Positions 1 through 41,567 of a DNA stretch of 41,567 nucleotides are shown one piece after another. The notes under the pieces are model-generated. The model saw nothing but the letters and a program-made list of their open reading frames with translations. It was not told the DNA's origin and searched no databases. A program made the position numbers and the translations under genes. How positions within the stretch are numbered: the stretch's first letter is position 1; each line of letters starts with the position of its first letter. Source of the stretch: a virus; IMG/VR virus record IMGVR_UViG_3300023443_000076, positions 1 through 41,567 of that record. One strand, written 5' to 3'.

Positions 1-144
1 GTGCGGTAGGTGCAGGACTTACTGCTTTTACTACGGGCGTTCCTCTTCCAGAGGTGCAGCGACAACGAGGAGAAGCTAGACTAGGGCTGCAGACATCTAG
101 GGATGAAGCACGGATTAACTCTCTTGTGCGAGGCGCTCAACAGC
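1..144. repeat. Terminal direct repeat, left copy (circular junction)
   Basis: These 144 bases are repeated exactly at 41424-41567. The repeat lies inside a coding sequence that stays open across the join, so this is the overlap left when a circular or circularly permuted genome is assembled, giving a unique length of 41,423 bp. It could also be a true short terminal redundancy, but a position in mid-gene favours assembly overlap. Confidence 0.95.
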
Positions 145-1214
145 TTAAACAGATCCGTGATCCTCAACAGAAGATAGCCTTTTTGCAGCAACGAAAGATT
201 GATTTACAACAAGCTGGAATCGGCACACAAGATACAGATGAGGGTATTGCTCTGGCTCAAGCTGGACGATTCGATGAATTAGAGCAAATCACTGATCAAG
301 CTATTGCATTAGGGCAGCAGATTTCAGGCGCTGGAAGGGCATCAGCTAGAGCATTTGCACCACAAACAATAAGGAAAGTAGTTGGCAAGGATGAGAAAGG
401 TGAGGATATATTCGGTCTAGTTAGTCGGCAGATAGTCTTTGATCCAGCTACTCAAACATCTAGAGTTGTTGAAACTCCAATTGAAGGCGAAATAGTGACT
501 TCTACAGGAGAAACAATCACTCAACGAAGATTAGGGGAAATCCAAGCTGCAGGGCTAAAAAAAGAAGCTGAAGAAACAGGTAAAGCATTAGGAGCAGCTA
601 AAACCGCGCCATTAGTTGCTAAAACTAAGTCAACAATAGAAACTGCTGTTAAATTAGCTTCAAAAGAAGCATCAGCTAGAGGTGAGACACTAACAGACTT
701 AACCCGATCTGAAGCTGCATTGCCTGGGCTGAGAGAAGCTGTGGGCCAATTGAAGGAATTAGCTCTAGTAGCTACTAGTACCATTGCAGGAAGAATTTTT
801 GATACTGCAAGTAAAGAACTTGGTTTTGGATCAACAACGGGTGCCGATGCTAGAGCTAAATTTATTGCAGTTGTAAACAACCAAGTTTTACCTTTGTTAA
901 AAGCTACATTCGGCGGTGCTTTTTCGGTAGAGGAGGGAAACTCCTTGAAAGCCACAATGGGTGATCCTGATGCTACTCCAAACCAAAAAATACAACAACT
1001 TAATGCTTTTATTGATCAAAAAGTAAGAGATATACAATCAAAACAAAGAGAAGTTGGTCAGGAAGTAACACCAACAGAGGAATTAAGAACAGGGCAGCCT
1101 CTATTTAGTTCTGTTCTTAATCGTAATATTACTGAACAGGATATTCAGGATACATTAACTGCTAATCCAGGTACCAACAGAGAGCAACTTCTGCAACAAT
1201 TAGGTGTTCAATAA
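1..1214 (+). CDS. Internal virion / DNA ejection protein, 3' part (start lies at 41384)
   Basis: The frame is already open at base 3 and continues from the ATG at 41384 across the circular join, giving a 417-residue protein. A GTG at 54 looks like a start only because the sequence was cut here. The protein is rich in Ala, Gln, Glu and Arg with long predicted helices and no signal peptide. It sits between an S74-ended internal protein and a 778-residue large protein, the usual place for the set of proteins a podophage ejects with its DNA. Its stop overlaps the next ATG (TAATG at 1212-1216). Function is inferred from position and composition only. Confidence 0.75.
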   Translation, partial: AVGAGLTAFTTGVPLPEVQRQRGEARLGLQTSRDEARINSLVRGAQQLKQIRDPQQKIAFLQQRKIDLQQAGIGTQDTDEGIALAQAGRFDELEQITDQAIALGQQISGAGRASARAFAPQTIRKVVGKDEKGEDIFGLVSRQIVFDPATQTSRVVETPIEGEIVTSTGETITQRRLGEIQAAGLKKEAEETGKALGAAKTAPLVAKTKSTIETAVKLASKEASARGETLTDLTRSEAALPGLREAVGQLKELALVATSTIAGRIFDTASKELGFGSTTGADARAKFIAVVNNQVLPLLKATFGGAFSVEEGNSLKATMGDPDATPNQKIQQLNAFIDQKVRDIQSKQREVGQEVTPTEELRTGQPLFSSVLNRNITEQDIQDTLTANPGTNREQLLQQLGVQ

Positions 1215-3550
1215 TGGCCGATCTATTAGCAGAATTACAACAACAGCCCATCGGGGCTCAACCACCTCCTATAGGCATTCAGCCAGTTCCTACAGGCGTT
1301 CAACCAGCTCCTCTAGGCGGTCAACCAACACCAACGGGAGGGGTTAACCTATTAGCAGAGTTACAGGCGCAACAAGCTCCAGCAGCACCAGCAGCTCCAA
1401 CTTTTGATGTTGAGGGTGAACGACAACGGAGATTGCAGGAGTTAGCTCAAGAACCAGGCGTGATAGAATCGACACTTATTGCTGCTGGTCGTGGTCTGAC
1501 AACAGTTGGACGGGGTGTAGAGCGGTTAACAGGACTTGATATTCCTGGTATTGAACCTGAAGAAAGAATTGAACGAGAAGCTTTTGAAGCTCTACAGGTT
1601 GAGCGCCCAGTTGCTGCCTTTGTCGGTGAGATTGCAGGAGAAGCAGCACCATTCTTAATAGGAGGAATCGCCAGTGTTCCAGCTAAAATACTTCCGCGTC
1701 TCGCGGCATCGTTCGGTCTTGGTGCCGCTGAGGGAGCCGCAATTGCTGCAGGCCAAGGTGCAACACCAGAACAAATCGCTAGGACGGCAGGTTTGGGAGG
1801 CACTTTTGCGAGTGCTGCTGAATTGGCTCTGCCTGTGTTTGGTCGCGTACTTGGTCGCACACTGAGAAAATTAACAGGTAAAAATATTGATGAAGTCGTT
1901 GATTCTGCTGGGAATATTAGTGCAGAAGTCAAAAAAGTGCTTGATGGTGCAGGCGTAACAGTTGAGCAATTGCAGGATGAAGCTGTACGGACGATTCGTG
2001 AGGCTGCTGATACTCCTGAAGGACTGGCAAGGTTAAAAGCTGGTTTGGAAGCTGGAGAGACACCAGAACTAGCGGCTAGAGCTACTCTATTCGATGATCT
2101 CGGTATTCCTACCACTAGGTCGCGTTTAGAGCAAACACCAGAAGCATTCCTTGAAGAGCGCAGATTGGCAAGGCAAGTTGATTCAAAACCCGCTCAAGAA
2201 CTTAGAGAGAGGCTTGCTGCTGAATCTCAAGGCTTTAAGGATGTATCTGAAAAACTCGCTGATGATCTTGGTTTTGGTAAAGATGCGGGCATTTCAATTA
2301 AGGGTGCTATTGATGCTAGGCGTACAGGTGAAAAGGCAAAAGTTACAGCGCTTTATGATGATCTAAAAACAAAAAGCCAAGGTCGAGGGATTCCATTGGC
2401 AGGTGATGAAATAACAAACGCTTTGCAAACTGATGATGTTCGCAGCTTGGTGGGTCGATTGTCACAGAATGAAGTGGATGACCTGAACGATAGGCTTATT
2501 GAGTTCGGCATTGATACTAATCCTGAGAGGGTGGCTAAATGGGTTGAAACACGTGCAGCTAAAGCAGGTGGTTTGCCTACTAAAACTGATGTTACACCTT
2601 TGAACGTTCTTAATTTCAATGAATTCAGAAAGTCGCTTAATTCCATGCTTGGTCCTGATTCATCTAATGAGCTTCGTGGAGTAGCAGGAAGAATTAAAGA
2701 AGGTCTGGATGCTGAGATATCAGTTCTTGAAAAGCAATTAAAAACGGGCGAACTTGGTGCTGCTGGACAGATTAGTCTTGATGCTATTGAAGCGGCTAAA
2801 AGAGCTACTAATGCATCTCGGTTGTTTAAAGAAGAATTTGGACCGGATAAAATAGTTAGCACTCTGATCAGACCAAAAAAAGGCAGTTTTGATGAACCTC
2901 AAATATTGGCTTCTGAAGTTGTTAGAAAAATGCTTTCCCCGAGGGACAAAATAGGCACAGAAGAAGCTATTGAATCGATTACTGCAACGCTTAGAAAATC
3001 AGGCGCAAAAGGCAAACAATCATTAGGGGATCTTCAGGCGGCTACTGCCTTAGATCTGATGGAGTTTGCCACCAAAGCCAAGGGCGGAAAGTTGGATGGT
3101 GGCGTTATTGAGTGGTCCGGTGTTAATTTTGGTAAACGATTCGATGCGATGGGGAAGCGCAGATTGAGTGCTATTTTCCAAGATAATCCGCAAGCACTTA
3201 ATATGTTAAAAAAATTAAGGGCAGCTGGAGATTTGAAAACAGAATTTAAGACGGTCGCGAAATCATCTGGCACATCTGATGATTTAATTAACTTCTTTGA
3301 CAGAGTGCCGTTTATTAAAAACCTATTCTCTGCAGTGGGAGGGGTCGCTGCTGGACCTGGTGGGGTGGTTGCTGGGGAACTTGCACAAAAAGGCGCGCAA
3401 GGTATTAAGGCTAGACAAATAAGAAAGGTAGTTAAAAAGCGTCTGGATACTTCACCAGTGTTACGCAAACAGGCACAAACTCACAGGCTCTTATATCCAA
3501 ATATTTTGGCTGTTTTGGGTATTGAATCAGTCACAACGGAGAAAGAATAA
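1214..3550 (+). CDS. Large internal virion / ejection protein
   Basis: This 778-residue protein begins with a low-complexity stretch of Gln-Pro-Ile/Val-Gly-rich repeats (about residues 12-45), then a region with two Gly/Ala-rich hydrophobic segments around residues 130-210 that could insert into a membrane, followed by long charged helices. A further Gly-rich hydrophobic segment lies near residue 705. Large helical proteins with Ala/Gly membrane-active segments in this position are typical DNA-ejection proteins of podophages. No lytic transglycosylase motif was recognised. The start overlaps the previous stop and the end overlaps the tail protein start, so it is translated as part of a coupled block. 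Confidence 0.7.
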   Translation: MADLLAELQQQPIGAQPPPIGIQPVPTGVQPAPLGGQPTPTGGVNLLAELQAQQAPAAPAAPTFDVEGERQRRLQELAQEPGVIESTLIAAGRGLTTVGRGVERLTGLDIPGIEPEERIEREAFEALQVERPVAAFVGEIAGEAAPFLIGGIASVPAKILPRLAASFGLGAAEGAAIAAGQGATPEQIARTAGLGGTFASAAELALPVFGRVLGRTLRKLTGKNIDEVVDSAGNISAEVKKVLDGAGVTVEQLQDEAVRTIREAADTPEGLARLKAGLEAGETPELAARATLFDDLGIPTTRSRLEQTPEAFLEERRLARQVDSKPAQELRERLAAESQGFKDVSEKLADDLGFGKDAGISIKGAIDARRTGEKAKVTALYDDLKTKSQGRGIPLAGDEITNALQTDDVRSLVGRLSQNEVDDLNDRLIEFGIDTNPERVAKWVETRAAKAGGLPTKTDVTPLNVLNFNEFRKSLNSMLGPDSSNELRGVAGRIKEGLDAEISVLEKQLKTGELGAAGQISLDAIEAAKRATNASRLFKEEFGPDKIVSTLIRPKKGSFDEPQILASEVVRKMLSPRDKIGTEEAIESITATLRKSGAKGKQSLGDLQAATALDLMEFATKAKGGKLDGGVIEWSGVNFGKRFDAMGKRRLSAIFQDNPQALNMLKKLRAAGDLKTEFKTVAKSSGTSDDLINFFDRVPFIKNLFSAVGGVAAGPGGVVAGELAQKGAQGIKARQIRKVVKKRLDTSPVLRKQAQTHRLLYPNILAVLGIESVTTEKE

Positions 3551-4740
3551 TGGCGTCACGTTTTGTATTACCAGTCGCAGATGTAGGAAATGGGATTTCA
3601 CCTGCAGACGGCGCAAAGCTTGAGTTTTTTATTTCAGGCACTAGTACTCAGAAAGATACTTTTTCGGATAATGCATTAACTATTCCTAATGCTAATCCTG
3701 TTATTGCTGATGGTGATGGTGTATTTCCTGATATTTTTCTCAGCCAAGATGTTGATTATAAAGTTACTCTGAAAGATAAAAATGATGTGCAGATAGGATT
3801 TAGGGAGGCAGATCCAGTTGTTGGCGGAGTATCTGTTTCAGATTTTGCTAAAACATATCTTGACGATTTAACTGCTTCGGAAACACGTACAACTCTGGAT
3901 GCAATGGGTAGAGTGGCAAGTGGTGTTACTGATAATCTTGTTACATTAGATTCTAGTGATGATGCAAAAGATTCTGGAGTTTCATTTGAAAGATTAATCC
4001 TGTCTGCCAACGCTGGGGGCACCGTTGACGCTATAACAGCTACATTCTCTCCGGCTATAACGGCACTAACAGATCAAAGGCTTGTCAGTGTTCGGGCATC
4101 TGGAGCTAATACCACCGGGCCGACATTTTCGCCTAACGGGTTGGCGGCTAAAGATATTGTTAAGAATGGCAATAAAGCATTGGCTGCTAGCGATATTCCA
4201 GGCGCAGATTTTGAAATGCTTCTTCTTTTCAATTCGACTAACGACAAGTGGGAGCTTTTAAATCCTTTCGATATTAGTGTATTTGATGCCGATAACTTTA
4301 TGCAAGTTCAAGATCGAAAACCGTCTGGAACAGACGGAGGAACCTTCACATCTGGATCTTTTGTAACAAGAACATTAGACACTGTTATAACAAATAAAAT
4401 AACTGGTGCGAGCGTATCATCTAATCAAATTACATTGCCAGCAGGGACTTATTATCTTGAGGCTACAGCTCCGGCCAGACAATGTGACCAACATAAGATT
4501 AAAATAAGAAACATAACTGGTGGCGCTGATGCCTTAATAGGATCTTCAGCTCAAGCTGCATCAGCATCAGCGACCCAAACTGATAGTTTCGTATCTGGGC
4601 TGGTTACAATACCAGCGAGCAGAGCCTTTGAAGTTCAGCACAGATGCAACACGACAAGAGCTACAGATGGGCTTGGAACCGCCTCTTCGTTCAGTGTTGT
4701 CGAGGTTTATACTGATATAAAAATATGGAAGGTAGGATAA
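3550..4740 (+). CDS. Receptor-binding tail fibre/spike protein
   Basis: The 396-residue protein starts MASRFVLPVADVGNGISPA and continues with PNANPVIADGDGVFPDIFL and VDYKVTLKDKNDVQ. This is a well-known N-terminal module (about residues 1-90) that anchors podophage tail fibres and spikes to the particle. The C-terminal 130 residues are beta-rich, with LPAGTYYLEATAPA, an LIGSSAQA segment and a final VVEVYTDIKIWKVG, like the C1q/TNF-like jelly-roll tips of phage fibres. The middle is short, so it is a compact fibre rather than a long beta-helix spike. It follows the ejection genes and precedes a probable fibre-associated protein and the lysis genes. Host receptor is unknown. Confidence 0.8.
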   Translation: MASRFVLPVADVGNGISPADGAKLEFFISGTSTQKDTFSDNALTIPNANPVIADGDGVFPDIFLSQDVDYKVTLKDKNDVQIGFREADPVVGGVSVSDFAKTYLDDLTASETRTTLDAMGRVASGVTDNLVTLDSSDDAKDSGVSFERLILSANAGGTVDAITATFSPAITALTDQRLVSVRASGANTTGPTFSPNGLAAKDIVKNGNKALAASDIPGADFEMLLLFNSTNDKWELLNPFDISVFDADNFMQVQDRKPSGTDGGTFTSGSFVTRTLDTVITNKITGASVSSNQITLPAGTYYLEATAPARQCDQHKIKIRNITGGADALIGSSAQAASASATQTDSFVSGLVTIPASRAFEVQHRCNTTRATDGLGTASSFSVVEVYTDIKIWKVG

Positions 4741-5021
4741 TGTCATACATTAAAATAGAAAATGGAATTGTTGTTCAGAAACAACCTTATCCTGAAAAAG
4801 ATTTTATTGAGGCAGGTGATTCTGTTATTTGTGGGATGTTATATGACGGGAATATATTTTCCAACCCGCCCAAACCACCACAAACAAATCAAGATGAAAT
4901 CGATGGTATTGAAGCAAGAATTACTTATAGAAGAATTAGAGAGGCCATCTTAACGCCAGGAGGAAAGGCGTGGCTTCAGACTGAAGAAAACAAGATTGAA
5001 TCTATCAGGAATAGACCATAG
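4740..5021 (+). CDS. Small protein after tail fibre, possible tail-fibre accessory protein
   Basis: The 93-residue protein starts at the ATG overlapping the fibre stop (TAATG); an in-frame upstream ATG at 4725 lies inside the fibre gene. It begins MSYIKIENGIVVQKQPYP and has a conserved-looking C-terminal part YRRIREAILTPGGKAWLQTEE. Short proteins in this position and with this N-terminal pattern are common after podophage fibre genes and are often fibre assembly or capping proteins. That role is inferred from position. Confidence 0.6.
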   Translation: MSYIKIENGIVVQKQPYPEKDFIEAGDSVICGMLYDGNIFSNPPKPPQTNQDEIDGIEARITYRRIREAILTPGGKAWLQTEENKIESIRNRP

Positions 5022-5031
5022 GAATTTTATA

Positions 5032-5142
5032 ATGGCAAAACATACAAAGAAAGTAGCAGCAGGCGGCAATGGCAAGAAACGTAAACAACGTGTCGCTGCT
5101 GGTGGTAATGGTAAGAAGCGCAAACGGACTAAGGTAGCTTAA
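5032..5142 (+). CDS. Very basic 36-residue peptide with internal tandem repeat
   Basis: ATG at 5032 to TAA at 5140-5142 encodes a peptide with the unit VAAGGNGKKRK occurring twice, plus MAKHTKK at the start. About 40 percent of residues are Lys or Arg. It could bind nucleic acid or be a virion-associated condensing peptide. It is spaced 10 bases after the previous stop and 1 base before the next gene, as expected for a translated member of this operon. Confidence 0.6.
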   Translation: MAKHTKKVAAGGNGKKRKQRVAAGGNGKKRKRTKVA

Positions 5143-5143
5143 T

Positions 5144-5581
5144 ATGCTTGCAATAACGCTTTGTATTTTTGGTGTCTTATGTCTGACTCAGAAGATTCCT
5201 GCGAGGCGCTTTGTTGCTTGTGTTATAGCAGCCACTGAGGCTTTGCATTATGGGTTCTTTAACGATTTAGACGGTCTTATGTATTATGGTTCGGCAGCAT
5301 TATTTGATTTGCTGGCAATCATTTTAATAGTAAATCTCGCTACCCCTACTGTCCTTGCCAAACAGATGTTATATATTAGCATTGTATCTATAGTATTAAA
5401 TTATATAGGGTGGACATTATGGCTAACCTATATGCCACCTACACTTTATAACTGGAGTTTTGTTGTTTTAAATCTCTTTACAATAATCTGCCTGATAAAA
5501 AGGGAGCCTGGGCATGGACGACACGCTTCAAATAATAACGGCAATTCTATCGTTTTCTGTCATAATTACTTTAGCCGTTAA
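5144..5581 (+). CDS. Four-segment membrane protein in lysis cassette
   Basis: The 145-residue protein has about four hydrophobic segments (around residues 1-15, 45-68, 72-96 and 102-118) and a hydrophilic tail. It begins one base after the basic peptide gene. Its 3' end overlaps the next gene in another frame (5514-5581). It may be a holin-like or accessory membrane protein, but no family was recognised. Confidence 0.6.
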   Translation: MLAITLCIFGVLCLTQKIPARRFVACVIAATEALHYGFFNDLDGLMYYGSAALFDLLAIILIVNLATPTVLAKQMLYISIVSIVLNYIGWTLWLTYMPPTLYNWSFVVLNLFTIICLIKREPGHGRHASNNNGNSIVFCHNYFSR

Positions 5582-5705
5582 CTACTTACTGGATTATAGA
5601 CAGTGTCATGACTTTAAAACACGTAATAGCAGAATATGCCCCCACTGTTCTGCAAAGCCCAAAAGCTGCCCTGACTGTCAGCGGCGGGACAATAGCAACG
5701 GGTAG
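5514..5705 (+). CDS. Small membrane-anchored Cys-rich protein, spanin-like position
   Basis: The 63-residue protein has one N-terminal transmembrane segment (about residues 6-26) and a C-terminal tail with ICPHCSAKPKSCPDC, a CxxC-x6-CxxC pattern suited to a metal or disulphides. A GGGAG ribosome site lies upstream of the ATG. The gene overlaps both neighbours in other frames, as nested lysis genes often do. A spanin or lysis-regulator role is possible but there is no lipobox. Confidence 0.5.
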   Translation: MDDTLQIITAILSFSVIITLAVNYLLDYRQCHDFKTRNSRICPHCSAKPKSCPDCQRRDNSNG

Positions 5706-5919
5706 CGCTACTTGGCTATCTTGGATACCTCAAGATATCGGGTTTTATGCTTCAGCCGTTGGTATCGTTCTTTCTCTGGTATTTATTTACAACAACATCA
5801 GGGGTGGGATTATTAAGCGCCGCCTTGATTTGGAAGAATATCAAGTAGCTAAGCTCCAGAAAGAACAGCTAACCCATGAATTAGATGAAATAAGGAAGAA
5901 GAATGAGCCTGGGGAATAA
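5608..5919 (+). CDS. Holin-like protein (HP1-type arrangement)
   Basis: The 103-residue protein has two hydrophobic segments (about residues 22-42 and 46-66) followed by a charged coiled-coil tail (RRLDLEEYQVAKLQKEQLT). This layout matches the HP1-type phage holin family, although a coiled tail would also suit an inner-membrane spanin. It overlaps the upstream Cys-rich gene and the downstream endolysin start (5903). Confidence 0.55.
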   Translation: MTLKHVIAEYAPTVLQSPKAALTVSGGTIATGSATWLSWIPQDIGFYASAVGIVLSLVFIYNNIRGGIIKRRLDLEEYQVAKLQKEQLTHELDEIRKKNEPGE

Positions 5920-6238
5920 ACAAAGACAATTTACAAGAATGGTAGGGCTATTAATCGAATGGGCTTATCAGAACGGCTATGAGTTAACATTTGGTGATGC
6001 ATACCGTGATCCGCGAGTTTTTGGCCCAGTTGGAGAGAAGAAAGGATATGGGCGCTCCAAATCAAACCATAAAGTTAGACTGGCAGTAGACTTTAATTTA
6101 TTTAAAGACGGAAGATATTTGACAGCCACAGAAGATCACCGACCATTGGGTGAATACTGGGAATCTATAGGCGGGGCATGGGGTGGCAGATTCAATGACG
6201 GGAATCACTATTCACTGGAACATCAAGGTAGACGATAA
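5903..6238 (+). CDS. Endolysin, M15-type L-Ala-D-Glu / D-Ala-D-Ala peptidase
   Basis: The 111-residue protein cleaves peptidoglycan cross-linking peptides in the periplasm. The M15 zinc site is visible: SNHKVRLAVDFNLF gives His56 and Asp63 (HxxxxxxD), and NDGNHYSLE gives the third ligand His102. There is no signal peptide, so export depends on a holin. The length suits minimal phage M15 endolysins. AAGGAAGA precedes the ATG and the stop overlaps the next start (TAATG). Confidence 0.88.
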   Translation: MSLGNKQRQFTRMVGLLIEWAYQNGYELTFGDAYRDPRVFGPVGEKKGYGRSKSNHKVRLAVDFNLFKDGRYLTATEDHRPLGEYWESIGGAWGGRFNDGNHYSLEHQGRR

Positions 6239-6807
6239 TGTCGAAACTCATAGACATCATTAAATCGGTAGGCGCTGGGATTATTCGTGAAGTAGTCCCA
6301 GGCGGCGGCTTATTGCTTGGCGCTATTAATGCCGTCTTGCCAGCAGATAAGAAGTTGCCTGATATGGCAACAGGCCAAGATATTGATTATGTCATTAAAG
6401 GGTTGCCTGCTAGTCAACGTTCCGCCATATTAAATAAAGAGTTTGATATTGAGCTGGCGCAGATCAAGGAAGGTAACGCGACCCTAAGAGTAATGCTTGA
6501 GCAAGACGCTAAGAACCCTCATTCTACCCGCCCTAAGATCGCCCTAGGGGCTTTTAGGGTTGTAGCCTTCTCATGTATCACAGTTATCTCCGTCTGGTCT
6601 TACGGCGTACTTACGGGCGATTCTGTACTAGTTAAAGCTGTTATGGATGGCTGGGCATTTATCTTAGCTGCTATTGCACCGCTTACTGTATTGTTACAGT
6701 CTTATTTCGGCGTATTGAAGACAGAGCATAGAAACAGACTTGATGCCGCCAATGGATCTACCACTAGCGGTATAGCTAGCCTTATCTCATCTTTTATCAA
6801 GCGTTAA
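6238..6807 (+). CDS. 3TM-type phage holin
   Basis: The 189-residue protein has an N-terminal amphipathic Gly-rich region (GGGLLLGAINAVLP), a central helical region (AILNKEFDIELAQIKEG) and two or three C-terminal membrane segments (about residues 105-122 and 130-158). This matches the holin family related to gene transfer agents. It directly follows the endolysin and is the last rightward gene before the convergent leftward operon. Confidence 0.75.
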   Translation: MSKLIDIIKSVGAGIIREVVPGGGLLLGAINAVLPADKKLPDMATGQDIDYVIKGLPASQRSAILNKEFDIELAQIKEGNATLRVMLEQDAKNPHSTRPKIALGAFRVVAFSCITVISVWSYGVLTGDSVLVKAVMDGWAFILAAIAPLTVLLQSYFGVLKTEHRNRLDAANGSTTSGIASLISSFIKR

Positions 6808-6811
6808 TATT

Positions 6812-6827
6812 TTCGGGCTCCTTATCC
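6812..6827. repeat. Partial third copy of linker A at the operon convergence
   Basis: These 16 bases match the hairpin's left arm and loop in the 82-bp linker at 7378-7459 and 17600-17681. On the minus strand they follow the last leftward gene, and the flanking bases AACAC are also partly shared. It marks the boundary between the leftward accessory operon and the lysis genes. Confidence 0.6.
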
Positions 6828-6850
6828 CTAGTGTGTTGCTAATTCCCTCC

Positions 6851-7093
6851 CTACCAGTCATCTCTACATGATTCTTTATTAACGCCTGACATAGCCATTG
6901 CTACACGGTCGCACCTTGTTTCTATGTACGGGCCACAAGTCACATAAACTCTAAACCCTGGCGTTGAATATTTTTCATGCATTTCTTGGATCTTCTTCTC
7001 AGCAGGGCATTCAAGAACTGTTACCGTTTTATTCTCAAATCCTGATCGTTTCATAATTATCAATGTAAGCTCGAACAATATACCTTCTATCAT
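6851..7093 (-). CDS. Hypothetical protein, last gene of leftward operon
   Basis: The 80-residue protein starts MIEGILFELTLIIMKRSG. The ATG at 7093 is chosen because GGAGG stands 5 bases upstream; a GTG four codons earlier has no such site. It has Cys in VLECPAEKK and YVTCGPYIETRC. No family was recognised. It is convergent with the holin gene, 43 bases away. Confidence 0.5.
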   Translation of the reverse strand: MIEGILFELTLIIMKRSGFENKTVTVLECPAEKKIQEMHEKYSTPGFRVYVTCGPYIETRCDRVAMAMSGVNKESCRDDW

Positions 7094-7179
7094 ATTGGCC
7101 TCCACATTATTATGGTGAGGTTGTTTATCCCTCTATGCCTCAACCGTGTTTGGTTTGCTCATGGCCATTACCTTCAGCA

Positions 7180-7383
7180 TTATCCCCCACAATCAACAGA
7201 CAATGGCAAGCTCTGCTCCCAAAATGCTGCCCTTTCATCGGCTTCAATGCTGGCAATATCTTTAATACATGGGTAGCAACAGCTTTCGGTATCTTCGGGC
7301 AGCAACTTTCCGCGCACTTCCTCTTTTCGTTCACGCTTATTAAAAACAAATTTCTTGTTGCAGCATGGACAGATTCGTTTCAT
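7180..7383 (-). CDS. Zinc-ribbon-like small protein
   Basis: The 67-residue protein opens MKRICPCCNKKFVF and has a second Cys pair (ESCCYPC at about residues 34-39), so a four-Cys zinc knuckle is likely. The start codon and its AAGGAG site lie inside linker A (7378-7459), which is shared with an unrelated gene at 17676. About 86 bases with no evident gene separate it from the next gene downstream. Confidence 0.55.
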   Translation of the reverse strand: MKRICPCCNKKFVFNKRERKEEVRGKLLPEDTESCCYPCIKDIASIEADERAAFWEQSLPLSVDCGG

Positions 7384-7459
7384 ACCTGCTCCTTATCATT
7401 AATCACTTATATAACAGTCGGATAAAAAGACCCTTCGGGCTCCTTATCCTTGGTGTTAT
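7378..7459 (-). repeat. Linker A, left copy (82 bp, inverted relative to 17600-17681)
   Basis: All 82 bases match the reverse complement of 17600-17681. Read in the direction of the genes it begins ATAAC (containing the stop of the upstream gene), has a 13-bp hairpin with GAA loop and one bulged T, then GTTAT, a spacer and AAGGAG, and ends in the start codon of the next gene. Two G-U pairs in the hairpin fit only the coding sense. Confidence 0.95.
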
Positions 7460-7623
7460 GCGCCTAGTATTAAGTAGCTAGACATCAATCCTGCCCCTGC
7501 CGCGCTCATTATGTTTAACATTCCTGGCGCTGCGTGCTTTCCACTACCAAGCAATATGCACATCTCCGGCAATATGTAGCCAAATGTGAGAAACCCAGCA
7601 ATACCTAAAATTTGTAATATCAT
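7456..7623 (-). CDS. Small hydrophobic membrane protein between linkers A and B
   Basis: The ATG at 7623 follows GGAG and encodes 55 residues, nearly all hydrophobic (MILQILGIAGFLTFGYILPE and AAGAGLMSSYLILGA), suggesting two membrane segments. Its TAA is the first part of linker A. In the other operon the same two linkers enclose a different, soluble gene (17407-17598), so this gene looks like an exchangeable cassette. Confidence 0.6.
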   Translation of the reverse strand: MILQILGIAGFLTFGYILPEMCILLGSGKHAAPGMLNIMSAAGAGLMSSYLILGA

Positions 7624-7644
7624 TTTATTCTCCAATTCTTGATG

Positions 7645-7697
7645 TATAACAAATCATTCGTAGTGGACTGCTACGCAGCCCCTCAATTCAAACGTTA
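7645..7697 (-). repeat. Linker B, left copy (53 bp, inverted relative to 17331-17383)
   Basis: 52 of 53 bases match the reverse complement of 17331-17383. The ends are TAAC and GTTA. The core is a 7-bp hairpin, GGGCTGC-GTA-GCAGTCC with one G-T pair. The stop codon of the upstream gene (7688-7690) lies inside it. Size and shape resemble integron attC sites. Confidence 0.93.
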
Positions 7698-8107
7698 CGC
7701 GGCTTGTGATAACACAATTTACAAATATGCCGGAGCCCATCAGCGTTTCTCTTATCTGCATAGAAATATTCTTTGTTAGCAGGATGATTACTCCAACAAC
7801 GATGGCAAAACTTCATTCCCGATTCGGGCGCAGGTTTTTCAGGACGAATCTCTCGTTCCAACTCTGCATGAACGCGGATTTGCTCTAGCTCATACTGGAC
7901 CGCATCAAGTTCTTTCCTATGCTGATGCAATCTCTCGGTGACCTTTACGCACTGGCTATCAAGTTTATTTATCGTATCTTGTGCCTTTAGCCGTGTATGT
8001 ATTTGGAGCAGATTCCCTCTAGAGACAAGACCATTCAGCGTTAGCATTTCGGCTTTGATCTCCTGCTCTCTTTCGTATAAATCGACTTTGTGCTGTTGTT
8101 CAATCAT
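7688..8107 (-). CDS. Coiled-coil protein with C-terminal zinc motif
   Basis: The 139-residue protein has a long charged helical region (about residues 1-90) and a C-terminal module FCHRCWSNHPANKEYFYADKR followed by LRHICKLCYH, a CxxC plus CxxC zinc-binding pattern with the tail common in phage HNH-associated proteins. The ATG at 8107 has GGAG upstream; the TTG at 8122 is less likely. It ends within linker B. Confidence 0.6.
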   Translation of the reverse strand: MIEQQHKVDLYEREQEIKAEMLTLNGLVSRGNLLQIHTRLKAQDTINKLDSQCVKVTERLHQHRKELDAVQYELEQIRVHAELEREIRPEKPAPESGMKFCHRCWSNHPANKEYFYADKRNADGLRHICKLCYHKPRNV

Positions 8108-8124
8108 CGCCTTTGTCTCCAACG

Positions 8125-8424
8125 TTATAAATCTAACTCTTTTATTGCTTCGTCAGTCAAACAAATCTCTGCCGACTCATTTTTCCCAATTCCTACGATT
8201 GCAGAATGCCACTCTCCATGCCGCTGTGTTTTTATTGAAGCAGGTTGAAAGCCGTTGCGCTTAATAAGCGCTTTTAACAACTCTATATCGCTATAATCAT
8301 CCAAACCCCTTGGCGAATAACAATCCGGTGAATGGGATGATTGTTTATGCAGTCGGTGGCACAAGTTGCAGCGCCCATCAAGAGTGAATCGAGCTACATT
8401 TTTACAGTCTGTACATTTAATCAT
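8125..8424 (-). CDS. Small zinc-finger-like protein
   Basis: The 99-residue protein starts MIKCTDCKNVARFTLDGRCNLCHRLH, a CxxC-x13-CxxC zinc ribbon followed by an acidic helical C-terminal half. GGAGG precedes the ATG inside a recurrent intergenic linker. No specific function recognised. Confidence 0.55.
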   Translation of the reverse strand: MIKCTDCKNVARFTLDGRCNLCHRLHKQSSHSPDCYSPRGLDDYSDIELLKALIKRNGFQPASIKTQRHGEWHSAIVGIGKNESAEICLTDEAIKELDL

Positions 8425-8448
8425 CGTCCGTTACCTCCAATATTATGA

Positions 8449-8700
8449 TTATAACTTCTCAATAACTTCTTTGTTCCCAGCTAATACTTGTCGTAGGTCG
8501 TTAGCGCAATCTCGATAGGCTGCAGCCATGGTGTTTCCGCTCAGGCCCATTAGCCTGGCCGTTTCTCTCCACATTTTTGCCAGCTCTATCATGTCTTCCA
8601 TAGAACAACCCGGTGAACAGGACGATTTAATAATTGCCACCATCTCTGGTCCAGTGATATTTAATTTCTTTGCCTCTTCAAAAAATTCTTCGCGAGTCAT
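8449..8700 (-). CDS. Hypothetical helical protein
   Basis: The 83-residue protein (MTREEFFEEAKKLNITGPEM...) is helical with two Cys (SSCSPGC). A strong GGAGG site lies 8 bases before the ATG within the repeated linker. No family was recognised. Confidence 0.5.
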   Translation of the reverse strand: MTREEFFEEAKKLNITGPEMVAIIKSSCSPGCSMEDMIELAKMWRETARLMGLSGNTMAAAYRDCANDLRQVLAGNKEVIEKL

Positions 8701-8718
8701 CGCCCGTCACCTCCAACG

Positions 8719-8904
8719 TTATGTGCCAGCAACTATATTGGCCATCTCAAGCAAAATAACCGCTGTTGCCTGCTCTAACTTGCTCGCAAGACTGGCCATC
8801 TTTACGTTTGTTTGTTCTCTGAATAGCATTTGCTCTATATTTTTTGGTGGATAAATCCATTGAAATTCAGCATTTATTTTTACCATTAGCTCTACATCTT
8901 TCAT
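8719..8904 (-). CDS. Hypothetical small protein
   Basis: The 61-residue protein starts at an ATG overlapping the stop of the upstream regulator (ATGA at 8901-8904), so translation is coupled. It reads MKDVELMVKINAEFQWIYPP and has a helical C-terminal half. No family was recognised. Confidence 0.5.
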   Translation of the reverse strand: MKDVELMVKINAEFQWIYPPKNIEQMLFREQTNVKMASLASKLEQATAVILLEMANIVAGT

Positions 8905-9047
8905 AATGACTCCTTCTTATTTATCTTGTCCTGGATAAGATTTCTAATCAGCACAGCAAACGTGTTACCTGTCCTCTTCTTTTCTTCTTCAAGCCATTCC
9001 CGCTGATGGGCCGTAATAGTGATAGGTGCTAATGGTTTTACTGTCAT
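8901..9047 (-). CDS. Ribbon-helix-helix (Arc-like) DNA-binding protein
   Basis: The 48-residue protein shows the ribbon-helix-helix layout: a short strand (KPLAPITI), helix A (AHQREWLEEEKKRTG) and helix B (TFAVLIRNLIQDKINK) joined by GN. Such proteins bind DNA as dimers and often repress their own promoter. It is the first gene of the leftward operon and faces the early rightward operon across a 132-base divergent region, a good place for an autoregulator of both. Confidence 0.65.
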   Translation of the reverse strand: MTVKPLAPITITAHQREWLEEEKKRTGNTFAVLIRNLIQDKINKKESL

Positions 9048-9179
9048 ATCTGCCTCATTATTAATTAGGGATAACTGAATCGTAACGCATTGTTAATATA
9101 AATTCAATAGCTAAATATATTGATTTCATAAGATTTATATATTAATATGAATGCATCACTCGAGAACAGGAATATAGAA
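9048..9179. promoter_or_regulatory. Divergent early promoter region
   Basis: AT-rich DNA between the two early operons. Rightward, TTGATT (9120-9125) and TAATAT (9143-9148) are 17 bases apart. This places transcription start near 9155, downstream of the ATG at 9147, and supports the start at 9180. Dyads that could bind the ribbon-helix-helix protein include TAAC-N5-GTTA at 9083-9095. The leftward promoter is not clear. Confidence 0.55.
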
Positions 9180-9383
9180 ATGGACAGTAAATGCAGGATC
9201 GACGCAGATCTCAACCAGCACCAAGAAGAGCAGGATCAGGGATTTTGTAAAGTATGCGACACATTGCTAACTGAAGAATCATTCCTAGATTTCAGCATCC
9301 CAGTCTGTACTGAATGTGAAGCGGATGGATATTGGACCGGCAATGTCTTTATAGATGCTGGCAATAACGCACATATATTTTAA
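9180..9383 (+). CDS. Small zinc-binding protein, first rightward early gene
   Basis: The 67-residue protein has FCKVCDTLLTEESF followed by PVCTECEADGYW, two CxxC pairs that would hold one zinc. The ATG at 9180 follows ACAGGA; an earlier in-frame ATG at 9147 overlaps the predicted -10 box. Function unknown; first early genes often act on the host. Confidence 0.55.
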   Translation: MDSKCRIDADLNQHQEEQDQGFCKVCDTLLTEESFLDFSIPVCTECEADGYWTGNVFIDAGNNAHIF

Positions 9384-9393
9384 GGAGCAAGAA

Positions 9394-9648
9394 ATGGGAA
9401 TTTATAGAAAAAACAAACGCACAAAGGAAAAAGCATTTAATCATTACACGGCCATATTGAATGAGTTGAAATGGCAACAATTCGGACAATTGATTCAAGA
9501 ATGGAACAGAGGTAGAAAACTCATGCCTGAGTACACTCTTAAATCAGCAGTAGATCGTGTAGAGCGTGAAAACAACATAAAGATATTGCCAGTAGTAATG
9601 GAAGACATTAAAGACTTTATAGCGCTGACATTAGCTAAAGGAGAATAA
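9394..9648 (+). CDS. Hypothetical early protein
   Basis: The 84-residue protein (MGIYRKNKRTKEKAFNHYTA...) has a basic N-terminus and helical body. AAGGAG stands 6 bases before the ATG at 9394. It ends LAKGE, where the last codons double as the ribosome site for the next gene. Confidence 0.5.
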   Translation: MGIYRKNKRTKEKAFNHYTAILNELKWQQFGQLIQEWNRGRKLMPEYTLKSAVDRVERENNIKILPVVMEDIKDFIALTLAKGE

Positions 9649-9651
9649 AAA

Positions 9652-9924
9652 ATGAGTAGCTACGAATTTAAAACAATTATCGGTGAGGACTTGGACGTTA
9701 AGGTTATTTTCGATTATCAGCCGGCAGAGCCAGCAAGCTATCCGCAAGGTGAAAACGGCTATCCTGGCTGTGATGCTGAAATTCAGAATATGTCTGTAAT
9801 GGCTGGAAAATTGGAATGGGGCGGCAAAGAAATCACTGATTGTCTCAACAAAGAATGGCTTGACCGAATTGAAATTGAATGCTTTGAACAAATCGAACTA
9901 TCGTCATATGAGCAAGGAGAATAG
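9652..9924 (+). CDS. Hypothetical early protein
   Basis: The 90-residue acidic protein (MSSYEFKTIIGEDLDVKVIF...) has a beta-strand-like N-terminal half and contains PASYPQGENGYPGCDAEI, typical of small conserved phage proteins of unknown role. It ends SYEQGE, with the GGAGAA serving the next gene. Confidence 0.5.
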   Translation: MSSYEFKTIIGEDLDVKVIFDYQPAEPASYPQGENGYPGCDAEIQNMSVMAGKLEWGGKEITDCLNKEWLDRIEIECFEQIELSSYEQGE

Positions 9925-9926
9925 AA

Positions 9927-10166
9927 ATGACTAAATTAAATTTGTGGGCTTATAAGTGTGTACTTAATGGATATGATTTTGGTGTGACACAGGCTTCATC
10001 AGGAACGGATATGACTCCTAGAGGATGGGTTTTTATTAAAGAACTAGAAGAAGATATTGATAATGAAGATGTAGCTAAAAAAATAGCTGCAGCGGAAAAT
10101 TCTACAAAAGCAGCAAAGCGTGAACTACTAATGAGAGCGCTTAAAGACCTGGAAGATGAGCTATGA
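9927..10166 (+). CDS. Hypothetical early protein
   Basis: The 79-residue protein (MTKLNLWAYKCVLNGYDFG...) has a charged helical C-terminal half. Its stop overlaps the next ATG by four bases. No family was recognised. Confidence 0.45.
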   Translation: MTKLNLWAYKCVLNGYDFGVTQASSGTDMTPRGWVFIKELEEDIDNEDVAKKIAAAENSTKAAKRELLMRALKDLEDEL

Positions 10167-10270
10167 GACATAAAACAGGAGAATTCCTATCTATGCTGGG
10201 GTGCTGTCTTATCGCTTCAGTAGGGACAATAGCCTTTTTAATTCTATTTATTGACAGTTTACCGGAGTAA
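10163..10270 (+). CDS. Single-pass membrane micropeptide
   Basis: A 35-residue peptide with one transmembrane segment (LGCCLIASVGTIAFLILFI). It starts in an ATGA overlap with the previous gene and ends directly before the annealing-protein ATG, so it fills the gap exactly. Role unknown. Confidence 0.5.
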   Translation: MRHKTGEFLSMLGCCLIASVGTIAFLILFIDSLPE

Positions 10271-11068
10271 ATGAATATGAACGATATAGTAAAAAAAGAA
10301 GATATTACTAAAAATGATACATCGGCAATTATTCAGATCATTGACCGGGCTGCAACTGATCCTAATGTTGATATAGATAAAATGGAACGCTTGTTGAATA
10401 TGCAAGAACGCATCTTCGATAAGAACGCGGAAATGGCTTTTAACACCGCTATGTCTGCAGTACAGAAAGAAATGCCTCGCATCCAGCGTGAGTCTGAAAA
10501 CAAACAGACTCGTAGTAAGTATGCCAAACTTGAAGCAATCAACAGGGTTTTAGTGCCAATCTATACAGAATATGGGTTTGCTTTGTCATTTGGCACGGGA
10601 GATACCCAAACCGAAGGCTGGCAGCGTATTACTTGTATCGCCTCTCATGTGAGCGGATTCAGTAAAGATTTCTTTGTTGATTTGCCGATTGATAATGAAG
10701 GGATGCAGGGCAATGCAAACAAAACAAAAATGCACGGCGCTGGTTCCACTATGAGTTATGGTCGCCGTTATTTAACCATCTTAATTTTTAACATTTCCAT
10801 TGCTGATGAAGACAACGATGGAAACATCTCAGCAACTGGCCTTCTTGACAAGATGTTTTCTCATAACACAGTTTTGCGCGATAACTTGCCAACTATTCTG
10901 TGTATCAAAGAAGGCATCAGCTCAGGCGATTTAAGCTCAGCAAAAGAGGCATGGAACGAACTGCCAGAACAAGAGCAAATGGCTTTGTGGGTCGCAACAA
11001 CTAAAGGCGGCATATTCACTACTGACGAACGCAAAACCATTAAGAGCCAAGAATGGAGTGAAGCATAA
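10271..11068 (+). CDS. ERF-family single-strand annealing protein
   Basis: The 265-residue protein promotes strand annealing in phage recombination. Diagnostic features are an N-terminal helical part (MQERIFDKNAEMAFNTAM), YAKLEAINRVLVPIYTEYGF (about residues 80-100) and the signature GAGSTMSYGRRYLT followed by DEDNDGN (about residues 155-185). GGAG stands 5 bases upstream of the ATG. It is grouped with an SSB-like protein, NinB and endonuclease VII, consistent with a recombination-dependent replication module. Confidence 0.9.
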   Translation: MNMNDIVKKEDITKNDTSAIIQIIDRAATDPNVDIDKMERLLNMQERIFDKNAEMAFNTAMSAVQKEMPRIQRESENKQTRSKYAKLEAINRVLVPIYTEYGFALSFGTGDTQTEGWQRITCIASHVSGFSKDFFVDLPIDNEGMQGNANKTKMHGAGSTMSYGRRYLTILIFNISIADEDNDGNISATGLLDKMFSHNTVLRDNLPTILCIKEGISSGDLSSAKEAWNELPEQEQMALWVATTKGGIFTTDERKTIKSQEWSEA

Positions 11069-11124
11069 ACCAATCAATCAAAGAGCTTATGCAAGGCTAG
11101 TTATTAAGTAACGCTAGGAGAGAA

Positions 11125-11334
11125 ATGATGATTATTAAAGAAGGAAGGATACATATTGAAGATGGGAAATTCTTCCTATATGGGTTTCATTTTAAAGGCA
11201 ATAGTAATTTTGATGATATGCGCAAAGACATGATCTCGTACATATATAACATCTTAACAGAGGAGAACTTTGTGCCTATTAACACTGTAAATGTTTCTGA
11301 TGGGTACCAAGAACCAGGAAAGGAGAATAAATAA
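11125..11334 (+). CDS. Hypothetical protein, paralogue 1 of a tandem pair
   Basis: The 69-residue protein shares a scaffold with the next gene: I-x-x-G-x-I-x-I-x-D early, F-x-F-H near residue 22, then K-x-D-x4-Y-x3-N. It ends GKENK with GGAGAATAAATAATG leading into the paralogue. No family was recognised. Confidence 0.5.
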   Translation: MMIIKEGRIHIEDGKFFLYGFHFKGNSNFDDMRKDMISYIYNILTEENFVPINTVNVSDGYQEPGKENK

Positions 11335-11525
11335 TGATTGAGAAAACAGGTCAGATAACAATTAATGATGATGAAGTGTTGGTTAGTGACTTTGTATTTC
11401 ATTATGACGGCTATGGGTCTATGGAATTAATTAAACAGGATTTAAAAGAATATGTTTGCAATCTTATAGATAGTGCTGAAGGTTATGAGGATTTATTCGG
11501 AGTTATTAGTCAGGAGAATAAATAA
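11334..11525 (+). CDS. Hypothetical protein, paralogue 2 of a tandem pair
   Basis: The 63-residue protein (MIEKTGQITINDDEVLV...FVFHYDGYG) is a diverged copy of the preceding gene, with similar length and the same spacing of shared residues. It ends SQENK and reuses the same end-plus-ribosome-site linker, suggesting duplication of a gene together with its linker. Confidence 0.5.
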   Translation: MIEKTGQITINDDEVLVSDFVFHYDGYGSMELIKQDLKEYVCNLIDSAEGYEDLFGVISQENK

Positions 11526-11758
11526 TGTGTGAATGGGAATTACAAGAGGAATCGGATCAACAGCGCTTAGATACGCTAGGCGGTACGTTCTGGCTGTCAA
11601 ATGATATAAAGGATGTATGGACCCTAGTTAAAGTCACAGCAGACGCTGCAGGCCCTAATGAAAGCAAGCCGCTTAGGTTTGCTACAGAGCTACGGGCTAA
11701 AGACTGGGTAAAATATCTGCAGGAAAAACAGACTAAAAGCCCAAGAGTAATCAGTTAA
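11525..11758 (+). CDS. Hypothetical early protein
   Basis: The 77-residue protein (MCEWELQEESDQQRLDTLGG...) starts in the TAATG overlap with the previous gene. It has a central KVTADAAGPNESKP segment and a helical end. No family was recognised. Confidence 0.45.
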   Translation: MCEWELQEESDQQRLDTLGGTFWLSNDIKDVWTLVKVTADAAGPNESKPLRFATELRAKDWVKYLQEKQTKSPRVIS

Positions 11759-11797
11759 TTATTTGATTGAATTCTTAATAGAGAAGGAGAGATAGAG

Positions 11798-12058
11798 ATG
11801 ACACCAAATGACATAGAAATATTAATTCATTGCCATGTATGCCCAGAGCCACATCCGAGAGCAAAGTTCCCAGCAGTTAGTGAAACGCTGAGATCACTAG
11901 AGGTTAATGGGCTGATTGAGCAGAGATTAGGTGACGGATATCACACAACAGAAAGAGGAAAAGCTCATATTGAACAACTCTGTTCTACGCCATGGCCAAC
12001 TCAAGTATGGGTAAATGCTAATGGTGGAATTATCTTAAATTCTGACAAGCCTTTTTAG
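11798..12058 (+). CDS. Winged-helix-like small phage protein
   Basis: The 86-residue protein begins MTPNDIEILIHCHVCPEPHP, then AVSETLRSLEVNGLIEQRL and YHTTERGKAHIEQL. The order helix, recognition-like helix, then a beta wing with TERG resembles small winged-helix proteins widespread in siphophages and podophages near replication genes. DNA binding is inferred. Confidence 0.6.
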   Translation: MTPNDIEILIHCHVCPEPHPRAKFPAVSETLRSLEVNGLIEQRLGDGYHTTERGKAHIEQLCSTPWPTQVWVNANGGIILNSDKPF

Positions 12059-12063
12059 TAGGG

Positions 12064-12092
12064 TTTTATTTTTAGCCATAGTTTTATATAAT
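12064..12092 (+). promoter_or_regulatory. Candidate sigma70 promoter before the replication genes
   Basis: A consensus -10 TATAAT lies at 12087-12092. The -35 (about 12064-12070, TTTTAT/TTTATT) is poor at 16-17 bases spacing. The predicted start falls at the beginning of the structured leader at 12099. Confidence 0.5.
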
Positions 12093-12098
12093 ACTTAT

Positions 12099-12153
12099 GC
12101 GGCGCAAGGGATTGATCCCCCTTGTTCACGCCTACCCCTTTCGGGCAAGCCGC
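12099..12153 (+). ncRNA. Structured leader RNA upstream of replication initiator
   Basis: GCGGC (12099-12103) pairs with GCCGC (12149-12153). It encloses a CAAGGG/CCCTTG hairpin (12105-12110 with 12119-12124) and a CCC-GGG hairpin (about 12136-12145), a compact three-way junction. It is followed by a short leader and the initiator gene at 12195. It could be a cis-regulator of replication or a small RNA. Confidence 0.45.
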
Positions 12154-12194
12154 GTTTCAACCAACTGGAGGGGCACAATTAGAAAGGGAAATCA

Positions 12195-12902
12195 ATGCAT
12201 TATTACAAATTCAATATTGCAGACTGGAGTTTAGGAACCTCTCACCTTACGTTAGAGGAAGAATCTATTTACTTCAGGCTGATCAATCATTATTACGACA
12301 CTGAAAGCCCTATCCCCTTGGAAACCCAGTCGGTTTTCCGTAAGTTACGTTTCGGTTCTTGCTCGGATATTGCCTTATCTATTCTTGATGAATTCTTTAA
12401 AAAAACCGATAAAGGTTTTGTTCATCTTCGTTGTGAAGAAATGTTGAAAGAATATCGCAAAACTGTATCTAAAAATAAGAAGAACGGGGCTAAAGGCGGC
12501 AGACCTAAGAAGGACGCGGCTTTAGAGGAATCCCAAGGTGAACCCAGTGGGTTCCCAGTGGAATCCCAAACGGAACCCAAAGATAACCCTAACCAAGAAC
12601 CATTAACCATTAACCAAGAACCACTATTAAAAGATAAGGCAAAAGCTAAACGCTTTGTGCCACCCACCCAAGAGGAAGCAGGTTTATATTTCCTTGAGCG
12701 TGGCCACCATAGCGCAAGCCAAGAAGCTGAAAAGTTTATTGATTTCTATGAATCGAAAGGCTGGTTAGTTGGCAAGGCAAAAATGAAGGATTGGAAAGCT
12801 GCCATTAGAAACTGGATGAAAAATAACTTCGGAGGCGGGAATGCGAAAAGTTCAGGACGTGATCGGACAAGCACTTACAACATCGCAGACACAGACTGGT
12901 AG
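12195..12902 (+). CDS. DUF1376 (YdaU-type) replication initiation protein
   Basis: The 235-residue protein opens with the DUF1376 signature (MHYYKFNIADWSLGTSHLTL, then EEESIYFRLINHYYDTESPI), found in phage replication proteins that take the place of lambda O. Residues about 90-150 are a Lys/Pro/Glu-rich linker with repeats at the DNA level (see 12527-12623), and the C-terminal part (EKFIDFYESKGW...WKAAIRNWM) is a conserved helicase-loading-type end. It overlaps the next gene by 62 bases, like O and P modules. Confidence 0.85.
   Translation: MHYYKFNIADWSLGTSHLTLEEESIYFRLINHYYDTESPIPLETQSVFRKLRFGSCSDIALSILDEFFKKTDKGFVHLRCEEMLKEYRKTVSKNKKNGAKGGRPKKDAALEESQGEPSGFPVESQTEPKDNPNQEPLTINQEPLLKDKAKAKRFVPPTQEEAGLYFLERGHHSASQEAEKFIDFYESKGWLVGKAKMKDWKAAIRNWMKNNFGGGNAKSSGRDRTSTYNIADTDW
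12527..12623. repeat. Iteron-like repeats inside the initiator gene, candidate origin
   Basis: GGAATCCCAA occurs at 12527-12536 and 12560-12569, and AACCAAGAACCA at 12591-12602 and 12612-12623, with TTAACCATT between. They lie in the linker of the DUF1376 gene, as lambda iterons lie in O. An origin here is an inference from analogy. Confidence 0.4.
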
Positions 12903-13266
12903 CCAGGAAGTCAAACAAGAAGACAAGCAGATTGTTAACATGGTTTATGCCAGATTAAAAACCGTCTTCGGTAATAAATACAATATCGCTTTCCCTACGG
13001 AGAAGGACGAGAGGCTATCAAAGAGGGAGTGGCAGAGGGATATTATCAGTTTCTCCCTAGAAGAGCTTGAGCGAGGTTTCAGGGCGCTTAAATCAAGTGA
13101 TATTGAATGGCCGGACATTAAATCTTTCCTCTCACTCTGCAAAACCGCAGTTAAAGATCCTTCCCATAAATTATTCGCGTTGCCCAAACCTTGTAATATC
13201 AATCGAGAAGAAGGCAAAAAGAGATCAGCAGAATTGATGAAGATGATGAAAGGAGAAGAGGGATGA
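12841..13266 (+). CDS. Lambda P-like helicase loader
   Basis: The 141-residue protein has the P-family pattern VNMVYARLKTVFGNKY, then SKREWQRDIISFSLEELERG and DIEWPDIKSFLSLCK (about residues 35-100), a region that recruits or loads the replicative helicase. GGAGG precedes the ATG, which lies within the initiator gene. It ends MMKGEEG, and the sequence for this end plus its ribosome site recurs after the next gene. Confidence 0.75.
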   Translation: MRKVQDVIGQALTTSQTQTGSQEVKQEDKQIVNMVYARLKTVFGNKYNIAFPTEKDERLSKREWQRDIISFSLEELERGFRALKSSDIEWPDIKSFLSLCKTAVKDPSHKLFALPKPCNINREEGKKRSAELMKMMKGEEG

Positions 13267-13871
13267 AAGTGTTAATAGCATGTGAATATAGCGGGAGAGT
13301 TCGGGACGCATTTATTAAGCGCGGCCATGATGCTATTAGTTGTGATATATTGCCGTCCGATCAGCTTGGGCCGCATTACCAAGGGAGCGTACTAGATATT
13401 TTAAATGATGGCTGGGATTTGATGATCGCTCATCCTCCATGCACAAGGCTCACAAATGCTGGGGTGCGCTGGTTGAAAGCCCCGCCCAAAGGGAAGACGA
13501 TTTCAGGAATGCAGGCCGAGCTTGAAGAAGCTGCAGCGTTTTACATGGCTTTAAGAGATTCTGATATTCCAAAAAAAGCGATAGAGAATCCTGTTATGCA
13601 CTGTTACGCCAGAGAAATTATTAATCCCAGCAAAAGACAGATTGTTCAGCCTTGGTGGTTTGGTGAGAAGGCTTTTAAGGCGACAGGGTTTGAACTTATT
13701 GGGCTTCCCGATTTAACCCCTACAAACAAGCTTTCTCCACCAAAGAAAGATACAGAAGAGCATAAACAGTGGTCTTGGATTCACAGAATGCCGCCCAGCC
13801 CTGACCGATGGAAACTAAGAAGTACAACATTTCAAGGTATAGCAGACGCTATGGCCAACCAATGGGGATAA
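13263..13871 (+). CDS. Short cytosine-C5 methyltransferase-like protein
   Basis: The 202-residue protein has a Rossmann-type start (MKVLIACEYSGRVRDAFIKR), HPPCTRLTNAGVRWL (about residues 57-71, like methyltransferase motif IV with the PC pair) and IENPVMH (about 110, like motif VI). Full-size enzymes carry a target-recognition domain that is absent here, so activity is uncertain. Proteins of this type are common in phage early regions. It starts in an ATGA overlap with the loader and is bracketed by two copies of the linker ATGAAAGGAGAAGAG, suggesting later insertion. Confidence 0.65.
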   Translation: MKVLIACEYSGRVRDAFIKRGHDAISCDILPSDQLGPHYQGSVLDILNDGWDLMIAHPPCTRLTNAGVRWLKAPPKGKTISGMQAELEEAAAFYMALRDSDIPKKAIENPVMHCYAREIINPSKRQIVQPWWFGEKAFKATGFELIGLPDLTPTNKLSPPKKDTEEHKQWSWIHRMPPSPDRWKLRSTTFQGIADAMANQWG

Positions 13872-13887
13872 TGAAAGGAGAAGAGAC

Positions 13888-14103
13888 ATGAGTGAAAAAT
13901 TAGATTCTCATCAAGCGTGGACACTAGGTGAAATGCTTTTAGACGATATCGAATATGTCTTCATGAATCTTGACCATGTTGTTCGATTCAGCACTAGGCC
14001 AGGGTGGGGCAATCACTATCCTTCAGAGCTGGCAAAGGACAGTGTTAAGGAAGCAGATAAAGCAATACTAAAAGCTATGGGAATTAATAAAAGAGAGAAA
14101 TAG
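13888..14103 (+). CDS. Hypothetical protein
   Basis: The 71-residue acidic protein (MSEKLDSHQAWTLGEMLLDD...) uses the second copy of the AAAGGAGAAGAG ribosome site. This suggests it originally followed the helicase loader directly. No family was recognised. Confidence 0.5.
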   Translation: MSEKLDSHQAWTLGEMLLDDIEYVFMNLDHVVRFSTRPGWGNHYPSELAKDSVKEADKAILKAMGINKREK

Positions 14104-14175
14104 TGTAAATAAACCTTGAGATAAGTGAAGCAGTGTGAAATAATCAGTCCATAAATTAATTAACGTGTAAGCAAT

Positions 14176-14349
14176 ATGACGGCATCTAAGAAAGCAAAAG
14201 GAATGGGTATGAAATCTCTGAGAGAGGTATCGATAATTACGGGAGTTTGTGGCCGCACACTGATTAACTGGTATCACAACAAGCCTGATTTATTCCATGC
14301 TGTATGCCTTGGATGCTTACAGATTAAAGAATCTAACAATAATAAATAA
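14176..14349 (+). CDS. Small helix-turn-helix protein
   Basis: The 57-residue protein contains SLREVSIITGVCGRTLINWY (about residues 13-32), a clear helix-turn-helix, followed by HNKPDLFHAVCLGC. Similar small HTH proteins with W-x-x-x-K-P-x-L-F are widespread in phages and are probable transcription factors. The preceding 72 bases hold no recognised gene; no clear ribosome site is seen. Confidence 0.65.
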   Translation: MTASKKAKGMGMKSLREVSIITGVCGRTLINWYHNKPDLFHAVCLGCLQIKESNNNK

Positions 14350-14382
14350 TGTTTTATTACCCGGGGTGACGGGAGAGAAGAC

Positions 14383-14816
14383 ATGAGTGAAGTTGAAACT
14401 GTAGAAGTAGACGGCCTAGAATGCAGAATCATTAAATTCTACGGAGAGAAAAAGGTATTTTATAAAGTTCTCGGCGAATGGAAACGCAGCACAAAATCAG
14501 TCCGTCTTATAGAGGCAGCGTTTAAGGCTAAGAAGCGCGGAAAACTCAAGGCAGCAGCACAGAAAGCTTTGAGTAGAAAGAAATACGAAAGCCGCCAATT
14601 AATAGCATGTAAAGGGACTGGGAAAAAAGTACTAGATGCTCTTGCTAAATCCGATAAGCCATTAACAGCTGCAGAGCTTATGTTTAAGACGCAGCGTACA
14701 AAAAAGCTATTTATGAAGCGAAGGCGCGTCTTGGTCCTGATGTAATCAGAAGAGCTGAATCTCGGATATGTGAAATTAGCGAGCGGCGATGCATGACCTG
14801 GGAGCTGGTAGCATGA
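14383..14816 (+). CDS. Putative DNA-binding protein, probable -1 frameshift at 14700-14706
   Basis: The zero frame gives 120 residues ending at 14745 with an unnatural KKLFMKRRRVLVLM tail. At 14700-14706 the heptamer A AAA AAG stands in the correct register for -1 slippage. The -1 frame then continues for 36 protein-like residues (AIYEAKARLGPDVIRRAE...) to a TGA at 14814-14816 that overlaps the endonuclease ATG at 14813 by four bases, giving 144 residues. The joined region (VLDALAKSDKPLTAAELM, then the slip site) reads as a winged-helix-like domain whose last helices are restored by the shift. Either programmed frameshifting or a one-base error in the A-run explains this. Confidence 0.6.
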
Positions 14817-15178
14817 ACGATACCAAGTGGCAGCTGAAAACTAGAGAAGTCCCAGGATTCCGTAGCAAATTATTGAAGCGCCAGGGTGGCAAATGTGGTT
14901 TATGTTATGAGCCTGTAGACCGCGATCAAGCCTCTCTCGACCACGACCACACTACAGGCCAAGTCCGAGCAGTTTTACACGATTACTGCGACACTATTGA
15001 AGGGCTTATTAACCATGCGATTCGGAGGACTGGGATAGACCGAATAGTGTTTCTTGAAGCGCTAATCAATTACTGGAAACAAGAACACGACAACATGCCA
15101 TTGCATCCAAATCACAAAACCAAGAAATCTCGGAAGCGGTATGAAAAGAGAGTCAAACAGGAGCAGGATCATGTCTAG
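14813..15178 (+). CDS. Endonuclease VII-like recombination endonuclease
   Basis: The 121-residue protein cuts branched DNA or acts as a His-Me finger nuclease. The His-Me finger is visible: CGLCYEP (first zinc pair, about residues 24-27), LDHDHTTGQVRAVLH (catalytic His), then CDTIEGLINHA with one further Cys where two are usual in the family. The basic tail HKTKKSRKRYEKRVK is typical. The ATG overlaps the stop of the frameshifted upstream frame. Confidence 0.8.
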   Translation: MNDTKWQLKTREVPGFRSKLLKRQGGKCGLCYEPVDRDQASLDHDHTTGQVRAVLHDYCDTIEGLINHAIRRTGIDRIVFLEALINYWKQEHDNMPLHPNHKTKKSRKRYEKRVKQEQDHV

Positions 15179-15590
15179 GGAAATTAAGTTCAGAGCTTGG
15201 AGCATTGCACGGTTAGAAATGATCGATATTAGCGAAACTACAAATAAGGCAACAATGGTTTGGTGGCCACAGTTAAGAGCTTGCGAATACGATCGCAATG
15301 GAAAGCAGATAACTATTCCATTGATGCAATATACCGGCCTAAAGGACAAGAACGGAGTGCCCATCTGTCAGGGTGACATTGTAAAAACAACGGCTTTGTC
15401 TAACGATCATCATCAAAGAGGGGCTACCGATGTTCTTATTGTTAAGGAATTTATGGGGAATACCTGTATATGTTTCTCCGGCTGCGACACTGGAATTCCT
15501 TTATACCCGTTCAATGTAAGCCATTGTATCGAAGTAATCGGCAACATTTACGAGCATAAACACCTTCTGGAGAACGGTCATGATGAATAA
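15171..15590 (+). CDS. YopX-family protein
   Basis: The 139-residue protein opens MSREIKFRAWSIARLEMI and contains LMQYTGLKDKNGVPICQGDIV (about residues 58-78) and IEVIGNIYEHKHLL, the three conserved blocks of the YopX family. This is a common phage accessory protein of unknown biochemical role. The start is the ATG at 15171 after AGGAGC; longer in-frame starts lie inside the endonuclease gene. Confidence 0.85.
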   Translation: MSREIKFRAWSIARLEMIDISETTNKATMVWWPQLRACEYDRNGKQITIPLMQYTGLKDKNGVPICQGDIVKTTALSNDHHQRGATDVLIVKEFMGNTCICFSGCDTGIPLYPFNVSHCIEVIGNIYEHKHLLENGHDE

Positions 15591-15705
15591 ATTCGAGATT
15601 TTTGTTATTGGTGCTGCGGTTTTAATAATGTTGTTTTTTGTCGTAGCGTCTATCGTGCTGCCATTTATTAAACTTGAGAAATTCTCGGAGAGTGATGATG
15701 AGTGA
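15580..15705 (+). CDS. Single-pass membrane micropeptide
   Basis: A 41-residue peptide with a strong transmembrane segment (VIGAAVLIMLFFVVASIVLPF) and an acidic end. It starts inside the end of the YopX gene and overlaps the next gene. Unknown role. Confidence 0.5.
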   Translation: MMNKFEIFVIGAAVLIMLFFVVASIVLPFIKLEKFSESDDE

Positions 15706-15907
15706 ATGGATCAGCGTTGAGGATCGGATACCTGAGAAGGCTATGCCTTGCATGGTTTATATAGCTGACCGAGGCTCGGTAATGTTAACCAATTTTAACG
15801 GTGACTTCGCCCTAGTTCGTGTTGGTTATCCAACTGGGTTCAGCGCACACGGAGTAACCCACTGGATGTCCCTCCCAGAACCACCAAGGAGCAAAGACGA
15901 TGAGTAA
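15698..15907 (+). CDS. DUF551-family protein
   Basis: The 69-residue protein has WISVEDRIPEKAMPCMVYI at the start and THWMSLPEPP at the end, the two hallmarks of DUF551. CGGAG lies 7 bases before the chosen ATG; ATG at 15695 is an alternative. Function unknown, common in phage accessory regions. Confidence 0.8.
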   Translation: MSEWISVEDRIPEKAMPCMVYIADRGSVMLTNFNGDFALVRVGYPTGFSAHGVTHWMSLPEPPRSKDDE

Positions 15908-16148
15908 TCCCATGACTTACGCTGAAGAACAAGTGTTAAAAGCTTATCGCAAGGATAAGCCTGCAGTCCCTGGCAACTTGCCACAAGGCAAAAAGGCGAC
16001 AACTAGGATGCTTACGCCGACACCTAAAGAGACTGATGAATATGATCATGCTGTTAGTAAATCTGAGGCGAGAGGGTATGAAAACGATTCAGAGAAATAT
16101 CTTATAGGTCGGTATGAGCATTTGTATACTGACAAAAGGATTGGATAA
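15900..16148 (+). CDS. Hypothetical protein
   Basis: The 82-residue hydrophilic protein (MSNPMTYAEEQVLKAYRKDK...) uses AAGGAG and overlaps the previous gene by 8 bases. It is the last normal-sized gene before the structured RNA stretch. No family was recognised. Confidence 0.5.
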   Translation: MSNPMTYAEEQVLKAYRKDKPAVPGNLPQGKKATTRMLTPTPKETDEYDHAVSKSEARGYENDSEKYLIGRYEHLYTDKRIG

Positions 16149-16155
16149 AAGTTTA

Positions 16156-16238
16156 TGGGAGGCTGGGTGTCAAGACAGGGGGCAATTACCCTCGCATGGC
16201 CAAGCTCAGCGGAGAGGGTAGCTCCTTCTCTCCTCCCA
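16156..16238 (+). ncRNA. Structured RNA domain 1
   Basis: TGGGAGG (16156-16162) pairs with CCTCCCA (16232-16238) to close an 83-nt domain. Inside are possible GGG/CCC and AGCT/AGCT helices. It begins 8 bases after a stop codon and contains no good ORF. Confidence 0.4.
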
Positions 16239-16246
16239 CCTAATTA

Positions 16247-16301
16247 TGGCTGCATGGCGCTTGAACTCGCTCGTCCTCGCGTCCTCTGCAGCCACCTTTT
16301 T
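16247..16301 (+). terminator. Long stem with U-run, terminator or small RNA end
   Basis: A perfect 8-bp stem TGGCTGCA (16247-16254) / TGCAGCCA (16287-16294) is followed by CCTTTTT. The 32-base loop can pair internally (GCG/CGC). It would end a transcript carrying domain 1, or partly terminate the early operon. Confidence 0.5.
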
Positions 16302-16318
16302 AACATAAGGAGTAACGT

Positions 16319-16387
16319 ATGAGCTGGGCAGAGAGTTTTGCAATAGTGGGATTAGCAGTTGTAGTTTTACTTTTTCAGTTGGTATAA
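16319..16387 (+). CDS. Membrane micropeptide 1
   Basis: A 22-residue peptide with one transmembrane segment (FAIVGLAVVVLLFQLV) behind AAGGAG. The sequence ATAAGGAGTA before it recurs before the next micropeptide, so it looks like an inserted unit with a duplicated ribosome site. Confidence 0.45.
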   Translation: MSWAESFAIVGLAVVVLLFQLV

Positions 16388-16396
16388 GGAGTATGT

Positions 16397-16474
16397 ATGA
16401 GCATTACATTAAAAGTTCTTGTAGCATTATCACCGGCATTGTTTGGACTATTCTTGGTACTGACATTCGGGTAA
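16397..16474 (+). CDS. Membrane micropeptide 2
   Basis: A 25-residue peptide (MSITLKVLVALSPALFGLFL...) with one transmembrane segment. AAGGAG stands 5 bases upstream of the ATG at 16397. The overlapping 62-residue frame from 16393 has poor spacing and runs through the structured RNA, so it is not accepted. Confidence 0.45.
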   Translation: MSITLKVLVALSPALFGLFLVLTFG

Positions 16475-16481
16475 AGGTTTT

Positions 16482-16563
16482 GGCTGTTGCGGCGTGGAAG
16501 AGGCTGATCCTTAGTAGGTCTAATGACACGCAGGCTGACCGGCTTTTCGCAGCAGCCTTTTTT
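16482..16563 (+). ncRNA. Structured RNA domain 2 with terminator-like end
   Basis: GGCTGTTGCG (16482-16491) pairs fully with CGCAGCAGCC (16548-16557), counting one G-U pair, and is followed by six T. Within the 56-nt interior GCGTG (16492-16496) pairs with CACGC (16527-16531), stacking directly on the first stem. It is too elaborate for a simple terminator and may be a small RNA ending in its own terminator. Confidence 0.55.
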
Positions 16564-16572
16564 AATAATAGT

Positions 16573-16731
16573 CTGTATTGAGTGTATATGTGGTGGTGTT
16601 AGTGTTGTTTGGTTGATATGACTTGGCAAGTCGGCTGTGCTATAGCGAATGTCCATGAATGGTAGCCAACAGGATAGACAGCCCCTCCAAACTCGGCCGC
16701 ACTGGCGCCCCTTCATATACATTCAATACAG
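16573..16731 (+). ncRNA. 159-nt structured RNA closed by an 18-bp stem
   Basis: CTGTATTGAGTGTATATG (16573-16590) pairs along its whole length with 16714-16731, the only non-Watson-Crick pair being a G-U that works on the + strand only. Nested inside are AGTG/CACT (16601-16604, 16700-16703), GTTTGG/CCAAAC (16607-16612, 16687-16692), the hairpin GACTT-GGC-AAGTC (16620-16632) and an arm GGCTGT-G-CTAT / ATAG-ACAGCC (16633-16643, 16674-16683) with one bulge. No good ORF is present. It matches no RNA class I know. Confidence 0.65.
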
Positions 16732-16760
16732 ATTAAGGAATTAAACTAGAGGAATGAATG

Positions 16761-16937
16761 ATGGCAACTACACCAGAAGAATTTTATAAGCAAATGCATG
16801 AATTACATGAAAGGTTTGACGGAGATGAAGAGGTGGCGCATGTAATGATGGATCGCTTGATAGGAGAGGTTCTTGTGGAGCTTGGCTATCAAGAAGGAAT
16901 AGATGTCTTTCGTAATCAAGCCAAATGGTATGCGTAA
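16761..16937 (+). CDS. Hypothetical protein, related to gene at 21943
   Basis: The 58-residue protein (MATTPEEFYKQMHELHERFD...) ends GYQEGIDVFRNQAKWYA. The gene at 21943-22119 encodes exactly the same length and ends GYKGVVKAWTDCSQKVGFWYA, so they are distant paralogues of a small phage family. AGAGGA stands 7 bases before the ATG at 16761. Confidence 0.55.
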   Translation: MATTPEEFYKQMHELHERFDGDEEVAHVMMDRLIGEVLVELGYQEGIDVFRNQAKWYA

Positions 16938-16960
16938 TAATTAAATCATAGGAATAAGTA

Positions 16961-17281
16961 ATGTCAAAACGACTAGTGGTAAAAACCGGTACTTACATTA
17001 AAGACGGGCAGGAGAAGGGAGAATATACACGCTTGGGTGTAATGATGGACGGAGATAACGGCCCTTATCTGCTGCTTGACCCATGTGTGAATTTGGCAGG
17101 CTGTTTGACTAAACAAAACATGATGAATCACGGTAAGGGCGGCAAGCCGCGATCTAGCCTAATGGTAAGTGTATTTGAAGAGGATGGACAGCAGCAGCGC
17201 CCACAAGCTCCGCAACAAGCAAGACCAGACCCACAAGCACCTCCGGCAGGCGATTTCCCAAACGATCCAATTCCATTTTGA
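16961..17281 (+). CDS. SSB-like single-stranded DNA-binding protein
   Basis: The 106-residue protein has a beta-rich N-terminal part (VVKTGTYIKDGQEKGEYTRL, GPYLLLDPCVNLAGCL), a Gln/Pro-rich linker (about residues 77-93) and an acidic tip DFPNDPIPF that closely resembles the SSB C-terminal tail that recruits partner proteins. It likely coats ssDNA for the ERF protein. Two palindromes follow its stop. Confidence 0.75.
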   Translation: MSKRLVVKTGTYIKDGQEKGEYTRLGVMMDGDNGPYLLLDPCVNLAGCLTKQNMMNHGKGGKPRSSLMVSVFEEDGQQQRPQAPQQARPDPQAPPAGDFPNDPIPF

Positions 17282-17287
17282 GAGGCT

Positions 17288-17320
17288 GTTCATTAATAAT
17301 GAACATTCATTATTAGTGAA
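17288..17320. promoter_or_regulatory. Two tandem palindromes, possible operator
   Basis: GTTCATTAATAATGAAC (17288-17304) is a perfect 17-bp palindrome, followed directly by the near-palindrome TTCATTATTAGTGAA (17306-17320). They precede linker B and have no T-run, so an operator for a dimeric regulator is more likely than a terminator. Confidence 0.45.
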
Positions 17321-17330
17321 CGATGATTCA

Positions 17331-17383
17331 TAACGTTTGAATTGAAGGGCTGCGTAGCAGTCCACTACGAATGATTTGTTATA
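17331..17383 (+). repeat. Linker B, right copy (53 bp)
   Basis: Inverted copy of 7645-7697 with one difference (A/G at position 16). It has the same TAAC/GTTA ends and GGGCTGC-GTA-GCAGTCC hairpin. It precedes the gene at 17407, which takes the place held by a membrane protein in the other operon. Confidence 0.93.
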
Positions 17384-17406
17384 TTACTGTTATGGAGGAT
17401 AGGTAA

Positions 17407-17598
17407 ATGTTAAACGGGTTAAAAGTAAAAATTGGTGAAGTAGTAAGATTTTCGATGTTTGAAAACTGGACATTTAAGAAAGATAGTGAGCATAAAATAA
17501 CTGATGTAAGCGAAATGGACAAACACGGATGGTTTGATATTAAAGTTGAAGGCTATAGAGGCTGGCATTGCTGCTTGCATTTTAGCCAGATCAAGTAA
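17407..17598 (+). CDS. Hypothetical protein between linkers B and A
   Basis: The 63-residue protein (MLNGLKVKIGEVVRFSMFEN...) looks like a small beta-barrel-type protein. A GGAGGATAGG ribosome site precedes it. Its stop is immediately followed by linker A. Unrelated in sequence to the membrane protein in the equivalent place at 7456-7623. Confidence 0.5.
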   Translation: MLNGLKVKIGEVVRFSMFENWTFKKDSEHKITDVSEMDKHGWFDIKVEGYRGWHCCLHFSQIK

Positions 17599-17599
17599 T

Positions 17600-17681
17600 A
17601 TAACACCAAGGATAAGGAGCCCGAAGGGTCTTTTTATCCGACTGTTATATAAGTGATTAATGATAAGGAGCAGGTATGAAA
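17600..17681 (+). repeat. Linker A, right copy (82 bp)
   Basis: Identical, in inverse orientation, to 7378-7459. Perfect conservation, including the hairpin, the 3' spacer, the ribosome site and the ATG with two more bases, while the genes on both sides differ, points to recent exchange or selection on the whole element. Confidence 0.95.
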
Positions 17682-17867
17682 ATCAATCAAAACCCACAAT
17701 TTCAACCAATAACCATAACCTTTGAGACAGCGGAAGAAGCCGATCTATTTTGGGGGTTCGTTAGTGGCGGATCGGGCAAATTAAACGCGGATGAAAATGA
17801 GCAACTAGACGGGCTGAGAAACGATATTTCAAACTGGTTTAGTAATCAGGCTCAGCTAGGCGGATAG
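17676..17867 (+). CDS. Hypothetical phage protein
   Basis: The 63-residue protein (MKINQNPQFQPITITFETAE...) continues EEADLFWGFVSGGSGKL, a pattern seen in small phage proteins of unknown role. Its ribosome site and ATG belong to linker A. Confidence 0.55.
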   Translation: MKINQNPQFQPITITFETAEEADLFWGFVSGGSGKLNADENEQLDGLRNDISNWFSNQAQLGG

Positions 17868-17869
17868 CT

Positions 17870-18058
17870 ATGAGCAGTCAATACCGGATCAGATACGGAG
17901 AACATTTTGCCAAGCCAAAGGGCGAGGCTCCTGATTATGCCTTGTGTTGTGCTGAAGTGTGGCGAGACTGCGTGCCTAAGCAGTGTACGAAGGAAAGAGG
18001 TCATGGCCCTGATAAGGCGTATTGCAAAAAGTGTGCTAAAGGCTTGGAGGAGGAGTGA
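17870..18058 (+). CDS. Small Cys-rich protein
   Basis: The 62-residue protein has CCAEVWRDC and CTKERGHG...YCKKCAKG, enough Cys/His for a zinc site. It ends EEE, whose codons serve as ribosome site for the next gene (TGATG overlap). Confidence 0.5.
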   Translation: MSSQYRIRYGEHFAKPKGEAPDYALCCAEVWRDCVPKQCTKERGHGPDKAYCKKCAKGLEEE

Positions 18059-18330
18059 TGAGTGAATTTGGTCAAAGACAATTAGCTAACCAAGCAATTG
18101 ATGAATTAATCGAAAGTAACTCTAGGATCTGGTATTTAGAATCAATGCTTGTTGAATGGTATGAACAGCAAGCACATAAAGCTAGGCGAGGAAACGCGCC
18201 GGGGCATGGGCACGATGTCACAGGTGTTTGGGGCTCAGATAACGGGATTCTTGCTGGTCAGAAATGTGCTGAGTGCGCCTTGTGGTCCGAGGCAGAGCGA
18301 TTATATAAGCACGGGTATATGGAGGAGTAA
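18058..18330 (+). CDS. Hypothetical protein with Cys/His cluster
   Basis: The 90-residue protein has a helical N-terminal half, then RRGNAPGHGHDVTGVWGSD and QKCAECALWSEAERLYK. The ATG at 18058 overlaps the previous stop; the GTG at 18055 is rejected. No family was recognised. Confidence 0.5.
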   Translation: MSEFGQRQLANQAIDELIESNSRIWYLESMLVEWYEQQAHKARRGNAPGHGHDVTGVWGSDNGILAGQKCAECALWSEAERLYKHGYMEE

Positions 18331-18788
18331 TGGAAGGCGACTTTTTCATAATTCGAACTGATGAGCAAAAGGCTAATGCTGCTGCTGCGGTAGCGACAGT
18401 AGCTGTATCTGATACAAAGCCTGTCAGCGTCAAAATTCAGCCTTACAGCGAGAAGCGCAGGGCAGCACAGAATCGGCTATCCCATTTATGGTATGGTGAA
18501 ATCTCTTTGCAGGGCGGCGAGTACACAGCCGATGAGATTCATCAGATCAGCAAACTCCGATACGGCATTCCTATTCTTCGTCAAGATGAAGATTTCGAGG
18601 CTTACTGGCAGAAGGTCGCGCCCATGTTCCCAACCTATGAACAGCAGCTTGAAGAGTTAATGCCCAGAACGCCAGTGACCTCGATTATGACCACTAAGCA
18701 GATGAGCCAATACTTATCAGATGTGTGCCGGTCTGCGTCGATGAAATACCAGTTAACCGATCCATCATTGTTAGGGCTAGAATTATGA
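18330..18788 (+). CDS. NinB-family recombination protein
   Basis: The 152-residue protein resembles lambda NinB (Orf), which binds SSB-coated DNA and helps recombination. The diagnostic block is PYSEKRRAAQNRLSHLWYGE (about residues 38-57), with TADEIHQISKLRYGIPIL and MTTKQMSQYLSDV later. Its TGA overlaps the next start. Together with ERF, SSB-like and NinG-like genes it forms a recombination module. Confidence 0.85.
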   Translation: MEGDFFIIRTDEQKANAAAAVATVAVSDTKPVSVKIQPYSEKRRAAQNRLSHLWYGEISLQGGEYTADEIHQISKLRYGIPILRQDEDFEAYWQKVAPMFPTYEQQLEELMPRTPVTSIMTTKQMSQYLSDVCRSASMKYQLTDPSLLGLEL

Positions 18789-18994
18789 GCGATCCAGTAA
18801 ACCATCCTAAACATTACACAGAACATCCGAGCGGAGTAGAGTGTATCCAAGTTGCTGAACATATGGGATATTGCTTAGGTAATGCAGTGAAGTATATCTG
18901 GCGTTGTGACTTGAAACTGGACGCAGTGGAAGATTTAAAAAAAGCCGTTTGGTACATCGAGCGTGAAATTGCAAAGAGAGAGGCACAGGGGTGA
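18785..18994 (+). CDS. DUF3310-family protein
   Basis: The 69-residue protein reads DPVNHPKHYTEHPSGVECIQ then GNAVKYIWRCDLKLDAVEDL and KKAVWYIEREI, the complete DUF3310 signature found in many phages (often called nucleotide kinase-like without proof). It starts in an ATGA overlap. Confidence 0.88.
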   Translation: MSDPVNHPKHYTEHPSGVECIQVAEHMGYCLGNAVKYIWRCDLKLDAVEDLKKAVWYIEREIAKREAQG

Positions 18995-19434
18995 GTAAAT
19001 ATCATGGCGGTGTCAAGAAAGATAAAACCGACACTGCTTTTTCTAACCTAGTGAGATGGCGGGCTAATTGGAAGTGTGAGCGGTGTGGTGAAGATTGGAT
19101 TCACGACCAAAGCAGGTTGCATTGCTCCCATGTATTCGGCAGGCGGCACAAGTCGGTTAGATGGCATCCAGATAACGCCCATGCTCATTGTTATAAGTGC
19201 CACGATGAGTTTACTAAAGAGCCAATGCTACACGCCGAGTGGGTAATGGCGCAGATAGGACAGAGTAAATACGAAGTGCTAAAACTTAGGGCGATGACTC
19301 CCTACAAATTCTGCGCTTACGAAAAAGAATTACTACATAAACACTATTTGCAAGAGATAAAACGCATGAGGTCGATTCGCGCTACGGGGTCTAATGAGCG
19401 GATCGAGTTTACGGTTACAGACGGATACAGTTGA
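18991..19434 (+). CDS. NinG-like HNH recombination protein
   Basis: The 147-residue protein has CERCGEDW (about residues 28-35), LHCSHVFGRRHKSVRWHPDN and AHCYKCHDEFTKEP, matching NinG-type zinc/HNH proteins of lambdoid phages. It starts at a GTG overlapping the DUF3310 stop. It probably acts with NinB in recombination. Confidence 0.75.
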   Translation: MSKYHGGVKKDKTDTAFSNLVRWRANWKCERCGEDWIHDQSRLHCSHVFGRRHKSVRWHPDNAHAHCYKCHDEFTKEPMLHAEWVMAQIGQSKYEVLKLRAMTPYKFCAYEKELLHKHYLQEIKRMRSIRATGSNERIEFTVTDGYS

Positions 19435-19452
19435 AACTCAGAGGGCGTTGAG

Positions 19453-19701
19453 ATGCTAGATGAACATAAAGCTAGACACTATGTAAAACTGGCCGAGGGA
19501 CTAGGGCTAATAGACGATGCTGATAAGCTGTGGGGGTTATACAACTCAGTCATGTGGCATGGCGCCAATCCTTTGAAAGCCCAGCTTGAGTTGGATGGAG
19601 TTTATGAGATTATTGATGAATGTATCGAGGCCATTAGAACCCCGCCAACAGAAGAAGAAGTAGCGCGTAAACATCCTGGATTCTGTGAGGGGTGTGATTA
19701 A
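19453..19701 (+). CDS. Hypothetical protein
   Basis: The 82-residue helical protein (MLDEHKARHYVKLAEGLGLI...) ends HPGFCEGCD. It lies between the NinG-like and phosphoesterase genes. No family was recognised. Confidence 0.5.
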   Translation: MLDEHKARHYVKLAEGLGLIDDADKLWGLYNSVMWHGANPLKAQLELDGVYEIIDECIEAIRTPPTEEEVARKHPGFCEGCD

Positions 19702-19702
19702 T

Positions 19703-20533
19703 ATGCGAGTACATCTTATTATTCCCGATACCCAAGTAAAACCTGATGTTCCATTAGATCATCTGGAATGGATAGGAAGGTACATCGTGGATTACAAACC
19801 AGATGTGGTAGTTCACTTAGGTGATCATGCTGATATGCCTAGCTTATCGAAGTACGACGAGGGGAAGCGGTCGTTTGAGGGGAGGCGGTATATCTCTGAT
19901 ATTGACGCGGCCATTAGGGGAATGAAAACCCTATTGGGTCCGATGGAGTGGTTCAACCACAAACAAAGTCAGGTGAAGCACAAACAATATAAACCAGAAA
20001 TGCACCTTACTATGGGCAACCATGAGGACAGGATCACAAGAGCCATTGAGGATGATGCAAAGCTGGACGGAGTGCTGGGCTTGCACAGCTTAGAATATGA
20101 ATGGTTCGGTTGGACTGTTCACGACTTCTTGAAAATTGCAAAGATAGACGGCGTTCACTATTCGCATTATTTCTATAACATGAATTCAGGCAGGCCTATC
20201 GGCGGGACATGTGATAACAGACTGAGAAATTTAGGCTTCACCTTCACCCAAGGACATGAGCAGGGGAAGAGAATAGGCTCTATTGAGCGTAATAACGGCG
20301 ATGTGCATAGAGGGTTAGTAGTGGGTGCATGTTATTTGCATGACGAAAAGTATAAGGGACCACAAGGTAATGGGCATTGGCGCGGGATTATAGTGAAGCA
20401 TGAAGTAGAAAACGGTAACTATGATTTAATGGAGGTTTCGCTTGATTTCTTGTGCCGAAAATATGAGCAGATGCGGCTAAAAGATTTCCTTAGTGAAAAA
20501 TATCCTGAACTAGATACAGTCCTAAAACTGTAG
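19703..20533 (+). CDS. Calcineurin-like metallophosphoesterase
   Basis: The 276-residue protein carries the metal-site motifs in order: PDTQVK (about residues 8-13), LGDHADM (about 43-49), MGNHEDR (about 107-113), HYSHYF (about 153-158) and a final GHEQGK (about 186). Such phage enzymes hydrolyse nucleic-acid or nucleotide phosphoesters; the substrate here is unknown. The ATG at 19703 follows GAGGGGTG. It is the last gene before a promoter-containing gap. Confidence 0.85.
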   Translation: MRVHLIIPDTQVKPDVPLDHLEWIGRYIVDYKPDVVVHLGDHADMPSLSKYDEGKRSFEGRRYISDIDAAIRGMKTLLGPMEWFNHKQSQVKHKQYKPEMHLTMGNHEDRITRAIEDDAKLDGVLGLHSLEYEWFGWTVHDFLKIAKIDGVHYSHYFYNMNSGRPIGGTCDNRLRNLGFTFTQGHEQGKRIGSIERNNGDVHRGLVVGACYLHDEKYKGPQGNGHWRGIIVKHEVENGNYDLMEVSLDFLCRKYEQMRLKDFLSEKYPELDTVLKL

Positions 20534-20586
20534 GGATAGTCAGAGGATATGTGATTCGTAGGTGGTTCACTAAAAGAACTGAGTAA

Positions 20587-20617
20587 TTTACAAAAAAGAT
20601 TAAAGCTGCTGTATAAT
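20587..20617 (+). promoter_or_regulatory. Candidate sigma70 promoter for the 20.6-22.6 kb genes and perhaps the packaging genes
   Basis: A consensus TATAAT (20612-20617) has TTTACA (20587-20592) at 19 bases or TTACAA at 18. It lies in the 121-base gap after the phosphoesterase gene and before a run of closely spaced genes that leads into the terminase. Confidence 0.55.
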
Positions 20618-20654
20618 AAGTATCTGCTAGTTTAAATATAAGGGGTGATTCCTA

Positions 20655-20834
20655 ATGGCTAAGGCAAAACCAAAGACCAAGAAGGCTAAGGCTGCAAAAG
20701 TTAAAAAGGTGCTAGGCGAATTCAAGAGAGGCAAGCTCAAGAGCAGCGCAGGGAAAAAGGTGACTAGCAGGAAACAAGCCCAAGCAATTGCACTCAGCGA
20801 AGCTGGGTTAAGCAAGAAGAGGAAGAAGAAATGA
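20655..20834 (+). CDS. DUF6496-like basic protein
   Basis: The 59-residue protein has a Lys/Ala-rich start, then GEFKRGKLKSSAGKKVTSRK and QAIALSEAG, a pattern known from a small basic protein family in phages and bacteria, and a KKRKKK end. Nucleic acid binding is likely from composition. A GGGGTGA site precedes it and its stop overlaps the next ATG. Confidence 0.65.
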   Translation: MAKAKPKTKKAKAAKVKKVLGEFKRGKLKSSAGKKVTSRKQAQAIALSEAGLSKKRKKK

Positions 20835-20998
20835 TCATTGAAGACTGGATTGTATATTGTCCTATATGCGGGAGAGATATAGAGGCCAGCAACAGAGAAG
20901 AAGTGAAATTAGGAATGGATGATGCGTATATATTCGTCCATGATGACACTGCTCACGAAGACGTAGACATAGAAACCCTGGCGAATGATATTAATTAA
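20831..20998 (+). CDS. Small acidic protein with CxxC
   Basis: The 55-residue protein starts MIIEDWIVYCPICGRDIEAS, with one zinc-knuckle half, and ends in a very acidic segment (HEDVDIETLANDIN). ATGA overlap with the preceding gene. Confidence 0.45.
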   Translation: MIIEDWIVYCPICGRDIEASNREEVKLGMDDAYIFVHDDTAHEDVDIETLANDIN

Positions 20999-21009
20999 AG
21001 GACTGAATG

Positions 21010-21150
21010 ATGATTAAAAAGATTATCGACTGGATCTCTTCACACAGATATATATTCGGGATGAGCCCAAAAGGGTGGAATGACGAAAAAGAGGCTGAGT
21101 ATCAAGAATGGGCAAGAACCCAAGGCGATATAAGAGGTTGGTACAAATAG
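21010..21150 (+). CDS. Hypothetical small protein
   Basis: A 46-residue protein (MIKKIIDWISSHRYIFGMSP...) ending GDIRGWYK. It lacks a strong ribosome site, so confidence is limited. Confidence 0.4.
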   Translation: MIKKIIDWISSHRYIFGMSPKGWNDEKEAEYQEWARTQGDIRGWYK

Positions 21151-21186
21151 TAAATACCCATAAACAAACACTATAGAGTTGATGAT

Positions 21187-21333
21187 ATGTCGAAGCCAAA
21201 AGTAAAAGCAGGTAGATATCCAAAAAGTCCTAAGCTTAGGGAGCAGATGAAGCGTGACGCTGAAAAGAATGACAAGAAAGCAAAACCTACTTTCTGCACA
21301 GCTAAAAACATGAAAGAACTACTAGAGAGTTGA
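21187..21333 (+). CDS. Small basic protein
   Basis: A 48-residue Lys-rich protein (MSKPKVKAGRYPKSPKLREQ...). It is bracketed by related linkers, CTATAGAGTTGATGAT before and CTAGAGAGTTGATG after, as if inserted by duplication of the linker. Confidence 0.45.
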   Translation: MSKPKVKAGRYPKSPKLREQMKRDAEKNDKKAKPTFCTAKNMKELLES

Positions 21334-21335
21334 TG

Positions 21336-21668
21336 ATGAAAAACAAATATATTCCAGTTAGGAAGCTGACACAAATGACTGAAGAACGATTTAAATATCT
21401 AATGAATACTCTACCTTGGAATCTCAGTAAAGAAGACCGAACAGAAGCAACACAGCTTAAAAGGGATGTGCAACCACTCCTTGATATAGAGATGGGCAAA
21501 CTGCTTGATGAGTATAAAGATTGTGATGGCGTTTTTGATGATTTTAATAACGAGATTAAAACCAAGAGAGAAAAAGCTACGTCTTATCTGAAGGAATCTA
21601 TACGAGCAGGAGAAAGGATAAAAAACATTTTCAATGGTGGAGACAATGCCCTCAAACAAACACCATAG
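21336..21668 (+). CDS. Hypothetical helical protein
   Basis: The 110-residue charged helical protein (MKNKYIPVRKLTQMTEERFK...) ends ALKQTP. The DNA encoding its last residues plus stop (AAACAAACACCATAGAG) recurs in diverged form at 21162, upstream of the previous gene. Confidence 0.5.
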   Translation: MKNKYIPVRKLTQMTEERFKYLMNTLPWNLSKEDRTEATQLKRDVQPLLDIEMGKLLDEYKDCDGVFDDFNNEIKTKREKATSYLKESIRAGERIKNIFNGGDNALKQTP

Positions 21669-21679
21669 AGGTGACGAAG

Positions 21680-21943
21680 ATGAAAGAACTTAGATTGGCA
21701 GTGCAGGCAGATTTTAGCGACTGTGCTATAGAAGACTCAATAGAGATAATCACCGAAGAGATTGGCAAGATCTCTTACCTGTTAGAGTTATCTGTAAGCG
21801 TATTCGATGCTGCTCACGCTGTTAAAATTATGATTGACTATCCATATATCAGATATGTTCATATCACTAAGAGGCTTCATTCTGGACGATACTTCCTAAC
21901 AGATAACATTAACGGTGTTGAAGTTATTGGAGGTATTGACTGA
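21680..21943 (+). CDS. Hypothetical protein
   Basis: The 87-residue protein (MKELRLAVQADFSDCAIEDS...) looks alpha/beta. The ATG at 21680 has GAGGTG upstream; the GTG at 21671 overlaps that site. Its stop overlaps the next ATG. Confidence 0.5.
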   Translation: MKELRLAVQADFSDCAIEDSIEIITEEIGKISYLLELSVSVFDAAHAVKIMIDYPYIRYVHITKRLHSGRYFLTDNINGVEVIGGID

Positions 21944-22119
21944 TGACTGAAGAAGAAGCAGTAGAAACACTTAATGAATTAAGCATGTGTGGAGATCCAG
22001 AAGCTACTCATGGCGATGCAGATGATGTTCTATTGGATTTATTAACATCATTGGGCTATAAAGGCGTTGTAAAAGCTTGGACTGATTGTAGTCAGAAAGT
22101 GGGATTCTGGTATGCCTAG
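21943..22119 (+). CDS. Hypothetical protein, paralogue of gene at 16761
   Basis: A 58-residue protein (MTEEEAVETLNELSMCGDPE...) ending VGFWYA, the same length and C-terminal pattern as the gene at 16761-16937. Its TAG lies inside the first terS remnant. Confidence 0.55.
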   Translation: MTEEEAVETLNELSMCGDPEATHGDADDVLLDLLTSLGYKGVVKAWTDCSQKVGFWYA

Positions 22120-22156
22120 AAAGCTAACAGATAAGCAAGAGGTGAATAATGACTAA
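22112..22156 (+). pseudogene. terS 5'-end remnant 1
   Basis: ATG followed by codons for PRKLTDKQE, matching the start of the terminase small subunit (SRKLTSKQE), then running out at TAA. It overlaps the stop of one gene and supplies the GAGGTG ribosome site of the next (22149). Confidence 0.65.
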
Positions 22157-22322
22157 TAAAACAAGCAAGAAGCAAGAAGATAATGACGGTCCGTATAAGG
22201 TTGAGAGCGAACTGGCCAGCAAATTAGATAACCTCATTCATGAGTATGATGGCATTCTTAGTTGCGTGGTAGTTGTTGGCATCCTTGAGATGATCAAAGC
22301 AGATATTATCGAAGAGAGATAG
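22149..22322 (+). CDS. Hypothetical protein between terS remnants
   Basis: A 57-residue protein (MTNKTSKKQEDNDGPYKVES...) with a hydrophobic C-terminal half (LSCVVVVGILEMIKADII). Its KTSKKQED start may itself be altered terS-derived sequence. It is enclosed by two terS 5' remnants. Confidence 0.5.
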   Translation: MTNKTSKKQEDNDGPYKVESELASKLDNLIHEYDGILSCVVVVGILEMIKADIIEER

Positions 22323-22325
22323 CTG

Positions 22326-22421
22326 ATGCCTAGGAAGCTCACTGACAAACAGGAAGCCTATAAAAACAACCGTATCAAAGGTATGGGAGTGTCAGAGTCC
22401 TACCAGCAGCCACCTATTTAG
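22326..22421 (+). pseudogene. terS 5'-end remnant 2
   Basis: Thirty-one codons, of which about 26 align with the TerS N-terminus (RKLT-KQEAYKN-RI-G-G--ESY), then diverge to QQPPI and a stop. Codons differ from both terS and remnant 1, so it came from a diverged relative and is not a recent copy. Confidence 0.75.
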
Positions 22422-22430
22422 GAGATAGAA

Positions 22431-22655
22431 ATGCGTCAAGATCATTTGTTCGATTGCTCTGTAGATCCTGAAGAATGGATATCTGCTCCTGTTGATTTAA
22501 TGGATCACATCACAGGCTGCCGTATTTATGATACATCATTGACAGAAGAGCAGGTACATAAACTGCACGTTAAAGCAATGCGGGAGTATTTCCTTGAACA
22601 AGAAAAGAAAATACAAGGTCTAGGCTCAGGCTGGATTAACGGAGAGAAGATGTAA
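22431..22655 (+). CDS. Hypothetical protein inserted upstream of terS
   Basis: A 74-residue protein (MRQDHLFDCSVDPEEWISAP...) with a helical C-terminal half. AGGAGA precedes the ATG, and its stop overlaps the terS ATG (TAATG). It separates terS from remnant 2. Confidence 0.5.
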   Translation: MRQDHLFDCSVDPEEWISAPVDLMDHITGCRIYDTSLTEEQVHKLHVKAMREYFLEQEKKIQGLGSGWINGEKM

Positions 22656-23095
22656 TGTCCAGTCGTAAGTTAACCTCAAAACAAGAAGCCTATAAGAACT
22701 ATAGAATAATGGGCAAAGGACTAAAAGAGTCTTATTGCGCGTCATATAACGCTAGGAACATGAGTGATAACTCAATAAACAAAGCAGGATACGAGCTAGA
22801 TAACCACCCAATGATAGCCCCACATATCAAACGAGCCAAAGAAGAGGCCACAGAACGTGCTCTAGTCACTGTTGAGGACGTAGTGAAGGGATTGCTTGCA
22901 GAGACTAGTGAAGACGCAGCCGGCAGCACACCAAGCGCGAGAGTAGCGGCCTGGAAACACTTGGCAGAGTTCACGGGCAGCTTTGATGCTAATCGTCAGA
23001 AGCTAGACGTTAAGGGCAACATAGTGTTAGCTGACCTATCAGGTGATGAGCTTGATCGAAGGATTGCAGAGCTAGAGAGGAAGGCGGGACAATAG
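22655..23095 (+). CDS. terS: Terminase small subunit
   Basis: The 146-residue protein recognises the packaging site. It has the TerS helix-turn-helix layout: SRKLTSKQEAYKNYRIMGKG (about residues 3-22), ESYCASYNARNMSDNSINKA and ELDNHPMIAPHIKRAKEEA (about 45-65), followed by a coiled segment and GDELDRRIAELERKAGQ. It stands upstream of terL, separated by three small inserted genes. Partial copies of both its ends occur in the flanks. Confidence 0.85.
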   Translation: MSSRKLTSKQEAYKNYRIMGKGLKESYCASYNARNMSDNSINKAGYELDNHPMIAPHIKRAKEEATERALVTVEDVVKGLLAETSEDAAGSTPSARVAAWKHLAEFTGSFDANRQKLDVKGNIVLADLSGDELDRRIAELERKAGQ

Positions 23096-23107
23096 CGAGG
23101 TGAAGAA

Positions 23108-23326
23108 ATGAGCAAGGAAAATCTTAATTTACTTATCTCAGAGGTATTTAAAACAATCAGGGATTGTGGTTGCGAGCCTACTTATAACGAACATGGTCCT
23201 TTAGTAAATGTTTCAGGTGAATTAAAAACAATAGATACACAAAAGATTTTAAGATTGGCTGCTAGCGATAAGCATAGTGAAATCATGAATTACATTCAGA
23301 AGCTATGCACCGTTGGAATCCATTGA
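23108..23326 (+). CDS. Hypothetical protein inserted between terS and terL (1)
   Basis: A 72-residue protein (MSKENLNLLISEVFKTIRDC...) preceded by GAGGTGAAG. After its stop comes a diverged copy of the terS 3' end. No family was recognised. Confidence 0.5.
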   Translation: MSKENLNLLISEVFKTIRDCGCEPTYNEHGPLVNVSGELKTIDTQKILRLAASDKHSEIMNYIQKLCTVGIH

Positions 23327-23330
23327 TTAT

Positions 23331-23363
23331 AAAGCGGGCAAATAGCGAGGTGAAGGAGTGAGC
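23331..23363 (+). repeat. terS 3'-end linker, copy 2
   Basis: AAAGCGGGCAAATAGCGAGG, encoding K-A-G-K-stop, parallels the true terS end (K-A-G-Q-stop at 23081-23095) and is followed by the same GAGGTGAAG ribosome site. It is not translated as part of any neighbouring gene. Confidence 0.85.
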
Positions 23364-23624
23364 GATTACGGATTCATAAAAAGGCGGTATGAAGGCGAGA
23401 TGATGACAAGCTTTGTTTGGTGGAATGTTTATAACTCCGATGAATACGCGATTAAATATTTTCATGTTGGTTTATATCTGAAAGGGTTTGCGCATCACCT
23501 AGTGCTTAGTGTTAGATTTAGAAGAATTAAAGGAGTGGACAAACCAATACGAATTTTTACGCATTGCAATAAATGGACTGATGAAGATGTCAAGACCGAA
23601 GAGCGTTTGGTCAAAGGTGGATGA
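23358..23624 (+). CDS. Hypothetical protein inserted between terS and terL (2)
   Basis: An 88-residue protein starting at GTG (MSDYGFIKRRYEGEMMTSFV...), basic with several aromatic residues. Its ribosome site comes from the duplicated terS end. No family was recognised. Confidence 0.5.
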   Translation: MSDYGFIKRRYEGEMMTSFVWWNVYNSDEYAIKYFHVGLYLKGFAHHLVLSVRFRRIKGVDKPIRIFTHCNKWTDEDVKTEERLVKGG

Positions 23625-23664
23625 TAAAGCGGGCAAATAATGGGGTGAAGGACAATGAGTGATG
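23624..23664 (+). repeat. terS 3'-end linker, copy 3
   Basis: AAAGCGGGCAAATAATGGGG (23626-23645) and GTGAAGGA follow the stop of the preceding gene and match copy 2 with small changes, so the same linker stands after each inserted gene. Confidence 0.8.
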
Positions 23665-23871
23665 ATTAGAGCATTAAGACGGCATCATAGAGAAAGATTA
23701 AAAATCAAAAGAAATCATTATTGGGGGCGAGATTTGCGTAATGATCCAAAAATCTTGGCAAAAACAGTTAACACTCCAACTCCCTGTTCATGTTGGATGT
23801 GCTGCAATCGAAGATCTATTGAAGGTGATACTTTACAAGAATTAGCAGCTAAATGTGATGTGGAAGAATGA
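23662..23871 (+). CDS. Small basic conserved protein with CSCWMC motif
   Basis: The 69-residue protein has a His/Arg-rich start (RALRRHHRERLKIKRNHYWG) and TPTPCSCWMCCNRRSIEGD, a pattern found in a family of small bacterial and phage proteins that probably bind zinc and RNA or DNA. The ATG at 23662 is preferred to the GTG at 23659. It overlaps the terL start by four bases. Confidence 0.6.
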   Translation: MIRALRRHHRERLKIKRNHYWGRDLRNDPKILAKTVNTPTPCSCWMCCNRRSIEGDTLQELAAKCDVEE

Positions 23872-25331
23872 ATAAAGCTGAAAAGATTGAATACGCTGAG
23901 CTGTTAGAAGAGAAGATCAGGCGCGATCAGCTCACCAAACCGTTGCGAGCATATGAAGGCTTGTATGGATGGCAACGCAAATTCAATGGCGCTACGGCAG
24001 TACACACGGCTTGTATGCTAATGGCGGCTAACCAAGTAGGTAAGTCTTTAACAGGTTGCGTTATAGATTCATTTCATCTTACTGGTGACTACCCTGAAGA
24101 CTGGGAAGGTCATAAGTTTGAGAAGCCTCCGATGTGTTGGCTCCTTGGTTATTCAGGTGAGAAGACGCGCGATCTTCTCCAATACAAACTATTTGGACGG
24201 TTCACTGGCGGTAAGTTTGAAGGTGGTTTAGTACCTTCTGAGAAGATCCTTGACCATCGAGCCATGACCGGCACGGCTGGCGCAATGCGTGAAGTTCGTG
24301 TTAAGCACGTTAACGGTACAGCCATTTGTCAGTTCTGGTCATACAGCCAAGGGCAACACGCATTGATGGGCGATGTTGTTGATTGGTATCACATTGATGA
24401 AGAACCCAAAGACCCAGAGATTTATCCACAAGTTATCACCAGGACTCTCAACGGTGATCAGGGTAGAGGTGGTCGAGGTATCCTTACCTTCACTCCTGAA
24501 AATGGTAAGACTGAGTTGGTCTGCAAGTTCATGGACGAGCCTATTGATTCTCAGAAGCTACAGACAGCTACATGGGATGATGCGCCTCATTTAAGCAAAG
24601 AAGCGAAAGAATCTATTCTGGCTCAGTACCCAGTCTATCAACGTGACATGCGTTCACGCGGCGTTCCATTGATGGGTGCCGGTCTGATCTATGAGCATTC
24701 AGAAGATAAGCTAAGATGCGATCCATTTGAAATCCCCTCTCATTGGTATCTTATTAACGGTATGGATTTCGGGTGGGATCACCCACAGGCCCACATACAA
24801 TTAGCTTGGGACATGGGCGCTGATATATTCTATGTGATCCACGCATACAAAGAGGCAAAGAAACAACCCTTTGAAGCCTGGAATATGGTTAAGTCATGGG
24901 CTGAAGATATTCCTACTGCTTGGCCCGCTGATGGATTACAGACTGAGAAGGGCAGCGCCAAGCAGCAGAGAGAGTATTATGAAGAGTCCGGTTGGGAGAT
25001 GATGGACGAGCATACTACGTGGGAAGAGGGCGGTAATGGAGTCGAAGCTGGGCTCATGCAGCTCAATAATCTGATGAAAACAGGCAGATTTAAGGTTTTC
25101 TCGCACTTAACTGAAGTATTTGAAGAGATTAGGCAGTATCATAGGCACAATAAGAAGGGAGCTGATGGCTCGGTGAGAAGTGTTATCGTTAAAACTCTCG
25201 ATGACCTTCTGGATGCTATCCGTTATGCCTATATGATGCGCCGTCATGCTATACAGAAGAACGACATAGGTCGTGATTGGGGGCAAGAGGATGATGGACA
25301 TCACTATGAAACTAATGCAATGGGCTATTAA
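23868..25331 (+). CDS. terL: Terminase large subunit
   Basis: The 487-residue packaging ATPase and nuclease has Walker A AANQVGKS (about residues 53-60), Walker B VDWYHIDEEP (171-180, with the catalytic acidic pair), coupling motif TFTPENG (208-214) and an RNase H-like nuclease with Asp300 in INGMDFGWDHP and a late acidic site in LDDLLDAIRY. Length is normal. It acts with the portal at 25773 to fill proheads. Confidence 0.93.
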   Translation: MNKAEKIEYAELLEEKIRRDQLTKPLRAYEGLYGWQRKFNGATAVHTACMLMAANQVGKSLTGCVIDSFHLTGDYPEDWEGHKFEKPPMCWLLGYSGEKTRDLLQYKLFGRFTGGKFEGGLVPSEKILDHRAMTGTAGAMREVRVKHVNGTAICQFWSYSQGQHALMGDVVDWYHIDEEPKDPEIYPQVITRTLNGDQGRGGRGILTFTPENGKTELVCKFMDEPIDSQKLQTATWDDAPHLSKEAKESILAQYPVYQRDMRSRGVPLMGAGLIYEHSEDKLRCDPFEIPSHWYLINGMDFGWDHPQAHIQLAWDMGADIFYVIHAYKEAKKQPFEAWNMVKSWAEDIPTAWPADGLQTEKGSAKQQREYYEESGWEMMDEHTTWEEGGNGVEAGLMQLNNLMKTGRFKVFSHLTEVFEEIRQYHRHNKKGADGSVRSVIVKTLDDLLDAIRYAYMMRRHAIQKNDIGRDWGQEDDGHHYETNAMGY

Positions 25332-25332
25332 T

Positions 25333-25770
25333 ATGAGTGAATCAATTGACACGCCAGTATATACACTGATAAGTGTTACTCCCATAGGAGAGTATTTAGA
25401 TTGGAGTAAATCAGGATTCAAATTGACTCAATCCAATAAAGCATACGAAGGCTATGCAAGTACGCATCCCGAATTCGATTTGTCAGTTAGAGTGGTGAAC
25501 GAAAGTTATGGTATTTTCGGTGATTCGATAGGCGAGGTTGTTGATAGTTTTAAAGATACAATGCAAGCCTTGCGCGTAGCTGCTATGCACAAAAGGGCCG
25601 AAGGCTGTGACGTTGGAGAAGGAACGCTGATCCTACAATCTAGGCAATTAGTAGAAATAACGCAGCGCGAAGATGGCAAAGTTCGCCTCAGCTGGCGCGG
25701 TAAGTTGGATAGGATTCCACCTCAATGCAATGCCATATTGATAAGTTTATCTAATGCAACGAGATATTAA
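25333..25770 (+). CDS. Hypothetical protein between terL and portal
   Basis: A 145-residue protein (MSESIDTPVYTLISVTPIGE...) with SQSRQLVEITQ-like strands and CNAILISLSNA near the end. ATG 25333 is two bases past the terL stop; earlier in-frame ATGs lie inside terL. No family was recognised; such genes are accessory in related head modules. Confidence 0.5.
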   Translation: MSESIDTPVYTLISVTPIGEYLDWSKSGFKLTQSNKAYEGYASTHPEFDLSVRVVNESYGIFGDSIGEVVDSFKDTMQALRVAAMHKRAEGCDVGEGTLILQSRQLVEITQREDGKVRLSWRGKLDRIPPQCNAILISLSNATRY

Positions 25771-25772
25771 CA

Positions 25773-27899
25773 ATGGCAATTAAAGATTTACTTGAATTTG
25801 TTGGTAAGCAGAACATCGCTGAAGATATCCCTGAAGATAAGCTTACTTTACTTGGTGAGCGTGTTCGCCGTCAGTTTGATGAAGATTGGGGGTCAATGGA
25901 TGAATGGATGGATGCTGTTGATAAAGGTGTAAAGCTCATGAAACAAGAGTTCAATACCAAATCAACTCCTTGGGATGGAGCTAGTAACTTTAAGACTCCG
26001 CTATTATCTGAGGCTAGTATTGCATTCGGTGATAAGGCATCACTTGAGATACTAAGAGCGCGTAACCTAGTTAAAGCTGATGTCATTGGCAAAGATAAGC
26101 AAGGCACAAAGAAAGAGCTTGCTGAAAGAATTACCGAAGCCATGAACTATCAAGTTAATTACCAGATGAAGGAGTGGCGCAAAGATCAGAAGAGAATGCT
26201 TTATGTCCTGCCTAACATTGGATGTATGTTTAAGAAGACAGTGTTTGATCCCCTGGAAGGTAAGACGGTATCACACGTAATTCAATATCCTGACTTCGCA
26301 ATAAATCAAGCAACTACCAGCCTGGAAACTAGCCGATCGTTTACCCAGATCCTTGATATTGATCTGAATGGGATGATTGAACGTCAAAATGCTGGCACAT
26401 GGTCAGATGTAAATATATATCCTGAAGACTCAGAAGGTGATGAAGGTTCCAACGAGGCAGCGGATACTACTAGTGCAGAAGAAAACCCTGACCGATTCCT
26501 AGAGCAGCAATGCTTTGCTGACTTGGATGATGATGGATATGAAGAGCCTTACATTGTAACTATCCATGAACAGACTCAAACTGTCATGCGTGTGGTTGCT
26601 CGGTACGACGAGCGTTCATTCATCGTTAAGACACCCGAAGGCCGTGTGATGAACATGGTTGAAGCTATTAAGCGGGAAAGTGTTGAGGTTCTTACACGCC
26701 AGGAACAGCTGCCAGAGATCGCGGATATTGACAGACTTGAATTAATACGCATCATCCCTAGTCAGCAGATTACAAAGTACGGGTTTATTCCTTCACCAGA
26801 CGGCACGTTCTTGGACCTTGGTTACTCGCATCTATTAGGCGCGATAGCTCAAGGCGTAAATACTACAACAAACCAACTTACAGACGCGGGAACTCTCAGG
26901 AATGCAGGCGGCGGTCATACAGCAAAAGGTTTCCGCAAAAAAATGGGCCCAATGACTATTAAACCTGGGAAATACATCGCAACAAATATGTCAGCTAAAG
27001 ATCTACAGACAGGTCTCTTGCCTAATCCTAACCCAGAGCCTAGCCAAGTATTGTTTGCACTGAATGAGAAGCTAGAGCAGCAAGGCCGTACTTTTGCAGC
27101 CATTGTCGATACTAGCGGGCAGATATCAGCGGATACAGCGCCAACTACAGCACTTGCTATCATCCAAGAAGCCCTTATCTCAACATCTGCTTTAATGGGC
27201 CGCGTTCTTGATGGTATGTCGGATGAGTTTCAGATTTTGTTTGATTTAAACAAGCGTACATTTGATCCTGAGTTGTATAAAATCCTTCTCGATGAAGATG
27301 ATGCAGACGCATTAACTGATTTTAATAATGAATCATTGGATATTGTGCCAACCGCAAGCCCTGAAATGTCGTCCAAGCTGCAGCGTATTCAGCTATCTAC
27401 TGTTGAGATGACGCAGATTCCTAATGTAATTCAAGCTGGCGGTAATCCTCTTGCAATCGTGCGCAACTTCTTTGAACGCATTGGTACTGATAACTTGGAT
27501 GAGATATTCCCAGAGCAGCCAACAGACCAGCAAGCAGAAGAGATAGCTAGATTTACTCAGGCTCAAGAATTGCAGAATCAATTACAACAGCAACAGCTTC
27601 AGCTCTCGCAACTACAGACAGAGTTGCTATTGAGAGATCAGGATAGGCTAGACGTAGATACTCAGCGCAAATTAGAAGAAACAATCGGTAAGTTGAAGCA
27701 GATGGAGGTAGAGAATGTACTCACGCTAGAAAAAGCAGAGTCAGAAGAAGTTAAGAACAGAATTAATGTTTATACAACCGAAGTTAGAAACACTATAGAT
27801 ATGTTAACTGCGATAGGAGCAGACAATGCTAGAGCAATGGATATTAGAAACCAAAGAACGGCACAGCAAGCGGCCAATCTCCCAGGAAGCGTACAATAA
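25773..27899 (+). CDS. Portal protein
   Basis: The 708-residue protein forms the DNA entry vertex. It shows the large podophage portal layout: an N-terminal helical part with STPWDGASNFKTPLLSEA (about residues 65-85), a wing with LPNIGCMFKKTVFDPLEGK, the ADLDDDGYEEPYIVTIHEQT strand-rich section (about 250-275), a Gly-rich crown-side segment GTLRNAGGGHTAKGFRKK (about 375-392) and a C-terminal Gln-rich coiled coil (about 600-660) suited to a barrel. Size resembles P22-type portals. The last 74 bases overlap the next gene. Confidence 0.85.
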   Translation: MAIKDLLEFVGKQNIAEDIPEDKLTLLGERVRRQFDEDWGSMDEWMDAVDKGVKLMKQEFNTKSTPWDGASNFKTPLLSEASIAFGDKASLEILRARNLVKADVIGKDKQGTKKELAERITEAMNYQVNYQMKEWRKDQKRMLYVLPNIGCMFKKTVFDPLEGKTVSHVIQYPDFAINQATTSLETSRSFTQILDIDLNGMIERQNAGTWSDVNIYPEDSEGDEGSNEAADTTSAEENPDRFLEQQCFADLDDDGYEEPYIVTIHEQTQTVMRVVARYDERSFIVKTPEGRVMNMVEAIKRESVEVLTRQEQLPEIADIDRLELIRIIPSQQITKYGFIPSPDGTFLDLGYSHLLGAIAQGVNTTTNQLTDAGTLRNAGGGHTAKGFRKKMGPMTIKPGKYIATNMSAKDLQTGLLPNPNPEPSQVLFALNEKLEQQGRTFAAIVDTSGQISADTAPTTALAIIQEALISTSALMGRVLDGMSDEFQILFDLNKRTFDPELYKILLDEDDADALTDFNNESLDIVPTASPEMSSKLQRIQLSTVEMTQIPNVIQAGGNPLAIVRNFFERIGTDNLDEIFPEQPTDQQAEEIARFTQAQELQNQLQQQQLQLSQLQTELLLRDQDRLDVDTQRKLEETIGKLKQMEVENVLTLEKAESEEVKNRINVYTTEVRNTIDMLTAIGADNARAMDIRNQRTAQQAANLPGSVQ

Positions 27900-28101
27900 G
27901 TGGCGACATTCTGCTGTCACTAAACGCTTATTCGAAGACTTAGAGCTAGCTGTTATTGATAGCTTTCAAGATTACACAACAGAAGAACGCGCAGATGCTG
28001 TTGCTATGTGGGCTATGTTTCGTCAAGGTGCCGCCCAAATGGCAGAGGTGGTGCTTGACTGGTCCCCCAAAGGTGTGGAGGGTCCAAACGATGAAGAGTA
28101 A
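27826..28101 (+). CDS. Hypothetical protein overlapping the portal end
   Basis: A 91-residue protein starting behind AGGAGC within the portal gene. It reads ISQEAYNKWRHSAVTKRLFE...DYTTEERADAVAMWAMFRQG, typical of a small protein that follows portals in this phage type. It ends GVEGPNDEE, and this coding end recurs twice downstream. Confidence 0.6.
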   Translation: MLEQWILETKERHSKRPISQEAYNKWRHSAVTKRLFEDLELAVIDSFQDYTTEERADAVAMWAMFRQGAAQMAEVVLDWSPKGVEGPNDEE

Positions 28102-28333
28102 ACAACTCCCTCGATTATTTGAAGAAGGTTTAAAGCACATAGCAGGGCTTGGCTTTAATCAAGTTTATGAAGACATCCTTGATGAGTACGGGGAAAAGTT
28201 GAAGCAAGATTTTATTTCTCAAATGACTAAGAAACTAGAAGTCTATATATCTGTTCATACAGAGCCTGTACTTGAGGATATGGGTTTTACAGTAAAGATT
28301 GAACTTGATATCAAGGGAATTGAATTGCCATGA
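28091..28333 (+). CDS. Hypothetical inserted protein (1) after portal
   Basis: An 80-residue protein (MKSKQLPRLFEEGLKHIAGL...) whose ATG lies inside the previous gene's end, with GGAGG nine bases upstream. Alpha/beta in appearance; no family was recognised. Confidence 0.5.
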   Translation: MKSKQLPRLFEEGLKHIAGLGFNQVYEDILDEYGEKLKQDFISQMTKKLEVYISVHTEPVLEDMGFTVKIELDIKGIELP

Positions 28334-28557
28334 ATGATTTTAGTGAGACAAGATATCAATTAGAGTGCAAATTCGAGGATCTTTTAATTGAGATGGGCCG
28401 AATCACTACACCTAAAGGGCTTCCTATCAGAGTGGATGACTTACCAATCATAGAAGAATTCAAAAAGATGATTGATGGTATTGAATGGTGTTATTTGGCC
28501 GATAGGGTCATGATGATTCCTAATCCCAGCATGGAGGGTCCAAACGATGAAGAATAG
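28330..28557 (+). CDS. Hypothetical inserted protein (2) after portal
   Basis: A 75-residue protein (MNDFSETRYQLECKFEDLLI...) that ends SMEGPNDEE, the same C-terminal tag as the portal-overlapping protein. The tag DNA carries the ribosome site for the next gene, so the tag appears to be a by-product of linker duplication. Confidence 0.5.
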   Translation: MNDFSETRYQLECKFEDLLIEMGRITTPKGLPIRVDDLPIIEEFKKMIDGIEWCYLADRVMMIPNPSMEGPNDEE

Positions 28558-28885
28558 TATATTTCCAATTTTTTGCTATGCAAAATCTCACGAAAGCAAA
28601 CAAGATGCCTGGGATAAATTCAATGAAGAACTTGAATATCTATTAAGTTATATCAATGGTTATAAATATTGGAGGACTATCCCAAGAATAAATGTCGATA
28701 AAAACTATGAAGATGATGATGTCACATATTCTGTTAAAGCAAGAGTTTATGCATCATTAGAACCACTCGACGGGCATTCTTCTGTTGAATTAGACAAACC
28801 TTTCCCAACAAAACTTGAAAACAAATTAGAAGACATCACAACGCTAGTGGGTTGCAAGTTAGAAAACAGAGGGTCCAAGCGATGA
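28547..28885 (+). CDS. Hypothetical inserted protein (3) after portal
   Basis: A 112-residue protein (MKNSIFPIFCYAKSHESKQD...) starting inside the duplicated linker. At its end the linker appears again but in another frame, giving NRGSKR here while the original frame would read EGPSDEE. No family was recognised. Confidence 0.5.
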   Translation: MKNSIFPIFCYAKSHESKQDAWDKFNEELEYLLSYINGYKYWRTIPRINVDKNYEDDDVTYSVKARVYASLEPLDGHSSVELDKPFPTKLENKLEDITTLVGCKLENRGSKR

Positions 28886-29130
28886 AGAATGAATTAGAAA
28901 TATTGCACCAATTAGAAAACAAATTCCATGCGAGATATGTGAGTGTTAGCCAGCTCAAAGGCCAAGGCAATAGCGTCAAATGGTTAAAACGCTCATGGCT
29001 TGATGTGAAAAAAGAGATCAGGAAACTAGAAGCAGAGCCATCAATATATGTAAAAGAGATGCAGGCCCAGCAAATGATATCTGAAGGATGTAAAAGATTA
29101 GATGAGAAAGGAGGCCAGCATGCACATTAA
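28882..29130 (+). CDS. Small helical protein upstream of GroES-like gene
   Basis: An 82-residue charged helical protein (MKNELEILHQLENKFHARYV...) with conserved-looking GNSVKWLKRSWLDVKKEIRK. The start uses the third linker copy. The end overlaps the next gene. Confidence 0.5.
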   Translation: MKNELEILHQLENKFHARYVSVSQLKGQGNSVKWLKRSWLDVKKEIRKLEAEPSIYVKEMQAQQMISEGCKRLDEKGGQHAH

Positions 29131-29458
29131 ACCATTAGGCTTCTATGTGCTGATTGAAATGGAAATAGTTGAAGAGATTTCAGCAGGCGGTATCATTCTT
29201 GATCGTGATCTGGTGAGCAAAGAGCAAGATGCAACAGATACAGGCTATGTTCGCGCTATCGGACCTACTGCTTATTGTGGTTATCCTGGTTGCGATACTG
29301 AAGGTAAACTTTTAGTGCCTTATCAAATGTGGGGCTTAGAAGTAGGTCAGAAGATTGAGTATCGGAAGTTCGAAGGCAAGAAGTCCAGTGCCAAAGGATA
29401 CGAAAATTATCGATATATTCCAGACTCTCATATTATCGGAGTGATTAGCGATGAATAA
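29120..29458 (+). CDS. GroES-like co-chaperonin
   Basis: The 112-residue protein matches the Cpn10 fold pattern: KPLGFYVLIEMEIVEEISAG, GGIILDRD (about residues 20-27, the mobile-loop region that contacts GroEL), GYVRAIGPTAY and LEVGQKIEYRKFEGKKS. Like T4 gp31 it may replace host GroES for capsid folding, which fits its place just before scaffold and capsid genes. GGAGG precedes ATG 29120. Its last codons encode IIGVISDE and recur after the next gene. Confidence 0.78.
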   Translation: MHIKPLGFYVLIEMEIVEEISAGGIILDRDLVSKEQDATDTGYVRAIGPTAYCGYPGCDTEGKLLVPYQMWGLEVGQKIEYRKFEGKKSSAKGYENYRYIPDSHIIGVISDE

Positions 29459-29675
29459 TCAACATAAGAAAATAAAAGGTTATCGAGATCTCACCCAAGA
29501 AGAGATTGACTTAATGAACGACGGCAAAGAACTTGCCGAAAAGTGTCGCGAGTTCATTGAAAAGCTGCGAGCCGACCCAGCAACAGACCTGCGCTGGGTA
29601 AGTATTGGTGAGACTCATTTGCAACAGGGTTTCATGGCTGCCATCCGAAGTGTGGCAAAACCTACTACATTTTAA
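29451..29675 (+). CDS. Acb2/Tad1-type cyclic-nucleotide sponge (probable anti-CBASS / anti-Thoeris)
   Basis: The 74-residue protein reads IKGYRDLTQEEIDLMNDGKE, a middle helix, then TDLRWVSIGETHLQQGFMAA and IRSVAKP. This helical-hairpin pattern (GYR-L, E-I-x-L, D-RW--I--T-LQ-G-M---R-VA-P) is that of Acb2/Tad1 family proteins, which bind and sequester cyclic oligonucleotide signals of CBASS and Thoeris defence. The ATG overlaps the GroES-like stop region. The gene is bracketed by two copies of the GroES-like 3' end, showing later insertion into the head operon. Confidence 0.72.
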   Translation: MNNQHKKIKGYRDLTQEEIDLMNDGKELAEKCREFIEKLRADPATDLRWVSIGETHLQQGFMAAIRSVAKPTTF

Positions 29676-29698
29676 TATTGGAGTAATCAGCGATGGAT
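29674..29698 (+). repeat. Diverged copy of the GroES-like gene's 3' end
   Basis: The sequence from 29674 matches 29432-29456 in 20 of 25 bases, with most differences at third codon positions, so both encode I-G-V-I-S-D. Here it supplies only the ribosome site (TTGGAG) for the scaffold gene. Confidence 0.75.
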
Positions 29699-30463
29699 CC
29701 TAAACTAGTAGAAGAACAGCTTGATGTAGAAGATACAGAGCAAGTTGAGAATAAAGAGCAAGACCAACCTAAAACAGCAGAAGATGTAGCTCGCTCTGGC
29801 GGGTGGAAACCTCAAGATGAATGGGAAGGCGACCCGGCAGAATGGCGTAGCGCTGAAGTATTCAATGAGCGAGGCGAATGGATTGACCGTCATAAGAAGC
29901 AGCAGAAACAAATTGATGAGATGCAGTCCACATTCAACACACGCATGGATAACGCCAATAAGCTGCATCAACAACAGATTGAGCTACAAAAGGCTGATCT
30001 GATCCGTAAGCGTGATGATGCTATTGACTTAGCTGATAAAGGCGCTGCAAACGGCTATCAGGACGATATTGATAAACTCAATACCCAACCCACAGCAGTT
30101 GACGGGCAGTTAACACTTGATAGTTGGAATAGTTCTAATCCTTGGATTCTACAGAATAATCCTAAAGCAGCCTACGCCAAACAACAGTTTGGCATGTATC
30201 AAGGTCAAGGTATGAGTTCTGATGCGGCATTAAGCAATATGGAGAATGATGTTAATCGTGAGTTTCCAGATATAAACCCTGGACGTGACAGGCAACCAAC
30301 TTCTGAAGGTGGTAGTCGACCAGGTAATACACGTGGGGCGAGTAAGATGACTTGGTCTGAACTTACTAACGACGAACTGAAATATTATCGAGCCATGCCT
30401 GAAGCGTGGAAATCAAAGGCTGAATATTTGCAAGCAGTACAAGATACTAAAGGTGAATCATAA
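29693..30463 (+). CDS. Head scaffolding protein
   Basis: The 256-residue acidic, Gln-rich, helical protein (DPKLVEEQLDVEDTEQ..., coiled coil at about residues 60-125, RKRDDAIDLADKGAANGY...) stands between portal and capsid genes. Low sequence complexity, coiled coil and position indicate a scaffold. The C-terminal MTWSELTNDELKYYRAMPEAWK could be the coat-binding helix. Confidence 0.72.
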   Translation: MDPKLVEEQLDVEDTEQVENKEQDQPKTAEDVARSGGWKPQDEWEGDPAEWRSAEVFNERGEWIDRHKKQQKQIDEMQSTFNTRMDNANKLHQQQIELQKADLIRKRDDAIDLADKGAANGYQDDIDKLNTQPTAVDGQLTLDSWNSSNPWILQNNPKAAYAKQQFGMYQGQGMSSDAALSNMENDVNREFPDINPGRDRQPTSEGGSRPGNTRGASKMTWSELTNDELKYYRAMPEAWKSKAEYLQAVQDTKGES

Positions 30464-30990
30464 TGAACAAACGTAAAAAGCCAGAAACTAAGCCAGGAAC
30501 TAAGCGCGTGACAGTAAAACGTGGACGCACAGGTGCAGATTTACCCCCAGCTATGCAGATGACCGAGGGCGGTTTAGTTTCTGGGTCACGCGAAGAGGTG
30601 GCCCATTCGTCTGGTAAACCTGAGCGGGTATCCATGCATAACATGGTGAAATTGAATATACCTGCCCATTTGATGAAGCCTGGTTATTATCATAGATGGT
30701 TCCAAGGTCGTGATGGTCGTATTTCTCATGCTCAAGCTGCATACTATGAGCATGTTACTGATGAACAAGGTAATAACTTAACAGTTCAAAGCGGGCCGTA
30801 TACAATGTATGCTATGCGATTGCCGCAAAAATATAGAGATGAAGATATTTTGTTGAAAAAGAAAAGAGTTCAGGCTACACTTGAGGCAGAAGCGCAAATT
30901 GGCCCCAACGAGTATGCACCTGATCCTGAGACGGGACGTGCAGAAGGTGGGGCAAGCGCGATTAGGCATCACATTAGCGATAGTCCATAA
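30463..30990 (+). CDS. Conserved head-module protein
   Basis: A 175-residue protein with a very basic start (NKRKKPETKPGTKRVTVKRG) and MHNMVKLNIPAHLMKPGYYHRWF then GRISHAQAAYYEHVTDEQGN. Proteins of this type regularly lie between scaffold and capsid genes of similar podophages. Exact role unknown; possibly a minor head protein. Overlaps the scaffold stop (TAATG). Confidence 0.6.
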   Translation: MNKRKKPETKPGTKRVTVKRGRTGADLPPAMQMTEGGLVSGSREEVAHSSGKPERVSMHNMVKLNIPAHLMKPGYYHRWFQGRDGRISHAQAAYYEHVTDEQGNNLTVQSGPYTMYAMRLPQKYRDEDILLKKKRVQATLEAEAQIGPNEYAPDPETGRAEGGASAIRHHISDSP

Positions 30991-31007
30991 GCCATAACTC
31001 ATCAAAC

Positions 31008-31087
31008 GGTAGACCGCCGGAGTTGATCGAGAAACGAACAAGGGATTAAACCCTTATCATTTTTCTTTTAATATTAGGAGGTCTACC
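31008..31087 (+). promoter_or_regulatory. Leader with long-range pairing across the ribosome site
   Basis: GGTAGACC (31008-31015) is the perfect complement of GGTCTACC (31080-31087), which overlaps the AGGAGG ribosome site and reaches the ATG at 31088. Between them AAGGG/CCCTT forms a hairpin followed by a T-rich stretch. It could tune expression of the abundant head protein. Confidence 0.45.
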
Positions 31088-31645
31088 ATGCCCGGTGGAT
31101 TCAAATTAGCCAATACGGACTCCCAAGGAGACGTAACAGGCAAACAAAAAACATTTGCTGTTCTTGCAGCAACCACAGAAGTAATTGTTCCTGGCGATCT
31201 TGTCCGCATTGCAGGTACTGCAAATGCTCAAGGTGTCGCTGATGTATCAATTGCTCCTACTAGTACAGCTTCTACTGGTGTTGTTCAGTCGGTTGACTTG
31301 ACATTAGCTGGTGAAGCTCTCTCTCAAACACATCACGTATCTGGTACGTTGGGCACCATTAAGGTCAATGTTGATCCTAATGCCCTGTATGAAGTCGATG
31401 TTGCAAATGGTCCCTTGTTAATCACTGAAGTTGGTCTAAATGCTCCCGCTGTTGTTACTGAAGCAACGGCATCTGGTAGCTTATTCCCTTCTGTGATGCA
31501 GGTTAACCGCACTGGCGCCGCTACTACTGCGACACTCCCCCTACATATCGTGGCTTTGAAAGAAGATGCTGCAGGTGTATTGGGTAATGTCGCAATTGTA
31601 CGGATTAATGAATCTACTGTAGCGCCTGGCGCGACCGGTATCTAA
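31088..31645 (+). CDS. Head decoration / stabilisation protein
   Basis: The 185-residue protein (MPGGFKLANTDSQGDVTGKQ...) is Ala/Thr/Val-rich and all-beta in appearance, with no charged clusters. It directly precedes the major capsid gene, the normal place for a cement protein, and has one of the strongest ribosome sites in the window (AGGAGG). Confidence 0.68.
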   Translation: MPGGFKLANTDSQGDVTGKQKTFAVLAATTEVIVPGDLVRIAGTANAQGVADVSIAPTSTASTGVVQSVDLTLAGEALSQTHHVSGTLGTIKVNVDPNALYEVDVANGPLLITEVGLNAPAVVTEATASGSLFPSVMQVNRTGAATTATLPLHIVALKEDAAGVLGNVAIVRINESTVAPGATGI

Positions 31646-31658
31646 GGGAGTATAAATT

Positions 31659-32582
31659 ATGGCTTCTGGCACTATTAGTACAGGTTCGGTCCCTAGACTT
31701 TTACAGGAAGGGGTCGCGAATGTTTTTGGTAACTCTCTGGATGAACATCCTACTAAGTGGGATAAGATGTTCATGGTGAATCAATCTTCAAAAGCTTTTG
31801 AGGTTGATGTTCAGTTAGAGGGTTTTAATCGGGCGTCAAGCAAACCTGAAGGCGATGATATTACTTTTGATTCGCGCCAACAGGGTTTTACGCCTAAATA
31901 CTTACACTCAACTTTTGCTAAAGGTTACATTGTTACTGAAGAGGCTCTAGATGATGAACTCTATGGTCAACTGAAGGACGGTGCCCGAGCATTAGCACGT
32001 GTGATGTCAATCACCAAGGAACTTGAAGGCGCTGCTGTTTATAACAACGGCTTTGATACTGCGGTTACAATGACAGATGGTGACGGCTTACCGCTGTTTT
32101 CAACTGCTCATGTGAACGGTCCTTCTGGTGGCACTTTCTCAAACCGGCTGACTGTTGATGCTGATCTAAGTGAGGCAGCTCTTGAAGATCTGCTCATTCA
32201 GATTCAGACGATCAATGATGCACGGGGTTTGCCCGCAAATCTTCAGGCTATGATGCTGATTCATGCGCCCGCAAATAGCTTTGAGGCTCAGCGCATTCTA
32301 GGCTCAGTGCTGCAGAATGACACAGGTAACAACGCTACCAACGCTATTCGGGATATGAACGCTATTCGGGATGGCAACATCTCCAATCCGTTCTTGACTG
32401 ATGCAGATGCTTGGTTCTTGACTACTGATGCACCTCACGGTATGAAGTATTACACACGCCGTGCTGTACGTTTTGGTCAAGATAACGCCTTTACTTCTGG
32501 TAATGCGCGTTTCAAAGCTGATGAGCGTTATAGCTTCGGCTGGACAGACCCACGTGGTGCCTTTGGCTCAAGTGGTGCTTAA
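31659..32582 (+). CDS. Major capsid protein (HK97 fold)
   Basis: The 307-residue protein has the arrangement of a tailed-phage coat protein without a protease domain: N-terminal arm (SVPRLLQEGVANVFGNSL), FAKGYIVTEEALDDELYGQL (about residues 85-105), a long spine helix (ARALARVMSITKELEGAAVY), GDGLPLFSTAHVNGPSGG (about 140-157), an A-domain with LIQIQTINDARG and a C-terminal TDPRGAFGSS. Codons look like those of highly expressed genes. Flanked by cement protein and beta-helix protein. Confidence 0.88.
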   Translation: MASGTISTGSVPRLLQEGVANVFGNSLDEHPTKWDKMFMVNQSSKAFEVDVQLEGFNRASSKPEGDDITFDSRQQGFTPKYLHSTFAKGYIVTEEALDDELYGQLKDGARALARVMSITKELEGAAVYNNGFDTAVTMTDGDGLPLFSTAHVNGPSGGTFSNRLTVDADLSEAALEDLLIQIQTINDARGLPANLQAMMLIHAPANSFEAQRILGSVLQNDTGNNATNAIRDMNAIRDGNISNPFLTDADAWFLTTDAPHGMKYYTRRAVRFGQDNAFTSGNARFKADERYSFGWTDPRGAFGSSGA

Positions 32583-32592
32583 ACGATAGACG

Positions 32593-32614
32593 GAGGGGGC
32601 TTAACGGCCCTCTT
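32593..32614 (+). terminator. Weak hairpin after capsid gene
   Basis: GAGGG (32593-32597) pairs with CCCTC (32608-32612), with further GC pairing inside, followed by TTCT. The short T-run suggests partial termination or transcript stabilisation. Confidence 0.45.
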
Positions 32615-32671
32615 CTATTCGAACTATAAATTGATTCATATTGGACCCTAAAGGGTTTATAGGAGAATAAA

Positions 32672-33637
32672 ATGGGCGGACCAACTAATTTCCCTCTTGG
32701 ATTTCAAAACGGAATTTCTCTTCGGGGCGTTCCTGTTGAGATTCCAGTAGCAGGACAAGTATTCTGGGTTGATTCAACTTCTACTGTGGTTAAAGGTGGC
32801 GTTGGTAGCTCAAACGGTAATCCAGGAACATATCAAAAACCTTTCGCAACATTAGATTTTGCAATTGGCCAATGTACAGCAAACCGAGGTGATGTTATTT
32901 ATCTCAAGCCTGGTCACACTGAAACAATTGGTGCTGCGGCTGCTGTTGATCTTGATGTTGCTGGCGTTACTGTTATTGGTCTGGGTACTGGTACTTTGCA
33001 GCCCCGATTAGATTACACCGCGACAGCAGGAACTGTTGAAGTGAATGCAGACAATATTAGTATTGTCAATGTTAACTTCCACGCCAATGTTCCAGCCGTT
33101 GTGATCGGATTGAGTGTCTTAACATTAGCAACTGATCTCTTAGTAAAAGGTTGTACATTTGATGTTGAGACTACAACCACTGATGAATTCGTTATTTCTA
33201 TCAATGTAGGTGTCGGCTGTGATCGCATTATCATTGAAGATAATATAATGGATATGGGGTTAGGTGGTGCGGCTCGCGGGATAGCGTATGTTGGTGCCAC
33301 AGCCGGTGCTACTGTTCGACGCAATCGGATTGTAGGTGATTATTCAGTAGCTTGTATTGGTGGCGATACTACATTATCTACTGAAATTTACATTGAAGAT
33401 AATATGTTGATCCAAGGTGGTACTGGTGGGCTCAATGCAGTAGCAGTAATTGTAATGCTGACTGGAACCACTGGAGTCGTTAGGAACAATGATATTGTCT
33501 GCGATGTTGCAACCTTCGCACTTCAAACGGTCGCTGATACTATGTCATTTATACGAAACCAGAGAACGGATGATATCGGTGAGGCTAAAACCTCTGTTGA
33601 TATTTCCGCATCTGTTACTGTTTCAGCTGACGCTTAA
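32672..33637 (+). CDS. Right-handed beta-helix head or decoration protein
   Basis: The 321-residue protein has short beta repeats typical of a pectate-lyase-like helix: VDLDVAGVTVIGLGTGT, NADNISIVNVNFHANVP, LLVKGCTFDVET, CDRIIIEDNIMDMG, ATVRRNRIVGD, TEIYIEDNMLIQGG, GVVRNNDIV. The N-terminal NGNPGTYQKPFATLDFAIGQ is a known cap pattern. Its location right after the capsid gene suggests a capsid-surface protein; no catalytic residues were identified. Confidence 0.7.
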   Translation: MGGPTNFPLGFQNGISLRGVPVEIPVAGQVFWVDSTSTVVKGGVGSSNGNPGTYQKPFATLDFAIGQCTANRGDVIYLKPGHTETIGAAAAVDLDVAGVTVIGLGTGTLQPRLDYTATAGTVEVNADNISIVNVNFHANVPAVVIGLSVLTLATDLLVKGCTFDVETTTTDEFVISINVGVGCDRIIIEDNIMDMGLGGAARGIAYVGATAGATVRRNRIVGDYSVACIGGDTTLSTEIYIEDNMLIQGGTGGLNAVAVIVMLTGTTGVVRNNDIVCDVATFALQTVADTMSFIRNQRTDDIGEAKTSVDISASVTVSADA

Positions 33638-33642
33638 TAAGC

Positions 33643-33663
33643 AGGGGCTTCGGCCCCTTTTTT
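33643..33663 (+). terminator. Intrinsic terminator
   Basis: AGGGGC-TTCG-GCCCCT with a UUCG-type tetraloop followed by a run of six T (33658-33663). It is the clearest rho-independent terminator in the window and lies six bases past the beta-helix gene. Confidence 0.9.
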
Positions 33664-33674
33664 AGGAGATTATT

Positions 33675-34010
33675 ATGCGACCAATTGTTAAAACAGTTAC
33701 TTCAGCAACTCAATCTGACCCTATTGTAGTTAACTGGCGCGGTGGGCAATCAGCCTTCGCGGTGGCTATAGGTGTTGATTTGAATCCTGGGGTGCTTACC
33801 TACACTGTAGAGCATACCTTTGATGCCCCTGATGGCTTCACAAGTGCTGCTGATTACAACACTAATGCAACTTGGCGCGCTACCACTGGGTTAACAGCAT
33901 TGACTGCTACGGATGAGGGGAATATTGCATTCCCTGTACGTGCCATGCGTCTTAATGTTACAGCGTTTACATCCGGTAGCGCTGAAATTACTGTTATTCA
34001 GAGCAACTAA
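33675..34010 (+). CDS. Small head protein
   Basis: A 111-residue all-beta protein (MRPIVKTVTSATQSDPIVVN...) with WRGGQSAFAVAIGVDLNPGV and a GSAEITVIQSN end, typical of small capsid or neck proteins. AGGAG precedes it. Confidence 0.58.
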   Translation: MRPIVKTVTSATQSDPIVVNWRGGQSAFAVAIGVDLNPGVLTYTVEHTFDAPDGFTSAADYNTNATWRATTGLTALTATDEGNIAFPVRAMRLNVTAFTSGSAEITVIQSN

Positions 34011-34020
34011 GGAGGCTGTT

Positions 34021-34551
34021 ATGGGTGCTATTGGAGGAAGTGGAGTATCAATAGAAGAAGCATTGCCTTTAGATGGAAGTCAGGCAATGACAGGGACGCT
34101 GTCGATTGACCAGAATGCTAATGGATCTGCATTAGTCATTGACTCAGAATCTACTACTGTTGATGTTTTTAATATAGATGCTCCTGCTACTACTACTGGT
34201 AATGTAATTATTTGCGATAATGCAGATAGTCTCACAACGGGTAAAATCTTAGATCTAAGATCTAATTCGAGTGATACTAGTAACAGATTTTTAGCATTTA
34301 TAAGGAATACTAATACTGCTGCCACAGGGGCTACATGCTTGGGCATTACTCAGAATGCTACTAGACAAGCTATAGAAATTGGCATGGGGACAGTAGATGC
34401 TGGTTACATTGATTTTCGAGGAACTGCTGATGCTGATGCCACTAGTGCTATTAGTACTTTAACAACATCTGGTGCAACCACGCATCATGTTCAGGTAGAG
34501 ATCAACGGCGTGAAAGCTTGGATAGCTGTTTCAACTACTAATCCATCATAA
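34021..34551 (+). CDS. Head fibre / decoration-like protein
   Basis: A 176-residue Thr/Ala/Asp-rich protein. Residues about 15-40 (LPLDGSQAMTGTLSIDQNAN) match a short motif common in phage fibre and decoration proteins, and the rest looks beta-helical. The start is the ATG behind GGAGG at 34021; the longer open frame upstream lies inside the previous gene. Confidence 0.6.
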   Translation: MGAIGGSGVSIEEALPLDGSQAMTGTLSIDQNANGSALVIDSESTTVDVFNIDAPATTTGNVIICDNADSLTTGKILDLRSNSSDTSNRFLAFIRNTNTAATGATCLGITQNATRQAIEIGMGTVDAGYIDFRGTADADATSAISTLTTSGATTHHVQVEINGVKAWIAVSTTNPS

Positions 34552-34561
34552 GAGAATTCAA

Positions 34562-34714
34562 ATGAATGAGTTAACTAATGAAGAATTAGCCGCTTTATTA
34601 CAGATTGTTAATGCTGTCTCAATTAAAGGCAGTGATGCACGATTAATAGTTGGGATTTTAGACAAATTAGAAAATTCTTTGCAGTCTCCGAATGAAGAGG
34701 ACGCGAAACATTAA
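34562..34714 (+). CDS. Hypothetical small protein
   Basis: A 50-residue helical protein (MNELTNEELAALLQIVNAVS...) ending SPNEEDAKH. It follows the fibre-like gene by ten bases. No family was recognised. Confidence 0.45.
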   Translation: MNELTNEELAALLQIVNAVSIKGSDARLIVGILDKLENSLQSPNEEDAKH

Positions 34715-34736
34715 CAGCCGCACAAATGGGAGCTTT

Positions 34737-35003
34737 ATGAGATTATTATTGATCTTGTTATTTATTAGCCTCAGCAGTTGTGTTGTTGTAGGAGGTCCAA
34801 GCGAAGATCCACCATTGGACAAATATTTTATTGAGGTTAATTACTACCAGGATTTAAAGGCATTAAAGAAAGTGTGTGGGCTAAAGCTTATTGGTTGTGC
34901 TGAACCATATGTTAATCCCTGTAAGATTCACCTTTTAAAACAAGATTGGCATGTATACATACTCGAATCACAACACTGTTTTCACGGATTCTGGCACGAT
35001 TAA
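34737..35003 (+). CDS. Small lipoprotein
   Basis: The 88-residue protein has a lipoprotein signal (MRLLLILLFISLSSC, lipobox LSSC with Cys15) and a mature part with five further Cys. Its end (WHVYILESQHCFHGFWHD) resembles, in degenerate form, the HE-x-x-H-C region of small phage lipoproteins of suspected metallopeptidase ancestry. Here Glu/His ligands are partly missing. A periplasm-facing role such as superinfection exclusion is possible. Confidence 0.6.
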   Translation: MRLLLILLFISLSSCVVVGGPSEDPPLDKYFIEVNYYQDLKALKKVCGLKLIGCAEPYVNPCKIHLLKQDWHVYILESQHCFHGFWHD

Positions 35004-35025
35004 ATTAATTAAGTAGGGGTAGATT

Positions 35026-35148
35026 ATGAGCAGAATGAGAGAAACACTACAGCAAGAGGCAGGCCACCAATTGCCTCAACAAAGTACTAAATCAAATAAC
35101 TCTAATAAAAAAGTGCGTAAGAACTCCGGTAAATCTCGGAGATACTAA
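35026..35148 (+). CDS. Small basic hypothetical protein
   Basis: A 40-residue Gln/Asn/Lys-rich protein (MSRMRETLQQEAGHQLPQQS...), directly followed by the next ATG. Likely disordered; role unknown. Confidence 0.45.
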   Translation: MSRMRETLQQEAGHQLPQQSTKSNNSNKKVRKNSGKSRRY

Positions 35149-35406
35149 ATGAGACGGAAGAATAGATTTATATCTGGTGATCATAACGCCATCAGCGATA
35201 TTTCAGGGCAGAAGTTTAAACGCTCTGAGATGTCGTTTAATTGGAAAGGCGAATTAGTCCATACCGCCACTGAGTTTGAACCTAAAGAGGCTCAGATTGA
35301 TATCAGAGGCCGCAAAGAACAAATTGCTGTGACTGATGGGACCAGAACACAATCAGATGATCCGCCCCTTTTAGATCCACCAATATCAGGTAGTCAATTA
35401 TTATGA
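35149..35406 (+). CDS. Conserved podophage head-neck protein
   Basis: The 85-residue protein (MRRKNRFISGDHNAISDISG...) continues GQKFKRSEMSFNWKGELVH and PKEAQIDIRGRKEQ, a pattern I know from small proteins just upstream of gp4-like genes in podophages. Structural role inferred from position. Confidence 0.6.
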   Translation: MRRKNRFISGDHNAISDISGQKFKRSEMSFNWKGELVHTATEFEPKEAQIDIRGRKEQIAVTDGTRTQSDDPPLLDPPISGSQLL

Positions 35407-36728
35407 CTGATGTGCTAACAGCTACAGCGAGAGATATCGTTAACGGGGCATTAAGGCTTATAGGTGAGATTGATGCTAATCAGTCTGCAGATGCCTCACA
35501 GACGCAAGACGGGCTGGAAGCATTGAATTTCTTGGTTAAGAGCTGGCAGGCACAAGGATTGCATCTTTGGACTAAAACAGAAGGTATCTTATTCCTCGAC
35601 AAAGGAAGGACTAATTATAACTTAGGCCCAACTGGTGACGAAGCTGGCAATGATGATGACTTTGTTAATACCGAGCTTGCTGTTGCTGGTGTCGCCACTG
35701 ATCGTACACTAACTTTAGACTCCACCACGGGCATGGAAGGCGCTAGTGATATCCTAACGTCTGATCCTTCCGAATCACTGCAGGGATGGACGGCAGTAGG
35801 CGGAACAATCGCTATTGTAGCTACTTCCTTTGTAGTTTCTAATGCTGCAGCGGTAGCAGGTGAGGCAGAACGCACAATTACAGGCCTTACTGTAGGTAGA
35901 ACATACCGTGTAATTTCAGGTTTCACAAAGGGCTTGAGCCCATCTGTTACTTATTCCATTAAGGATGGAGCTACAACATTAGGAACCGAGACATTAACAG
36001 CTACAGGCACATCTAAATTCGAGTTTACAGCTACTCAGACCAGCCACACGCTTGAAATCCTCAATGGCGATACAGCAGCGACCAATGAGACAACAACAAC
36101 TTCTATCGTCATCCTAGACAACACAACAGGTGATTTGATTGGTATTCGACTGGATGATAATACAAGGCAGTGGAGTAAAATTGTTGAAGTCTTAAGCACT
36201 ACACAGGTGTTTAATGCTGACGGCCTAACAAGTGCAGCGGCTATTAATAACAGCGTGTTTTCTATTCCTGAGTTGATTTCAAGACCTGTCCGTATATTAC
36301 AATTGAGACGTGACAAGATAGGCACTACTGATGAGATTGAGGCCAATCAATGGTCACGTGAAGAATATTTTGCACAACCTGATAAGACATCAGAAGGCAC
36401 CATAAACAACTGGTACTATAGTCCACAGCTAACAGATGGACGGCTTTATATCTGGCAAACAGCTAATGATGTTGACCAGGTAGCTAGGTTCACATTTGAA
36501 CGACCTATTGATATCACTGATGACACTACAGACAAAGCGGATTTCCCGTCCGAGTGGTTCAGAACCTTAAAATATAATCTTGCTGTAGATATTGCCCCTG
36601 AATACCGAATACCTCAAGACAGATTAGATAGGCTGACATTTAAAGCCGAACAATTGTTAGAGAATTCTTTAGGGTTTGATTTTGAAGCCGATTCAATGGA
36701 TATGCAGCCTGATTTGGGGAGAGGTTAA
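35403..36728 (+). CDS. P22 gp4-like tail accessory / head-closure protein with inserted domain
   Basis: The 441-residue protein plugs the portal after packaging. The start (TARDIVNGALRLIGEIDANQ, then GLEALNFLVKSWQAQGLHLW) and the end (EANQWSREEYFAQPDKTSEG, NNWYYSPQ, SEWFRTLKYNLAVDIAPEYR) match the gp4 family, usually 160-230 residues. The middle carries extra material at about residues 75-275, including a beta-sandwich-like part (LQGWTAVGGTIAIV...YRVISGFTKG...TTTSIVILDN) like a carbohydrate-binding module. Confidence 0.8.
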   Translation: MTDVLTATARDIVNGALRLIGEIDANQSADASQTQDGLEALNFLVKSWQAQGLHLWTKTEGILFLDKGRTNYNLGPTGDEAGNDDDFVNTELAVAGVATDRTLTLDSTTGMEGASDILTSDPSESLQGWTAVGGTIAIVATSFVVSNAAAVAGEAERTITGLTVGRTYRVISGFTKGLSPSVTYSIKDGATTLGTETLTATGTSKFEFTATQTSHTLEILNGDTAATNETTTTSIVILDNTTGDLIGIRLDDNTRQWSKIVEVLSTTQVFNADGLTSAAAINNSVFSIPELISRPVRILQLRRDKIGTTDEIEANQWSREEYFAQPDKTSEGTINNWYYSPQLTDGRLYIWQTANDVDQVARFTFERPIDITDDTTDKADFPSEWFRTLKYNLAVDIAPEYRIPQDRLDRLTFKAEQLLENSLGFDFEADSMDMQPDLGRG

Positions 36729-38192
36729 ATGCCTCGCGTAGAATTGCCCTTCGCTGATGGCTTCTATGTTAGCCAGAGTACGCCATTAATTGATAAACGG
36801 GTTGTGAATTGTTATCCGGTCATTCCGCAAGCTGCTGCTTTAAGCAGTAGAGCATTATTAAGAACGCCTGGCATTACTCAGTTTATTAGTGTGAATGAGC
36901 CTAATAGTCGCGGAGTACTTACGTTTAATGATGGTATTCCTTATCGGGTGATAGGCAACTCTTTAATATCTACCACTTCTCTCGGTGTGGTTACGAATCA
37001 CGGCACTATTACGGGTACATCTGATGTTTCAATATCTACGAATGGCATAAATATAGCCATTCAAGACCCCAATGGAGACAGCTTTTTCTTCACCCCATTA
37101 ACTAATACTTTAGAGCTGAATAATAACGCTGTCTTTCTGAGTTTCGGCCAAGCTAGAACTGTGACGTTTAAAGATGGATTTTATGTTTACACAACAGACA
37201 CAATCTTCTTTTCTTCATCGGTTAAAACTACAAATGACGGCAAGGATTTCAATGCGTTAGATTTCGCTGACGCTGAGATAAGTCCTGATAAGCTTATAGC
37301 TGGCCATAATAATCACAATCAATTATATATATTGGGTGAAACTACAATAGAGGTCTATCAGACTATTGCAACATCTGGGTTCCCGTTCCAAAGAATTCGA
37401 GGTGCTGTTATCCAGAAAGGTTGCGCGGCTCGTTTTTCTGTTGTGGAATTTGATAACAGTTTTCTATTTATTGGCGGGGATGTAGGAGAGCAGCCTGCTA
37501 TCTGGAAAATAGTCGGATCTAATGCACAGAAAATATCCACTAGTTCTATAGATCAGTTAATGCAGAAGAATACTGAAGCCGAGATAGCAAACGCGAGAGC
37601 CTTTACTTATTCACAGAACGGGAATTACTTTGCTGTGTTTACTATCGAAGACAATACATTTGTTTTCGACGCTACGACTTCTGCCTTATCTGGCAAGCCT
37701 GAATGGCACGAAAGACAAACAGGCATTACAGATGGGAATGGATTTCAGTCATGGCGTGCGATTCACGGAGTAAAAGCATTTGGAGAAATCCAAGTCGGAG
37801 ACGATAGGTCTGGAAGAGTTGGGAATCTAGACTTCAGCGTAAATACTGAATACGGCGACAAAGTAGAACGATTCTTTACTACCAAGCCATTTATAGAGCG
37901 TGGGAATGATATTTTTACGCATGAAATAGAACTTATAATGCAGACCGGTGTAGGTGATGCGACTACTCCAGACCCACAGATTAGGATGGATTATTCAGAT
38001 GATGGAGGTAGAACATTCGTTAGTGAAATTAGTAAATCAATGGGTAAAGTTGGACAGTTTAAAACACGTGTTCGGTGGAGTCGCTTAGGTAGTATTCCCA
38101 ATAATCGAGTATTGCGATTCAAGATGACTGATCCAGTTGAATATAATGTATTTGCTCTGTTTGCTAACGCGGAGGTGACAGAAAGTGGCTGA
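36729..38192 (+). CDS. P22 gp10-like packaged DNA stabilisation protein
   Basis: The 487-residue protein begins VELPFADGFYVSQSTPLIDK and RVVNCYPVIPQ, the hallmark of the gp10 family (P22 gp10 is about 470 residues). It forms the tail hub below gp4 and holds the spikes. WHERQTGITDGNGFQSWRAI and GNDIFTHEIELIMQTGVG are also typical. It starts directly after the gp4-like gene. Confidence 0.85.
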   Translation: MPRVELPFADGFYVSQSTPLIDKRVVNCYPVIPQAAALSSRALLRTPGITQFISVNEPNSRGVLTFNDGIPYRVIGNSLISTTSLGVVTNHGTITGTSDVSISTNGINIAIQDPNGDSFFFTPLTNTLELNNNAVFLSFGQARTVTFKDGFYVYTTDTIFFSSSVKTTNDGKDFNALDFADAEISPDKLIAGHNNHNQLYILGETTIEVYQTIATSGFPFQRIRGAVIQKGCAARFSVVEFDNSFLFIGGDVGEQPAIWKIVGSNAQKISTSSIDQLMQKNTEAEIANARAFTYSQNGNYFAVFTIEDNTFVFDATTSALSGKPEWHERQTGITDGNGFQSWRAIHGVKAFGEIQVGDDRSGRVGNLDFSVNTEYGDKVERFFTTKPFIERGNDIFTHEIELIMQTGVGDATTPDPQIRMDYSDDGGRTFVSEISKSMGKVGQFKTRVRWSRLGSIPNNRVLRFKMTDPVEYNVFALFANAEVTESG

Positions 38193-38448
38193 TGTTATAC
38201 CTCCTAGACGCGACGAACAATTAACAACTGACGGTATACCTACGCTTCGGTTCTCTGAGTATTTAGAGGAGATTGCTCAGAATAACAACGTCACAACCAC
38301 AATTATCACTAGCACCGTACAAAGCACAGCTTTAGCGCAAATATTCGCATTGGAAAACCGTATAGGCAGCGGTGATGCACTGACATCAGATGAAACAGGT
38401 TTTACTGTTGATACAGATAAACTATCAGTAGATATGGACGAGGCATAA
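38185..38448 (+). CDS. Small tail-region protein
   Basis: An 87-residue protein starting at GTG behind GGAGGTG, overlapping gp10. MADVIPPRRDEQLTTDGIPT and LRFSEYLEEIAQ resemble small proteins that follow neck genes in podophages. The rest is coiled and acidic. Confidence 0.55.
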   Translation: MADVIPPRRDEQLTTDGIPTLRFSEYLEEIAQNNNVTTTIITSTVQSTALAQIFALENRIGSGDALTSDETGFTVDTDKLSVDMDEA

Positions 38449-38450
38449 AG

Positions 38451-39716
38451 ATGGCAAAGCAAGTAATAAATGTAGGCGCTGCGGCAAATGATAGAACGGG
38501 TGATACCTGGCGCGATGCTTTTATTAAAACTAATTCTAATTTTACGGAATTATTTGATTTTGATGCTGCTTTAGGGTTTGTTTTCATTGGAAAAGAATCA
38601 GATTTCCCTATTCAAGACGCAACGACTATTACCTTAGCGTCGAATACTGTTCATATCATAACCGCTAGTTTTAGCACAGCTAAGAAATTTACTTGTAATA
38701 GCGGCTCAGTATTAACTATGGATAACCAATTCGGCCCTGTATTAACTTATACAGGTACTGGGAATATGTTCACTGGAACTGATGCTTTTTTTACAATTAG
38801 AGATATCTTTATTAGTTGTGCAGCAGCACAAGTGTTTGCTTTTACAGATACGGTGCCAGGAACTACTGTTTTTCTAGCAATTAATATATCTATTGTTACA
38901 TGCAGTAAAGTAGGAACATTTACCAGTGTTCAGGCTCTTGATCTCTCTGGTTCTAATAGTCTTTCAAGTGGCGATGGTATAACAATGGCGGGCACTGGCA
39001 CACTGCTCATGACTATCAGGCAATTTGCGATAGCTTCTACTTCTGCAACATTCAAAGCTATAGATTTAGGATCTTCAGTAATTCCTAATATTGAAGCATC
39101 AAATCTTATTGTGATAGCTCCTGCAGGTGCTTTTGGTATATCAGGTTTAGCGAATAGCGGAAACATCCCTACTGGCTTTCTTGCAATGGTAAGAGATAGC
39201 TCTTTCTCAGGAGGGGTGACTGATTTAGAGAATATAACAGTAGATGATATCAGGTGGTCATTCAGAGATAATTCACCAACAGCAGACACTCAACCAGATG
39301 CGATGATTTATCAAGATGGGAACGCAACAGCCACAGTAATCGCAGCACCAAGCACAGACGGGACTAATGCCGTTCTTCTTGCTGGTACATGGACAGAGCA
39401 AAGAGCATCAATCTTTACAACAACAGCAGCGGGAAGGATTACTTATATAGGGGAAAGAGATTTGACCACTCCTATTGATGTTGTTGCATCAGTTGATCCT
39501 GTATCAGATAGCACACTAGCTATCTATATAACAATTAACGGCACACGCGTTCAACCTACGGGGATTCCTGAGTTTGTAAAAGCGGCTGATAACGGGGTCA
39601 TGAGTACAATATGGCAAGAAAAATTAAGTACAAATGACTTCATTGAAATTTTTATAGAAAATCAAACGTCTGCTGCTAACATTTTAGTGTCTGATGTTGT
39701 TTTTAGGGTGAGATAA
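38451..39716 (+). CDS. Tail fibre-like protein
   Basis: The 421-residue protein opens AKQVINVGAAANDRTGDTWR then DAFIKTNSNFTELFDFDAA, a known N-terminal attachment motif of phage fibre proteins. The middle (about residues 60-280) has beta-helix-like short repeats and the C-terminus looks like a small beta-sandwich (TTTAAGRITYIGERD...ENQTSAANILVSDVVFRVR). It may be a second fibre besides the one at 3550, or a lateral neck fibre. Confidence 0.7.
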   Translation: MAKQVINVGAAANDRTGDTWRDAFIKTNSNFTELFDFDAALGFVFIGKESDFPIQDATTITLASNTVHIITASFSTAKKFTCNSGSVLTMDNQFGPVLTYTGTGNMFTGTDAFFTIRDIFISCAAAQVFAFTDTVPGTTVFLAINISIVTCSKVGTFTSVQALDLSGSNSLSSGDGITMAGTGTLLMTIRQFAIASTSATFKAIDLGSSVIPNIEASNLIVIAPAGAFGISGLANSGNIPTGFLAMVRDSSFSGGVTDLENITVDDIRWSFRDNSPTADTQPDAMIYQDGNATATVIAAPSTDGTNAVLLAGTWTEQRASIFTTTAAGRITYIGERDLTTPIDVVASVDPVSDSTLAIYITINGTRVQPTGIPEFVKAADNGVMSTIWQEKLSTNDFIEIFIENQTSAANILVSDVVFRVR

Positions 39717-40051
39717 TGGCTACCAATGTATTAGTTAATAGTATTCAAAATACTGCAGTAGATACTATACAGACGTTTTATAGTTCTCCTGGAACACCTG
39801 GAATTGGTACTATTATCACAGCATTTACGGCATCCAATAACACGACTAGCAGCAAGACCTATAAGGCGTACATTTTTGATTCATCGGGAACGGTGTTGCA
39901 GGCTGTTGTGCCACAAAAAATAGTGGTAAGAGATAGATTTGATTTGGGGCCATCAATTGTAGGCCAGATTATACCGCCTGGTGGCAGCCTCAGAATGGAA
40001 AGCAGTGCTGCGTTATCAATTGCATTCAGGGTAACAGGTAATGAATTGTAG
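39716..40051 (+). CDS. Small beta-rich tail protein
   Basis: A 111-residue all-beta protein (MATNVLVNSIQNTAVDTIQT...) with GQIIPPGGSLRMESSAALSI, typical of small fibre or neck-associated proteins. Starts in a TAATG overlap. Confidence 0.55.
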   Translation: MATNVLVNSIQNTAVDTIQTFYSSPGTPGIGTIITAFTASNNTTSSKTYKAYIFDSSGTVLQAVVPQKIVVRDRFDLGPSIVGQIIPPGGSLRMESSAALSIAFRVTGNEL

Positions 40052-40529
40052 ACTAAGAAAGGCAGAATCTATAAGCGAGGTTGCTCAAATACTAAAAGAC
40101 CCTGAGATATTTGAACGCATTGCTGAAGATGGTCAGACATTAGAGGATATGAAGATCCCGCTTGATGAATCTCAATGTTATATGTTGATTGAAGTAGAAG
40201 ATATGATTATTGGCGTATGGTGTTTATACCCTGCCAATAGTTCTACTTTGAATATTCATTGCAACATATTAAAAGATTACAGACAACACGCAGAAGAGGC
40301 GGCAAAATTGATAGTTAAATGGTTTGTTAAAGAATCGCCTAGTCAATACATTAAGCTTAATGCGGAGATACCTATTATCTATCCTGACGTGTATTTCTTC
40401 ACTAAAAAATTCGGGTTTCTTGATGAGGGTATTAACAGACAATCCATCAGTAAAAATGGTGGTATCATTGATCAGTGGCGGCTTGGATTAACAAGAGATG
40501 AAGCTGTGGATTTTTTGGGGGCTAAATAA
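40041..40529 (+). CDS. GNAT-fold-like protein in ejection module
   Basis: The 162-residue protein has CYMLIEVEDMIIGVWCLYPA (strands beta2-beta4), HAEEAAKLIVKWFVKE (helix alpha3) and YFFTKKFGFLDEG (the typical acetyltransferase end). A clear acetyl-CoA loop is not seen. Similar GNAT-like genes lie beside internal virion proteins in many podophages (compare T7 gp13). A virion assembly role is as likely as catalysis. Confidence 0.6.
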   Translation: MNCRLRKAESISEVAQILKDPEIFERIAEDGQTLEDMKIPLDESQCYMLIEVEDMIIGVWCLYPANSSTLNIHCNILKDYRQHAEEAAKLIVKWFVKESPSQYIKLNAEIPIIYPDVYFFTKKFGFLDEGINRQSISKNGGIIDQWRLGLTRDEAVDFLGAK

Positions 40530-40606
40530 TGATGTGGCACAAATTTAATTCAGCTTATCATGCTGTTAGGGCTGCTTGCTCTGGCAGAACGTGGAAGGGG
40601 GTATAA
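40529..40606 (+). CDS. Possible 25-residue peptide leading into the next gene
   Basis: The ATG overlaps the previous stop (TAATG) and the TAA lies one base before the proposed ATC start of the next gene. The peptide (MMWHKFNSAYHAVRAACSGR...) is unremarkable, so it may be a true gene or a translational bridge. Confidence 0.35.
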   Translation: MMWHKFNSAYHAVRAACSGRTWKGV

Positions 40607-40607
40607 C

Positions 40608-41384
40608 ATCGGATTTGTCAAGGATACGTTCTTTGGAGGCGCGGAGAAAAGGGCGGGTGAAAAGCAAGCTGAAGCCGCTAGAGCAAGCGCGAGACTAACA
40701 GCGGAACAATTTCAGGAAGTTAAAGGCTTGGCTTTACCTTTTGTTAAACCCGGCGCTCCCGCACTGCGACAACAAGCCTCTCTATCTGGTGCATTAGGGC
40801 CAGGAAGGCAAGCTCAAGCTTTCCGGCAGTTCCAGGAAGATCCAGGGACGCAGTTCTTGCGAGAGCAGGGGTTGAGGCTTATTGGATCAGGTGCAGCCGC
40901 CACAGGTCAATTAGGCGGCGGTGAGCGTCTACGTGAGTTAACAAGATTTAGTCAAGGTTTAGCATTACAAGACTTAAGTGCTAGGTTTGGTCGTTTAGGT
41001 GAAGTTGCCAGAACTGGAATAGCTGGGGTTGGCACTATTGCTGGTGCAGGAGCAGCGGCTGCAGGTATACAATCTCAAGCGTTACAAGCGGCTGGACAGG
41101 CACAGGCAGAAGGCATTACAGGACAAGCTGCGGGGATTAGAACGGGTATACAGGGACTAGGCGCGCTCCTTTCTGATGTACGTCTTAAGAAAAATATTGA
41201 ACGCATAGGAACTCTAGATAGTGGCCTTGGATGGTATAGATGGGAATGGACAGAACAAGGTGCATCTATTGCGGGCGATCAGTCTTGTCAAGGCGTATTA
41301 GCGCATGAGGCGCGAGAGGTATTTCCTGATGCTGTTATAGAGATTGATAATTATCTGCGTGTTGATTATGCGAGGATTCACTAA
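40608..41384 (+). CDS. Internal virion protein with C-terminal S74-type chaperone motif; apparent ATC start
   Basis: Related proteins start M-G-F-V-K or M-G-F-L and continue with GGA plus a helical Ala/Gln-rich body. Here the matching codon is ATC at 40608 (then GFVKDTFFGGAEKRAGEKQ), six bases after a strong AAGGGGG site, giving 258 residues. The ATG at 40560 in the same frame has no ribosome site. The body has GSGAAATGQLGGGERLRELT and ends with SDVRLKKNIERI...GVLAHEAREVFPDAV, the intramolecular chaperone/S74 pattern with the Ser-Asp cleavage pair. It leads the ejection protein block. Confidence 0.7.
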   Translation: MGFVKDTFFGGAEKRAGEKQAEAARASARLTAEQFQEVKGLALPFVKPGAPALRQQASLSGALGPGRQAQAFRQFQEDPGTQFLREQGLRLIGSGAAATGQLGGGERLRELTRFSQGLALQDLSARFGRLGEVARTGIAGVGTIAGAGAAAAGIQSQALQAAGQAQAEGITGQAAGIRTGIQGLGALLSDVRLKKNIERIGTLDSGLGWYRWEWTEQGASIAGDQSCQGVLAHEAREVFPDAVIEIDNYLRVDYARIH

Positions 41385-41567
41385 TGGCTGATGAATTATT
41401 TACTGGCCTGAGAGAAGCAGGCCGTGCGGTAGGTGCAGGACTTACTGCTTTTACTACGGGCGTTCCTCTTCCAGAGGTGCAGCGACAACGAGGAGAAGCT
41501 AGACTAGGGCTGCAGACATCTAGGGATGAAGCACGGATTAACTCTCTTGTGCGAGGCGCTCAACAGC
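41384..41567 (+). CDS. Internal virion / ejection protein, 5' part (continues at base 1)
   Basis: The ATG overlaps the previous stop (TAATG at 41382-41386) and opens MADELFTGLREAGRAVGAGL. Forty bases precede the terminal repeat, and the frame joins that of the gene ending at 1214 to give 417 residues. See the 3' part for role. Confidence 0.85.
   Translation, partial: MADELFTGLREAGRAVGAGLTAFTTGVPLPEVQRQRGEARLGLQTSRDEARINSLVRGAQQ
41424..41567. repeat. Terminal direct repeat, right copy
   Basis: Identical to bases 1-144 and in the same reading frame of the ejection protein gene, which shows the sequence closes on itself. Confidence 0.95.

Follow-up and report, generated by a model that had tools for sequence, protein, structure and literature searches.

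Clusters of attC sites lacking an integrase (CALINs) have been described in phage genomes by Qi et al. 2023 (PMC9892861), who reported three attCs in Tetrasphaera phage TJE1 and assayed six phage attCs, two of them from TJE1; all but one P12002L site were recombined with IntI1. The same study mentions that directions diverge in P12002L and that MW202573 has several ORFs between its sites, and it does not describe attCs that are inverted relative to their genes. Recombination by integron integrases takes place on the bottom strand of attC in its folded state, and this determines in which orientation cassettes are expressed from Pc (PMC11023631). The arrays considered here are like the phage CALINs (PMC9892861) in that attCs lie between small phage genes, an integrase gene is missing and methyltransferase cassettes occur. 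Unlike those CALINs, the window (the whole stretch of 41,567 nucleotides that was analysed) has one model-recognised attC in each of two divergent operons, inverted with respect to the genes.

The window is a circular phage contig with an end repeat of 144 bp (1-144 = 41424-41567), and its leftward and rightward early operons diverge near 9.1 kb. A repeat search of the window returned two inverted repeats, namely linker A (7378-7459 and 17600-17681; 82 bp, 100% identity) and linker B (7645-7697 and 17331-17383; 53 bp, 98%, one mismatch). They are the sole inverted repeats of at least 25 nt within the window and are far beyond chance. Reading outward, each operon has once the order gene, B, one small gene, A and next gene, and both linkers contain a hairpin between TAAC/GTTA ends. 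The original prediction had described these repeats, their order and their ends from the sequence, and the repeat search, the ORF layout and inspection with folding agree with it. It had also claimed that the enclosed genes are unrelated, that leftward stop codons lie inside the linker ends and that no integrase is present, all of which was borne out as given below.

In the left operon, the gene before B (7688-8122, minus strand; phrog_5558, E 2.6e-7) probably starts with the ATG at 8107, has a C-terminal Lar-like stretch and ends with a TGA (7690-7688) inside B. The gene between B and A (7456-7635, minus strand) encodes a hydrophobic protein of 55-59 residues, and its TAA stop (7458-7456) coincides with the TTA in A's GTTATGC box. 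In the right operon, the gene before B is found at 16961-17281 (plus strand; phrog_37570, E 4.7e-24) and the enclosed gene at 17407-17598 (plus strand), which encodes a soluble protein of 63 residues. The ORF layout places the genes after A at 7180-7383 (minus strand) and 17676-17867 (plus strand), and these are unrelated beyond starting with MK. Neither enclosed gene has a family match in PHROG or Pfam, and no relatives of the gene at 17407-17598 were found; because the enclosed genes are without relatives, their own movement cannot be traced. The early regions of the closest terminase relatives are unrelated to that of the window, and hence no empty site can be read from them. A tyrosine recombinase (PF00589) was sought across the whole record with no match, and intI is thereby absent from the record, which sets the locus apart from a complete integron (intI, attI and Pc). 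There was also no relevant match in an Rfam scan of the window, no occurrence of the exact linker cores in IMG/VR and no match of the right operon to INPHARED by blastn.

Linker B was scored with two covariance models made in this analysis, which are distinct from the published attC model. Model R1 was built from 20 bacterial attCs of integrons beside integron integrase genes, and model R2 from other phage sites with the window and the phage contigs L004 and L005 left out. The left copy (7644-7700, attC top strand on plus, operon on minus) was observed to score 33.0 bits with R1 (E 9e-7) and 38.3 bits with R2, and the right copy (17328-17384, attC top strand on minus, operon on plus) 23.4 bits with R1 and 33.2 bits with R2 (E 5e-6). 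As a positive control, R1 recovers exactly the three TJE1 attCs (23.4, 19.0 and 13.4 bits) and nothing besides them at E up to 3 over 230 kb of three phages. The best R1 match in a background of 45 phage records with a related terminase was partial and reached 15.5 bits. R1 is not universal, since the sites of H101 (PH101 of Qi et al.) and P12002L were not found with it. Both B copies have the inverted TAAC/GTTA core boxes, paired L boxes, an extra base on the L'' side and unpaired spacers, with the stem and the spacers retained in the right copy, which differs by one base. The R'', spacers, L'', L' and R' and the extra base in the left stem arm are shared with bacterial integron cassettes (class 1 and chromosomal). 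The left boxes, GTATAAC and GTTACGC, each show one deviation from RYYYAAC and GTTRRRY and are comparable to those of the TJE1 site at 1016-1075 (GTATAAC/GTTATGC). By sequence and structure, linker B is an integron-type attC site. Each operon holds one strong attC recognised by the models, and because the B copies are 9.6 kb apart the window does not clearly correspond to a usual CALIN of two clustered attCs, taken by Qi et al. as at least two within 3 kb; it does agree with a CALIN in that no integron integrase is nearby.

The hairpins could also be read at the RNA level, as intercistronic attenuators, processing signals or stability elements whose likeness to attC is incidental. Folding is more stable for the mRNA strand than for its complement in A (-19.7 versus -14.7 kcal/mol) and in the B copies (-12.6 versus -7.4 and -15.1 versus -6.7 kcal/mol), and each B copy is overlapped by one weak terminator-like match. 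However, the right operon contains 1 terminator match where 1.3 are expected in shuffles, and the unpaired spacers and boxes of B match bacterial attCs and would be needless in a plain hairpin, and we consider a purely RNA-level role distinctly improbable, though A may have such a role. T4-type phages have promoter early stem-loop linkers, and A and B resemble these by description, since in both cases hairpin linkers recur between small early genes of a phage. They differ in that no sigma-70-like promoter was found inside A and B, and in the attC boxes of B.

Sites resembling B were found to occur in other phages as well. Contig L005, where a relative (44% identity) of the gene preceding the right B is encoded, has in its leftward operon an attC of 40.7 bits, another of 15.7 bits (R1) and two more seen by eye only, and at least five sites resembling B are present in MW202573, a phage from Qi et al. 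Structural genes identify the window, L004, L005 and MW202573 as phages. R1 attCs were present in 22 of 25 viral contigs selected with a half-site pattern that ignored gene direction, among which few show a terminase of the tested family and some may be misclassified or prophage-borne. In many contig pairs, the shared DNA was observed to consist mainly or only of blocks of about 50-70 bp with 80-98% identity, and these blocks coincide with attC sites. One cassette gene is common to L196, L203 and L212 where the flanks differ and the homology breaks at attC core boxes. L196 and L203 have a single common block of 311 bp, formed by the gene and its attC, which stops at the AAC/GTT core and has one boundary on the R'' side, while in L212 the homology ends at the R' core, past the cassette gene. 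The direction expected of a simple IntI cassette swap does not fit every one of the shared units. On these sequence comparisons, relatives of B join different genes in many phages that otherwise share little, as the original prediction had anticipated for linkers framing further genes in other genomes.

Both B copies are opposite in strand to their adjoining genes, the coding strand being set by the PHROG matches of 7688-8122 (minus) and 16961-17281 (plus), where a standard cassette has its gene and attC in the same orientation. Because of this inversion, which the original prediction had missed, the layout of the window is unlike that of a standard integron array. In bacterial integrons the gene and attC are co-oriented and Pc expresses the array, whereas in the window the gene is reversed and its expression presumably comes from the phage operon. 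We called the orientation of other sites from codon statistics, with ties not counted as inverted; a call based on the strand of the longest ORF was discarded as it gave the wrong strand for L005. Phage sites were found to be inverted in 45 cases, conventional in 19 and undecided in 11 (including one of the two window sites), and the corresponding counts at bacterial integron loci were 5, 39 and 7. The inverted share is thus 45/64 callable phage sites against 5/44 bacterial sites, an excess with p 1e-9 by site in Fisher's test, although sites of the same array do not count as independent, and p 0.002 by contig, where the contig tally was made by hand.

The inverted arrangement was observed in the window, in two relatives, in MW202573 and in most of the sampled viral arrays. 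PHROG matches confirm the strand in eight inverted contigs, and the genes in these contigs include DNA methyltransferases, a Mom-like protein and a RecE-like exonuclease. Contig L188 is like the window in having attCs on both strands by genes of both directions, all of them inverted. Most inverted contigs show no tyrosine recombinase. At 13 inverted sites the stop codon of the gene is the TTA of the R' box, which describes the layout and proves nothing because an antisense frame has a chance of about 1/3 of producing it. Conventional arrays also exist in L210, in L206, whose record carries intI, and in TJE1 (PMC9892861), which is unlike the window in this respect. Clusters of attCs in phages were already known (PMC9892861), and it is the inverted orientation that is new; we found no description of it in the open-access literature.

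The reading that we favour, at a probability of roughly three in four, is that B is an attC whose two copies mark cassette-like junctions in the divergent early operons, that A is probably a diverged attC-like linker and that these sites would be served by an integrase acting in trans. The host or a co-infecting element would provide the integron integrase that uses B-type sites, or that recently did so. As B is inverted, the strand that corresponds to the recombinogenic bottom strand of attC is the mRNA-sense strand. Acting in trans, the enzyme could add, remove or exchange units at attC sites, and each unit would comprise its own RBS and a small gene that is able to end in a TAA taken from the GTTA core. 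Such a unit, being self-contained in translation, could be gained, lost or exchanged while the operon stays intact. The two B copies may represent the same type of site on different genes, their likeness arising from recent transfer or from homologous exchange, and an Erf-like annealing protein, found at 10271-11068 by PHROG search, fits the latter route. The observations suggest an exchange of small early genes among phages in the form of integron-like cassettes, with no integrase encoded by the phages themselves.

A broader proposal, which we put forward tentatively and as the weaker of the two, is that a separate pool of cassettes, each with its gene running against attC, is shared among phages, with integrases in trans shuffling counter-defence and takeover genes between unrelated phages. 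The shuffled genes would then be methyltransferases, Mom and small genes without known function. In a host integron that had captured it, a reversed cassette would lie antisense to Pc and hence be silent, but it would be expressed in a phage early operon, where the recombinogenic attC strand has mRNA sense. The inverted orientation would separate the phage pool from the bacterial pool. The mosaicism of phages is usually credited to homologous or illegitimate recombination, and a recognisable junction site in unrelated phages, served by an enzyme that the phage need not encode, would be a specific and testable swap route for early and counter-defence genes. Annotation that expects gene and attC to be co-oriented could miss inverted arrays.

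Linker A consists of a hairpin core with ATAAC/GTTAT ends (7409-7459 on plus and 17600-17650 on minus), which takes 51 of the 82 bp. The remaining 31 bp (7378-7408 on minus and 17651-17681 on plus) hold the leader, the RBS and the ATGAAA of the next gene. The original prediction had likened both linkers to attC. When the four linker intervals were scored with our own models, both B copies were recognised and both A copies were not, so that the likeness stood for B and fell short for A: R1 run without filters gave 7.8 bits for the left and 7.9 bits for the right copy of A (E about 1), and R2 reported neither. A does align end to end with R1 in the same orientation as B, and its copies rank as the third and fourth best matches in 12 kb. 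In addition, both 14-bp ends of A were found around another hairpin at 9175-9229 of L004, a distant phage contig that has a few early genes in common with the window and nothing more; the stop codon of the upstream gene again lies in the end box. The A-end pattern occurred in L004 alone in IMG/VR and in none of the GTDB genomes. Sites of attC type vary as A and the L004 site do, but two examples are too few for a family.

From these features, linker A is probably a diverged attC-like linker. It could instead be a separate leader, formed by a hairpin and an RBS and reused before different genes, that is not an attC. The low R1 scores, the silence of R2 and the inclusion of the RBS and ATGAAA in the repeat fit this, and we give it somewhat less than even chances; the end-to-end alignment and the attC-like site of L004, with the same ends and a different hairpin, argue against it. 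Neither the identity of A for 31 bp past the hairpin nor the R''-side boundary of the L196/L203 block would be expected from a simple cassette exchange by IntI.

Homologous duplication, or gene conversion from one operon to the other, might also have produced the two copies of each linker through Erf-type annealing, in which case the gene swapping would be homologous and not site-specific. The complete identity of A, which includes the RBS and first codons of the next gene, is consistent with this, as are the Erf-like protein and the R''-side boundary of the L196/L203 block. However, the ends of the B repeat and the attC boxes are only a few bases apart, and similar sites occur alone, as attC-sized blocks, in unrelated contigs. 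Such an origin also leaves the attC nature of the linker unexplained and may operate alongside an integrase; as the whole explanation it seems to us possible but doubtful.

A partial linker copy and two candidate half-sites are present in the left operon. A half copy of A follows its last gene at 6812-6834 (minus strand; 91% over 23 bp, E 2e-4), and TAACGTTGG is found on the minus strand at 8713-8721, at the stop of gene 8719-8904, and at 8119-8127, at the stop of gene 8125-8424, each being a possible R' half-site. These two half-sites point to an additional contribution of homologous exchange or decay, as do the extension of A's identity into the next gene and the R''-side break in L196/L203. 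B might even be a relic, an attC by descent that arrived with integron-captured genes and no longer recombines. The missing integrase, the signs of decay suggested by the half copies and half-sites, and the box residues beyond GTTA that deviate from GTTRRRY would all accord with a relic, which is nevertheless unlikely: the right B differs by one base with stem and spacers intact in both copies, those TJE1 sites that have similar boxes (GTATAAC, GTTATGC) do not outscore B and yet were recombined by IntI1 (PMC9892861), and the same gene moves between L196, L203 and L212 with breaks at attC boxes. The motif TAACGTTKG was observed 4 times, both B copies included, against 0.5 expected, and 0 of 100 shuffles reached 4. 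Furthermore, R2 gave a match of 19.7 bits at 8600-8724, which is interrupted by 60 inserted bases within a gene and may represent a half-site plus chance similarity.

A covariance model built from 20 bacterial attC sites gave 16 matches at E <=0.5, on both strands of the whole record, in a 33.7 kb viral contig (IMGVR_UViG_3300049483_000041) where a terminase match is present and no integrase was found. The attCs in the examined locus of this contig are inverted with respect to the genes. Genes for DNA methyltransferases and one for a Mom-like modification protein were observed among those adjoining inverted phage attCs in the viral contigs L208 (8790-9779), L195 (1651-2268) and L185 (2794-3186), which is in line with a counter-defence cargo. 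In the viral contig IMGVR_UViG_3300001199_000021, where the integron integrase profile TIGR02249 is matched in full (E 5e-142), the attCs adjoining the integrase are mostly in the conventional orientation.

Three consecutive leftward gene junctions of the window (8105-8128, 8425-8451 and 8698-8721, minus strand) have a common leader 3' of the TAA stop (AACGTTGGAGGTGACGGGCGATG, ATATTGGAGGTAACGGACGATG and AACGTTGGAGACAAAGGCGATG, respectively). Two of the three have the appearance of an R' half-site, a single attC end box at a gene stop, joined to an RBS, and these are perhaps attCs whose hairpin was lost. The model built from other phage sites matched 8600-8724 (plus strand, 19.7 bits, E 0.009) with a 60-base insertion; this match is located within the start of gene 8449-8700 and possibly combines a half-site with chance.

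An A+T-rich palindrome (TGTTCATTAATAATGAACA ... TTCATTATTAGTGAA, 17282-17330), a possible operator or terminator, is located between gene 16961-17281 and the right copy of linker B. Furthermore, two non-coding and strongly self-complementary stretches at 16150-16310 and 16475-16570, for which Rfam gave no match, flank two very small hydrophobic ORFs (16320-16387 and 16399-16472) and might be structured RNAs or terminators.
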